Source of the DNA: Actinomycetota bacterium
GTDB lineage: Bacteria; Actinomycetota; Thermoleophilia; Gaiellales; Gaiellaceae
DNA length: 43,302 bases
Direction: 5' to 3'
Assembly (NCBI GenBank): GCA_004366385.1
Contig: SIRU01000027.1
Coordinates: 1 to 43,302 of the forward strand
A model generated the notes under the pieces. It was not told the origin of the DNA. It made no database searches and was given only the letters and a program-made list of their open reading frames with translations. A program made the translations under genes and the position numbers. Below are positions 1-43,302 of this stretch, in pieces. How positions within the stretch are numbered: position 1 is the stretch's first letter; every line of letters begins with the position of its first letter.

Positions 1-126
1 CACGACCTCGTCCACCGGCGAACGTGCGAGCCGCTCCAGCACCGCCGGCAGCAGCAACCGCTGCTTCGGCGCACCGAACCGCGTCGCCTCGCCGGCGGCG
101 AGGACGACCGCGGCGACCCTGCCCAT
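1..126 (-). CDS. MobA-like nucleotidyltransferase, partial (C-terminus outside window)
   Basis: The reverse strand from 126 encodes 42 residues and runs off the left edge. The first residues contain VVLAAGEATRFGAPKQRLLL, the signature loop of MobA/MocA-type nucleotidyltransferases (LAAGxxxRFGxxK, binding the NTP phosphates). MocA transfers CMP to molybdopterin for xanthine-dehydrogenase-family enzymes, and such an enzyme lies 3 kb away, so a MocA role is attractive. Other NTP transferases (MobA, GlmU-like, IspD-like) share the loop. The ATG overlaps the TGA of the upstream cyclophilin gene by one base (TGATG), so the two are probably translationally coupled. Family is well supported; exact substrate is inference. 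Confidence 0.75.
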   Translation of the reverse strand, partial: MGRVAAVVLAAGEATRFGAPKQRLLLPAVLERLARSPVDEVV

Positions 127-788
127 CAGCCGGTCTCGGTCTCCGAGACCGTGACCTTGCGGACGACGATCGGCATCGTCGGCTGCTCCGTCGCCGGATC
201 GCCGAACTCGCCGATCCGTTCGACGACGTCCAGCCCGTCCGTCACCTCGCCGACGATCGCGTAGTCGGGCGTGAGGCCCGAGTCGTCCGCGGTGACGACG
301 AAGAACTGGCTGCCGGCGGTGCCCGGTGGCTCCACCTGGGTCTTCGCCATCGCGACGACGCCCTTCGTGTAGCGGGCGTCCTGCGAGGGCGCATCCACGG
401 TCTGGTAGCCGGGCCCGCCGCCGCCCGTCTGCGTCGGGTCGCCGCCCTGGATCACGAAGTCGGGGACGATGCGGTGGAAGATCGTGTCGTCGTAGTACCC
501 GTCCTGGGCGAGCTTCACCAGCGACGCGCTCGTGTTCGGCGCCTGTTCGAGGTCGAGCGTCACCGTGAACTCGCCGCAGGTCGTGTCGAAGACGAGCGCC
601 CAGGTCTTGGTCTCGTCGAGGGCGCGGGAGGGCAGCTCGTGCTCGCCCGGGTCGCGCGGCTCCGGCGTCTCGACGTTCTCGCAGGAGACCTCGGAGCCGC
701 CGTTGTCCCCGTTGCCGTCGTCGCTCCCGCAGCCAGCGACGAGGAGCACGGCGGCGAGCAGCGCGAGGAACGGGAGGAGCCGGCGCAT
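126..788 (-). CDS. Cyclophilin-type peptidyl-prolyl isomerase, lipoprotein
   Basis: The 220-residue product starts with a type II signal peptide: basic MRRLL, a hydrophobic stretch, and lipobox LVAGC with the lipidated Cys at residue 20. An acidic/Gly/Asn linker follows, then a cyclophilin domain from about residue 60 to the end. Landmarks are FHRIVPDFVIQGGDP with the catalytic Arg, and GSQFFVV. The enzyme should catalyse cis-trans isomerisation of Xaa-Pro bonds in proteins outside the membrane, assisting folding of exported proteins. The length is normal for actinobacterial extracytoplasmic cyclophilins. It heads a two-gene unit with the MobA-like gene. A TAGGAT -10 hexamer 8 nt before the ATG suggests a leaderless mRNA. 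Confidence 0.93.
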   Translation of the reverse strand: MRRLLPFLALLAAVLLVAGCGSDDGNGDNGGSEVSCENVETPEPRDPGEHELPSRALDETKTWALVFDTTCGEFTVTLDLEQAPNTSASLVKLAQDGYYDDTIFHRIVPDFVIQGGDPTQTGGGGPGYQTVDAPSQDARYTKGVVAMAKTQVEPPGTAGSQFFVVTADDSGLTPDYAIVGEVTDGLDVVERIGEFGDPATEQPTMPIVVRKVTVSETETG

Positions 789-796
789 GGCGTGCG

Positions 797-802
797 ATCC
801 TA
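797..802 (-). promoter_or_regulatory. -10 element of the cyclophilin gene (leaderless)
   Basis: On the reverse strand TAGGAT lies 8 nt before the ATG at 788, placing the predicted transcription start at or next to the start codon. There is no Shine-Dalgarno. The divergent glycosylase gene starts only 20 bp away. Confidence 0.55.
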
Positions 803-808
803 GCGACG

Positions 809-1390
809 ATGCCGGAGCCGGTGAGATGCGAGTGGGCCGCGGGCGGCTCGCCGGAGATGCTCGCGTACCACGACGAGGAGTGGGGCGTGCCCTCGCACGA
901 CGACCGGCACCTGTTCGAGCTGCTGACGCTCGAGGGCGCGCAGGCGGGGCTCTCGTGGTCGACGATCCTGGGCAAGCGCGAGGGCTACCGGCAGGCGTTC
1001 GCCGGCTTCGACCCGGCGGCCGTCGCCCGCTTCGGGCCGAAGGACGTCGAGCGCCTGCTCGCCAACGCGGGGATCGTCCGCAACCGCCTCAAGGTCGAGT
1101 CCACGATCGAGAACGCGCGGCGCGTGCTCGAAGTGCAGGAGGAGCGCGGCTCGCTCGACGCCTACCTCTGGGGCTTCGTGGACGGCGAGCCGATCGTGAA
1201 CGCGTGGCGCTCGCTCGCGGAGCTCCCGGCGGAGACGCCGCTCTCGAAGGCGGTCTCGAAGGACCTGAAGAAGCGCGGCTTCCGCTTCGTCGGCCCGACG
1301 ATCGTGTACGCGTTCATGCAGGCCGTCGGCATGGTGGACGACCACACCGTCGACTGCTTCCGCCGCGCGGCGCCTACTCGGGCCTCCTGA
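809..1390 (+). CDS. tag: DNA-3-methyladenine glycosylase I
   Basis: The 193-residue protein matches Tag along its whole length. This enzyme removes N3-methyladenine from alkylated DNA and starts base excision repair. The zinc-snap ligands of E. coli Tag (Cys, His near the N-terminus; His, Cys near the C-terminus) have clear counterparts here: Cys7, His21, His179 and Cys183. The conserved YHDEEWGVP and LEGAQAGLSW segments (Glu42 in the base pocket) are present. The start at 809 gives MPEPVRCEW, which fits the family N-terminus. The gene is divergent from the cyclophilin gene with a 20-bp gap. Its 3' end overlaps the convergent kinase gene by 17 bp. Confidence 0.96.
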   Translation: MPEPVRCEWAAGGSPEMLAYHDEEWGVPSHDDRHLFELLTLEGAQAGLSWSTILGKREGYRQAFAGFDPAAVARFGPKDVERLLANAGIVRNRLKVESTIENARRVLEVQEERGSLDAYLWGFVDGEPIVNAWRSLAELPAETPLSKAVSKDLKKRGFRFVGPTIVYAFMQAVGMVDDHTVDCFRRAAPTRAS

Positions 1391-2057
1391 GCAGCCGCGG
1401 TGCCTCCGGATCCGTGTTCTCGACCACGAAGTCGGCGCCCTCGTGCGGGCGCAGCTCCTCGAGGTACCGCCGCTGGGCCGGGGTGTAGCGGATGCGGTAC
1501 CGCTCGCGCGTAGCCTCCAGCGACGGCATCCGACCCGAGTCGCGAACCGCGCCTCGCTCCGCGGCCACGTCGACGTCTGCCGCCACGAACACGACCGCGT
1601 CCCAGAGCGCCCGCAGCTCTTCGCGCTGGAGAAAGACGCCGTCGCAGAGGAGCACGGCGTCGTCGGCGACGGCGATCCACTCCACCGGCGTCGGGAGGTC
1701 GCGCGCGTGATCCCAGGTGCGCGTGCGCACGCGATTGTCGCCACCGGGGCCCAGCGGCTCGAGCAGCAGCGTCCGCACCGCCTCGTAGTCGAACGTGTCC
1801 AGGAAGAAGCCCTCGGGCGAGAGCTCGCCGCGGCGGTAGCGGTCGTCCCGTGGGCGGTGGAAGTCGTCGACCGACGCGCGGAGGACGGGCCGGTCGCGGG
1901 CGGCGACGAGTGGAGCGAGCTCGTCCGCGAGCGTCGTCTTGCCGGCGCCGTCCACGCCGTCGATAGCCACCCGGAGCGGAGGTGCGATCTCGATCGCCGC
2001 GAGGGCCGTAGCCAGCTCGTCGAGGATCGCCGCCCGCTCGGGGGTCACCCGGCGCAT
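1374..2057 (-). CDS. P-loop uridine kinase-like protein
   Basis: The 227-residue protein has a Walker A motif GVDGAGKTT at residues 34-42. It then has a short basic/aspartate stretch (SVDDFHRPRDDRYRRG) and a LLCDGVFLQ strand typical of the uridine kinase/phosphoribulokinase fold. It probably phosphorylates a small hydroxylated substrate, but the substrate cannot be read from sequence and uridine is only the family default. It is the last gene of the molybdenum hydroxylase operon, starting 5 nt after the amidohydrolase stop. A nucleoside or nucleobase salvage role would fit the xanthine-dehydrogenase context, but that is inference. The 3' end overlaps tag. Confidence 0.82.
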   Translation of the reverse strand: MRRVTPERAAILDELATALAAIEIAPPLRVAIDGVDGAGKTTLADELAPLVAARDRPVLRASVDDFHRPRDDRYRRGELSPEGFFLDTFDYEAVRTLLLEPLGPGGDNRVRTRTWDHARDLPTPVEWIAVADDAVLLCDGVFLQREELRALWDAVVFVAADVDVAAERGAVRDSGRMPSLEATRERYRIRYTPAQRRYLEELRPHEGADFVVENTDPEAPRLLRRPE

Positions 2058-2062
2058 GCGGG

Positions 2063-3208
2063 TCAGGCGCGGGTCGTGACCGCGATCAGGTCGGCGAGGT
2101 TCACGAGCTGGATCGCCGTGCGCATCGCGGCGACGCGCCCGTCGTCCGTTTCGGCGTCCGCCTCGCGCCAGAGCTGGTTCGCGGTGGCGAGCAGCTCCTG
2201 GATCCGCTCCGACGACTCCTCGTGCCCGTCGCGCTCGCGCGAGGCGTTCACCGCCAGGCCGAGCGCGCCGATCGCGTCGCGTTGCCGCGTCCACAGCATC
2301 GGCACCGCCATCGAGATGTACTGGTGGATGCGGGCGAAGGTGAGCGGCTGCACGAGCGAGTGGCCGCCCTTCGGCGCGGTCAGCTCCGGCGGCGCCTCGC
2401 CGGCGACGATGCCGAGCGCCGTCTCGCCGAGCATCCCGCGGAGCTGGCGGTCGTCGAAGTCGGCGAGCTTGGCTGCGCGGGTCGAGGCGAGCAGCGAGTT
2501 CGGCTGTCGCCCGTACGGGTAGTCGGACGCGTACACGACCTGCTCCGGCGGCACCTGGCGGAAGAGGTCGAGGAGGTCGAGCGCGCTCCACACCGAGGTG
2601 TCGAAGAAGACGCCCGGGATTCCGCCGAGCCGGCCGGCGAGCCCGGCCATGTCCGCGATGCCCGCGTGCGCGACGATCAGGCGCACGCCCTCGTTCCGCG
2701 TCACGAGGCGCTCGAGGTCATGGGCGATCGGAGGCAGTCCCCGGCCACCGTGGATGAGGATCGGGACGTCGCGCTCGGCCGCGAGGGCGAAGATGGGCTG
2801 GAGCCGCTCGTCGTCGAGCGCGAACGCCTGCGCGCGCGGATGGAGCTTGATGCCGCGGGCGCCGAGGTCGAGCGCGCGCGTCGCCTCCTCGAGCGGGCCC
2901 GACGTGAGGTCGAGCCGCACGAACGGGATCAGCTTCCCGCCCGAGCGTGCTGCGTGCGCCAGCGTGCGGTCGTTCGGCACGCAGAAGCCGGGATCACGGT
3001 CGGGCTCGTCGAGGCAGAAGACGAACGCGCCCTCGATCCCGTAGCGCGTGAGCACGGCGTCGAGCTCGTCGTAGCGGCCCTGCATCCCGTCGATGTCGTC
3101 GCCGAGGTGCGTGTGCGCGTCGAAGAGCCGGGCGCCCTCTGGCAGCTCGGCCTGCAGGTCGTCGTCGTAGCTCTCGACGATGGCGCGCGCCCGCTCGATC
3201 GAGGTCAC
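2063..3208 (-). CDS. Metal-dependent amidohydrolase (TIM-barrel, PF04909-like)
   Basis: The 381-residue protein shows an amidohydrolase metal site in order: FDAHTHLGDD (HxH), KLHPRAQAF, ILIHGGRG, LIVAHAGI and ASDYPYG with the final Asp. Such enzymes hydrolyse or decarboxylate small cyclic or aromatic compounds. The C-terminal 110 residues after the barrel are helical and not obviously part of the core domain. The GTG start at 3208 overlaps the stop of the molybdenum subunit gene (GTGA), so the genes are translationally coupled. The product could act on the oxidised product of the hydroxylase; this is inferred only from the operon. The substrate is unknown. Confidence 0.87.
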   Translation of the reverse strand: MTSIERARAIVESYDDDLQAELPEGARLFDAHTHLGDDIDGMQGRYDELDAVLTRYGIEGAFVFCLDEPDRDPGFCVPNDRTLAHAARSGGKLIPFVRLDLTSGPLEEATRALDLGARGIKLHPRAQAFALDDERLQPIFALAAERDVPILIHGGRGLPPIAHDLERLVTRNEGVRLIVAHAGIADMAGLAGRLGGIPGVFFDTSVWSALDLLDLFRQVPPEQVVYASDYPYGRQPNSLLASTRAAKLADFDDRQLRGMLGETALGIVAGEAPPELTAPKGGHSLVQPLTFARIHQYISMAVPMLWTRQRDAIGALGLAVNASRERDGHEESSERIQELLATANQLWREADAETDDGRVAAMRTAIQLVNLADLIAVTTRA

Positions 3209-5484
3209 GACGGCTCCTCGGTTCCCGTGAGCGCCGCCCAGACACGCGGAGGCGTCATCGGCAGCCTGCGCATGCGCACGCCGGTCGCCGCGGCGACGGC
3301 GTTCACGACTGCGGCGGGCGCGGCGACCACGGGCGCCTCGCCGATGCCCTTGGCGCCGAACGGCCCGTCCGGCGCGGGCACCTCCACGATGAGCGTGTCG
3401 ATCGGCGGCACGCGCTCCGCGACGGGGATCGCGTAGTCGAGGAACGAGCCGGTGAGCAGCCGGCCGTCCTCGTCGTGTGCGAGCTCCTCGAAGAGCGCCC
3501 AGCCGATGCCCTGCGTCGCGCCGCCGCGCATCTGGCCCTCGACGAGCGCGGGGTTGAGCGCGCGGCCGACGTCCTGCGCGATCACGTGCCGGAGCAGCTC
3601 GACCTCGCCCGTCTCGCGGTCGACGCGCACGTGCGAGAGGTGCGCCGCGACCGACGGCGCGCCACGCGTCTGCGCCGAGCCGCCGTGGCCCTCGATCGGC
3701 TCGTAGCGGCCGCCGAAGCGGAGCGCCTTCCGTGACAGCTCCGCGACGGTGATCGAACGGTCCGGCGCGCCCTTCGCGCGCACGACGCCCTCGACGACCT
3801 CGAGGTCGTCGGGCGCGATCTCCAGCTCCTGTGACGCGGCGGCGAGGAGCTTCTCGCGCGCGGCCTCGGCCGCCTTCAGCACCGCGGCGCCGACGGTGTA
3901 CGTCACCTTCGAGCCGCCGCTCGCGCCCGCGTACGGCCCGGAGGCCGTGTCGGTCGTGACCACCCGGACGCGGTCGGGCGGCATCCCGAACGCCTCCGCG
4001 GCGATGACCTGGAAGCCGGAGTTGACGCCGCTCATGTCCGCGGCCGACGTGATCACGGTGAGGATGCCGTCCGAGTCCACCCGGCAGACCGCGGCCGCCG
4101 GCTCGTTCCCTCCCGGCCAGTAGCCGGCGGCGAGGCCGAGGCCCTCGCCCTCGGGGAGCGAGTCGCGGCGCGCCCAGAGCGGGTGCTCGCGGATACGCTC
4201 CAGCACCTCGACCGCTCCGAAGGTGGGGACGGGGTTGCCGCTGACGGCGGTGTCGCCCTCGACGAGCGCGTTCTTGAGGCGCAGCTCGAGCGGGTCGACG
4301 CCCAGCTCCTCTGCGAGCTCGTCGACGAGCGACTCGAGCGCGAACGCGGCGGTCGGCGCGCCGGGCGCGCGGTATGCGCCGAAGGTGAAGCGGTTCGTCT
4401 GGATCCCGTACCCGCGCAGGTCGAAGGCCTCCCAGCGGTACGGCCCGGCGACGAGGAGCGAGGTGATGCCCTCGACGCCCCAGCCCGCGTTCGAGCCGCG
4501 GTCGACGAGCATCCGGGCCTCGATCCCGGTCAGGGTGCCGTCCTTGCGGCCGCCGATCCGGAGCTCGGTGATCTGCGCCGAGGCCGGGTTCGTCGCCTGG
4601 AAGTCCTCCGTGCGGGTGAGCGCGACCCGCACCGGCCGCCGCAGCGCGAGCGCGGCTCCGGCCGCCAGCGGCTCGACGAGCGCGAACTTCCCGCCGAAGG
4701 CGCCGCCGAGCGGCTCGGCGATGACGCGGATCTTGTCGAAGTCGAGACCGAAGGCGCGGAAGAGCTCGTTCTGCGTGACGAACGAGCCCTGCGTCGAGGT
4801 GGAGACGACGAGGGTGCCGTTCGGCTCGAGCCAGGCGGTCGAGACCTGCGGCTCGATGTAGGCCTGGTACGTCCACGGTGTCCGGAACGTCCCCGAGACC
4901 ACGGCGTCGCTCGCCTCGAGCGCGGCGGCCACGTCGCCCGAGCCGCGCGTGACGCTGTCGAGCACGTTCGCCGAGAGCTGCTCCTCCTCCGCGTCGTCCT
5001 CGCCCTTGTCGACGCCGGCGTGGATGGACTCGAGGTCGCCGCCGGCCTCCTCCGCGCTCAGCCGTGCAGGTGGCGCGCCGGGAGTCATGGCGGCCTCGAG
5101 GTCGACGACCGCGGGCAGCGGCTCGTAGTCGACGACGACCGCCTCTACGCCGTCCTCCGCGGCCGCCTCGCTCTCTGCGACCACGAGCGCGACCGGCTGG
5201 CCGGCGAAGACGACTTCGTCGCGCGCCAGCGGCTCGGCGGCGCGGTCGGTGCCGGACTTCACGACCGGGAGGTCCGCGGCGGTCAGGACCGCGACGACGC
5301 CGTCGAGCTGGAGCGCGGCGTCCTTCTCGACGCCTCGGATGCGCGCGTGCGCCTCGGTGGAGAGGACGAGCCTCGCGTGCAAGAGCCCGTGGACGTAGCC
5401 GTCGGCCGCGTAGCGCGTCGCTCCCGTGACCTTGTCCGGCGCGTCGATCCGCGGGCGCGCGACCCCAATCAGGCTCTCGCTCAT
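3205..5484 (-). CDS. Xanthine dehydrogenase-family molybdenum-binding subunit
   Basis: The 759-residue protein is a full-length large subunit of the xanthine dehydrogenase/aldehyde oxidase family. It has the N-terminal a/b hammerhead (DAPDKVTGATRYAADG), LGGAFGGKF, GAYRAPGAPTAAFALE and the C-terminal FGAKGIGEAP, where Glu716 is the expected catalytic base. Together with the FAD and 2Fe-2S subunits it should form a molybdopterin hydroxylase that inserts water-derived oxygen into a heterocycle or aldehyde. The active-site loop reads AYRAPG, not the AYRCSF of aerobic CO dehydrogenase, so CO oxidation is unlikely. The start overlaps the stop of the FAD subunit gene (ATGA). The substrate is unknown. 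Confidence 0.95.
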   Translation of the reverse strand: MSESLIGVARPRIDAPDKVTGATRYAADGYVHGLLHARLVLSTEAHARIRGVEKDAALQLDGVVAVLTAADLPVVKSGTDRAAEPLARDEVVFAGQPVALVVAESEAAAEDGVEAVVVDYEPLPAVVDLEAAMTPGAPPARLSAEEAGGDLESIHAGVDKGEDDAEEEQLSANVLDSVTRGSGDVAAALEASDAVVSGTFRTPWTYQAYIEPQVSTAWLEPNGTLVVSTSTQGSFVTQNELFRAFGLDFDKIRVIAEPLGGAFGGKFALVEPLAAGAALALRRPVRVALTRTEDFQATNPASAQITELRIGGRKDGTLTGIEARMLVDRGSNAGWGVEGITSLLVAGPYRWEAFDLRGYGIQTNRFTFGAYRAPGAPTAAFALESLVDELAEELGVDPLELRLKNALVEGDTAVSGNPVPTFGAVEVLERIREHPLWARRDSLPEGEGLGLAAGYWPGGNEPAAAVCRVDSDGILTVITSAADMSGVNSGFQVIAAEAFGMPPDRVRVVTTDTASGPYAGASGGSKVTYTVGAAVLKAAEAAREKLLAAASQELEIAPDDLEVVEGVVRAKGAPDRSITVAELSRKALRFGGRYEPIEGHGGSAQTRGAPSVAAHLSHVRVDRETGEVELLRHVIAQDVGRALNPALVEGQMRGGATQGIGWALFEELAHDEDGRLLTGSFLDYAIPVAERVPPIDTLIVEVPAPDGPFGAKGIGEAPVVAAPAAVVNAVAAATGVRMRRLPMTPPRVWAALTGTEEPS

Positions 5485-6278
5485 CGCCTGCCCTCCGAGC
5501 GGACCTGCGCGATCTCGAGCGCGCGGGCAGCCACGACTCCGGCGAGGTGGCGACGGTAGCTCTCCGGCGCGAAGCGGTCTCCGTACACCTCGACGTCGTC
5601 GAGGCTCCCGCTCTCGGGGACGAGCTGCGGCCGAGCGCCGACCCCGGTGATCGCGACCGCCTTCGTCCCGTCGGGACGCCCGAGCGCGCCCGCTCCCGCC
5701 AGCGGGAAGCCGGACGCCGGATGCTCGACCGAGGCGTACCCCGAGCCCGAGCCGGGCGGCGGCACGGGGAGGACGACCGCAGTGATCAGCTCGCGCTCTC
5801 CGAGAGCGGTCGTGAACGGCCCGACGAGGAGCTCCGAGACCGAGAGCGAGCGCTCGCCGTCGGGCGAGCGGGTCTCGACCCGTGCGCCGAGCGCCAGCAG
5901 CATCGCGGGCATGTCGGACGCGGGGTCCGCGTGCGCGAGGCTGCCGCCGATCGTCCCGCGGTTGCGCACCTGGAGGTCACCGATGGAGGAGGCGCAGTCG
6001 GCCAGCCCGGCGAGCCCCGAGGAGTCGAGCTCGAGCGACGACGTCAGGTCCTTCCACGTCGCGAGCGCGCCGATCCGCAGCTCGTCGCCGTCCCGCTCGA
6101 TCGAGCGCAGCTCGAGCCCGCCGAGGTCGACGAGCAGCGAGGGCCGCGCGATGCGCAGCTTCAGGACGGGGATGAGCGACTGCCCGCCGGCGAGCGCCTT
6201 CGCGTCCGGCTCGGCGAGCGCCTCGAGCGCGTCCTCGAGCGAGGTCGCGCGGTGGTAGCCGACCGCGGCCGGGATCAC
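5481..6278 (-). CDS. Molybdenum hydroxylase FAD-binding subunit
   Basis: The 265-residue protein is the CoxM/XdhB-type FAD subunit. The first FAD-binding loop is [14 protein letters not shown]. The second is [21 protein letters not shown], the TIGG loop that contacts the isoalloxazine/pyrophosphate. It passes electrons from the iron-sulfur subunit to the final acceptor. The GTG at 6278 overlaps the TGA of the 2Fe-2S subunit (GTGA), and the TGA at 5481 overlaps the ATG of the large subunit (ATGA). Its length, slightly under the usual 280-290 residues, is complete to both conserved ends. Confidence 0.94.
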
Positions 6279-6745
6279 GTCGCGAGCGCCCTCGCGGCCG
6301 CCCGCACGGACTCGACCACGGGCTGGTACCCCGTGCAGCGGCAGTAGTTCCCGCGCAGCGCGCGCCGGATCGTCTCCTCGTCCGGGTCGTGGTCGTGCTC
6401 GAGGAGGTCGTGGACGGTGAGGATCATCCCGGGCGTGCAGTAGCCGCACTGGAGACCGTGGTGCTCGACGAACGCGCGCTGGATCGCGTGCAGCTCGCCG
6501 TCTGCGGCGAGGCTCTCGATCGTCGTCACCTCGGTGCCCTCGGCCTGGAGCGCGAGCAGCGTGCAGCTCTTCACCGCCCGACCGTCGACGAGCACGGTGC
6601 AGGCGCCGCACTGGCTCGTGTCGCAGCCGACGTGCGTGCCGGTCAGCCCGAGCCCGTCGCGCAGTGCGTGCACGAGCAGCGTGCGCCCCTCGACCTCGAG
6701 CCTCCGCGGCTCGCCGTTGACGACGAGCGACAGAGGCTCAGGCAC
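6275..6745 (-). CDS. Molybdenum hydroxylase 2Fe-2S subunit
   Basis: The 156-residue protein has both clusters of the family. A plant-ferredoxin-type 2Fe-2S domain has Cys41, Cys46, Cys49 and Cys61. A helical second 2Fe-2S domain has Cys100, Cys103, Cys135 and Cys137 (CGYC and YCRCTGY). It carries electrons from the molybdopterin centre to FAD. The length is typical (about 155-165). The ATG at 6745 lies 8 nt inside the end of the upstream carboxypeptidase gene, so the whole operon reads as one coupled unit. Confidence 0.96.
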
Positions 6746-8234
6746 CGGCGGGAAGGGCCGAGAGCTTCTCGCGCAGGTACGCGAGGTAGGGCTGGGGGTC
6801 GATCGCCGGCGAGCCGGTCAGCCGCTCGATCGTCTCCTTGGGCGTGAGCTTGCGGCCGAGCGAGTACAGGTTCTCGGTGAGCCAGGCGGAGAGTGGCCGG
6901 AGGTCGCCCGCCTCCATCTGCGCGTCGAGGTCGGGGAGCGCCTCGCGGACGACGGCCCAGAGCTGGAGCGAGATGACGTTGCCGAGCGCGTACGTCGGGA
7001 AGTAGCCGATGCCGCCGCTCGCCCAGTGCGTGTCCTGGAGCACGCCCTGGGCGTCGTCCGGCACGTCCACCCCGAGCAGATCCTTCATGCCCGCGCTCCA
7101 GGCCTCGGGGAGATCCTTCGGCGCCAGCGACCCGTCGACGAGCCGCTGCTCGAGGTCGAAGCGGAGGATGATGTGGAGGCTGTAGGTCGTCTCGTCCGCC
7201 TCGACGCGGATCAGACCAGGCTCCGCGCGGTTGATCGCGGCGAGGAACCGGTCGAGCGAGACGTGGCCGAGCTGGTCGGGGAACGTCGCCTGGAGCGGCT
7301 CGTACCAGTGCGCCCAGAACGGGAGCGAGCGCCCGACGAGGTTCTCCCACGTGCGGCTCTGCGACTCGTTCAGGCCGAGCGACGGCGCGTTGGCGAGCGG
7401 GGTCCGCTCGAGCGACGGCGATATCCCGTGCGCGTACTGCCCGTGGCCGGCCTCGTGCATCGTCGACCAGATCGAGTCGAGCCCGATCGGCTGGTAGCGC
7501 GTCGTCATGCGCACGTCGCGGGTGGAGAAGGAGATGCAGAACGGGTGCACCGTCGGATCGAGGCGCCAGGATCCGGGCTCGAAGCCGAGCGTGTCGAGCA
7601 GGCGCGTGCAGAGCTCGCGCTGCCGGTCGGGGTCGAAGGGCACGTCGAGGAAGGACGCATCCACGCGCGGCGCCTCCTTCACGAGCTCCGACAGCACCGG
7701 CTTGATCGTGTCGAAGACCTCCGCGACCTCGGTCGTCTCCATCAGCGGCTCGAAGTCGTCGAGGAGCGGCGTGTACGGCGAGTCCTCCCACTCGAAGCAC
7801 TCGACGTAGCGCCGCCTCAGCTCGAAGTTGCGCTCGAGCGCGGGCAGGAAGGCCGCGAAGTCGTTGTTCGCGCGCGCCTCGATCCAGACCTGCTGGCCCT
7901 GCGCTGCGGCGCGGATCGTCTCGGCGCGGAGCTCGGCGGGGACCCGCCGGTTCTTCTCCCAGTCGCGGCGGGTGACGCGGACGAGGCTGGCGTCGTCGGA
8001 GTCGTACGGGAGCGACTCCTCGAGCGGGCGGAGCTCTTCGAGCAGGCGGCCGATCTCGTCGCTCGTGAACCTCTCGTGCGCGATGCGGCCCAAGGTGGCG
8101 AGCTGCTCGGCCCGGGCGGGTGCGCCGAGTCGGGGCATCGACACGCGCTGATCCCAGCCGAGCACGGCCATCGCGCGCTGGAGGTCGGCGATCTCGGCGA
8201 GTCGCTCGCGGAGCGTGCGCAGGTCGGCGTCCAC
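6738..8234 (-). CDS. Carboxypeptidase Taq-type metallopeptidase (M32)
   Basis: The 498-residue protein is a complete M32 metallocarboxypeptidase, which releases C-terminal residues from peptides in the cytoplasm. It shows HPF at about residue 230, the zinc motif HEAGH at 260-264, and [10 protein letters not shown] near 290 with the third ligand Glu. It also has the C-terminal [10 protein letters not shown] segment. I chose the GTG at 8234 because it gives the usual family length and because TAGAGT lies 8 nt upstream, matching the leaderless pattern of this genome. It is the first gene of the molybdenum hydroxylase operon and overlaps the next gene by 8 nt, an unexpected partner for a peptidase. 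Confidence 0.95.
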
Positions 8235-8242
8235 CGGCGCGG

Positions 8243-8248
8243 ACTCTA
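8243..8248 (-). promoter_or_regulatory. -10 element of the M32/molybdenum hydroxylase operon
   Basis: On the reverse strand TAGAGT sits 8 nt before the GTG at 8234. No Shine-Dalgarno precedes the GTG. This is the only promoter-like site seen for the six-gene operon. Confidence 0.5.
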
Positions 8249-8267
8249 CCGATGCCGTGGAGCGGTC

Positions 8268-8310
8268 GGCACCAGGGCGAGCAGGCACCGATTCGGCACG
8301 AAGTCGGCAC
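8268..8310 (+). repeat. GGCAC direct repeats with 11-bp period (possible operator)
   Basis: GGCAC occurs at 8268, 8284, 8295 and 8306. The last three are exactly 11 bp apart, the spacing of tandem sites for OmpR/PhoB-type response regulators. The stretch lies between the divergent M32 and M24 genes. A closely similar sequence occurs at 23899-23918 upstream of the PAS gene. A regulator role is inferred. Confidence 0.35.
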
Positions 8311-8364
8311 ACACACGCGAGCGCATCGTCGATAGCGTTCGTGTAGGGACACGGGAGTGCCCCT

Positions 8365-8400
8365 GGGGGCGGTTGGGGGTGGTTGGGTCGTGGAACTGGG
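8365..8400 (+). other. G-quadruplex-prone tract upstream of the M24 peptidase
   Basis: Runs of G at 8365-8369, 8375-8379, 8385-8387 and 8398-8400 could form a quadruplex. The core at 8371-8386 reads GGTTGG-GGGT-GGTTGG, close to the two-tetrad thrombin-aptamer fold. It lies 59-94 bp before the M24 start. Whether it folds in vivo is unknown. Confidence 0.35.
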
Positions 8401-8445
8401 CCAAGTGCGCCGGCGCCCCGGGCGGGCCGCAAACCGCGCGGCGGA

Positions 8446-8451
8446 TAGGAT
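8446..8451 (+). promoter_or_regulatory. -10 element of the M24 peptidase/ACS operon (leaderless)
   Basis: TAGGAT ends 7 nt before the GTG at 8459. It is identical to the hexamer before the cyclophilin gene. It supports 8459 as the start rather than the longer upstream reading frame. Confidence 0.5.
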
Positions 8452-8458
8452 CGCGCTC

Positions 8459-9601
8459 GTGGGCGACGTGCTGATCATCGGCGACACCGAGCGCACGCCG
8501 GAGCTCCGCCACGAGGTGCCGCTCGGGATCCCCGACCCGTTCGTCTACGCGGAGAAGGACGGGCGCCGGATCGTCGCGATCTCCTCCATGGAGGCGATGC
8601 GCGTCGAGGCGCTCGGCACCGGCCTCGAGGTGCGGCCGACCGAGGAGTTCGGCGCCGACGAGATCCGGCGCAGCGGCCTGGATCCGTACGAGGCTGCCCG
8701 CCGGCTCACCGTCGACACCGTCCGTGGGCTCGGGGTCGAGCGTGCCATCGTCCCCCGCGGCTTCCCGCTCGGTCACGCGGACGCTCTGCGGGCGGAGGGC
8801 GTCGAGCTGGAGGTCGACCAGCAGCTGTTCGACGACCGCCGCCGCCGCAAGTCGACGCACGAGCTGGCCGGGATCCGGCGCGCGCAGCGCGCGGCGGAGG
8901 CCGGAGTCGCCGCCGCGCGGGAGCTCCTCGCCCGGGCCGAGCGCTCGAACGGCGGGCTCGTGCTCGACGGCGAGCCGCTCACGTGCGAGCTCCTGAAGGA
9001 GCGCATCCAGGCGACCTTCCTCGCGCACGGCGCCCTCGCCGAGGAGATGATCGTCTCGCACGGCCCACAGACCGCGGTCGGTCACGACATGGGCTCGGGC
9101 CCGATCGCCGCCGACGACGTCGTGCTCCTCGACCTCTTCCCGGTCGACCTCGAATCGGCCTGCTACGCAGACCTGACGCGCACGCTCGTCGTCGGCGACG
9201 TGGGCGGCGAGATCCCCGAGTGGCACGCGCTCTGCCGCGAGGCGCTCGAGCTCGCGCTCGCAGAGGTGCGAGCCGGCGCCGACGGGGGCGCCATCCACCG
9301 CCTCGTCTCCGAGCGCTTCGCCGAGCGCGGCTTCCCGACGCAGCTCACGAAGCCCGCGGGCGAGGTGCTCCGCGACGGCTTCTACCACGGCCTCGGGCAC
9401 GGCGTCGGCCTCGAGGTGCACGAGTCGCCCGGGCTCGGGATGAACGGCCAGGAGCTCGTCGCGGGCGACGTGATCACGATCGAGCCCGGCCTCTACCGGC
9501 ACGGCTTCGGCGGCGTGCGCGTCGAGGATCTGGTGCTCGTCACCGACGACGGCTTCGAGCGGCTCACCGACTGCCCGTACGACCTGGAGGTCCGCGCATG
9601 A
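8459..9601 (+). CDS. M24-family Xaa-Pro aminopeptidase
   Basis: The 380-residue protein has the M24 two-domain layout: a creatinase-like N-terminal domain (1-140) and a pita-bread catalytic domain. Metal-site segments visible are [18 protein letters not shown] (two Asp), [13 protein letters not shown] (His), TIEPGLY (Glu) and RVEDLVLV (Glu). It should remove N-terminal residues preceding proline, or process Xaa-Pro dipeptides, in the cytoplasm. GTG at 8459 was chosen for the TAGGAT 7 nt upstream; GTG at 8468 is an alternative. Its stop overlaps the ATG of the CoA synthetase gene (ATGA). It is divergent from another peptidase (M32). Confidence 0.93.
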
Positions 9602-11595
9602 GCGACACCGGACCGGACAGCGCACCCGCCGAGACCGCGTCCGACAAGGCGATCCACACGCTGCTCCTCGAGGAGCGCACGTACCCGCCGCCGCGGGACT
9701 TCGCGCGCCAGGCGAACGCGAAGCCGGAGATCTACGACGTCCCCTTCGAGGAGTTCTGGGAGCGCGAGGGCCGCGAGCGGGTCACCTGGTTCGAGCCGTT
9801 CACGTCGCTTCTCGAATGGAGCCCCCCGTACGCGAGGTGGTACCTGGGCGGGAAGGTCAACGTCGCGTACAACTGCCTCGATCGTCACGTCCACGCCGGG
9901 CTGGGTGACCGGGTCGCGTACCACTACGAGGCCGAGCCGTCGGGCGAGCGAGTCTCGATCACGTACGCGCAGCTCCTCGAGGAGGTCGTGAAGGCGGCGA
10001 ACGGCCTGCGCACGCTCGGCGTCCGGAAGGGGACGCCGGTCGGGATCTACATGGGCATGACCCCCGGGCTCCCCGTCGCGATGCTCGCGTGCGCGAGGAT
10101 CGGCGCGCCGTTCACGGTCGTCTTCGGCGGCTTCTCGGCCGAAGCGCTCGCCGACCGCTTGAACGACATGCGCTGCCAGGTGCTCCTCACGCAGGACGAG
10201 GGCTACCGCCGGGGCCAGATCGTGCCGCTGAAACGGCACGCTGACGAGGCGCTCGCGTCGGCGCCGACGGTGCAGCGGGTCGTCGTCGGCCAACGCACGC
10301 GCGGCGTCGTGCCCATGGCGCCGGGTCGCGACCTGACCTGGAACGAGCTCGTCGCCGGGCAGCCCTCGGACCCTGCCTCGTGCCCGCCCGAGCCGATGGA
10401 CTCCGAGGATCTCCTGTACCTGCTGTACACGAGCGGGACGACCGCGAAGCCGAAGGGGATCGCGCACACGACCGGCGGCTACCTCGTCGGTGTCGCGACC
10501 ACGCACCACTACGTCTTCGACCTGAAGCCCGGCAGCGACGTCTACTGGTGCGCGGCCGACATCGGGTGGGTGACCGGGCACAGCTACATCGTCTTCGGGC
10601 CGCTCGCGAACGGCGCGACCAGCGTCCTCTACGAGGGTGTGCCCGACTTCCCCGACCAGGCCCGTTGGTGGGACATCGTCGAGCGCTACCGGGTCACGAT
10701 CCTGTACACGGCGCCGACGGCGATCCGCGCGCACATGAAGTGGGGGGCGGAGCACGCCGCGAAGCACGACCTCTCGTCGCTGCGGCTGCTCGGGACCGTC
10801 GGCGAGCCGATCAACCCCGAGGCGTGGGTCTGGTACCGCGAGCACATCGGCGGCGACCGCGTCCCCGTCGTCGACACCTGGTGGCAGACGGAGACCGGGA
10901 TGATCCTGATCACGCCGCTCCCCGGCGTCACCACGCTGAAGCCGGGCTCCGCGACGAAGCCGTTCCCCGGCGTGGACGCCGCGGTCGTGGACGACCTCGG
11001 GCGCGAGGTGGGCCCGGGCGGCGGCGGCTACCTCGTCCTGCGGCGCCCATGGCCGGCGATGACGCGGGGGATCTTCGGCGACGACGCGCGCTTCCGCGCG
11101 ACGTACTGGGAGCGCTTCCCCGGGATGTACTTCGCCGGCGACGGCGCGCGGGTCGACGAGGACGGCGACTTCTGGCTCCTCGGGCGCGTCGACGACGTCA
11201 TGAACGTGTCCGGCCACCGCATCTCCACGATCGAGGTCGAGTCCGCGCTCGTCGACCACCCGACGGTCGCCGAGGCGGCGGTGTGCGGGCGCGCCGATCC
11301 GCTGACCGGGCAGGCGATCGTCGCGTTCGTGACGCTGAGGGGCGGAGAGGAGGGCTCCGTCGAGCACCTCGAAGAGCTGCGCGAGCACGTCGCGCACAAG
11401 ATCGGCCCGATCGCGAAGCCGGCGAACATCGTCTTCACGTCCGAGCTCCCGAAGACGCGGTCGGGGAAGATCATGCGCCGGCTCCTGCGCGACGTTGCCG
11501 AGGAGCGCCCGCTCGGCGACACGACCACGCTCGCGGATCCCGCGGTCGTGCAGGAGATCGCGGAGCGCGCGGTCGCTCAGCCCGCCGAGGACTGA
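9598..11595 (+). CDS. Acetyl/propionyl-CoA synthetase (AMP-forming)
   Basis: The 665-residue protein is an ANL-superfamily acyl-CoA synthetase of the acetyl-CoA synthetase group. It has an N-terminal ACS domain (YDVPFEEFWEREG), VVFGGFSAEALADR, A3 motif LLYTSGTTAKPKG, WWQTETGMI, and the A10 motif KTRSGKIMRR. In the last, Lys624 is the catalytic and potentially acetylated lysine. It activates a short-chain acid to acyl-AMP and then to the CoA ester. Acetate versus propionate cannot be decided from sequence alone. It is translationally coupled to the M24 gene. Its 3' end overlaps the convergent PIN toxin gene by 19 bp. Confidence 0.94.
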   Translation: MSDTGPDSAPAETASDKAIHTLLLEERTYPPPRDFARQANAKPEIYDVPFEEFWEREGRERVTWFEPFTSLLEWSPPYARWYLGGKVNVAYNCLDRHVHAGLGDRVAYHYEAEPSGERVSITYAQLLEEVVKAANGLRTLGVRKGTPVGIYMGMTPGLPVAMLACARIGAPFTVVFGGFSAEALADRLNDMRCQVLLTQDEGYRRGQIVPLKRHADEALASAPTVQRVVVGQRTRGVVPMAPGRDLTWNELVAGQPSDPASCPPEPMDSEDLLYLLYTSGTTAKPKGIAHTTGGYLVGVATTHHYVFDLKPGSDVYWCAADIGWVTGHSYIVFGPLANGATSVLYEGVPDFPDQARWWDIVERYRVTILYTAPTAIRAHMKWGAEHAAKHDLSSLRLLGTVGEPINPEAWVWYREHIGGDRVPVVDTWWQTETGMILITPLPGVTTLKPGSATKPFPGVDAAVVDDLGREVGPGGGGYLVLRRPWPAMTRGIFGDDARFRATYWERFPGMYFAGDGARVDEDGDFWLLGRVDDVMNVSGHRISTIEVESALVDHPTVAEAAVCGRADPLTGQAIVAFVTLRGGEEGSVEHLEELREHVAHKIGPIAKPANIVFTSELPKTRSGKIMRRLLRDVAEERPLGDTTTLADPAVVQEIAERAVAQPAED

Positions 11596-12014
11596 GCCGG
11601 AAGCCCGAGCGTCATGATGCCGAGGGCATGGGCGGCGCGCCCGAGACGTCCGTCTGCGGCCACGAGAACGAGGTCGTCGGCCTCGACCTCGAGCACAGAC
11701 GCCAGGTGCACGGCGTCGTATCCGCGCAGCCCGTGATCCTCGGCCAGGTCGCCGGCGTGTGCGGCCAGCGATGAGGTGACTTCGATGTAGGCGACATCTC
11801 GTGCGAGAGCTTCCAGCTTCTCGCGCGCTGCTCGGCTCTCCGAGTTGGTGCGCCCCGCACGCACAGCCGCCCCCAGCGCGGCCCGTGCCTCCGGGTAGAG
11901 AAGCCGGCTCGACACGGGCAGGCGTGTGCTGCCCCAGATCTCCGTGGCCTCGCTGGAGCCCGCTTCGTCGACGAAGAGCTTCACGAAGGCCGAGGTGTCG
12001 AAGTACGCGATCAG
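11577..12014 (-). CDS. VapC-type PIN-domain toxin
   Basis: The 145-residue PIN protein has the four acidic active-site residues: Asp6 (AYFDTSAFVK), Glu42 (YPEARAAL), Asp100 (GYDAVHLA) and Asp121 (AADGRL). It is expected to be a magnesium-dependent RNase that cuts tRNA or rRNA when free of antitoxin. No ATG, GTG or TTG precedes Asp6 in frame. The only reading that keeps Asp6 begins at CTG (12014), overlapping the antitoxin stop as CTGA. A GTG at 11984 would delete the first catalytic Asp. The toxin is therefore probably translated by coupling from a rare CTG start. Its 3' end overlaps the convergent CoA synthetase gene. Confidence 0.88.
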   Translation of the reverse strand: MIAYFDTSAFVKLFVDEAGSSEATEIWGSTRLPVSSRLLYPEARAALGAAVRAGRTNSESRAAREKLEALARDVAYIEVTSSLAAHAGDLAEDHGLRGYDAVHLASVLEVEADDLVLVAADGRLGRAAHALGIMTLGLPAQSSAG

Positions 12015-12268
12015 CGGCGTTGCTCGTCGACGAGGTCGCTGATGCCACCTCTGATCTTGATCGGCTTCGGAACGGTCCGCGGCCCCCGACTAACGGGAGG
12101 GGTGACGGCGCCGGCCGCTATCAGCTCGTCGAGCTTGGAGCGTCCGTCCGCGGGCGTGATGCGCGCGATCGGCGTCCCGCGATCGGTGATGGTGATCTCC
12201 TCACCCTCGCGGACGCGCTTCAGGTAGCGGCTGAGGTCGGCACGCAGCTCTCTGATCCCGACTTCCAT
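12011..12268 (-). CDS. Phd/YefM-family antitoxin
   Basis: The 85-residue protein begins MEVGIRELRADLSRYLKRV and continues EGEEITITDRGTPIARI, the Phd/YefM N-terminal DNA-binding fold. The C-terminal 40 residues, rich in Pro/Lys/Arg and ending in an Asp/Glu/Arg tail, would wrap the toxin. It should neutralise the downstream PIN toxin and repress the shared promoter. TACAAT lies 6 nt before the ATG, so the message is probably leaderless. A perfect 10-bp palindrome overlaps that -10. The pair sits between convergent and unidirectional housekeeping genes with no sign of a larger mobile element. Confidence 0.93.
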   Translation of the reverse strand: MEVGIRELRADLSRYLKRVREGEEITITDRGTPIARITPADGRSKLDELIAAGAVTPPVSRGPRTVPKPIKIRGGISDLVDEQRR

Positions 12269-12274
12269 GCCCGC

Positions 12275-12310
12275 ATTGTAGCTACATAATGCGGCTGTCT
12301 TGTAGCGACA
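12275..12310 (-). promoter_or_regulatory. Toxin-antitoxin promoter with paired operator boxes
   Basis: On the reverse strand TACAAT (12280-12275) lies 6 nt before the antitoxin ATG. The perfect palindrome TGTAGCTACA spans 12277-12286 and covers the -10. A near copy, TGTAGCGACA, is at 12301-12310, 24 bp upstream and near the -35 position. Two boxes over the promoter fit cooperative autorepression by the toxin-antitoxin complex. Confidence 0.6.
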
Positions 12311-12339
12311 TGGCGGCCCCGAGCCAACGCGAGCTCGGG

Positions 12340-13713
12340 TCAGATCGCGGTGAGCGCGCGCTCGAATGCCGCGACCGTCCGCGTCACGTCCTCGTCGCTC
12401 GTCCGCCAGTTCGAGACCGAGATGCGGATCGCGGCGCGGCCGTCCCAGGCCGTCCCGCTCATCCACGCCTCGCCGCTCCCCTGCACCGCGGCGAGCACCG
12501 CGCCCGTCGCCTCGTCGTCGCCGAAGCGGAGGAGCACCTGGTTGAGCACGACCTCGTTCAGGATCTCGCAGCCCGGCAGCGCAGCCAGCTCCTCGGCAAA
12601 CCGCCGCGCGTGCCGGCAGCAGCGCTCGACGAGGTCCGCGACGCCGCTGCGCCCGAGCGAGCGCAGCGCGGCGTACACGGCCACGCCGCGCGCCCGCCGC
12701 GAGAACTCCGGCGTCCAGTCCATCTGGTCGCGGGCGGCGCCTTCCTCGGCGACGAGGTACTCGGCCGTCATCGCCATGGCCGCCCGGTGCGCCCGCGGGT
12801 CGGAGACGAACGCGAGCCCGCAGTCGTACGGGACGTTGAGCCACTTGTGCGCGTCGGTGGCCCACGAGTCCGCCAGCTCGACGCCGCGGACGAGGCCGTG
12901 GAGCTCCGGCGAGGCGGCGGCCCAGAGCCCGAACGCGCCGTCGACGTGGAGCCACGCGCCCGCGTCCTTCACCACTCGGGCGATCTCGCCGACGGGGTCG
13001 ACGGCACCTGTGTTCACCTCTCCGACCTGGGCGCACACGATCGCGGGCCCGTCGTGCCCCTCGAGCGCCGCCGCGACGGCCGACGCGGACGTGCAGCCCT
13101 GGGAGTCCACCTCGGCCGTCGCGACGCAGCGGTTCCCGAGACCGAGGAGCCGGAGCGCGCGGTCGATGGTCACGTGCCGCTTGCCGCCGACGCCCACCCG
13201 CACCTGTGGAGCGTTCGCCAGCCCGAAGCCTTCGACGTCCCAGCCTGCCCGCTCGAGCACGGCGTGACGGGCGGCGGCGAGGCACGTGACGTGCGCCATC
13301 TGGCAGCCGGTCACGAACGCGAAGGAGGTCGAGGCGGGCAGCCCGAGGAGGTCGAGCAACCACTCGCCCGCGATCTCCTCTGCGACCGCCGCCGCCGGGC
13401 CGCCGACGACGAGGCCCGCGTTCTGGTCCCAGGCGCTCGTCAGCCAGTCGGCCGCGAGCGCGGCCGGCAGCGCGCCGCCGATCACGAAGCCGAAGTAGCG
13501 CCCGCTCGGGATCGCGACGACGCCGGGCTCGCTCGCTGCGGCGAGCGCCTCCACCACCTCGAGCGGTTCGCGCGGCGCCTCCTGGAGCTCGCCGCCGAGC
13601 GCCGCGCGCAGCTCCTCCACCGAGGCCGGCGGCCAGACGGGCCGCTCGTCCAGCGTCTCGAGGAAGGTCGCCGCGATCTCGGCCGTCCGCCCCAGCAGCT
13701 CGCGCTCGCTCAC
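12340..13713 (-). CDS. PLP-dependent decarboxylase, aromatic amino acid type (group II)
   Basis: The 457-residue protein is a group II pyridoxal-phosphate decarboxylase (aromatic amino acid/glutamate/tyrosine decarboxylase family). It has SGRYFGFVIGG, the cofactor Asp258 in AWLHVDGAFG, and the Schiff-base lysine Lys290 in ATDAHKWLNVPYD. The substrate cannot be assigned; aromatic amino acids are the closest family theme. The start is a GTG at 13713 with TACACT 7 nt upstream, so it may have its own leaderless promoter although it follows the M16 gene by only 30 bp on the same strand. The 71 bp downstream to the antitoxin hold the toxin-antitoxin operators. Confidence 0.93.
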   Translation of the reverse strand: MSERELLGRTAEIAATFLETLDERPVWPPASVEELRAALGGELQEAPREPLEVVEALAAASEPGVVAIPSGRYFGFVIGGALPAALAADWLTSAWDQNAGLVVGGPAAAVAEEIAGEWLLDLLGLPASTSFAFVTGCQMAHVTCLAAARHAVLERAGWDVEGFGLANAPQVRVGVGGKRHVTIDRALRLLGLGNRCVATAEVDSQGCTSASAVAAALEGHDGPAIVCAQVGEVNTGAVDPVGEIARVVKDAGAWLHVDGAFGLWAAASPELHGLVRGVELADSWATDAHKWLNVPYDCGLAFVSDPRAHRAAMAMTAEYLVAEEGAARDQMDWTPEFSRRARGVAVYAALRSLGRSGVADLVERCCRHARRFAEELAALPGCEILNEVVLNQVLLRFGDDEATGAVLAAVQGSGEAWMSGTAWDGRAAIRISVSNWRTSDEDVTRTVAAFERALTAI

Positions 13714-13720
13714 CGCCGCG

Positions 13721-13726
13721 AGTGTA
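13721..13726 (-). promoter_or_regulatory. -10 element of the decarboxylase gene
   Basis: On the reverse strand TACACT lies 7 nt before the GTG at 13713, within the 30-bp gap behind the M16 stop. It would give an internal leaderless transcript. Confidence 0.45.
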
Positions 13727-13743
13727 CGCCCGCACGCGCGGCG

Positions 13744-15012
13744 TCAGGCAGCCAGCAGCTTCTCGAACCGCTCGGGATCGTCGAACGGCCCGACCGCGGC
13801 GAGGTAGAGGCGCTTCTCCTCGAAGAGGTCACGCGCGACGCGCTGGACGTCGTCGGCGGTCACCGCGTCGAGCTGGCGTAGGAGCTCCTCCGGCTCTTCG
13901 ATCTCGCCCTCCAGTACCTCGCGCCGCAGGCCGTACTGGATCGTCCCCTGCGGGCTCTCGAGCCGGAGCACGAACCGGCCCTTCGCGTACCCGCGCGCCT
14001 TCTCCAGCTCCTCCGCGGGTACCGGCTCGGCCGCGATCTTGCGGAGCTCGCCGAGGATCGTGGTGATCGCCTCGTCCACACGAGCGACGTCCACGCCCGC
14101 GCCGGCGTACACGGTCCCCGCGTCGGTGTAGGACGCGCCGGCCGCGTGCACGTAGTACCCGAGGCCGCGCTTCTCCCGCACCTCCGTGAACAGCCGCGAC
14201 GACATCCCCCCGCCGAGGACGACCGAGAGCAGCTGGAGCGCGTACCGGTCCGGGTGCCCCAGCGGGTACCCACGCACGCCGAGGATGAGGTGCGCCTGCT
14301 CCGAGGCCTTCGAGTGCAGCAGCACGGGTGCGCGCTCGGGCGGGATCACGGCCGGCTCCGGCGCCCCGGTCGGCTCCGGCTCGAGGCCGCCGAGGAGCTC
14401 CTCGAGCCGCGCGTGCAGGTCGTCCCCGATGCGCCCGCCGATACCGACCACGATCCGCTCGGGCCGGTACCACGCGTCGAGGTAGGACGTGAAGGTCTCG
14501 CGGGTCGCGCCTTCGACCGTCTCCCTCGTGCCGAGGATGTCCCACCCGAGCGGATGATCGTCGAACAGGAGCCGGTCGTAGACGCTGCCGACGTACCGCT
14601 GCGGCGTGTCGAGGTAGACGTTCATCTCCTCGAGGATCACGCCCTTCTCCTTCTCGATCTCGGCCTCGTCGAAGCGCGAGTGCAGGAGCATGTCCGTGAG
14701 GACGTCGAGCGCCGTGTCGCGCGTCTCCGAGGCGCAGCGGACGTAGTAGCCGGTCAGCTCCTTGCCGGTGAAGGCGTTGAACTCACCGCCGATCGCGTCG
14801 ATCTCGGCCGCGATCGTCCGGGCGTCCGGCCTCCGCTCCGTGCCCTTGAAGAACATGTGCTCGGCGAAGTGGGCGATCCCCTTCGACTCCGGCGTCTCGT
14901 AGCGCGAGCCGGCCGCGAGCATCACGAAACACGAGACGGACTGCACGTGCGACATCGGCGTGGTCACGACGCGGACACCGTTGCCCAGCGTGCTCCTCTC
15001 GAACGTCGACAT
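13744..15012 (-). CDS. M16-family zinc protease (processing-peptidase-like)
   Basis: The 422-residue protein carries the inverted zinc motif HFAEH (His48, Glu51, His52) and the distal Glu in VILEEMN (128/129), about 76 residues later. This is the classic M16 arrangement. The C-terminal half contains GGGMSSRLFTEVREKRGLGYYV, the M16 substrate-grip segment. It is the length of a mitochondrial-processing-peptidase-like M16B subunit and has no signal peptide. ATG at 15012 gives MSTFERSTLGNG, matching the family start. It is divergent from the SIS gene with a 25-bp gap that carries overlapping -10 boxes for both. Confidence 0.95.
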   Translation of the reverse strand: MSTFERSTLGNGVRVVTTPMSHVQSVSCFVMLAAGSRYETPESKGIAHFAEHMFFKGTERRPDARTIAAEIDAIGGEFNAFTGKELTGYYVRCASETRDTALDVLTDMLLHSRFDEAEIEKEKGVILEEMNVYLDTPQRYVGSVYDRLLFDDHPLGWDILGTRETVEGATRETFTSYLDAWYRPERIVVGIGGRIGDDLHARLEELLGGLEPEPTGAPEPAVIPPERAPVLLHSKASEQAHLILGVRGYPLGHPDRYALQLLSVVLGGGMSSRLFTEVREKRGLGYYVHAAGASYTDAGTVYAGAGVDVARVDEAITTILGELRKIAAEPVPAEELEKARGYAKGRFVLRLESPQGTIQYGLRREVLEGEIEEPEELLRQLDAVTADDVQRVARDLFEEKRLYLAAVGPFDDPERFEKLLAA

Positions 15013-15021
15013 CGGCGCGAT

Positions 15022-15029
15022 GGTATAGA
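15022..15029. promoter_or_regulatory. Overlapping divergent -10 boxes (M16 and SIS genes)
   Basis: The top strand carries TATAGA at 15024-15029, 8 nt before the GTG at 15038. The bottom strand carries TATACC at 15027-15022, 9 nt before the ATG at 15012. The two hexamers share four base pairs, so the promoters should compete for polymerase. Confidence 0.5.
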
Positions 15030-15037
15030 CACGCCTC

Positions 15038-15922
15038 GTGCCCGACGGACTGACCCGAGCCGCGATCGCCGCGCAGCCCGAGTGGCTGCGCGCGGTGCCG
15101 GAGCGAGTCGGCGACCTGCGCCTGCCGGACGGCGCGCGCGTCCTCTTCACCGGCTGCGGCACCTCGTACCACGCGGCGCTCGCGTGCGGGCCGGCGGCGC
15201 AGGCGCTCGAGCTCGTGCTCGGGAACGCGCCCGAGGCGGACGTCCTCGTCGCGGTCAGCCACGAGGGCGAGACGACGCTCACGCGCGAGGCGGTCGCCTC
15301 GTTCTCGGGCGAGACCTGGCTGATCACCGGGGCGCCCGAGAGCCCGCTCACGCAGGAGGTCGACCGCGTCGTCGTCGCGACGCCGGCGGTCGAGAGGAGC
15401 TACTGCCACACGGCGAGCTACACGTGCGCGATCGCGGCCGGTCGCGCGCTGCGGGGCGAGGACGTGAGCGGGCTCGCCGACGCCGTCGCAGCCGAGCTGG
15501 ATGCGCCCGCGCTCGACGTCTCCGCGCACGAGCGGCTCGCCGTCGTGGGCGCCGGCCGCGACGCGCCGACGGTGCTGGAGGCGGCGCTGAAGCTGCGCGA
15601 GGGCGCGCACGTCGCCACCGAGATGCACCACACCGAGCAGCTCCTGCACGGCCACCTGGCCGCGATCGACCCGTCGGTGCGGCTCTTCGTGCTCCGCGGC
15701 GCGGGCCGGGCGGCGGAGCGCGCGCTCGACGTGATGCGCGCCCTCGCCGAGCTCGGCTGCGACGCGACGCTGCTGCCGACGAGCGACCCGGTCGTCGACG
15801 TTGTCCGCTTCCAGCGGCTCACGGTGGACCTTGCGGATGCGCGCGGCATCGATCCCGATCTCATCCGCTGGGACGAGGAGCCGTGGGACCGCGCCCGCAA
15901 GTCGCACGGCCAGCACGATTGA
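15038..15922 (+). CDS. SIS-domain sugar-phosphate isomerase/aminotransferase-like protein
   Basis: The 294-residue protein consists of two SIS domains, like the isomerase half of GlmS without the glutaminase domain. Visible segments are VLFTGCGTSYHAAL, AVSHEGETTLT and AVVGAGRDAPTVLEAALKLREG, ending in TEMHHTEQLLHGH. The family binds sugar phosphates (AgaS, FrlB, GlmS C-terminus). Isomerisation or deamination of an amino-sugar phosphate is likely but the substrate is open. GTG at 15038 fits the TATAGA -10. It converges on the DUF3052 gene with a hairpin between the stops. Confidence 0.88.
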   Translation: MPDGLTRAAIAAQPEWLRAVPERVGDLRLPDGARVLFTGCGTSYHAALACGPAAQALELVLGNAPEADVLVAVSHEGETTLTREAVASFSGETWLITGAPESPLTQEVDRVVVATPAVERSYCHTASYTCAIAAGRALRGEDVSGLADAVAAELDAPALDVSAHERLAVVGAGRDAPTVLEAALKLREGAHVATEMHHTEQLLHGHLAAIDPSVRLFVLRGAGRAAERALDVMRALAELGCDATLLPTSDPVVDVVRFQRLTVDLADARGIDPDLIRWDEEPWDRARKSHGQHD

Positions 15923-15949
15923 GCCCTCGTGACGGGCGCGAGCGGCTCA
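15920..15949. terminator. Hairpin between convergent SIS and DUF3052 genes
   Basis: TGAGCC at 15920-15925 pairs with GGCTCA at 15944-15949, and CTCG with CGAG inside. This gives about 10 bp with one bulge. The arms include the stop codons of both genes. There is no T-tract, so it could be a bidirectional pause or weak terminator rather than a classic intrinsic one. Confidence 0.4.
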
Positions 15950-16267
15950 GGGACGGTCTTCGCGCCGGTAGACGAACCTGAGCGCCTGCCAGCTCTCGTC
16001 GATCGAGCAACTCTTGTTGTCGACGAGCCCGTGGGCGAGGCCGACTGCCTGCACCGCCTCGAACGAGAGGTCGCCCTCGATTCGCGCCGCCTTCTTCGGC
16101 CACGCGATCCACAGCCCGTCCGCCGGGTCGAGCGTCGCCTTCAGCCTCTCGAAGCGGCGCTCGAGCTCCTCGCGGGTCGTCGTGAAGTAGACGACGACAC
16201 CCGTACCGGGCTTCGCGCCGAGCTTCCGCGACAGCAGCGTGCCGGAGTAGTCCTTACCCGCGGCCAT
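15947..16267 (-). CDS. DUF3052-family protein
   Basis: The 106-residue cytoplasmic protein resembles the actinobacterial DUF3052 family. It has KDYSGTLLSRKLGAKPGTGV near the N-terminus, a central WIAWPKKAARIEGDL segment and VDNKSCSIDESWQALRFV at the end. No catalytic motif can be pointed to, and the family function is unknown to me. It is the last gene of a four-gene run with OsmC, a class V aminotransferase and an epimerase, and its start overlaps the epimerase end by 14 nt. Confidence 0.85.
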   Translation of the reverse strand: MAAGKDYSGTLLSRKLGAKPGTGVVVYFTTTREELERRFERLKATLDPADGLWIAWPKKAARIEGDLSFEAVQAVGLAHGLVDNKSCSIDESWQALRFVYRREDRP

Positions 16268-17225
16268 GCCACGCTGCCAGGATCGCCGCCTCCTTGTCGG
16301 GCGCCAGTCCAGCGGCCTCCGTCGGCTCGGCGAGCTCCAGCGTCGCGCGCACGGTGTCCTCGAGCGGCCGGAAGGTCAGGCCCTCGGCGAGCGCACGGGA
16401 CACGTCGGCACGATCGGCCGCCGCTGCCGCCGGGTCGGCGAGCCAGAGCGGGAGCTCCATCCACTCGCCGACCTCGTGCTCGAGCAGGACCTCGTCCGGC
16501 ACCCACGTGATCTCGGCGTCGATCCCGGCCACGGCGCGGCACGTCTCGAGCAGCTCGCTCCACGCGACGCCCTCGTTGGTCGCGTTGAACGTCCCCGAGG
16601 CGCAGCGCTCGCAGAGCGAGACGATCCACTCCCCGAGATCGCGCACGTCGACGAACTGCGTCGGATCCTCGGGAGGGGCGGGCGCGAGCACCTCGCCGCC
16701 GCGCGCGAGCCGGTGCGGCCAGTACGTGAAGCGCCCGGTCGGGTCGTGCGGGCCGACGATGAGCCCGGGCCGGACGACGAGCGCCCGCTCGCCGAAGACC
16801 TCGCGCACGGCGTTCTCGCACAGCGCCTTCAGCGCGCCGTAGTTCGAGAAGTCGGGCGCGAGCGCGTCGACCGGGGCGTCCCCGAGCTCCGCGACCGGAG
16901 ATCGGAAGAGCGTCGTGTAGGAGAAGTCCGCGTACACGGAGATGCTGGAGACGAAGAGGTAGACGCCCGAGCCCGCGAGCGCCTCGGCCGACGCGCGGAC
17001 GACGTGCGGCACGTACCCGCAGGTGTCCACGACCGCGTCCCACTCGCGACCCTCGAGCGCCGACAGGCCCTCGGTGCGGTCGCCGCGCAGCTTCTCCGCC
17101 TCCGGGTACAGCTCAGGGCTCGTCCGCCCGCGGTTGAAGAACGTCAGCTCGTGACCGCGGGCGAGCGCCGCGTCCGCGACCGCGCGGCCGAGGAAGCGCG
17201 GCCCGCCGAGCAACAGGAGCCTCAC
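16254..17225 (-). CDS. NAD-dependent epimerase/dehydratase, contains adapter-derived segment
   Basis: The 323-residue protein is an extended SDR of the epimerase/isoflavone-reductase-like group. It has a Rossmann motif LLLGGPRFLGRAVADAAL at the start, FNRGRTSPELYPEA, VSSISVYADFS, then FSNYGALKALCENAV with the catalytic Tyr/Lys pair, and VRPGLIVGPHDPTGR. The eight residues SYTTLFRS after ADF are the translation of an Illumina adapter (DNA at 16899-16921), so the native sequence of this loop is lost here. The frame happens to stay open. GTG at 17225 overlaps the aminotransferase stop (GTGA). The substrate is unknown. Confidence 0.88.
   Translation of the reverse strand: MRLLLLGGPRFLGRAVADAALARGHELTFFNRGRTSPELYPEAEKLRGDRTEGLSALEGREWDAVVDTCGYVPHVVRASAEALAGSGVYLFVSSISVYADFSYTTLFRSPVAELGDAPVDALAPDFSNYGALKALCENAVREVFGERALVVRPGLIVGPHDPTGRFTYWPHRLARGGEVLAPAPPEDPTQFVDVRDLGEWIVSLCERCASGTFNATNEGVAWSELLETCRAVAGIDAEITWVPDEVLLEHEVGEWMELPLWLADPAAAAADRADVSRALAEGLTFRPLEDTVRATLELAEPTEAAGLAPDKEAAILAAWHGRG
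16899..16921 (+). other. Illumina TruSeq adapter sequence embedded in the assembly
   Basis: The 23 bases from 16899 (AGATCGGAAGAGCGTCGTGT then AGG) match the start of the TruSeq read-2-side/universal adapter. The match ends at 16921, after which sequence is genomic. In the encoded epimerase this yields SYTTLFRS, a peptide well known from contaminated assemblies. It is an artefact, not biology, and marks a possibly wrong join or a locally unsupported consensus. Confidence 0.93.
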
Positions 17226-18385
17226 GCGAGCTCGTGAAGCGCGGCGAGGAGGCGGTCGATCTCCTCCTCCGTGTTGTAGTGGACGATCCCCGCGCGCACG
17301 GCGCCGTCCGTGAGCCCGAGGTGCCGCATCGTCTCGAGCGCGTAGTAGTTCCCGTGCCAGACCGCGAGATCGCGCCCGGCGAGCCGCGTGGCCGCCTCCT
17401 CCGGCGTGAGGCCGGGAACGTTGAAGCAGAACGTCGGCACGCGGCCGGCCATCGTCGGCAGCCCGTAGAGCTCGACGCGCGCCGGCAGGCCCGCGAGGAA
17501 GCGCTCCCCGAGCGCGTGCTCGTGCGCGCGGATGGCGTCCCAGCCGAGCGAGTCGACGTACTCCACGGCCGTGACGAAGCCGGCGAGGAGCTCGTGCGGG
17601 AGCGTGCCGAGCTCGAAACGGTGGCCGACCGGCTCGTCGGCGGCCGGACGCACCTTGTACGGGCGCCACGAGCGGAGCAGCTCCTCCTTCCCGAACGCGA
17701 GGCCGAGGTGCGGCCCGAAGAACTTGTACGGCGAGCAGATGAGCACGTCGACGTCCCAGGCGGCGACGTCGATCGGCCCGTGCGGCGCCCAGTGCACGGC
17801 GTCGGCCCAGGCGAGTGCGCCCGCCTCGTGCGCCAGGGCCACCACGCGGGGCACGTCCGGGGCCGTCCCCACCGAGTTCGCGGCCACCGGGAACGCGACC
17901 ACGCGCGTGCGCTCGGTCAGCTTCGACGCGAGGTCGTCGTAGTCGAGCGCGAGCTCGTCCGTGACGCCGGCGGTTCGCACGACGATCCCGAGGTCGTGCG
18001 CGAGCTCGAGCCACGGCGAGACGTTCGCGTCGTGGTCGAGCACGGTGACCACGACCTCGTCGCCCTCGCGCAGCGTTCGTGCGAACGCGCGCGTGAGCAG
18101 GAAGTTGAGCGCGGTCATGCTCGGGCCGAAAGCGACCTCCGCCGGCGAGCAGCCGAGGAAGTGCCCGGCCCGCTCGCGCGAGCGCTCCACGAGCGCGTCC
18201 GTCCGCTGCGACGTCTCGTACGGCGCGCCGACGTTCGCGTTCGACTCGCGCAGGTAACCGGAGATCGCGTCGATGACCTCGTCCGGGCACTGCGTCCCTC
18301 CGGGGCCGTCGAAGAACGCGAGCCGCCGGCCGAGGGCGGAGAAGCGCGCGCGCACCGCCGCGACGTCGAGGGCCGTCGTGCTCAT
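17222..18385 (-). CDS. Class V aminotransferase, VC1184-type cysteine-desulfurase-like
   Basis: The 387-residue PLP enzyme has the fold-type-I core: Asp195 in ALAWADAVHWAPH and the Schiff-base Lys221 in ICSPYKFFGPHLG. The loop where true cysteine desulfurases carry the catalytic Cys (GHHCAQP) reads VWHGNYYALE here, with no Cys. This is the pattern of the VC1184-like subfamily, often annotated as cysteine-desulfurase-like. Sulfur transfer is therefore doubtful; an aminotransferase, lyase or decarboxylase activity is possible. It is coupled on both sides: ATGA with the OsmC gene and GTGA with the epimerase gene. Confidence 0.9.
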   Translation of the reverse strand: MSTTALDVAAVRARFSALGRRLAFFDGPGGTQCPDEVIDAISGYLRESNANVGAPYETSQRTDALVERSRERAGHFLGCSPAEVAFGPSMTALNFLLTRAFARTLREGDEVVVTVLDHDANVSPWLELAHDLGIVVRTAGVTDELALDYDDLASKLTERTRVVAFPVAANSVGTAPDVPRVVALAHEAGALAWADAVHWAPHGPIDVAAWDVDVLICSPYKFFGPHLGLAFGKEELLRSWRPYKVRPAADEPVGHRFELGTLPHELLAGFVTAVEYVDSLGWDAIRAHEHALGERFLAGLPARVELYGLPTMAGRVPTFCFNVPGLTPEEAATRLAGRDLAVWHGNYYALETMRHLGLTDGAVRAGIVHYNTEEEIDRLLAALHELA

Positions 18386-18795
18386 GCGATCTCCTTCCCG
18401 TCGACCGACCAGCGGTAACGCGGCCTCGGCTGGAGCGAGTTCGCGACGAAGCACCCGCGCTCGGCCTTCTCGATCAGCTCGCGCGCCGCGTCGGCGCCGG
18501 GCGGCGGCTCGAGCTGCACCGCGAACGCGGCGTCGATCTCGACGAAGCCCCACACGCCGTCCTCCCGCTGCGTCACGACTCCGTGTGCGTTGCCGGAGCT
18601 CGTCACGCTCAGCCCAGCGCGGCGGACGTGGTACCCGAGGCTCGCGAGCGTGCAGCGCACGAGCCCGGCGAGCACGAGGTGCTCCGCCTTCCACTCCTCC
18701 GCGACCGGGATCGGCGGGCCTCCGAGGCCGCTCCGCGCGCTGCCGTCCTCGGCCACCGCCACCTCGAACTCCAGCCTCTTCGCCCTCGCCGGCAC
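18382..18795 (-). CDS. OsmC/Ohr-family peroxidase-like protein
   Basis: The 137-residue protein shows the two redox cysteines of the OsmC fold: Cys48 in LVRCTLASLGYH and Cys115 in AERGCFVANS. OsmC/Ohr proteins reduce organic hydroperoxides using these thiols. GTG at 18795 was chosen for its TAGATT -10 at 7 nt and because it gives the usual family length. It is the first gene of the four-gene run ending in DUF3052. The subgroup (OsmC, Ohr or YhfA-like) is not certain. Confidence 0.9.
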   Translation of the reverse strand: MPARAKRLEFEVAVAEDGSARSGLGGPPIPVAEEWKAEHLVLAGLVRCTLASLGYHVRRAGLSVTSSGNAHGVVTQREDGVWGFVEIDAAFAVQLEPPPGADAARELIEKAERGCFVANSLQPRPRYRWSVDGKEIA

Positions 18796-18802
18796 GGGCT
18801 GG

Positions 18803-18837
18803 AATCTACCGCCGCCGTCCGGACCGTGACCTACGGT
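18803..18837. promoter_or_regulatory. Divergent -10 boxes for OsmC operon and small gene
   Basis: Bottom strand: TAGATT (18808-18803), 7 nt before the GTG at 18795. Top strand: TACGGT (18832-18837), 9 nt before the ATG at 18847. Both fit the leaderless pattern; the second is weaker. Confidence 0.42.
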
Positions 18838-18846
18838 GGGCCGCGG

Positions 18847-19035
18847 ATGGACGACCGCATGCGGACGCTCAGCGAGGCTGAGTGCTACGAGCGCTGCTAC
18901 GGCTGGCGGTGGACGGACGACTCCGTGAAGGTGCTCCGCGACGAGCCCGACCCGCGCGAGGACCCGTCCGAGGTCGGCGAGCGGCTGCGCAGCCTGCTCG
19001 AGCTGCGTCTCGACGCGCGCGAGCCCGCCGCCTGA
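18847..19035 (+). CDS. Small acidic protein of unknown function (62 aa)
   Basis: The 62-residue protein reads MDDRMRTLSEAECYERCYGW, then RWTDDSVKVLRDEPDPREDP and a helical, Leu/Arg-rich end. Two Cys (in ECYERCYGW) and clustered aromatic residues give it a defined look, unlike the Arg/Pro-rich noise of overlapping frames. It is not recognised. A second ATG four codons in is an alternative start. It sits between the divergent OsmC gene and the HAD gene (33-bp gap) and may be co-transcribed with HAD, Mug and NUDIX. Confidence 0.6.
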   Translation: MDDRMRTLSEAECYERCYGWRWTDDSVKVLRDEPDPREDPSEVGERLRSLLELRLDAREPAA

Positions 19036-19068
19036 GCCGCCGCACGGCGCACCGCTTCCGGCAGGATC

Positions 19069-19740
19069 GTGCTCGTGCCCGTGCGCGCCGTCGTCTTCGA
19101 CCTCTGGGACACGATCGTCGACTTCGATCTCGCCTGGAGCGAGACGCTCAACGCAGGCATCGCCGAGCGGCTCGACGTCCCGTACGAGCGGTTCGTGGAG
19201 GTCTGGTACTCGGACGAGCTGACCGCGAGCAGGAACGTCGGGCCGATCGCGCCCTGCGTGACCGCAGCCTGTGCGACGCTCGGCGTCGTCGCGGACGAGG
19301 ACGACGTCCTGGCGTGGCGGCGCGAGCTCGTGCGCCGCGCGCTCGTTCCCCGCGAGGGGCTGCACGAGACCCTGGCCGAGCTGCGCGAGCGCGATCTGCG
19401 CGTCGGGCTCGTGTCGAACTGCACCGAGGAGGTCGCGCTCGTCTGGGACGAGACGTCCTTCGGGCACCTGTTCGACCACGCGGTCTTCTCCGCGACCGCC
19501 GGGCTCGCGAAGCCGGATCCTGCGATCTTCCGGCTCGCGGCCGGGGGGCTTGGCGTCGAACCGGGCGAGTGCATGTTCGTCGGGGACGGGGCGAACGACG
19601 AGCTGCGCGGCGCGCGCGACGTCGGCATGACGCCTGTGCTCATCCATCCGTGCGGGCGCGACCCGTACTGGGACGAGGTGCGCGGGTGGGACGGGCTGCG
19701 GATCCACGCGGTCACCGAGGTGCTCGAGCTCGTCCCGTGA
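19069..19740 (+). CDS. HAD-superfamily hydrolase
   Basis: The 223-residue protein has HAD motif I at VVFDLWDTI with nucleophile Asp11, motif II LVSNCT, motif III Lys in GLAKPDPAIF and motif IV FVGDGANDELRGA. The usual second Asp of DxD is Trp13 here, similar to haloacid-dehalogenase-type members where this position is aromatic. It may therefore not be a standard phosphatase. The cap lies between motifs I and II (C1 type). GTG at 19069 gives the longest form; GTG at 19075, 7 nt behind a CAGGAT hexamer, is equally plausible. Its stop overlaps the Mug start (GTGA). Confidence 0.9.
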   Translation: MLVPVRAVVFDLWDTIVDFDLAWSETLNAGIAERLDVPYERFVEVWYSDELTASRNVGPIAPCVTAACATLGVVADEDDVLAWRRELVRRALVPREGLHETLAELRERDLRVGLVSNCTEEVALVWDETSFGHLFDHAVFSATAGLAKPDPAIFRLAAGGLGVEPGECMFVGDGANDELRGARDVGMTPVLIHPCGRDPYWDEVRGWDGLRIHAVTEVLELVP

Positions 19741-20255
19741 GCGACCCGGTCGTCGAGAGCGCGGTCCCGGATGTCCTCGAGCCGGGTGCGCGTGTCGTCT
19801 TCTGCGGGATCAACCCCGGGGAGTGGAGCGCCCGCGCCCGTGTGCCGTTCGCGAACCCGCGCAACGACTTCTGGCGGCTGCTGCACGCGGCCGGCTTCAC
19901 GCCCCGGCTGCTCGAGCCGCAGGAGGCGGCTGAGCTCGTGCCGCTCGGCATCGGGCTGACGAACGCGGCGAGGAGGACGACGCGCGGTTCGGGCGACCTG
20001 CGCCGCACCGATTTCGCGGGGGCGGCCGAGCGGCTCGAGGGGATCGCGCGCACGCTGGGGCCCGAGGTGATCGCGTTCGTCGGCAAGGCCGCGTTCGCGG
20101 GAGCGTTCGGCGGGCGCTGCGAGCTCGGGCTGCACGAGCGGCGACTCGCCGGCACGGCGCTCTTCGTGCTGCCGTCGACCTCGCCGGCGAACGCCGTAGT
20201 GGGGTGGGACGAGCGGCTGCGCTGGTTCCGGGAGCTACGCGAGCTCGTCTCGTGA
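19737..20255 (+). CDS. mug: G/U mismatch-specific uracil-DNA glycosylase
   Basis: The 172-residue protein matches Mug. It has VFCGINPGEWSARARV with the GINPG active-site loop, FANPRNDFWRLLHAAGFTPR, and the C-terminal LPSTSPANAVVGW in the position of the Mug intercalation loop. It excises uracil or ethenocytosine opposite guanine. The GTG at 19737 overlaps the HAD stop, and its own stop overlaps the NUDIX start (GTGA), so the three are coupled. Pairing a mismatch glycosylase with a NUDIX enzyme suggests nucleotide-damage control, an inference from context. Confidence 0.92.
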   Translation: MSDPVVESAVPDVLEPGARVVFCGINPGEWSARARVPFANPRNDFWRLLHAAGFTPRLLEPQEAAELVPLGIGLTNAARRTTRGSGDLRRTDFAGAAERLEGIARTLGPEVIAFVGKAAFAGAFGGRCELGLHERRLAGTALFVLPSTSPANAVVGWDERLRWFRELRELVS

Positions 20256-20734
20256 GCGAGCGGCCCCGGCTGCGCGAGGCCGCGCGCGTGATCGTCGTGG
20301 ACGAGGGCGACCGCGTGCTCCTCGTCCGCTTCGACCTCCCCGGCGAGCCGCCGGTCTGGGCGACCGTCGGCGGCGGGCTCGAGTCGGGGGAGTCGCCCGA
20401 GCAGGCGGCGCGGCGAGAGCTGCGCGAGGAGGCCGGACTGGACGGTGTCGAGCTCGGCCGGCCGGTCTGGGTGCGGCGGCACCTCTTCGAGCGTCCCGCG
20501 CGCTGGGACGGCCAGTCGGAGGTCTACTTCCTCGTCAGGACGCCGTCGTTCGAGCCCCGGCCCGGACATACGTGGCAGCAGCTGAACGCCGAGGGCGTGA
20601 CGGCCATCAGGTGGTGGGCGCTCGACGAGCTCGAGGCCGCGGACGTCCTCTTCGCGCCGCGCCGCCTGCCGAAGCTCGTGCGGGCGCTGCTCCGGGATGG
20701 CCCGCCGGTAGCGCCGCTCGAGATCGGCTCCTGA
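20252..20734 (+). CDS. NUDIX hydrolase
   Basis: The 160-residue protein contains a complete NUDIX box from GGGLESGESPEQAARRELRE into EEAGLDG, fitting Gx5Ex7REUxEExGU. It hydrolyses a nucleoside diphosphate linked to another moiety, such as oxidised dNTPs or NDP-sugars; the sequence does not say which. GTG at 20252 overlaps the Mug stop. It converges on nadE with a 14-bp gap occupied by a hairpin. Confidence 0.92.
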   Translation: MSERPRLREAARVIVVDEGDRVLLVRFDLPGEPPVWATVGGGLESGESPEQAARRELREEAGLDGVELGRPVWVRRHLFERPARWDGQSEVYFLVRTPSFEPRPGHTWQQLNAEGVTAIRWWALDELEAADVLFAPRRLPKLVRALLRDGPPVAPLEIGS

Positions 20735-20751
20735 GCGCGGGCGCGCTCTCA
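20732..20751. terminator. Palindrome between convergent NUDIX and nadE genes
   Basis: GAGCGCG-GG-CGCGCTC at 20733-20748 is a perfect 7-bp hairpin. With one more base pair on each side it takes in both stop codons (TGA at 20732 and, on the other strand, at 20751). There is no T-tract. It is probably a bidirectional transcription barrier. Confidence 0.45.
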
Positions 20752-22461
20752 GCCTCGGAAGCGGTTGGTGATCGGCGTGCGGCGGTCGCGCCCGAACGCC
20801 TTCGGCCGCAGCTTCACGCCGGGCGGCGCCTGCCGGCGCTTGTACTCCGCGCGATCCACCAGCTCGAGCACCCGTTCCACGACAGCCGCGTCGAACTCCT
20901 CGAGCAGCTCCTCGCGCGAGCGGTCGAGCTCGACGTACGCCTCCAGCACCGGATCGAGCAGGTCGTACGGCGGCAACGAGTCCTCGTCGAGCTGATCCGG
21001 GCGGAGCTCGGCGCTCGGCGGCCGCTCGATCGTCGTCGCCGGGATCACCTCCCGGCCCGCGCGCTCGTTCAGATACCGGGCGAGCCGGAGCACGTCCGTC
21101 TTGAACACGTCCTTGAGGAGCGCGAACCCGCCGACCATGTCGCCGTAGAGCGTCGCGTACCCGACTGCGAGCTCGGACTTGTTCCCGGTCGAGACCACGA
21201 GCCAGCCGTCCGTGTTGGACAAGGCCATGAGCAGCACTCCGCGCACGCGGGCCTGGAGATTCTCGGCCGTGAGCCCCTCGGGCCCGCCGCCCGTCGGCTC
21301 GCGCAGCGCCTCGTGGAACGCCGCGACGACGCTCTCGATCGGGATCTCCCGGACGTGCGCGCCGAGGTTCTCGGCGACGCGCGCGGCGTCGGCCCTCGTT
21401 CCCTCCGACGAGAACCGCGACGGCATCGAGACGCAGTGCACGCGCTCGGCTCCGAGCGCATCCGCGCACAGCGCTGCGGTCACGGCCGAGTCGATCCCGC
21501 CGGAGACGGCCACGACGACCTCGGAGAAGCCGTTCTTGTCGACGTAGTCGCGGAGGCCGAGCGTGAGTGCGCGGCGCATCTGCTCGAGCTCGGGCTCGAA
21601 GGGCGCGGCGCCCGGGCGCAGCACGCTCTCCCGCTGGGGCGGCTCGCCGAGGTCCACGACCTCGACCGACGGCATGGTCTCGCGCGAGCGCTCGAGCTCG
21701 CGCCGCCTGACGTCTCGCAGCCGCCGCCCGATCGCGAGCTCGGGCTCGACGTCCACGACGAGCAGGTGCTCCTCGAACCCGGGCGCCCGCGCGACGACCT
21801 CGCCCGCGTCGTCGAGCACGACCGAGTGCCCGTCGAAGACGAGCTCGTCCTGGCCGCCGACGAGGTTGCAGAACGCGAGGTACGCGCTCGAGTCGCGTGC
21901 GCGCGTGACGAGCATCTCCTCGCGCTCCTCGGCCTTCCCCACGTGGAACGGCGACGCGGACAGGTTCAGGAGCAGCTGCGCCCCCGCGAGCGCGAGGTCG
22001 GACGCCGGCGGCCCCGGCTGCCAGAGGTCCTCGCAGATCGTCGGCCCGGCATGGACGTCACCGAGCCGGAGGAGCAGTAGGTCGCGCCCCTCCGCGAAGT
22101 AGCGGTGCTCGTCGAACACGCCGTAGTTCGGCAGGAAGTGCTTCCGGTACACGGCGGCGACGCGCCCGTCGGCGCACACCGCGCACGCGTTCGCCAGGTC
22201 GCGGTCGAACCACGGCGTCCCCACGAGTGCGACGATGCCGTCGGTGGCGCGCGCGATCTCCTCGACCGCCTCGCGGGCACCCTTCACGAACCCGGGCCGG
22301 AGGAGGAGGTCCTCGGGCGGGTAGCCGGTCACTGCGAGCTCCGGGAGGACGACGAGGTCGGCGCCGGCCGAGCGCGCCTCGTCGAGCGCGGACACGATCC
22401 GCTCCCGGTTCCCCTCGAGGTCGCCGACGACCGCGTTCAGCTGCGCGAGCGCGAGCCTCAA
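20749..22461 (-). CDS. nadE: Glutamine-dependent NAD+ synthetase
   Basis: The 570-residue protein is a full two-domain NadE. Residues 1-265 form a nitrilase-fold glutaminase with the Glu41 (LPELAVTGYPP), Lys107 (YRKHFLPNYG) and Cys143 (TICEDLW) triad. The C-terminal synthetase domain has the PP-loop SGGIDS at 320-325. It converts nicotinate adenine dinucleotide to NAD+ using ammonia from glutamine and ATP. The start is a TTG at 22461 that yields MRLALAQLNAVVGD, the expected beginning. TAGACT about 28 nt upstream and a GAGG give it a short leader. It is divergent from the hotdog gene. Confidence 0.96.
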   Translation of the reverse strand: MRLALAQLNAVVGDLEGNRERIVSALDEARSAGADLVVLPELAVTGYPPEDLLLRPGFVKGAREAVEEIARATDGIVALVGTPWFDRDLANACAVCADGRVAAVYRKHFLPNYGVFDEHRYFAEGRDLLLLRLGDVHAGPTICEDLWQPGPPASDLALAGAQLLLNLSASPFHVGKAEEREEMLVTRARDSSAYLAFCNLVGGQDELVFDGHSVVLDDAGEVVARAPGFEEHLLVVDVEPELAIGRRLRDVRRRELERSRETMPSVEVVDLGEPPQRESVLRPGAAPFEPELEQMRRALTLGLRDYVDKNGFSEVVVAVSGGIDSAVTAALCADALGAERVHCVSMPSRFSSEGTRADAARVAENLGAHVREIPIESVVAAFHEALREPTGGGPEGLTAENLQARVRGVLLMALSNTDGWLVVSTGNKSELAVGYATLYGDMVGGFALLKDVFKTDVLRLARYLNERAGREVIPATTIERPPSAELRPDQLDEDSLPPYDLLDPVLEAYVELDRSREELLEEFDAAVVERVLELVDRAEYKRRQAPPGVKLRPKAFGRDRRTPITNRFRG

Positions 22462-22488
22462 GGTTTTCGCCTCGCAGTCACAAACCGA

Positions 22489-22501
22489 GTCTAACTAGAG
22501 T
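22489..22501. promoter_or_regulatory. Divergent promoter elements, nadE and hotdog gene
   Basis: Top strand: TAGAGT at 22496-22501, 7 nt before the GTG at 22509. Bottom strand: TAGACT at 22494-22489, about 28 nt before the nadE TTG. The top-strand element fits a leaderless start. Confidence 0.45.
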
Positions 22502-22508
22502 CCCGGGC

Positions 22509-23189
22509 GTGGAGATCGTCTTCGAGCGACGCCACCGGGGTCCGCTGACGTCGGCCAACGGGGGCTACGCGTCCGGCCGTCTCGCTGCGTACGTGGACGC
22601 GCCCGAGGTCGAGGTGACGCTCCGCCTCCCGCCGCCGCTCGGGCGTGCGCTCGAGGTGCGTGAGGCCGGCCGAGGGGCGGTCGCCCTGCTCGACGGCGAG
22701 GCTCTCGTCGCGGAGGCTCGCCCGTCCGAGGTCGCGCTCCACCGGCCGCCCTCCGTGACCGTCGCCGAGGCGGTCGACGCCGCGACGCGCCACGTCCGCG
22801 TCGGCAGCGAAGTCTTTCGCGAGTGCTTCACGTGCGGGATCCGGGAGGAGCGGGACGGGCTCGAGATCTACGCAGGCCCGGTGCCGGGCCGCGAGCCGCT
22901 CCACGCCGCCCCTTGGACCGCGCACGACGCGACTCCCGAGGTCGTGTGGGCGGCGGTCGACTGCCCCGGCGCGTACGCGGTCGGGGTCGAGGGCCGGGGC
23001 GAGATCGTCCTCGGCCGCATGACCGCCCGGGTCGACCGCGTGCCCGAGGAGGGGGAGGAGTGCGTCGTGGTCTCCTGGCCGCTCGGCGAGGACGGCCGCA
23101 AGCTGTACGCGGGCACGGCGCTCGTGACTGCGGACGGCGAGCTCCTCGCGCTCGCCCGCCAGACCTGGATCGAGCCGCGCGCGGCCTGA
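22509..23189 (+). CDS. Hypothetical protein, probable hotdog-fold (thioesterase-like)
   Basis: The 226-residue soluble protein begins VEIVFERRHRGPLTSANGGY and contains ECFTCGIRE (Cys106, Cys109) midway. A segment APWTAHDATPEVVWAAVDCP follows, and the end is LYAGTALVTADGELLALARQTWI. The strand pattern and the closing 'ALVTADGELLALARQTWI' resemble double-hotdog acyl-CoA thioesterase-like proteins, but no catalytic residue is certain. The CxxC could bind metal. GTG at 22509 has TAGAGT 7 nt upstream. Function is not assigned. Confidence 0.78.
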   Translation: MEIVFERRHRGPLTSANGGYASGRLAAYVDAPEVEVTLRLPPPLGRALEVREAGRGAVALLDGEALVAEARPSEVALHRPPSVTVAEAVDAATRHVRVGSEVFRECFTCGIREERDGLEIYAGPVPGREPLHAAPWTAHDATPEVVWAAVDCPGAYAVGVEGRGEIVLGRMTARVDRVPEEGEECVVVSWPLGEDGRKLYAGTALVTADGELLALARQTWIEPRAA

Positions 23190-23307
23190 TCGGCCGCCGG
23201 CGAACGCCCGCGGCGTCTCGCGCGCCCGGCGCTCCGGCACTCCGCGGCCGCCGCGTCCACCGGCTGGCAGGCGCCTCGAAGGCGACGATCCTCCAGGAGT
23301 CGAGCGG

Positions 23308-23742
23308 TTAGCGCGGCGTGATGGCGAGCATGACCCCGCCGTCGTCGTCGTAGGCGGGGAAGAAGTCGACCGTGACGAGCCGGTCGGCGCCGGAGCGGGT
23401 CCGGATCGCGAGTTGCTGGTTCAGCTTCCGCACGCCCCACTCCTGCACGACGTCCATCGGGGACGTGTCCGAGAGCGAGAGCGCCTCTGCGACCCGGCGG
23501 CCGATGAGGTCGCTGTCGCGGTAGCCGGTGAGCTCGAAGACGCCGCGCCCCGTTGCGAGCACACGCGCGTCGCGGTCGCAGACGACGAAGCCCGTCTCGG
23601 GCGCGGGGTAGTAGTCCTCGAGCAGCTCGAACAGGAACCCGAAGCCGCACTCGCGGCACTGCACGGCCTGGGTCGAGAAGCCCTCGTACCCGTCGAGATC
23701 GACCGAGCGGCGCTTGCAGTTGGGACAGATGAAGTACGGCAC
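23308..23742 (-). CDS. Zinc-ribbon plus PAS-domain protein
   Basis: The 144-residue protein starts with a four-Cys ribbon: Cys6 and Cys9 (FICPNCKRRS), Cys29 and Cys32 (QCRECGFGF). A PAS domain follows from about residue 40 to the end (GFVVCDRDARVLATGRGVFE, LTGYRDSDLIGRRV, MLAITPR). There is no kinase, cyclase or DNA-binding output domain, so it is a stand-alone sensor or an adaptor to another protein. GTG at 23742 is supported by TACCCT 8 nt upstream and by the first Cys pair. The 268 bp upstream hold an unusual set of palindromes. Confidence 0.85.
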   Translation of the reverse strand: MPYFICPNCKRRSVDLDGYEGFSTQAVQCRECGFGFLFELLEDYYPAPETGFVVCDRDARVLATGRGVFELTGYRDSDLIGRRVAEALSLSDTSPMDVVQEWGVRKLNQQLAIRTRSGADRLVTVDFFPAYDDDGGVMLAITPR

Positions 23743-23750
23743 CGGCGGCC

Positions 23751-23756
23751 AGGGTA
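23751..23756 (-). promoter_or_regulatory. -10 element of the zinc-ribbon PAS gene
   Basis: On the reverse strand TACCCT lies 8 nt before the GTG at 23742, matching the leaderless layout. Confidence 0.4.
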
Positions 23757-23814
23757 GGGGCCGCGCGGTTCGCCTCGCGTTAAGGCGCGGGCTCGCGCAC
23801 GCACGTAGCGCACT

Positions 23815-23912
23815 CCCCACCCTGGGTGGGGTGGTCGACCACCCTCCACCCGCGTCGAGCGTAGCGCTCGAGGGCGAACGGGTGGGGCACGACTCTGCGC
23901 CGACTTCGTGCC
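23815..23912. repeat. Cluster of four inverted repeats upstream of the PAS gene
   Basis: Within 98 bp there are CCCCACCC-T-GGGTGGGG (23815-23831), GGGTGGTCGACCACCC (23829-23844), TCGAGCG-TAG-CGCTCGA (23855-23871) and GGCACGA-N13-TCGTGCC (23886-23912). All are perfect. The stretch 23743-24010 contains no convincing gene. If the PAS gene is leaderless these are DNA sites, not a 5' UTR. Confidence 0.5.
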
Positions 23913-24010
23913 AATCGCTCCACAGCCCCGGCCCCGGTTTTCGCGGGGGTTGCTCTCCTTCGGCCCGTCCCGTTGACGTGCGGCCTCGCCCCTTGCCGGG
24001 CAACGCCTGG

Positions 24011-24790
24011 TCAGCGCCGGAGCCGAATCGCGTTCAGATCCTGCTCCGCGATCTCGTCCGCGCGGCCGATGAGCTCCTCGACGTCGTCGTGCTCGGCGTG
24101 CAGGTAGCGGCCCGCCAGCGCGTCGGCCCTTCCCGACGCGAGCACGCGCACCAGCCGCGGCGCCAGCTCGGGCGGCGTCCACGGCGCGTCGTCGCCGAAG
24201 TGTGCGGTCATCTCGGTCCGCACGAGGCCCGGGCTGATGAGGAAGACGTGCACGCCGAGCGGCCCGAGCGCGGCCGCGAGCGTCTCGCTGAAGCGCCCGA
24301 GCGCCGCCTTGCTCGGCCCGTAGGAGGTGGCGAGCGCGATCGTCGGGTTCCGTATCGGCAGGTAGGAGCCGCCGCTGCCGACGTTGACGATCCGGCCGCC
24401 GCCGCGCTCGACCATCCGAGGCGCCACGAGCCGGCAGCAGAGGTAGGCACCGAGGACGTTCACCTCGAAGACGTGCCACCACTCGTCCGGCTCCTCCTCG
24501 AGGAACGGCCTCCCGCTGCCCGCAATCCCGGCGTTGTTCACGAGCAGCGCGATCGGGCCGAGCTCCGACTCGACGCGCTCGATCCAGTCCTCGACGTCCT
24601 CGCGGCGCGACACGTCCCCGACCAGCGCCAGCCCGCCGACCTCGTTCGCGACCGCCTTTACCTGCCCCGCGGTCCGCCCGGTGACCGCGACCCGCATCCC
24701 TGCGGCGGTCAGCTCGCGTGCGATCGAGGCACCGATGCCGCGGCCGCCGCCGGTGACGAGCGCGACGCCTTCGAGCCGGTCAGACGACAC
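24011..24790 (-). CDS. Short-chain dehydrogenase/reductase
   Basis: The 259-residue classical SDR has TGGGRGIGASIA (NAD(P) loop), VNNAGIAG, and the catalytic Ser ahead of YGPSKAALGRF with its Tyr and Lys. It should oxidise or reduce a hydroxyl/keto group in an NAD(P)-dependent way; the substrate is unknown. GTG at 24790 lies 11 nt inside the end of the upstream acyl-CoA synthetase gene, so the two are coupled and may act on the same CoA-linked or acid substrate. That link is inferred. Confidence 0.93.
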   Translation of the reverse strand: MSSDRLEGVALVTGGGRGIGASIARELTAAGMRVAVTGRTAGQVKAVANEVGGLALVGDVSRREDVEDWIERVESELGPIALLVNNAGIAGSGRPFLEEEPDEWWHVFEVNVLGAYLCCRLVAPRMVERGGGRIVNVGSGGSYLPIRNPTIALATSYGPSKAALGRFSETLAAALGPLGVHVFLISPGLVRTEMTAHFGDDAPWTPPELAPRLVRVLASGRADALAGRYLHAEHDDVEELIGRADEIAEQDLNAIRLRR

Positions 24791-26711
24791 GCGCGATCTC
24801 CTCCAGCGCCTCGGGGTTCTCGAGCGTCGAGAGGTCGCCGGGATCCTCGCCGAGCGCCCGCGCGCGCACCGCACGGCGCACGATCTTCGCGCTCCGCGTC
24901 TTCGGCAGCGCCGGCACGAACAGGATCCGCTCCGGCTTGAACGCCTTGCCGAGCTCGTCCGTCACGGCACGCTCGACGCCGCTCGCGTCGTCCTCGGCCC
25001 CAGGTGTGAGGACGCAGAAGAGCCAGACCACCTCGCCCTTCACCTCGTGCGGCACGCCGATCGCCGCCGCCTCCGCGACTCCCGGATGGTTCACGGCCGC
25101 GGACTCGATCTCGGCCGGCCCGATCCGCTTGCCCGCAACGTTCAGCGTGTCGTCGGAGCGGCCGTGCAGGAACCAGTAGCCGTCCTCGTCGATCGACGCC
25201 CAGTCCCCGTGCGTCCACACGCCCGGGAAGCGGCTCCAGTACGTCTCCAGATACCGCTCGGGGTCGCCCCAGATCCCGCGCGTCATCCCCGGCCACGCAC
25301 GCTTGCAGACGAGCTCGCCTACCGCGCCGCGCACGGGTCGGCCTGCGTCGTCGAAGACGTCCATGTCCTGCCCGAGAGCCGGGAAGCCGAGCGAGCACGG
25401 CTTCGTCGGCTCCATGAGCGAGACCGAGAGGAAGCACGCGCCGACCTCTGTCCCTCCGGAGATGTTCACGATCGGGATCCGCCCCGCGCCGCACACGTGC
25501 TCGTTCAGCCAGTCGTACGGACCTCGGTTCCACGGCTCGCCGGTCGTCGTCACCGCGCGCAGCGAGGACAGGTCGGCGGCCGGCTCGCCGTGCGGGATCA
25601 GCGCCCGCACGAGCGTGGGCGACACCCCGAGCATCGTCACGCGCTCCGACTCGACCGCGCGCCAGATGCGGTCCGGCGGCCGGTCGGGCGCGCCCTCGAG
25701 GTAGACGACCGTCGCGCCGAGCGCGCCGGCGCCCACGACCGTCCACGGGCCCATGATCCACCCCATGTCGGTCGCGAAGAGCACGCGGTCGCCGGGCCGG
25801 AGATCGGCCTGGTAGGCGGCCTCGCGCGCGATCGAGAGCAGGAACCCGCCCTGGACGTGCAGCGCCCCCTTCGGCCGCCCGGTCGTCCCCGACGTGTACG
25901 CGAGGAGATACGGGGCCTCGCTCTCGACCTCGACCGGCGCGAGCTCGCCCGGCGACTCCGCGACGAGCGCGTCCCAGTCGTGGTCGCGTCCCGGCGTCAT
26001 CGGCGTGTCGATGCCGAGTCGACCCCAGACGACGACGTGCTCGACGGACGGTGCCGACGCGAGTGCCTCGTCCGCGATCTCCTTCAGCGGCACGGGCGAG
26101 CCGCGCCGGAGAGTCGCGTCCGCGGTGACGAGCACCTTCGCGCGCGCGTCCGCGAGTCGCGCGGCGACGGCGGGCGCGGCGAAGCCGGAGAAGATCGGCA
26201 CCTGGATCGCGCCGAGGTGCGCGCAGGCGTGCGACGCGACCGCCGCGCGGGGCGACATCGGCAGGTAGAGCGCGACCGCGTCGCCCTCCTCGACGCCGAG
26301 CGAGGTGAGGGCCTCGGCGAAGCGCGTCACCTCCCGCGACAGCTCGGCCCACGTCAGCGCGCTGCGCTCCCCGTCCTCCGCGAGCCACACCGCCGCCTCC
26401 TCGCCCGGCTGCTCGCCGGCCCAGCGGTGCACGCACGCGGTCGCGAGGTTGAGCCGCGCGCCGGTGAACCACGTCGTCCACTCGACGCCGCGCGAGTCGT
26501 CGAGGACCTCGTCCCAGTCGCTCGCGAGCGGTAGCTCGAGATCCGCGCGGACGGCGCGCCAGAACCGGTCCGGCTCCCCGACCGAGACACGGTGCAGCTC
26601 CGCGAACGTCGTGCATCCGAGCGTGCGGGCGAGCCGTGTCACGTTGGCCGCCTCGAGCTGCTCGGGGCTCGGCGTCCAGGCAAAGTTAGTGTCTGCTAGG
26701 TTAGTGCTCAC
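24780..26711 (-). CDS. AMP-forming acyl-CoA synthetase (acetoacetyl/acetyl-CoA synthetase-like)
   Basis: The 643-residue ANL enzyme begins FAWTPSPEQLEAANVTRL, typical of a bacterial acetyl/acetoacetyl-CoA synthetase-like group. It contains LAYTSGTTGRPKGALHV (A3), GGTEVGACF (A5 region) and KTRSAKIVRR (A10) with catalytic Lys609. It activates a carboxylate to its CoA thioester; chain length is not predictable here. GTG at 26711 lies within a cluster of GTTAGTG repeats and a TAGTG-N2-CACTA palindrome shared with the divergent efflux gene. It is coupled to the SDR. Confidence 0.92.
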   Translation of the reverse strand: MSTNLADTNFAWTPSPEQLEAANVTRLARTLGCTTFAELHRVSVGEPDRFWRAVRADLELPLASDWDEVLDDSRGVEWTTWFTGARLNLATACVHRWAGEQPGEEAAVWLAEDGERSALTWAELSREVTRFAEALTSLGVEEGDAVALYLPMSPRAAVASHACAHLGAIQVPIFSGFAAPAVAARLADARAKVLVTADATLRRGSPVPLKEIADEALASAPSVEHVVVWGRLGIDTPMTPGRDHDWDALVAESPGELAPVEVESEAPYLLAYTSGTTGRPKGALHVQGGFLLSIAREAAYQADLRPGDRVLFATDMGWIMGPWTVVGAGALGATVVYLEGAPDRPPDRIWRAVESERVTMLGVSPTLVRALIPHGEPAADLSSLRAVTTTGEPWNRGPYDWLNEHVCGAGRIPIVNISGGTEVGACFLSVSLMEPTKPCSLGFPALGQDMDVFDDAGRPVRGAVGELVCKRAWPGMTRGIWGDPERYLETYWSRFPGVWTHGDWASIDEDGYWFLHGRSDDTLNVAGKRIGPAEIESAAVNHPGVAEAAAIGVPHEVKGEVVWLFCVLTPGAEDDASGVERAVTDELGKAFKPERILFVPALPKTRSAKIVRRAVRARALGEDPGDLSTLENPEALEEIARVV

Positions 26712-26738
26712 TACACTCGGGCGAGGCGGGCCTCGCCC
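26685..26738. promoter_or_regulatory. Putative operator region between acyl-CoA synthetase and efflux pump
   Basis: GTTAGTG occurs at 26685-26691 and 26700-26706. The second overlaps the palindrome TAGTG-CT-CACTA (26702-26713). TACACT at 26712-26717 is a possible -10 for the pump. GGGCGAGG-CGGG-CCTCGCCC (26719-26738) is a perfect 8-bp hairpin in the predicted leader. The TetR encoded behind the pump is the obvious candidate ligand. Confidence 0.45.
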
Positions 26739-26759
26739 GCCGTCGTTCGCGGGAGGCAC

Positions 26760-28199
26760 ATGCGCACTCGGATCTTCGCAGAGGAGACACGGAAGTGGTT
26801 CACGCTGGCCGCCGTCTCCTTCGGCCTCTTCATGATCATGCTCGACAACACGGTGGTGAACGTCGCGCTGCCGGCGATCCAGCAGGACCTCGGCGCCGAG
26901 CTCTCGGAGCTCCAGTGGATCGTCACGGGCTACGCGCTCACGTTCGCTGCGCTGATGCTGATCGGGGGCAAGGTGGCGGACGCATATGGCCGGCGCCTGA
27001 TCTTCGTCGTCGGGATCGCGATCTTCACGACCGCGTCGCTCTGGTGCGGCCTCGCCGACTCGAGCGACGAGCTGATCGCGGCGCGCGTGCTCCAGGGCGT
27101 GGGCGCTGCGCTCATGAACCCGGCGACGCTCTCCATCATCGCGGCGACCTTCCCGCCGCACCAGCGGGGCGCCGCGATCGGGATCTGGGCGGGCGTGTCC
27201 GCGCTCGCCCTCGCGATCGGGCCGCTCGTCGGCGGCCTGCTGACCGAGCACGCGACCTGGAACTGGATCTTCTTCGTCAACGTCCCGGTCGGGATCCTGG
27301 GCATCGCGGCGAGCTTCGTCTTCATCGACGAGTCGCGCGACCAGACGCACGAGCGCCTCGACCTCCCCGGGCTGGCGACGTCGGCGGTGGGGCTCTTCGC
27401 GCTGACGTACGCGCTCATCGAGGCGAACACGTACGGCTGGGGCTCGACGCGGATCCTCGGGGCCTTCGCGCTCGCCGGGATCGCGCTCGTCGCGTTCTAC
27501 CTCCTCGAGCGTCATCAGCGCGCGCCGATGCTCCCGCTCGAGCTGTTCCGCAACTCGACCTACACGGGGGCCAACCTCGTCGTGCTCCTCGTCGCGCTCG
27601 CGATGTTCGGGGTCTTCTTCTTCATGTCCCTGTACATGCAGACGATCCTGGGCTACTCGGCAGTGCAGACCGGCGCGGCGTTCCTGCCGATGACGATCCT
27701 GATCATCCTGCTCGCGCCGATCGCCGGGAGGACGAGCGACCGCGTCGGGTCGCGGGGGCTCCTGACCGTCGGGATGGTGCTGGTCGCGCTGCAACTGGTC
27801 TGGCTCTCGCGGCTCGGGCTGCGCTCGGACTTCTGGGATCTCCTGCCGGCGTTCCTCGTGGGCGGCATCGGGATGGCCCTCACGATGACGCCGAGCGCCG
27901 CTGCTGCCACGCGCAGCGTCTCCGTGGACAAGGCCGGCGTCGGAGCGGCGGTGCTGAACGCCTCGCGCCAGGTCGGCGGCTCGCTCGGGATCGCCGTGAT
28001 GGGCGCGATCATGGCTCACGAGGCCGCGGGCAGGCGGACGCCCGAGGCGTTCATCGACGGGTTCCAGAGCGCGTTGCTGGTCGCTGCGGCCATCGCCGTC
28101 GCGGGTGCCGTCATCGCGTTCATGCTCGTCCGGCCGCACGAGGGCGCGGGACGGCGCGCCCCGGATGCGGGCCGCGAGGTCACGGAGCCCGCCGGATGA
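26760..28199 (+). CDS. DHA2-family MFS drug efflux transporter (EmrB/QacA type, 14 TM)
   Basis: The 479-residue membrane protein opens with LDNTVVNVALPAIQQDL (motif D1 of DHA2). It has GGKVADAYGRRLIF (motif A) and RVLQGVGAALMNPATLSI (motif B), then GPLVGGLLTE (motif C), and 14 predicted hydrophobic segments. It should export hydrophobic compounds using the proton gradient. ATG at 26760 has GGGAGG just upstream, so this gene uses a Shine-Dalgarno. Its stop overlaps the TetR gene start (ATGA), a standard repressor/pump pair. Confidence 0.95.
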   Translation: MRTRIFAEETRKWFTLAAVSFGLFMIMLDNTVVNVALPAIQQDLGAELSELQWIVTGYALTFAALMLIGGKVADAYGRRLIFVVGIAIFTTASLWCGLADSSDELIAARVLQGVGAALMNPATLSIIAATFPPHQRGAAIGIWAGVSALALAIGPLVGGLLTEHATWNWIFFVNVPVGILGIAASFVFIDESRDQTHERLDLPGLATSAVGLFALTYALIEANTYGWGSTRILGAFALAGIALVAFYLLERHQRAPMLPLELFRNSTYTGANLVVLLVALAMFGVFFFMSLYMQTILGYSAVQTGAAFLPMTILIILLAPIAGRTSDRVGSRGLLTVGMVLVALQLVWLSRLGLRSDFWDLLPAFLVGGIGMALTMTPSAAAATRSVSVDKAGVGAAVLNASRQVGGSLGIAVMGAIMAHEAAGRRTPEAFIDGFQSALLVAAAIAVAGAVIAFMLVRPHEGAGRRAPDAGREVTEPAG

Positions 28200-28792
28200 C
28201 CGCCCCCGCGACCCGTCTCCCGGCGGCCGAGCGCAGGCGCGCGATCGTCGACGCTGCGCTCCGCGTCTTCTCCGAGGGGAGCTATGCCGGCGCGACGACC
28301 GCGCACATCGCCAGGGAGGCCGGGGTGTCGGAGCCGATCCTGTACCGCCACTTCGAGTCGAAGCGCGAGCTCTACGCCGCGTGCCTCGACGAGGCCTGGG
28401 AGCGGATCCGCTCGAAGATCGACGAGCGGATCGAGGAGCTCGGGCCGGCCGAGGGCTGGCGCGACCTCGGCCCGACGACGATGCGCGAGATGAAGGTGCT
28501 CGTGCCCAGCCTCTGGATGCAGGCGATCACGGAGGCGGGACAGGATCCCGACATCCGGCGCCACGTCCGCGCACACATGCGCGAGGTGCACGACTACTTC
28601 GCGGACGTCGTCCGCCGCGTGCAGGCCGACGGCGGCATCCGTCCCGATCGCGACCCGGACGTCGAGGCGTGGATCTTCGTCGCGGGGACGCTGCTCGTCT
28701 CCGTCGCCGACCGCCTCGGCGGCCTCCTCGGGCCCGACGACTTCGAGGCGATCAAGGCCGAGCGCCACCGCTGGCTGACCGGCGACGCCTGA
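28196..28792 (+). CDS. TetR-family transcriptional regulator
   Basis: The 198-residue protein has an N-terminal HTH with AERRRAIVDAALRVFSEGSY, TTAHIAREAGVSEPILYRHF and ESKRELYAACLDEAW, a textbook TetR domain. A helical ligand-binding domain follows. It probably represses the upstream pump gene, with which it overlaps by 4 nt, and may also act on the divergent acyl-CoA synthetase gene. The ligand is unknown. Confidence 0.95.
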   Translation: MTAPATRLPAAERRRAIVDAALRVFSEGSYAGATTAHIAREAGVSEPILYRHFESKRELYAACLDEAWERIRSKIDERIEELGPAEGWRDLGPTTMREMKVLVPSLWMQAITEAGQDPDIRRHVRAHMREVHDYFADVVRRVQADGGIRPDRDPDVEAWIFVAGTLLVSVADRLGGLLGPDDFEAIKAERHRWLTGDA

Positions 28793-28809
28793 TCGGCGAA
28801 GGGCGATCT

Positions 28810-28833
28810 GCGGCGATGTAGTCACGTCGCCGC
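28810..28833 (+). other. Hairpin behind the TetR gene
   Basis: GCGGCGA (28810-28816) pairs perfectly with TCGCCGC (28827-28833) around a 10-nt loop, 18 bp after the TetR stop. Without a T-tract it is at most a weak terminator. From here to 28985 I see no convincing gene. Confidence 0.35.
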
Positions 28834-28985
28834 ACCTACAGCACGAACGGGCCGGCGGGTCCCATGCGCGAGCGTCGGAGGCCGGAGGGCGAGTTGCTCG
28901 CCCGGGAGGCCAAGCGGGCCGACTCCATGTACGACCGCGAGGGAAGGGGGGCACGTGGGGGGAGACCGCCAGGTTCCACCACGAA

Positions 28986-29161
28986 TGAAAACGCCCCCGG
29001 CTGCGGCTCCGGGGGCGCTTTCCTGGTTCGAGGCGACCCCTTACCGGGGCGACGAGCCTGGAGCTCGTGACTCTGCGGCCCAGCCACGGCTTCCTGGGGC
29101 CCGCCGGCGGATCCGGCGGTGGTGCCCGCGCATCCGACCTGGCGTGAGTCGGTGCGGTGTG
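28986..29161 (-). ncRNA. Putative structured small RNA (~175 nt)
   Basis: A near-consensus promoter (29196-29168, reverse strand) and a strong intrinsic terminator with TTTT (29017-28988) bracket about 175 nt with no convincing reading frame. In 5'-3' order the RNA can form CCGCCGG-N5-CCGGCGG, GGCCCCAG/CTGGGCC, ACGAGC-TCCAG-GCTCGT, CCCC-GGTAA-GGGG and the terminator hairpin. It is divergent from the XRE/TPR regulator gene, and one AAGTCAAGT box covers its -35. I could not match it to a known family. A terminated leader (riboswitch or attenuator) is the alternative, but no gene follows on this strand: the next gene downstream is TetR in the opposite direction. Confidence 0.62.
28992..29017 (-). 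terminator. Intrinsic terminator of the small RNA
   Basis: CGCCCCCGG/CCGGGGGCG is a perfect 9-bp GC stem with an 8-nt loop. On the reverse strand it is followed by TTTTCATT. On the top strand it is followed only by CTTTCC, so it is strongest for reverse-strand transcripts but may also stop read-through from the pump/TetR operon. Confidence 0.75.
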
Positions 29162-29167
29162 GGCCTG

Positions 29168-29196
29168 ACTATAGGGGCCATGTCCGGAAAAGTCAA
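29168..29196 (-). promoter_or_regulatory. Near-consensus housekeeping promoter of the small RNA
   Basis: On the reverse strand TTGACT (29196-29191), a 17-bp spacer and TATAGT (29173-29168) form the best vegetative promoter in the window. The predicted start is near 29161. Confidence 0.7.
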
Positions 29197-29236
29197 GTAG
29201 CTAAGTCAAGTGATTTCCGCTAGGGTTACTTGACTT
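29190..29236. promoter_or_regulatory. Three AAGTCAAGT boxes (candidate XRE operator)
   Basis: AAGTCAAGT lies at 29190-29198 and 29203-29211 in direct orientation, 13 bp apart. Its reverse complement ACTTGACTT lies at 29228-29236. The first box contains the -35 of the small RNA promoter. The region is AT-richer than its surroundings. The adjacent XRE/TPR regulator is the likely binder; this is inferred from position and symmetry. Confidence 0.6.
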
Positions 29237-29247
29237 CCCACGACCAC

Positions 29248-29278
29248 CGGACATCCCCCTCCAGGGGGAGTGTGTCCG
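29248..29278 (+). other. Leader hairpin of the XRE/TPR gene
   Basis: CGGACA-TCCCCCT-CC-AGGGGGA-GTG-TGTCCG folds into 13 bp with a 3-nt bulge, ending 25 nt before the ATG at 29304. It may affect the message or act as a DNA site. No T-tract follows. Confidence 0.45.
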
Positions 29279-29303
29279 CTCCGGATCACGGGTTCACTCC
29301 GAC

Positions 29304-30650
29304 ATGGGCATGCACGAGACCGCCACCTCCCCCACGCCCGCCGCATCGGCACGCTCGCGCCTCGGCGACCGCCTGCGCGCGCTCAGGGTCGCGAAGGGCC
29401 TGACGCAGACCCAGCTCGCGGGCGAGCGGTTCTCGAAGGAGTACGTCAGCCAGATCGAGCGCGGGAAGACGCGCCCGACCGACGCGACCATCGCGTGGCT
29501 CGCGGAGCAGCTCGGCGTCGACTCGGGCTATCTCGCGTCCGGCGTCTCGACCGAGGAGCGCACGAAGGCCGAGGCGTTGCTCGCCCGTGCGGAGGCGCTC
29601 TCGGAGGCGCACCGTCACGAGGAGGCGATCGAGGTCTTCCGCGAGGCGCGCCCGCTCGTCGACGGGACCGGCGCTCCGTCCCTGGAGCTCCGTGCCCTGA
29701 CGGGGGAGGCGTGGTCGCTCGGCCAGCACGGTGACGTGCGGACGTCGCTGGAGCTCCTCCAGCGCGCTCGCGAGATCGCCGAGCGGCCGGAGATGTCCGA
29801 CCTCGACCGCGCGGACGTGCTGTTCCGCCTCGGCGTCTGCCGCTGGCAGCTGTCGAGCATCTCGACCGCGATCGCGCTCTTCGACGAGGCGCTCAAGCTC
29901 GCGGAGGGCTCGGGGCTGCCGTGCGACCTCCTCCGCGCCGACATCCTCGGCTGGCGCTCTCGCTGCCACCGCCGGCAGCGCGACTACGTCGCCGCCCGCG
30001 AGGACGTCGAGCGCGCGCTCGAGCTCGCCGAGGGCATGGGCGACCGGCGCGCGATCGCCAACACGTACTTCCAGGCTTCCCTCATCTCGCAGCGGCAGGG
30101 CCACTACGTCCTCTCGCGGAACTACGCGCAGCGGGCGAAGGAGCTGTACCAGGAGCTGAACGACGAACGGAACGTCGGGCGGCTCCTGCTCATGTTCGGA
30201 GGCCTCACGCTCCTCCTGGGTGACGACGAGCGTGCGGTCGAGCACCTCAAGGCGTCGTACGCGCGGGCGTTGGACTCGGACTCCCCGGCGGATGCGGCCC
30301 AGGCGCTCGAAGGGATCGCCCGGGTGCATCTGAACCGGGGCGAGTATGACAAGGCGGACGAGCTCGCGCGCGCGTCGCTCGAGCTCATCGAAGGTCGGGA
30401 GGACTACCTCTACGAAGTCAGCGCATCGCAGCTCGTACTGGGACGAGCGCATCTCGAGCGCGGACGGCTGGACGAGGCGGAGGACTGCTTCCGGGCAGCG
30501 GACGCGGCGGCGGAGCAGCTGTCGTCGCTCAGCTACCGGACGGAGGCGTGGGTTGCGTTGGGTGATCTCGCGGCTCGTCGAGGAGACGACCGCGAGGCGT
30601 CGCGTCTCTACCGGAACGCCGCCGAGGCGCTCCAGGAAATCCGCTTCTAG
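29304..30650 (+). CDS. XRE-family HTH regulator with TPR domain (RRNPP-like architecture)
   Basis: The 448-residue protein has an N-terminal XRE helix-turn-helix (residues 20-75: LGDRLRALRVAKGLTQTQLA, then SKEYVSQIERGKTRPTD). About 360 residues of tandem tetratricopeptide-like helical hairpins follow (for example EAIEVFREARPLV, TAIALFDEALKLAE, ARAHLERGRLDEAEDCFRAA). There is no membrane segment. HTH plus TPR is the layout of RRNPP receptors (PlcR, Rgg, NprR), which bind short peptides in the TPR groove. A 31-codon gene for a hydrophobic peptide follows after 13 bp. AAGTCAAGT boxes upstream suggest autoregulation. A non-peptide, general TPR regulator is the conservative alternative. Confidence 0.9.
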   Translation: MGMHETATSPTPAASARSRLGDRLRALRVAKGLTQTQLAGERFSKEYVSQIERGKTRPTDATIAWLAEQLGVDSGYLASGVSTEERTKAEALLARAEALSEAHRHEEAIEVFREARPLVDGTGAPSLELRALTGEAWSLGQHGDVRTSLELLQRAREIAERPEMSDLDRADVLFRLGVCRWQLSSISTAIALFDEALKLAEGSGLPCDLLRADILGWRSRCHRRQRDYVAAREDVERALELAEGMGDRRAIANTYFQASLISQRQGHYVLSRNYAQRAKELYQELNDERNVGRLLLMFGGLTLLLGDDERAVEHLKASYARALDSDSPADAAQALEGIARVHLNRGEYDKADELARASLELIEGREDYLYEVSASQLVLGRAHLERGRLDEAEDCFRAADAAAEQLSSLSYRTEAWVALGDLAARRGDDREASRLYRNAAEALQEIRF

Positions 30651-30663
30651 AGAGGAGGTCGCC

Positions 30664-30759
30664 GTGAAGCCGAGACTGCTGCTCCTGGTCGTCAATCTGG
30701 CAGTGCTGGCCGCGTGGCTCGGGCGCTTCGGCCTGGACACCTGGCCCGAGGGCCACTAG
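30664..30759 (+). CDS. Small hydrophobic peptide (31 aa), candidate signal propeptide
   Basis: GTG at 30664 is preceded by AGGAGG with a 5-nt spacer, the strongest Shine-Dalgarno in the window, 13 nt after the regulator stop. The 31-residue product begins with a basic MKPR and continues LLLLVVNLAVLAAWL, one hydrophobic helix. It ends in GRFGLDTWPEGH, a short polar/aromatic tail. This is the shape of an exported propeptide or a single-span membrane miniprotein. Its place directly behind an HTH/TPR regulator resembles receptor/peptide pairs. It has no recognised homologue. The coding call rests on the ribosome binding site and composition. Confidence 0.68.
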   Translation: MKPRLLLLVVNLAVLAAWLGRFGLDTWPEGH

Positions 30760-30771
30760 AAACGCCACGGC

Positions 30772-30777
30772 TACACT
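30772..30777 (+). promoter_or_regulatory. -10 element of the thioredoxin-fold lipoprotein gene
   Basis: TACACT ends 8 nt before the ATG at 30786. The 13-mer around it (CTACACTCGGGCG) also occurs at 26711-26723 upstream of the efflux gene. Confidence 0.42.
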
Positions 30778-30785
30778 CGGGCGCG

Positions 30786-31709
30786 ATGCGCCCTGCTGCG
30801 GTTGTGACCGTGCTCACGTGTCTCTTCCTCGCCGCCTGCGGCGGCTCGGCGGGAGACGCGACGGTCGGAGAGCCCGGAGGGGATCGAACGCTCGAGGAGA
30901 TCTGGCGGTCTCCCGGCGACGACGTCGCGATCGTCGCCGGGACGGCCACCCACGAGCCCGGTGACGTTCGGGTGTCGTTCCTCGTGACGACCGAGCAAGG
31001 CGAGGTGGTCACCCTTCCGACGGCCCGCGTATGGGTCGCCCGGGGGCTGGACGAGGTCCCGTTCCTCGAGGGCGAGGCGAAGCTCGAGCGCATCGGCGTC
31101 GCGGGCGGCGCCGAGGCCGATGCGACCCACATCTACGTCGCGCGGCTCCGCCTGCCCCAGCCGGGGACGTACTGGCTGCTGGCGGAGCCGGTTGGCGGAG
31201 CGGTCGCGGTCCAGGCGCTCGGGAACGTCGTCGTGGCGAAGAGCCCCGTGCCGAACGTGGGCGAGGCCGCGCCCGCGTCGGAGACGCCCACGATGGCCTC
31301 GACCGGCGGGAGCCTCCGGAAGCTCACGACGGGCACGCCCCCCGACGACACGCTCTACCGGCACTCGGTCGCCGGCTCGCTGCGCGCCGGGGCCCCGTTC
31401 GTCGTCACGTTCGCGACGCCGAAGTACTGCACCAGCCGGACCTGCGGGCCCGTGGTCGAGGTCGTCCAGGAGGTCGCCAAGCGCTTCGAGGACTCCGGCG
31501 TGCGGTTCATCCACGTCGAGGTGTACGAGGACAACGACCCGGCGAAGGGGTTCAACCGCTTCATGCGCGAGTGGAAGCTCGAGACGGAGCCGTGGGCGTT
31601 CCTCGTCGGTGCCGACGGGAGGATCGTCGACCGCTGGGAGGGCACGGTGTCGACGCTCGAGCTCGAAGCGGCGCTCGAGAGCCTGCTCGCGTCGTCCGGA
31701 GGGGGGTAG
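30786..31709 (+). CDS. Lipoprotein with Ig-like and thioredoxin-like domains
   Basis: The 307-residue protein has a lipoprotein signal peptide (lipobox LAAC, Cys18). A beta-rich domain spans about 45-150 (DVRVSFLVTTEQGEVVTLPT, LPQPGTYWLLAE). A Pro/Ser/Thr linker and a thioredoxin-like domain (185-305) complete it. Cys215 and Cys220 (KYCTSRTCGPVV) form a CxxxxC rather than the CxxC of thioredoxin, as in some Sco/TlpA-like proteins. It is anchored outside the membrane and could handle thiols or copper. The heme A synthase gene 2.8 kb away hints at cytochrome oxidase assembly, but this is speculative. Confidence 0.87.
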   Translation: MRPAAVVTVLTCLFLAACGGSAGDATVGEPGGDRTLEEIWRSPGDDVAIVAGTATHEPGDVRVSFLVTTEQGEVVTLPTARVWVARGLDEVPFLEGEAKLERIGVAGGAEADATHIYVARLRLPQPGTYWLLAEPVGGAVAVQALGNVVVAKSPVPNVGEAAPASETPTMASTGGSLRKLTTGTPPDDTLYRHSVAGSLRAGAPFVVTFATPKYCTSRTCGPVVEVVQEVAKRFEDSGVRFIHVEVYEDNDPAKGFNRFMREWKLETEPWAFLVGADGRIVDRWEGTVSTLELEAALESLLASSGGG

Positions 31710-31733
31710 CCGAGAACGCGCCCGTCGACGCCG

Positions 31734-32414
31734 TCAGACGACGTCGCCGATACGCTCGATCACGACGCGGGGCACGCGGGCCTTGGGGCTGAGGCGCAGG
31801 ATCGCGCGCACGAGCTCCACGATGTCCGAGGTCTGAATCTGCTCCTCGGCCGGGAGACCCGTCCAGTCGGTCATCTTCGTCGCGACGAAGGCAGGGCAGA
31901 TCGCGGTCGCACGGATGCCGTGGTCGGCCTCCTCGCGGTTCAGCGAGTCCGTGAACGAGATGAGCGCGGCCTTCGTCGCGCCGTAGACGGCGAGCCCGGG
32001 GGTGGGGATGGTGCCGGCGATCGACGCGAGGTTGATCACGTGCCCGCGGGAGGCGCGAAGCAGCGGCAGGGACTCGCGCGTGATCACGAGCGCGGCGCGG
32101 AGGTTCACGCCGAGCTGGAGGTCGAACGCCTTCGTCTGCTGCTCCGCGATGGAGCCGCCGATGCCGATGCCGGCCGAGTTCACGAGCACGTCCATCCCGC
32201 CGAAGCGCTCCGCGTGCGCCGCAACCACGCGTGTGCACTCGTCCGCGTCGGCGAGGTTGGCGGCGATGCCCTCCGCCTCGAGCTCGTGGGCGGCCTCCTC
32301 GAGCGGCTCCGGCCGGCGGGCGGCCAGCGTGAGCGCGTACCCGTCCTCCTTGAGCATGCGCGCCAGCGCGAGGCCGATGCCCGCGGAGCCGCCGGTGACG
32401 AGCGCCGACTTCAT
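31734..32414 (-). CDS. Short-chain dehydrogenase/reductase
   Basis: The 226-residue classical SDR starts MKSALVTGGSAGIGLALARM, has VNSAGIGIGGS, and the catalytic YGATKAALISF after the HVINLASIAGT strand carrying Ser. It oxidises or reduces an unknown alcohol/ketone with NAD(P)H. ATG at 32414 has TAGACT 7 nt upstream. It converges on the lipoprotein gene (24-bp gap) and is divergent from selD. Confidence 0.93.
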   Translation of the reverse strand: MKSALVTGGSAGIGLALARMLKEDGYALTLAARRPEPLEEAAHELEAEGIAANLADADECTRVVAAHAERFGGMDVLVNSAGIGIGGSIAEQQTKAFDLQLGVNLRAALVITRESLPLLRASRGHVINLASIAGTIPTPGLAVYGATKAALISFTDSLNREEADHGIRATAICPAFVATKMTDWTGLPAEEQIQTSDIVELVRAILRLSPKARVPRVVIERIGDVV

Positions 32415-32421
32415 GGGCGCG

Positions 32422-32427
32422 AGTCTA
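32422..32427 (-). promoter_or_regulatory. -10 element of the SDR gene
   Basis: On the reverse strand TAGACT lies 7 nt before the ATG at 32414; no Shine-Dalgarno is present. Confidence 0.45.
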
Positions 32428-32537
32428 AGAGGCGCGGCCGCCGAGGGGGAGCGGCGGCCGCGGGTCGTGCTGGGGAGAGGGGAAGGGGATGCTCTCCGCG
32501 CGCTCTCTTCCACGTCCCGCCCTCGGCTCCTTCCGCC

Positions 32538-32543
32538 TACATT
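32538..32543 (+). promoter_or_regulatory. -10 element of selD
   Basis: TACATT ends 7 nt before the GTG at 32551. It supports this start over longer frames upstream. Confidence 0.48.
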
Positions 32544-32550
32544 TCACGTC

Positions 32551-33573
32551 GTGGAGACCGTTCCGCTCACGTCGCTCGCGCGGGCGGGCGGGTGCGCCGC
32601 GAAGTACGCGGCCGGGCGCCTCGAGAAACTGCTCGCTGGGATCGTCCCTTCCGAGGCGGAGGACCTTCTCGTCGGGCTCGACCCGGCGGACGACGCCGCG
32701 GTCTACCGGTTGGACGACGAGCGCGCGATCGTGTTCACCGTCGACTTCTTCCCGCCGCTCGTCGACGACCCGCGCGCGTTCGGCGCGATCGCGGCGACGA
32801 ATGCGCTCAACGACGTCTTCGCGATGGGCGGGATGCCGCTGCTCGCACTCTCGGTGGCCGCGTTCCCCGAGGAGCTGCCGACCGAGGTGCTCGGCGAGGT
32901 GCTCGCGGGCGCGGACGAGCGTGTGCGCGCGGCCGGGGCGATCCTCGCCGGCGGGCACACGATCCGCGACTCCGAGCCGAAGTACGGGCTCGCGGTCGTC
33001 GGCACGGTGCACCCGGACGCCGTCTGGCCGAAGGCCGGGGCGCGGCCCGGCGACGCGCTCTTCCTGACGAAGGCGCTCGGGACCGGGATCGTGCTTCAGG
33101 CCGTGCGCGACGGCGTCGCGCCGCCGGGCGCGGTCGACGCCGCGATCGAGTCCATGCTGGAGCTGAACCGGGCCGCGGCCGACACGCTGCGGCCGTTCTC
33201 GCCGAACGCCGTCACGGACGTGACCGGCTTCGGATTGCTCGGGCACGCGCACGAGCTCGCATCGCGGAGCGGCGTCCGCGTCGTGCTCGACTCCGAGACG
33301 CTGCCCGCGCTTCCCGGAGCGCTCGAGCTCGCGGAGGACGGCGTGCGCACCGGCGGCGACCGGCGCAACCGCGAATTCGCGGCCGCGCACGTCGAGAGCA
33401 GCGCGGACCAGGTGCGCGAGGCGCTCGCGTACGACCCGCAGACCGCGGGCGGGCTGCTCGTCTCGCTTCCGCGCGAGCAGGCTGCGGTGCTCGAGGCGAC
33501 GTTCGAAGCCGCCGGGCTCGCGCTGGCGCGGATCGGCGCGGTCGAGGCGGGCGCCGGAGTCGTGCTCCGCTGA
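32551..33573 (+). CDS. selD: Selenide, water dikinase
   Basis: The 340-residue protein is SelD, which makes selenophosphate from selenide and ATP. The N-terminal glycine-rich loop GGCAAKY supplies Cys15 (Sec or Cys in the family) and Lys18. Further marks are TVDFFPPLVDDPRAFG (metal-binding Asp), TNALNDVFAMGG, ILAGGHTI and TDVTGFGLLGHAHE. No selA, selB or tRNA-Sec lies in the window. Selenophosphate might serve selenocysteine, selenouridine, or a selenium-dependent molybdenum hydroxylase such as the one at 3205-6745. ctaA follows with a TGATG overlap. Confidence 0.95.
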   Translation: METVPLTSLARAGGCAAKYAAGRLEKLLAGIVPSEAEDLLVGLDPADDAAVYRLDDERAIVFTVDFFPPLVDDPRAFGAIAATNALNDVFAMGGMPLLALSVAAFPEELPTEVLGEVLAGADERVRAAGAILAGGHTIRDSEPKYGLAVVGTVHPDAVWPKAGARPGDALFLTKALGTGIVLQAVRDGVAPPGAVDAAIESMLELNRAAADTLRPFSPNAVTDVTGFGLLGHAHELASRSGVRVVLDSETLPALPGALELAEDGVRTGGDRRNREFAAAHVESSADQVREALAYDPQTAGGLLVSLPREQAAVLEATFEAAGLALARIGAVEAGAGVVLR

Positions 33574-34496
33574 TGGCGACGGCCGTTCCACGCGTGCGCA
33601 GGCTCATGCTCTCGCCGCGCGCGTTCCTCGGCCTCTCGCTCGCATCCTGCGCCGCGCTCTTCCTCGTCGTGACCTCGGGCGCGTTCGTGCGGCTCACCGG
33701 CTCCGGGCTCGGCTGTGAGAACTGGCCGCGCTGCGGCGACAAGCCGTACCCGGAACAGGGCTTCCACGCCTGGGTCGAGTTCGGCAATCGACTGGTGGCG
33801 GCCGGCGGGCTCCTGCTCGTGCTCGCCACGTTCGTGGGGTCGCTGCTCGTCGTCGGGCTGGCGCGCGGCGTCCGTCTGACCGCGCTGGCGGCGCTGCTGC
33901 TCACCGTCGCTCAGGTTCCGCTGGGCGCAATCACGATCGCGGTCGACCTGCACCCGCTCGCGGTGATGGCGCACTTCCTGCTCGCGATGGTCGTCGTCGC
34001 GCTGACGATCGTGGTCGTGCTCGAGGCGTGGAGTCACGTGCGCGGAGTCGCGCAACCCGCGGGGGCACCCTGGCTCCGCAAGGTCGTGACGTGGGTGGGC
34101 ATCCCGGCGTGCGCGGCGCTGGTCGTGACCGGCGCCGTCGCGACTGCTTCAGGCCCGCATCCGGGCGCGGACGAGGACGTGAAGCGGCTCGGGCTCGGGA
34201 TCGCGGACACGGTCTACGTCCACGTGCGCGTCGCCGCCGTGTTCGGGATCGGCGTGCTCGTGCTGGGCTGGTTCGTGTGGCGGCTCCGCGATCGCTATCC
34301 GGGGCTCCTATGGCTGTGGGGAGGGCTCACACTTGCGCTCGTCGCGCAGGCGATCGTGGGCGAAGTGCAGTACCGGAACGCGCTCCCGTGGGGTCTCGTG
34401 CTCGCCCACGTGTTCCTCGCGGCGGCGATCTGGGCGCTCGGCATCGCCCTCGTCTACGCGTTGTGGCGCCCGCCTGCCGCGCTGGCGCGACAGTAA
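33573..34496 (+). CDS. ctaA: Heme A synthase (COX15/CtaA)
   Basis: The 307-residue membrane protein has eight hydrophobic helices. Its family marks are FVRLTGSGLGCENWPRCGDK in the first loop, VEFGNRLVA with the heme-ligand His replaced by the conserved HAWVEFGNR context, and PLAVMAHFLLAMVV. VGEVQYRNALPWGLVLAHVF lies in the second half. It oxidises heme O to heme A for cytochrome c oxidase. The ATG overlaps the selD stop (TGATG), an unusual functional partner. CtaB and oxidase subunits are not in the window. Confidence 0.94.
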   Translation: MATAVPRVRRLMLSPRAFLGLSLASCAALFLVVTSGAFVRLTGSGLGCENWPRCGDKPYPEQGFHAWVEFGNRLVAAGGLLLVLATFVGSLLVVGLARGVRLTALAALLLTVAQVPLGAITIAVDLHPLAVMAHFLLAMVVVALTIVVVLEAWSHVRGVAQPAGAPWLRKVVTWVGIPACAALVVTGAVATASGPHPGADEDVKRLGLGIADTVYVHVRVAAVFGIGVLVLGWFVWRLRDRYPGLLWLWGGLTLALVAQAIVGEVQYRNALPWGLVLAHVFLAAAIWALGIALVYALWRPPAALARQ

Positions 34497-34499
34497 GCT
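34494..34499 (+). promoter_or_regulatory. -10 element of the PAC2 gene
   Basis: TAAGCT, which includes the TAA stop of ctaA, ends 6 nt before the ATG at 34506. It would allow a separate leaderless transcript. Confidence 0.38.
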
Positions 34500-34505
34500 C
34501 CGTCC

Positions 34506-35384
34506 ATGGGACGGGAGCTGCGGATCTACGAGCGGCCGGCGCTCGAGCGGCCGGTGCTGATCGCCGCCTTCCGCGGCTGGAACGACGGCGGCCAGGCCGC
34601 GACGCTCGCTGCGGGCTACCTTGCGAAGCTGTGGGGCGCGCACAAGTTCGCGGACATCGACCCTGAGCTCTTCGTCGACTTCCAGGCGACGCGGCCGACG
34701 GTCACGCTCGACGAGGGCCAGACGCGGAAGCTCGAGTGGCCGGAGAACGTGCTCTACCACGCGCGCATCCCCGGGACGACGCGTGACGCCGTCATCCTCG
34801 TCGGTGTCGAGCCGAACTACCGCTGGCGCACGTTCACCGAGCTGATCTCCGACCTCTCACGCGACCTCGGGATCGAGATGGCGATCACGTTCGGAGCGCT
34901 GCTCGCGGACGTGCCGCACACGCGGCCGGCTCCGGTGACGGGCGCCGCGACCGACCCGAAGCTCGTGGACGAGCTCGGCCTCCAGCTCTCACGCTACGAG
35001 GGCCCGACCGGGATCGTCGGGGTGTTGCTCGACGCGTGCCGGCGGGAGGGGATCCCCTCGGTGTCGCTCTGGGCCGCAGTGCCGCACTACGTCTCGCTCG
35101 CGCCCAGCCCGCGGGCCGCGCGGGCGCTGTGCGAGCGGCTCGGCGGCGTGCTCGGCGTCGGGATCGACGTGAGCGAGCTCGCCGAGGCGGAGGCGACGTA
35201 CGTCGAGCAGGTCTCCGAGGCGGTCGCGAGCGACACGGACACCCAGGCCTACGTCGAGGAGCTCGAGCAGCGCGCGGACTCGCTCGACTGGCTCGAGGAG
35301 TCCGGGGAGCTGCCGTCGGGCGAGGCGCTCGCAGCCGAGATCGCGCGTTTCCTCCGCGAGCGCGACGCCAACGGCGGGAACTGA
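34506..35384 (+). CDS. PAC2-family protein (proteasome assembly chaperone-like)
   Basis: The 292-residue cytoplasmic protein matches the actinobacterial PAC2 family. It has LIAAFRGWNDGGQAATLAAG, FVDFQATRPTVTLDEGQTRK, YRWRTFTELISDLSRDLGIE, TFGALLADVPHTRP and GIPSVSLWAAVPHYV. The eukaryotic relatives help proteasome assembly; the bacterial role is unsettled. The C-terminal 50 residues are acidic and helical. It converges on the helicase gene with a 10-bp gap. Confidence 0.92.
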   Translation: MGRELRIYERPALERPVLIAAFRGWNDGGQAATLAAGYLAKLWGAHKFADIDPELFVDFQATRPTVTLDEGQTRKLEWPENVLYHARIPGTTRDAVILVGVEPNYRWRTFTELISDLSRDLGIEMAITFGALLADVPHTRPAPVTGAATDPKLVDELGLQLSRYEGPTGIVGVLLDACRREGIPSVSLWAAVPHYVSLAPSPRAARALCERLGGVLGVGIDVSELAEAEATYVEQVSEAVASDTDTQAYVEELEQRADSLDWLEESGELPSGEALAAEIARFLRERDANGGN

Positions 35385-35394
35385 GACCGCTCGC

Positions 35395-37917
35395 TCAGGC
35401 CGCGTCTTCGGCGGGCTCGGGCTCGTTCGGAGCCGGCTCGGGGACGAGCGGGACCGGCTCGGTCGGCTCGGCCTCGGCCTGCTTCTTCGGCTTCGCCGGC
35501 TTGCCGTCGGTCGTCGCTTCCGGCTTCGCCTCGGCTGCCGGCTGCTGGCTGTTCTTCTTCTTCCGCCGGCGCCTGCGCGACTTGCGCGCGGTGAGCTTCG
35601 GGGCGGGGAGGTTGTCGGCGAGCGCGTTCGCGATCTCCGGGATCGTCCCGATCTCCTCGCGGGCCTTGTCGAGGGCGGCGTTCGCGCGCGGCGTGTAGCC
35701 GTCCGCGGACGCGAGAAGAGCAGCACCGACGCCCAGCGGCATCGACATCGCCACGTGCACGAGCCGCTTCACGTTCTCCTCGTGCCGGTGGCCGCGTGAG
35801 TTCGCGACCGCGCCGAGGAGCCGTTTCGCCTCCGGGAACTCGGTGGAGACACGGCGGTCCTGCACCTTGCGGGTCGCACGGGCGAGGCGCCAGGTCCAGC
35901 GGGCCAGGATCTGGTCCGGCGCGTTCGCCTTCTCCTCGGCGATCGCGCGCAGGAGGACGCGGACGCCCGCGGCGCGATCCTTCTCCCACGGCGGCGCCTG
36001 CGTCACGAGCGTGACCAGGTCGTCGAAGTCCGCGCGCTCGACCGGCGTCGCGACGCGGTCGAGCAGCGCCGTGATCCGCAGCCGGCGGTTCGGGTTCTCG
36101 GCGGCGCAGGTGGAGAGGAACTGCTCGAGCGCGACCTTGCTCGCGCGCCCCTCGGTGAACTTGCGCGCGAAGTCGGCGCGCTGGTCGAAGCGGATCTGCC
36201 GCCCGGCGATGGTCGCCCAGAAGCGCTGCTCGTCCTCGTCGAGGTACTTCGGGTCGATCCGCTGCCACTCGCGCTGGATCACGGCGAGCCGGCGCGCGAC
36301 GTCGGGTGTCACCGGGACGAGCCACGGCACCGGCGAGAGCTTGCGGCGCGCCCGCCGCTGCTGGCGGCGTCGGGGCGCAGGCGTGACTCGCGCCCCCTCA
36401 CGGTAGAAGTCGGCGCCGAGGAGCGCGTGCAGCGAGACGACGCGGTCGTTGTGTGTCGCGGCCTTCGGGACGAAGTCGACGACGACGCCGGCTTCCTTCC
36501 GCGGGTGCATGCGCATGATCCGGCCGATCCGCTGCTGGTACACGCGCCGGGAGGCCGTCGGCGCCAGGTGGAAGCAGACGGTTGCCCGCGGCGAGTTCCA
36601 GCCTTCGGCGAGGAGCTGCGCGTTGATGAGGACGTTGATCTCGCCGCGCTCGTAGGCCGCGAGGGTCTCGGCGAGGCGGGCGGGCGGCGTGCGGCCCGAG
36701 ACGGCCTCCGCCTTGAGGCCGGCTGCGCGGAACTCCTGCGCGAGGTTGTAGGCGTGGTCGACTCCCGCCGCGTACACGATCCCCGGCGTGGAGGCGAAGC
36801 GGTCGCGGTAGAGGCTCGCGGCGGCCTGGTTCAGGGCCTCGTGGTCGAGGGCGGCCGCCAGGGCCCGCTCCTCGAAGTCGCCGCCGACGATCGGCACCGA
36901 GTTGATCGCGGCAGCCGGCGGGACGCGCAGGCAGCGGAGCGGCGCGATGAGCCCGCGGCGCGCGGCGTCCGCGAGCGGGAGGTCGTCGACCGAGGCGGGG
37001 AAGACGTCAGAGACCTGCTTCGCGATCAGCTGCTCGGTCGCGGTCATGCCGATGTAGAGCGGCTCGTGGAACTTCCGGATCGCACCGCTCGTCTTCTCGC
37101 CGAGCGCCGTGTGCGCCTCGTCGCAGAGGACGAGGTGGTACGTCTCGCGGTCGAGCTCCGGGCCGTGGCGCGCGAACCACGCGTACGTCTGGATCGTGAT
37201 CGGGTCGGCACGCTTCGCGCGCTGCCCCTTCATGACCGCCTCCTCGAAGCGGTCCCCGTAGCCCTCCGTGGTCAGGTCGCGCGTGAACTGCGTGACGAGC
37301 AGGCGGCGGTGCGTGAGGATGAGGACGCCGAGGCGGCGCGCGGCGTCGACGAAGCCCGCCGCGGCGATGGTCTTCCCCGACGCGGTCGGGTGGCGGAAGC
37401 GGTAGCGCCGGACTGCGCCTGGGTCGGCGCCCGTGAACGCGGGCTCGAGCTCCTCGACGAACCCGGCGTCGAAGTCGTCCTCGGGCTCCTCGTCGCCGGC
37501 CTCGGCTTCGGCGACGGCGCCGTTCCCCTGCTGTCCGTTCCCGTTCTCCTCGGCCGAGCGCTGCGTCGACGCGATGAGCTCGGCCAGCATCCCCGCGAGC
37601 GCGTCGACCTGGTGGCGGCGGAGCTCGGTGCCGGCCGCGGTCCTGACGGGCTCCTGCGTGAGCACGCGCTCGAGGCCGAGCATGAGGCCGTAGCGAACCT
37701 TCCACCGGGCCGAGGGCGACGTGAGGCCCGCCTCCATCTCCTCCAGCGCGTGGTCGAGGGCGGCGCGCCGCGCCGTGCCGGGGGCGAGCGCGGCCTCCGG
37801 CTGCTCGTCCGGTGCGAGAAACGGCTCGCCGAACCACGCTTCCGCGCGGCGCGCGGCCGCGGCCAGGCTCTCGGGTGTCTCCGGCGTCAGCGCCGGGGTC
37901 GTAGTCGCTTCGTGCAT
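35395..37917 (-). CDS. SF2 DEAH-box helicase with acidic insert and charged tail
   Basis: The 840-residue protein has an SF2 helicase core: motif I PTASGKT (177-183), motif II DEAH (266-269), MTATEQLIAKQV and motif VI YQQRIGRIMR near 465. Between the RHQ segment (101-103) and motif I lies an acidic, Gly/Asn/Gln-rich insert (about 120-165). The C-terminal half (480-760) is helical and not recognised. The last 75 residues change from a Lys/Arg cluster (KSRRRRRKKKNSQ) to an Ala/Pro/Glu tail. It probably remodels DNA or RNA with ATP. The target is unknown. It follows the beta-oxidation genes after 126 bp and likely has its own promoter. Confidence 0.9.
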   Translation of the reverse strand: MHEATTTPALTPETPESLAAAARRAEAWFGEPFLAPDEQPEAALAPGTARRAALDHALEEMEAGLTSPSARWKVRYGLMLGLERVLTQEPVRTAAGTELRRHQVDALAGMLAELIASTQRSAEENGNGQQGNGAVAEAEAGDEEPEDDFDAGFVEELEPAFTGADPGAVRRYRFRHPTASGKTIAAAGFVDAARRLGVLILTHRRLLVTQFTRDLTTEGYGDRFEEAVMKGQRAKRADPITIQTYAWFARHGPELDRETYHLVLCDEAHTALGEKTSGAIRKFHEPLYIGMTATEQLIAKQVSDVFPASVDDLPLADAARRGLIAPLRCLRVPPAAAINSVPIVGGDFEERALAAALDHEALNQAAASLYRDRFASTPGIVYAAGVDHAYNLAQEFRAAGLKAEAVSGRTPPARLAETLAAYERGEINVLINAQLLAEGWNSPRATVCFHLAPTASRRVYQQRIGRIMRMHPRKEAGVVVDFVPKAATHNDRVVSLHALLGADFYREGARVTPAPRRRQQRRARRKLSPVPWLVPVTPDVARRLAVIQREWQRIDPKYLDEDEQRFWATIAGRQIRFDQRADFARKFTEGRASKVALEQFLSTCAAENPNRRLRITALLDRVATPVERADFDDLVTLVTQAPPWEKDRAAGVRVLLRAIAEEKANAPDQILARWTWRLARATRKVQDRRVSTEFPEAKRLLGAVANSRGHRHEENVKRLVHVAMSMPLGVGAALLASADGYTPRANAALDKAREEIGTIPEIANALADNLPAPKLTARKSRRRRRKKKNSQQPAAEAKPEATTDGKPAKPKKQAEAEPTEPVPLVPEPAPNEPEPAEDAA

Positions 37918-37959
37918 GTGCGCAGCACGTTGGCCGTGCCGCTCCTTCCGAAGAGTTGA

Positions 37960-38001
37960 CGCTCGCCCGGTTCGCCGGCGAGCGGTACGTGTCAGAGCAT
38001 A
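37960..38001 (-). promoter_or_regulatory. Promoter and leader hairpin of the helicase gene
   Basis: On the reverse strand TATGCT (38001-37996) is a candidate -10, giving a leader of about 70 nt. CGCTCGCC/GGCGAGCG (37960-37967 with 37977-37984) forms a perfect 8-bp hairpin in that leader. AAGGAG occurs about 26 nt before the ATG, too far to act as a normal ribosome binding site. Confidence 0.38.
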
Positions 38002-38043
38002 CCGCAGGTCTCGGGCGGCGAAACACCCAAGAGCGCGGCCACC

Positions 38044-40041
38044 TCAGGCGCGGACGCCCGCTCCGAGCTCCGCCAGGGGGCGGCCGACGACACGCTCGGA
38101 GACCCCCGTCTGATCCAAGTGCTTCGTGATCCCGCCGAGCCAGAACGGGAAGCCCGCGCCGAGGATGAGGCACGTGTCGATGTCCGCGGCCTCCGCGACG
38201 ACGCCCTCCTCGAGGATGTGCCGCGCCTCGTCCGCGAGCGCCTCCAGCACGGCCTGATGGATCTCGTCCACGGTCTTGGGCGCGTGCTCGACGACGACCG
38301 GCTCGTCGCCGCCGTCCGCGAGGCTCTGGAGCGTCGCGGAGAGCGGATAGCGGTCGGGCCACGCCTCGTGCAGCGTGTGCCGCACGTGGTTCGCGACCTT
38401 CGGGCCGACGAGCTGGAGGAGCACGGAGGGGGCCATCGGCAGGCCGAGCCGGAGCACGGCCTCGTCCGTCTCGTCGACCGTGTTCCCGTGGTCGAGCGCA
38501 TCGGTCACGACCGAGCCCTGGCGGCCCAGCAGGCGGTTGACGACGAAGGCGGGCGCGTCCTGCACGAGGACGCCGGTCTTGCGCAGCTTCTTCGTGACGG
38601 CCCACGCGGTCGCGAGCGTCTCGTCGTCGGTCTCGGGCGTGCGCACGAGCTCGACGAGCGGGAGCACGGCGACCGGGTTGAAGAAGTGCATGCCGACGAC
38701 GCGCTCGGGGTGCTCGAGGTCGGCCCCCATCTCCGTGACCGACAGGGACGACGTGTTCGTCGCGAGCACGCACTCGGGCGAGACGACCTGCTCGAGCGCG
38801 GCGAAGACCTCCTTCTTCACCGCCATCTCTTCGAACACGGCTTCGAGCACGAGGTCGCAGCCGGCGAAGACGTCCCACTCGGTGCCGCCGGTGACGAGCG
38901 ACGCGAGGAAGCGCGCCTTGCCCTCGCCGAGGCGTCCGCGGCGGACGAGATCCTCGAGCTCGCCGGCGATCCACGCGATCGCCTCGTCCACCTGCTCCTG
39001 CGTCAGGTCGCGGAGGACGACCGGGATCTCGAGGCGGCGGAGCGCGAGGAGGGCGAGCTGGCGCGCCATCAGCCCCGCGCCGACGAGCCCGACCTTCTGC
39101 ACGCGGCGCGGCTTCGCGTCCGGCATGCCGACGCTCCGCTTCGCGCGTCGCTCGACGAGGTGGAACGAGTAGACGGATGCCTGCGCCGCCGGGCCGGGGA
39201 GCAGCTCCGCGAGCGCGTCTTCCTCCGCGCGGTAGCCCTCCTCGAGCGACCAGGTCGCGGCGCCCTCGATCAGGTCGAGCGCGCGGTACGGGGCGGGCGT
39301 CGCGCCGTGCACCTGGCCGTCGAGGCGCGCGCGGGCCTTGCGGACGACCTCGGCCGCGTCGGAGAGGTCGGCGCCCGGGTGCCGCTTGCCCGCGCCCTCC
39401 TCGACCTTCGCGATCAGCAGCGCGATCGACTCGTCCAGGAACTCGACCGGCTCCAGGAGCGCGTCCGCGAAGCCGGCCTCGAGGGCCTGCTGCGCGTTCA
39501 GCATCCGGTTCTGGCGGAGCGGGCTCTCCACGATGAACTTCACGGCGGTCTCCGCGCCGACGAGCTTCGGGACGAGCTGCGTCCCGCCCCAGCCGGGGAT
39601 CAGGCCGAGGAGCACCTCGGGGCAGGCAAAGTGGCGGACGTCGCCGGAGATCGTCCGGTAGTCACAGTGGAGCGCGATCTCGACCCCGCCGCCGAGCGCG
39701 GCGCCGTTGACCGCGGCGAGCGTGGGGTACGGGAGCGCGCGGATGCGCCCGAAGAGGTGGTGGCCCGCCTCGCCGCCCTCCCGCGCGCGCTCGGGCGTGA
39801 TCTCGCCGAACTCGCCGATGTCCGCGCCGACCGCGAACACGAACGGCTTCCCGGTGAGAACGAGGCCGCGCCAGTCGCCGCCCTCGAGCGCGCCGAGTGC
39901 GATCTCGAGCGAGCGCAACGCCCCCTCGCCGAAGGTGTTCGGCTTCGTCCAGTCCTCGCCGTTGTCCATGGTCAGGAGCGCGACCGGGCCGACCCGCGTC
40001 TCGAGCCGGCGGAGCTTGAACTCGGTCGGAGGGCTAGCCAT
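38044..40041 (-). CDS. FadB-type enoyl-CoA hydratase/3-hydroxyacyl-CoA dehydrogenase
   Basis: The 665-residue fusion has an N-terminal crotonase domain (GADIGEFGEITPER, AALGGGVEIALHCDYR, LIPGWGGTQLVPKLVG). A C-terminal dehydrogenase has Rossmann motif GLVGAGLMARQ, ATNTSSLSVTEM and GMHFFNPVAVLPLVE with the catalytic His. It carries out the hydration and oxidation steps of fatty acid beta-oxidation. It is about 50 residues shorter than E. coli FadB. The ATG lies 8 nt inside the upstream thiolase gene, giving the usual trifunctional pair. Confidence 0.95.
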   Translation of the reverse strand: MASPPTEFKLRRLETRVGPVALLTMDNGEDWTKPNTFGEGALRSLEIALGALEGGDWRGLVLTGKPFVFAVGADIGEFGEITPERAREGGEAGHHLFGRIRALPYPTLAAVNGAALGGGVEIALHCDYRTISGDVRHFACPEVLLGLIPGWGGTQLVPKLVGAETAVKFIVESPLRQNRMLNAQQALEAGFADALLEPVEFLDESIALLIAKVEEGAGKRHPGADLSDAAEVVRKARARLDGQVHGATPAPYRALDLIEGAATWSLEEGYRAEEDALAELLPGPAAQASVYSFHLVERRAKRSVGMPDAKPRRVQKVGLVGAGLMARQLALLALRRLEIPVVLRDLTQEQVDEAIAWIAGELEDLVRRGRLGEGKARFLASLVTGGTEWDVFAGCDLVLEAVFEEMAVKKEVFAALEQVVSPECVLATNTSSLSVTEMGADLEHPERVVGMHFFNPVAVLPLVELVRTPETDDETLATAWAVTKKLRKTGVLVQDAPAFVVNRLLGRQGSVVTDALDHGNTVDETDEAVLRLGLPMAPSVLLQLVGPKVANHVRHTLHEAWPDRYPLSATLQSLADGGDEPVVVEHAPKTVDEIHQAVLEALADEARHILEEGVVAEAADIDTCLILGAGFPFWLGGITKHLDQTGVSERVVGRPLAELGAGVRA

Positions 40042-41230
40042 GGCCGTTGCGGAGGTTCTCCCAGAGCACGGCCGCGCCCATGCCCATCCCGATGCAGAGC
40101 GCGGTGAGGCCGTAGCGGACGTCCGGCCTCTCGCTGAAGCCGCGGGCGAGCTGCGCCATCAGCCGGACGCCGGTCGCGGCGAGCGGATGGCCGCAGGCGA
40201 TCGCGCCGCCGTACGGGTTCAGGCGCGGGTCGTCCGGCTCGACGCCGACCCCGTCGCACCACGTGAGCACCTGCACCGCGAACGGCTCGTTCAGCTCGAA
40301 GAGGCCGACGTCGTCGATCGTGATCCCGGCCCGCTCCAGCACCTTGCTCGTCGCCGGGACCGGCCCGAGGCCCATGAGCTCCGGCTCGACGCCCGCGTAC
40401 GCGAAGCCGGCGAGCCGCATCGTCGGCTCGAGGCCGAGCTCTTCGGCCGCGCTCTCGGAGGCGATGAGCGCCGCGGTCGCGCCGTCGGTGAGCCCCGCTG
40501 AGTTCCCGGCCGTGACCCGGCCGCCGGCGCGGAACGGCGTCCGCAACTCGGCGAGCGCCTCCAGCGTCGTGTCGGGGCGGAGGAACTCGTCTCGCGCGGC
40601 GACCGTCCAGCCCTCGTCCGTGAAGACCGACATCGGGACGACGATCTCGTCCATCACGCCGTCGTCCCACGCCTTCGCGGCCTTCTGCTGCGACGCGACC
40701 GCGTACGTGTCCGCGGCCTCCTTCGTCAGGTGCGGGAAGGCGTCGTGCAGGTTCTCGGCCGTGGCGCCCATTACGCCGGCGGACTCGTCCACGATGCGCT
40801 CGGAGACGAAGCGCGGGTTGAAGTCGACGTCCTCGCCCATCGGATGGTGACCCATGTGCTCGACTCCGCCGACGAGGACGACGTCGGCCGCCCCCATGGC
40901 GATCTCGCCTGCGCCGGCCGTCGTGGCCGTCAGCGCCCCCGCGCACATGCGGTCGACCGCGAAGCCGGGGACGGTCTTCGGGAGCCCGGCGAGCAGCGCG
41001 ACGTCGCGCCCGAGGGTCAGGCCCTGGTCGCCGACCTGCGCGGTCGCGGCGAAGACGACGTCATCGATCCGCTCGGGCGGGAGCTGCGGGTTGCGGCGCA
41101 GGAGCTCGCGCACGACCTTCACGCCCATGTCGTCCGCGCGCGTCTTCCAGAACAGCCCGCTCTCGCCCGCGCGGCCGAACGCCGTGCGGACGCCGTCGAC
41201 GTACACGACCTCGCTCAGGGTGCGTGCCAT
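40034..41230 (-). CDS. Acetyl-CoA acyltransferase (thiolase)
   Basis: The 398-residue thiolase has nucleophile Cys96 (DRMCAGALTA), NEPFAVQVL, His348 (CGHPLAATG) and Cys379 (ALCIGMGMG). It cleaves 3-ketoacyl-CoA in the last step of beta-oxidation, forming a complex with the downstream FadB-type protein. ATG at 41230 has TATGGT 8 nt upstream and no Shine-Dalgarno. It is divergent from the gene at 41253 with 22 bp between them. Confidence 0.95.
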   Translation of the reverse strand: MARTLSEVVYVDGVRTAFGRAGESGLFWKTRADDMGVKVVRELLRRNPQLPPERIDDVVFAATAQVGDQGLTLGRDVALLAGLPKTVPGFAVDRMCAGALTATTAGAGEIAMGAADVVLVGGVEHMGHHPMGEDVDFNPRFVSERIVDESAGVMGATAENLHDAFPHLTKEAADTYAVASQQKAAKAWDDGVMDEIVVPMSVFTDEGWTVAARDEFLRPDTTLEALAELRTPFRAGGRVTAGNSAGLTDGATAALIASESAAEELGLEPTMRLAGFAYAGVEPELMGLGPVPATSKVLERAGITIDDVGLFELNEPFAVQVLTWCDGVGVEPDDPRLNPYGGAIACGHPLAATGVRLMAQLARGFSERPDVRYGLTALCIGMGMGAAVLWENLRNGHG

Positions 41231-41238
41231 CCGCCGAG

Positions 41239-41248
41239 ACCATACTTT
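41239..41248. promoter_or_regulatory. Overlapping divergent -10 boxes (thiolase and 41253 gene)
   Basis: Bottom strand: TATGGT (41244-41239), 8 nt before the thiolase ATG. Top strand: CATACT at 41241-41246, 6 nt before the GTG at 41253, or TACTTT at 4 nt. The two hexamers overlap by four base pairs. Confidence 0.42.
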
Positions 41249-41252
41249 CCGC

Positions 41253-41906
41253 GTGGCTCTCGACTGGGAGGAACGTGCGGCGCGCGCGATCGCGCGGCAC
41301 GACGACGGCGCGGCCCGCCTGCCCAAGGACGGAGACGAGCGCCAGCGGCAGCTGACGCGCATGGGGAACGCGGCGTGGGCGGCCGGGCTCTCGTTCCTCA
41401 TGGCCGGTTGTCGCGAGGAGGCCTCGGCGTGGCTCGTGCGCGCAGCCGAGCGGTACCGCGAGAGCTGGCCGCTCGCGCCGCCGGAGAGCTGGGGGCGGCC
41501 GATCGGGGCGCTCAAGTCGAGGCTGATCGCTGGGGATCTCGAAGGCGCGCGGATGGACGCACTCTGGGCGCTGGAGGCAGGCGCCTCGCGCTCCGAGAGC
41601 CCGATCGGGGTTTACGCGGCGGCGCTCGCGCGGCTCGTCCTCGGAGCGGACGCCGAAGCGCACGCGACCGCGGAGGCGCTGCGTGGACGCGACGACTTCC
41701 CGGGGCCGGTGGCCGACGCGCTCTCGGCGTTGGCCGCTCACGACGGGGCCGGGTACGACGCTGCGATCCAGGCGCTCGTCGCCGACTTCGAGACGCGCGA
41801 CGAGTTCCTCGAGGACGCGCCCGTCGCGGACACGGTGCTCGCGCTCCAGGCGCTCGCGCGCGGGCGTGGCCTGGAGGTCGAGCTCAGCTCTCCGCTCGTG
41901 CCGTAG
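41253..41906 (+). CDS. Hypothetical helical (TPR-like) protein
   Basis: The 217-residue protein is Ala/Leu/Arg/Glu-rich, predicted all-helical and without membrane segments. Patterns such as GLSFLMAGCREEASAWLVRA, GALKSRLIAGDLEGARMDAL and VYAAALARLVLGADAEAHAT look like paired helices of degenerate TPRs. No enzyme motif is visible and I do not recognise a family. GTG at 41253 fits the divergent promoter. The cyclase fusion follows 25 bp later and may be co-transcribed. Confidence 0.75.
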   Translation: MALDWEERAARAIARHDDGAARLPKDGDERQRQLTRMGNAAWAAGLSFLMAGCREEASAWLVRAAERYRESWPLAPPESWGRPIGALKSRLIAGDLEGARMDALWALEAGASRSESPIGVYAAALARLVLGADAEAHATAEALRGRDDFPGPVADALSALAAHDGAGYDAAIQALVADFETRDEFLEDAPVADTVLALQALARGRGLEVELSSPLVP

Positions 41907-41931
41907 GCAGACCGTCGGGCAGACTTCGCCC

Positions 41932-43269
41932 GTGCAGCCCGAGACGCGCTACGCCCGGTCCGGCGACCTCTCGATCGCCTACCAGGTCATCGGCGACGGT
42001 CCCGTCGACCTCCTGTACGCGCCCGGCGCCGTCTCCAACGTCGAGTACAGCTGGACCATCCCGGCCATCGCGGAGTGGTGGCGCCGGCTCGCCCGGTTCT
42101 CGCGGCTGATCGTCTTCGACAAGCGCGGCACCGGCCTCTCCGACCGGGCGCGCGGCATGCCCACGCTCGAGGAGCGGATCGACGACATGCGCGCGGTCCT
42201 GGACGCCGCCGGCTCGGAGCGTGCGGTCGTCTTCGGAGAGTCGGAGGGCGGGTCGATGGCCGCCCTCTACGCCGCGACCTACCCCGAGCGCACGGTCGGC
42301 CTCGTCCTCTACGGGGCGGAGGCCCGCTGGGCGTGGGCGCCCGACTACACCTGGGGGGCGAAGCCGGAGCTGATCCCCCGGCTGCTGGAGGAGTTGAAGC
42401 GGACCTGGGGGACGCTCGAGATGGCGCGGGACGACCTCGCCCGGTTCGGCCCGAGCGCCGCGGGCGACCCCGAGCTGGAGCGGCTCTGGGCGAGCTGGAT
42501 CCGCTTCAGCTGCACGCCCGCCGACTTCGAGACCTACGTCCTGATGGGCATGGAGACCGACGTCCGCCACGTGCTGCCGACGATTGCCGTGCCCACGCTC
42601 GTCGTGCACCACACCGGGGACCGCGTCGTCTCTGTCGAGCAGGGCCGGCACATCGCGGAGCGGATACCCGGCGCCCGCTGGGTGGAGCTTCCGGGCGAGG
42701 ATCACTACGCGTGGTTCGGCGACGCCGAGGCGGTCGCGTCAGAGCTCGAGCGCTTCGTGGCCGGGCTTGCGGCCGAGGCCGAGTTCGACCGGGTGCTCGC
42801 CACCGTCCTGTTCACCGACATCGTGGGGTCGACCGCCAGAGCCGTGGAGCTCGGCGACCGGGCTTGGCGAGAGCTCGTGGAACGGCACCACCAGCTCGTG
42901 CGCGCGCATCTCGCGCGCTTCCGCGGCACGGAGGTCGACGTCGCGGGCGACGGCTTCTTTGCGACCTTCGACGGGCCTGCGCGGGCGATCCGCTGCGCGT
43001 GCGCGGTCGCCGACGCCGTGCGCGAGCTCGGGCTCGAGATCCGTGCGGGGCTGCACACGGGAGAGGTGGAGCTCGGGTCCGACCGGCCCCGCGGGGTGGC
43101 GATCCACATCGGGGCGCGCGTCGCGGCTCAGGCCGGGCCGGGAGAGGTGCTCGTGTCGAGCACGGTGAAGGACCTCGTCGCGGGCTCCGGGATCTCCTTC
43201 GACGAGCGCGGCGTTGCCGAGCTGAAGGGCGTGCCCGGCGAGTGGAGGCTGTTCGGCGCCCGGCCCTGA
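41932..43269 (+). CDS. Alpha/beta hydrolase fused to class III nucleotide cyclase
   Basis: The 445-residue protein joins an alpha/beta hydrolase (1-280) to a class III adenylate/guanylate cyclase (285-445). The hydrolase has FGESEGGS with nucleophile Ser104, Asp230 (HHTGDRVV) and His258 (GEDHYAW). The cyclase has metal-binding Asp296 in LFTDIVGST and Asp340 in DVAGDGFFATF, plus HIGARVAAQAGPGEV. It should make cAMP (or cGMP), with the hydrolase domain as a possible ligand sensor. GTG at 41932 has CAGACT 6 nt upstream. The remaining 33 bp of the window hold nothing recognisable. Confidence 0.92.
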   Translation: MQPETRYARSGDLSIAYQVIGDGPVDLLYAPGAVSNVEYSWTIPAIAEWWRRLARFSRLIVFDKRGTGLSDRARGMPTLEERIDDMRAVLDAAGSERAVVFGESEGGSMAALYAATYPERTVGLVLYGAEARWAWAPDYTWGAKPELIPRLLEELKRTWGTLEMARDDLARFGPSAAGDPELERLWASWIRFSCTPADFETYVLMGMETDVRHVLPTIAVPTLVVHHTGDRVVSVEQGRHIAERIPGARWVELPGEDHYAWFGDAEAVASELERFVAGLAAEAEFDRVLATVLFTDIVGSTARAVELGDRAWRELVERHHQLVRAHLARFRGTEVDVAGDGFFATFDGPARAIRCACAVADAVRELGLEIRAGLHTGEVELGSDRPRGVAIHIGARVAAQAGPGEVLVSSTVKDLVAGSGISFDERGVAELKGVPGEWRLFGARP

Positions 43270-43302
43270 GCGGGCCGGGCGCTAGGGGCCGTTGCCCGCG
43301 AG

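Follow-up and report, generated by a model that had tools for sequence, protein, structure and literature searches.

We propose that two neighbouring genes of an actinobacterial genome, one encoding a helix-turn-helix/TPR receptor and the other a small propeptide, form an RRNPP-type peptide signalling system of the Gaiellaceae, with the promoter of a small RNA as its switched output, and we put the probability of this reading at about 0.72. The evidence is comparative: alignment of many genomes brings out the gene pair, its conservation and the selection acting on it, a C-terminal peptide core that in some species is repeated in tandem, an operator overlapping a promoter, a covarying RNA, and the linkage of this RNA to the receptor. 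An earlier note on this DNA had suggested an RRNPP-like receptor and peptide pair. The conserved pair, the tandem tails, the TPR-only paralogues and the structural alignment to Rap and NprR support that suggestion, and the likely output, judged from sequence, is the divergent promoter together with a single-copy operator and a structured RNA, a part of the system beyond what the earlier note described.

The window, i.e. the whole stretch of 43,302 nucleotides that was analysed, comes from a genome of 2.73 Mb in 63 contigs belonging to the Gaiellaceae/Thermoleophilia, Actinomycetota. The receptor gene (29304-30650, plus strand, ATG start) encodes a 448 aa protein with an XRE helix-turn-helix at residues 19-77 (Pfam HTH_31/HTH_3) and TPR repeats from about residue 83 to 447/448, where matches to TPR families reached E values down to 2.8e-27; besides the reading frame and Pfam, the assignment draws on an AF2 model and its VIA-align match to Rap/NprR over residues 81-448. 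The propeptide gene (30664-30759, plus strand) has 31 codons and a stop, begins with GTG, and follows the receptor stop after 13 bp. It is preceded by the Shine-Dalgarno sequence AGGAGGT at 30653-30659 (plus strand), which is kept in relatives. This is exactly the layout described earlier, in which a 31-codon frame behind AGGAGG begins 13 bp after the gene of a 448-aa XRE-HTH/TPR protein. The gene was recognised by its conservation behind the receptor, purifying selection and core motif, and its product, MKPRLLLLVVNLAVLAAWLGRFGLDTWPEGH, has a basic start, then a hydrophobic segment and then the C-terminal core TWPEGH; the short tail, GRFGLDTWPEGH, matches the one quoted before. Codons 30742-30756 (plus strand) specify the terminal WPEGH, with which the mature signal is predicted to end, its exact ends being approximate; the prediction comes from the match to the family core and from the tandem cores found at loci L017, L018 and L043-L045. 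An MFS transporter (26760-28199, plus strand) and a TetR regulator (28196-28792, plus strand) lie upstream in an order shared by many relatives; the transporter might export the peptide, and no link between the two was seen. Directly downstream is a putative lipoprotein gene (30786-31709, plus strand), kept by much of the family, whose product gave a weak thioredoxin-like match under the Pfam cut-off.

Receptors were gathered at 36% identity or more from relatives, the class, the phylum and named genome contigs, and regions around further matches were added. Pairs were counted in the non-redundant set of 108 receptor loci, orthologous and paralogous and nearly all from Gaiellaceae/Thermoleophilia; the relatives belong to Gaiellaceae, Gaiella and other Thermoleophilia/Actinomycetota MAGs, and none was found beyond Thermoleophilia at E ≤ 1e-40 among 396 genomes of the phylum. 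A mini-ORF was accepted if it was hydrophobic, had 24-75 codons and a Shine-Dalgarno sequence (GGAGG, AGGAG or GGGGG), and started between -4 and +45 from the receptor stop. Such a frame stood directly behind the receptor at 98 of the 108 loci, 75 of which additionally had D/E-G within the last 14 residues. With other frames of 250 codons or more as controls, 7/977 passed the same filter, and all seven were the same peptides reached through frames overlapping a receptor, leaving about 0/970. In the same genomes, 18 further HTH-TPR genes with 24-34% identity had no mini-ORF behind them (0/18), and these distant paralogues were ruled out as further carriers of the pair. Thus, the mini-ORF is a feature of this receptor clade rather than of HTH-TPR genes at large. 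Ten loci (10/108) failed the filter. The peptide is clearly missing at the related loci L050, L061 and L100 and at the more distant L063-L065, and at L024 the frame is present and the Shine-Dalgarno window was missed. At L040 the propeptide frame has shrunk to MKARLILHRSWTDGH, with the hydrophobic segment gone and the tail intact, which may reflect decay, an assembly error or a non-exported form.

Throughout the family, the genes keep a stable order and spacing, with synteny and vertical inheritance. Among ten congeneric species, pairwise NG86 counts for the small frame gave pS = 0.545 and pN = 0.211 (pN/pS = 0.39), which indicates that the frame is under purifying selection and encodes a protein. 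Two checks proposed in the earlier note, a search of related genomes for HTH-TPR genes followed by a conserved small frame and a comparison of its synonymous and nonsynonymous change, came out in favour of the pair. The note had staked its reading on the frame being conserved where the regulator is kept; nearly all such loci keep it, under purifying selection and with a conserved C-terminal core.

In some genera, relatives of the receptor consist of TPRs only. The HTH-less paralogues at L067, L069, L106, L107 and L109 each have a propeptide of their own with a GFSSGG, GFSTGN or GFSTGA tail and, by analogy, form a Rap-like branch that mirrors the split between Rap and NprR in Firmicutes. L068 looks similar, with an ambiguous frame start. 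At L066 the TPR-only receptor frame runs directly into the propeptide frame (...LYGFSSGG), which may be a frameshift, an assembly error or a natural fusion.

A near-consensus promoter (29168-29196, minus strand) lies upstream of the receptor gene and points away from it, with the -35 element TTGACT (29191-29196), a 17-bp spacer and the -10 element TATAGT (29168-29173); it is kept in relatives. Its -35 element falls in the second half of a direct repeat with a 13-bp period, ACTTGAC-N6-ACTTGAC (29192-29211, minus strand), which is our candidate operator and is kept at many loci. A third ACTTGAC site, inverted and not always conserved, is present between the operator and the receptor gene (29228-29234, plus strand). 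The promoter with its TTGAC element was recognisable in about 80 loci, and both halves of the repeat in most. The exact repeat occurred once per genome in 10/10 receptor-bearing genomes checked (the window's own and nine others), always at this promoter and also where the genome carries two receptors; it was found in none of the four receptor-less genomes checked (0/4). A two-mismatch, operator-like site common to four related genomes was rejected, as it lies inside a reading frame. The DNA-reading region of the receptor, RFSKEYVSQIERGKTRPT, is nearly invariant and so is the operator, and the repeat is likely to be the receptor's DNA-binding site. Paralogous receptors with GFSDGR tails have the same DNA-reading region and no ACTTGAC repeat of their own. 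Loci L055-L059, from a sister family of the order and with GGRGFHEW-like tails, carry GTCAAG elements upstream, and inspection by eye suggests a divergent TTGACC-17-TATGGT-like promoter as well; the RNA covariance model described below gave no match there, and a different RNA may be involved.

The divergent promoter leads into a structured small RNA of about 170 nt (28988-29163, minus strand) with a T-run terminator at its end, delineated by the covariance model R1 and by compensatory changes. Two of its hairpins share a GCCGCAG loop, namely P3 (29067-29087, minus strand; loop GGGCCGCAG), whose stem covaries, and the terminator hairpin (28988-29018, minus strand; loop AGCCGCAG). Compensatory changes were seen in 8/13 pairs; 94.9% of the stem cells were paired, and both sides had changed in 49 cells as compared to 14.9 ± 3.8 after shuffling. 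The R1 model found exactly one copy per genome in 85/101 Gaiellaceae, located at the receptor in those compared. A search of the window against Rfam returned nothing at E ≤ 1, and the RNAs of ten relatives gave only one weak, sub-threshold match (RF02691); the RNA is previously undescribed and has no Rfam family.

It may be argued that the peptide pair works as we propose while the RNA and operator serve some unrelated housekeeping purpose and are neighbours by chance. The RNA does outlive the receptor in genome G182, where receptor and peptide are gone from an otherwise syntenic locus, and paralogue loci with GFSDGR tails or TPR-only receptors are without the RNA. However, in G182 the ACTTGAC repeat has decayed while the RNA is kept, and the near invariance of both RFSKEYVSQIERGKTRPT and the operator also speaks for a connection. 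Moreover, among the genomes scored for both RNA and receptor, 77 had both and 7 neither, as against one with the RNA only (G182) and 5 with the receptor only (Fisher p = 8e-7). We consider an unrelated RNA improbable and retain the small RNA promoter as the output of the peptide pair.

The mini-proteins (n = 101) range from 28 to 68 aa in length. Lysine or arginine was present within the first 12 residues in 101/101, and aspartate or glutamate within the first 20 in only one of them. All 101 have a signal-peptide-like composition, and in the longer ones a variable pro-region comes after AxA-type sites such as GLAQA-K. The core [GST][WFMLIY]x[DE]G was found in 73/101 tails, as compared to a mean of 1.7 and a maximum of 7 in shuffled tails, usually 1-4 residues from the C-terminus. 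Tails fall into dialects by clade, with SWPDGH/N in the window's genus and GMSDGG, GFWDGP, GFSDGR and GFSSGG/GFSTGN in others; GGRGFHEW and KGHGGGHMNW are more divergent, and in genomes with two receptors the two tails differ from each other. In one genus (L017 and L043-L045) the core is present in 3-5 tandem copies, such as SMFDGG-SAFDGG-SAFDGH, which sit behind a clear signal peptide and a spacer, e.g. MKKTRLIFLLCALTAAAWSLPGLAQA-K...SAFDGHSAFDGHSAFDGNSAFDG; the copy number varies, and synonymous differences are found among the copies. Another genus (L018) has four MH/QDGHG copies. A signal peptide with tail copies in tandem behind it is characteristic of precursors from which several near-identical signals are cut, and the tandem cores accordingly read as the mark of a multi-copy pheromone precursor.

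These features bear on whether the small protein leaves the cell. It might instead be a miniprotein that remains in the membrane as a tether or modulator of the HTH-TPR regulator on the inner side, in which case no signal would reach the outside. Many of the shortest forms (28-33 aa) consist of one hydrophobic segment and a short tail and could be single-pass membrane miniproteins of this kind, and the receptor is cytosolic. Yet a basic N-terminus with the tail outside fits export by the positive-inside rule, tandem tails behind signal peptides with AxA sites would make no sense for a tether, and the core is kept although anything from 3 to 44 residues may separate it from the hydrophobic segment. 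A membrane tether is therefore rather unlikely, and we favour an exported signal. That an XRE protein adjoins a small hydrophobic peptide also recalls toxin-antitoxin pairs, in which the peptide would be the toxin and the XRE regulator the antitoxin or repressor. The stable, syntenic and vertically inherited arrangement, the spread of lengths from 28 to 68 aa, the conserved polar core and its tandem copies, the absence of both genes from the otherwise syntenic locus of G182, and a 370-residue TPR domain atypical of such antitoxins make this very unlikely. That the mini-ORF is translated as a leader or attenuator of the lipoprotein/thioredoxin-like gene downstream is hardly credible, for although that gene is conserved at many loci, many others, paralogues included, keep the mini-ORF without it, and neither protein-level selection nor a C-terminal core would be expected of a leader.

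The AF2 model of the receptor (pLDDT 90, pTM 0.75) was aligned over residues 81-448 with RapJ-PhrC (4gyo; Z 28.7, 346 residues), and it also aligned with apo NprR (5dbk; Z 28.2, 352 residues) and NprR-NprX (4gpk; Z 25.6). Eukaryotic TPR proteins such as LGN aligned equally well (Z about 30), so the fold is consistent with RRNPP receptors but not diagnostic of them. A profile of 26 receptors matched ComR and PlcR with its HTH part and RapJ with its TPR part. A search of a viral fold library returned mainly general TPR proteins and no RRNPP-specific relative. At groove positions assigned by the usual TPR register, and not from coordinates, Q257, R220, R224 and R264 are strongly conserved, and about 80% of the analysed receptors have Asn at N296/N297. 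The peptide-contacting asparagines or arginines on which the earlier note made its case depend are thus represented in the family by conserved Asn/Gln/Arg, but the window's own species has L/M at N296/N297. Receptor columns covarying with the tail beyond overall identity were enriched at the groove (9 of the top 30, expected 4.9, p about 0.035; Mann-Whitney p = 0.04) in what is a weak test with a crude correction for ancestry; the best column was 374, in TPR7. A fused receptor-propeptide model, in which the stop codon was read through with a four-letter word, left the TPR domain unchanged. Its tail had low confidence (about 60 for the last four residues and about 39 for the preceding ten), and we set its placement aside as evidence, the slight rise at the last four residues being a hint only.

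Among known systems, NprR-NprX of the Bacillus cereus group is alike in having an HTH and TPR receptor of similar size, a peptide gene directly downstream, and an exported propeptide with a C-terminal signal, export being predicted here. It differs in that our host is an actinobacterium, identity is as low as 11%, the peptide core is [G/S]-Phi-x-D/E-G, and the candidate operator lies at a divergent small RNA instead of at neighbouring protein genes. PlcR-PapR and ComR-ComS likewise combine an XRE-TPR receptor, matched by our profile over the HTH, with a small peptide that is exported (here by prediction); however, the TPR domain is larger here (a 448-aa protein as compared to about 285-325 aa), and peptide and operator are unrelated. 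Rap-Phr resembles the TPR-only paralogues with their own propeptides, and the window receptor aligns with 4gyo over the full TPR domain, but the peptides are different and there is no sign here of phosphatase or response-regulator-binding activity. The nearest NCBIfam match was to NsdA-type regulators of Streptomyces, which are also TPR-like, though under the curated cut-off (47.7 vs 75 bits). To our knowledge, NsdA-type regulators have no peptide partner. The published RRNPP signature comprises five criteria: a receptor of 250-500 aa, TPRs, a propeptide of 10-100 aa, direct neighbourhood, and Sec secretion by SignalP (PMC10075063). Four of these are seen here, as the receptor has 448 aa (orthologues similar) and TPRs, and the propeptide of 31 aa (28-68 in the family) is encoded next to it. 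We class the system as working like RRNPP; common descent with the Firmicutes receptors is no more than a possibility.

Export, cleavage, re-import, peptide binding, and regulation with its sign are steps that we infer as follows. Receptor and propeptide would be expressed from one operon, and the basic and hydrophobic N-terminus would direct the propeptide to the Sec pathway. Peptidases would then cut off the C-terminus as a short peptide with the [G/S]-Phi-x-D/E-G core at its end (in the window, WPEGH), and this peptide would build up outside and re-enter through an oligopeptide permease. The window's genome encodes six OppA-type binding proteins (SBP_bac_5) and a signal peptidase I; OppA-type proteins are common among bacteria. 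The imported peptide would bind the TPR groove of the receptor and alter its grip on ACTTGAC-N6-ACTTGAC, which overlaps the -35 of the divergent promoter, and the promoter switch would change the level of the single-copy structured small RNA, presumed to act post-transcriptionally. Because the divergent promoter is near consensus, we guess, leaning only slightly this way, that the peptide relieves repression. A more tentative idea, possible but on balance doubtful, is that the one operator and one small RNA of a genome are shared by several receptor-peptide channels that each use a peptide dialect of their own, as an independent actinobacterial peptide-to-sRNA quorum circuit.

The survey that defined the RRNPP signature covered only Firmicutes and their phages/plasmids (viruses), and it states that the signals of actinobacteria are as a rule small molecules made by enzymes (PMC10075063). 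In the papers searched, bioRxiv preprints aside, neither RRNPP nor AimR-like systems are reported for actinobacteria. Gaiellaceae are widespread and almost uncultured. From their genomes, it looks as if nearly every member of this large uncultured actinobacterial family carries a gene for a secreted mini-peptide directly after a likely receptor gene. Peptide quorum sensing of the RRNPP type, so far described for Firmicutes and their phages/plasmids, would thus extend to another phylum, with a conserved peptide language of readable dialects, a defined operator and a likely small RNA output that offer short peptides for direct testing.
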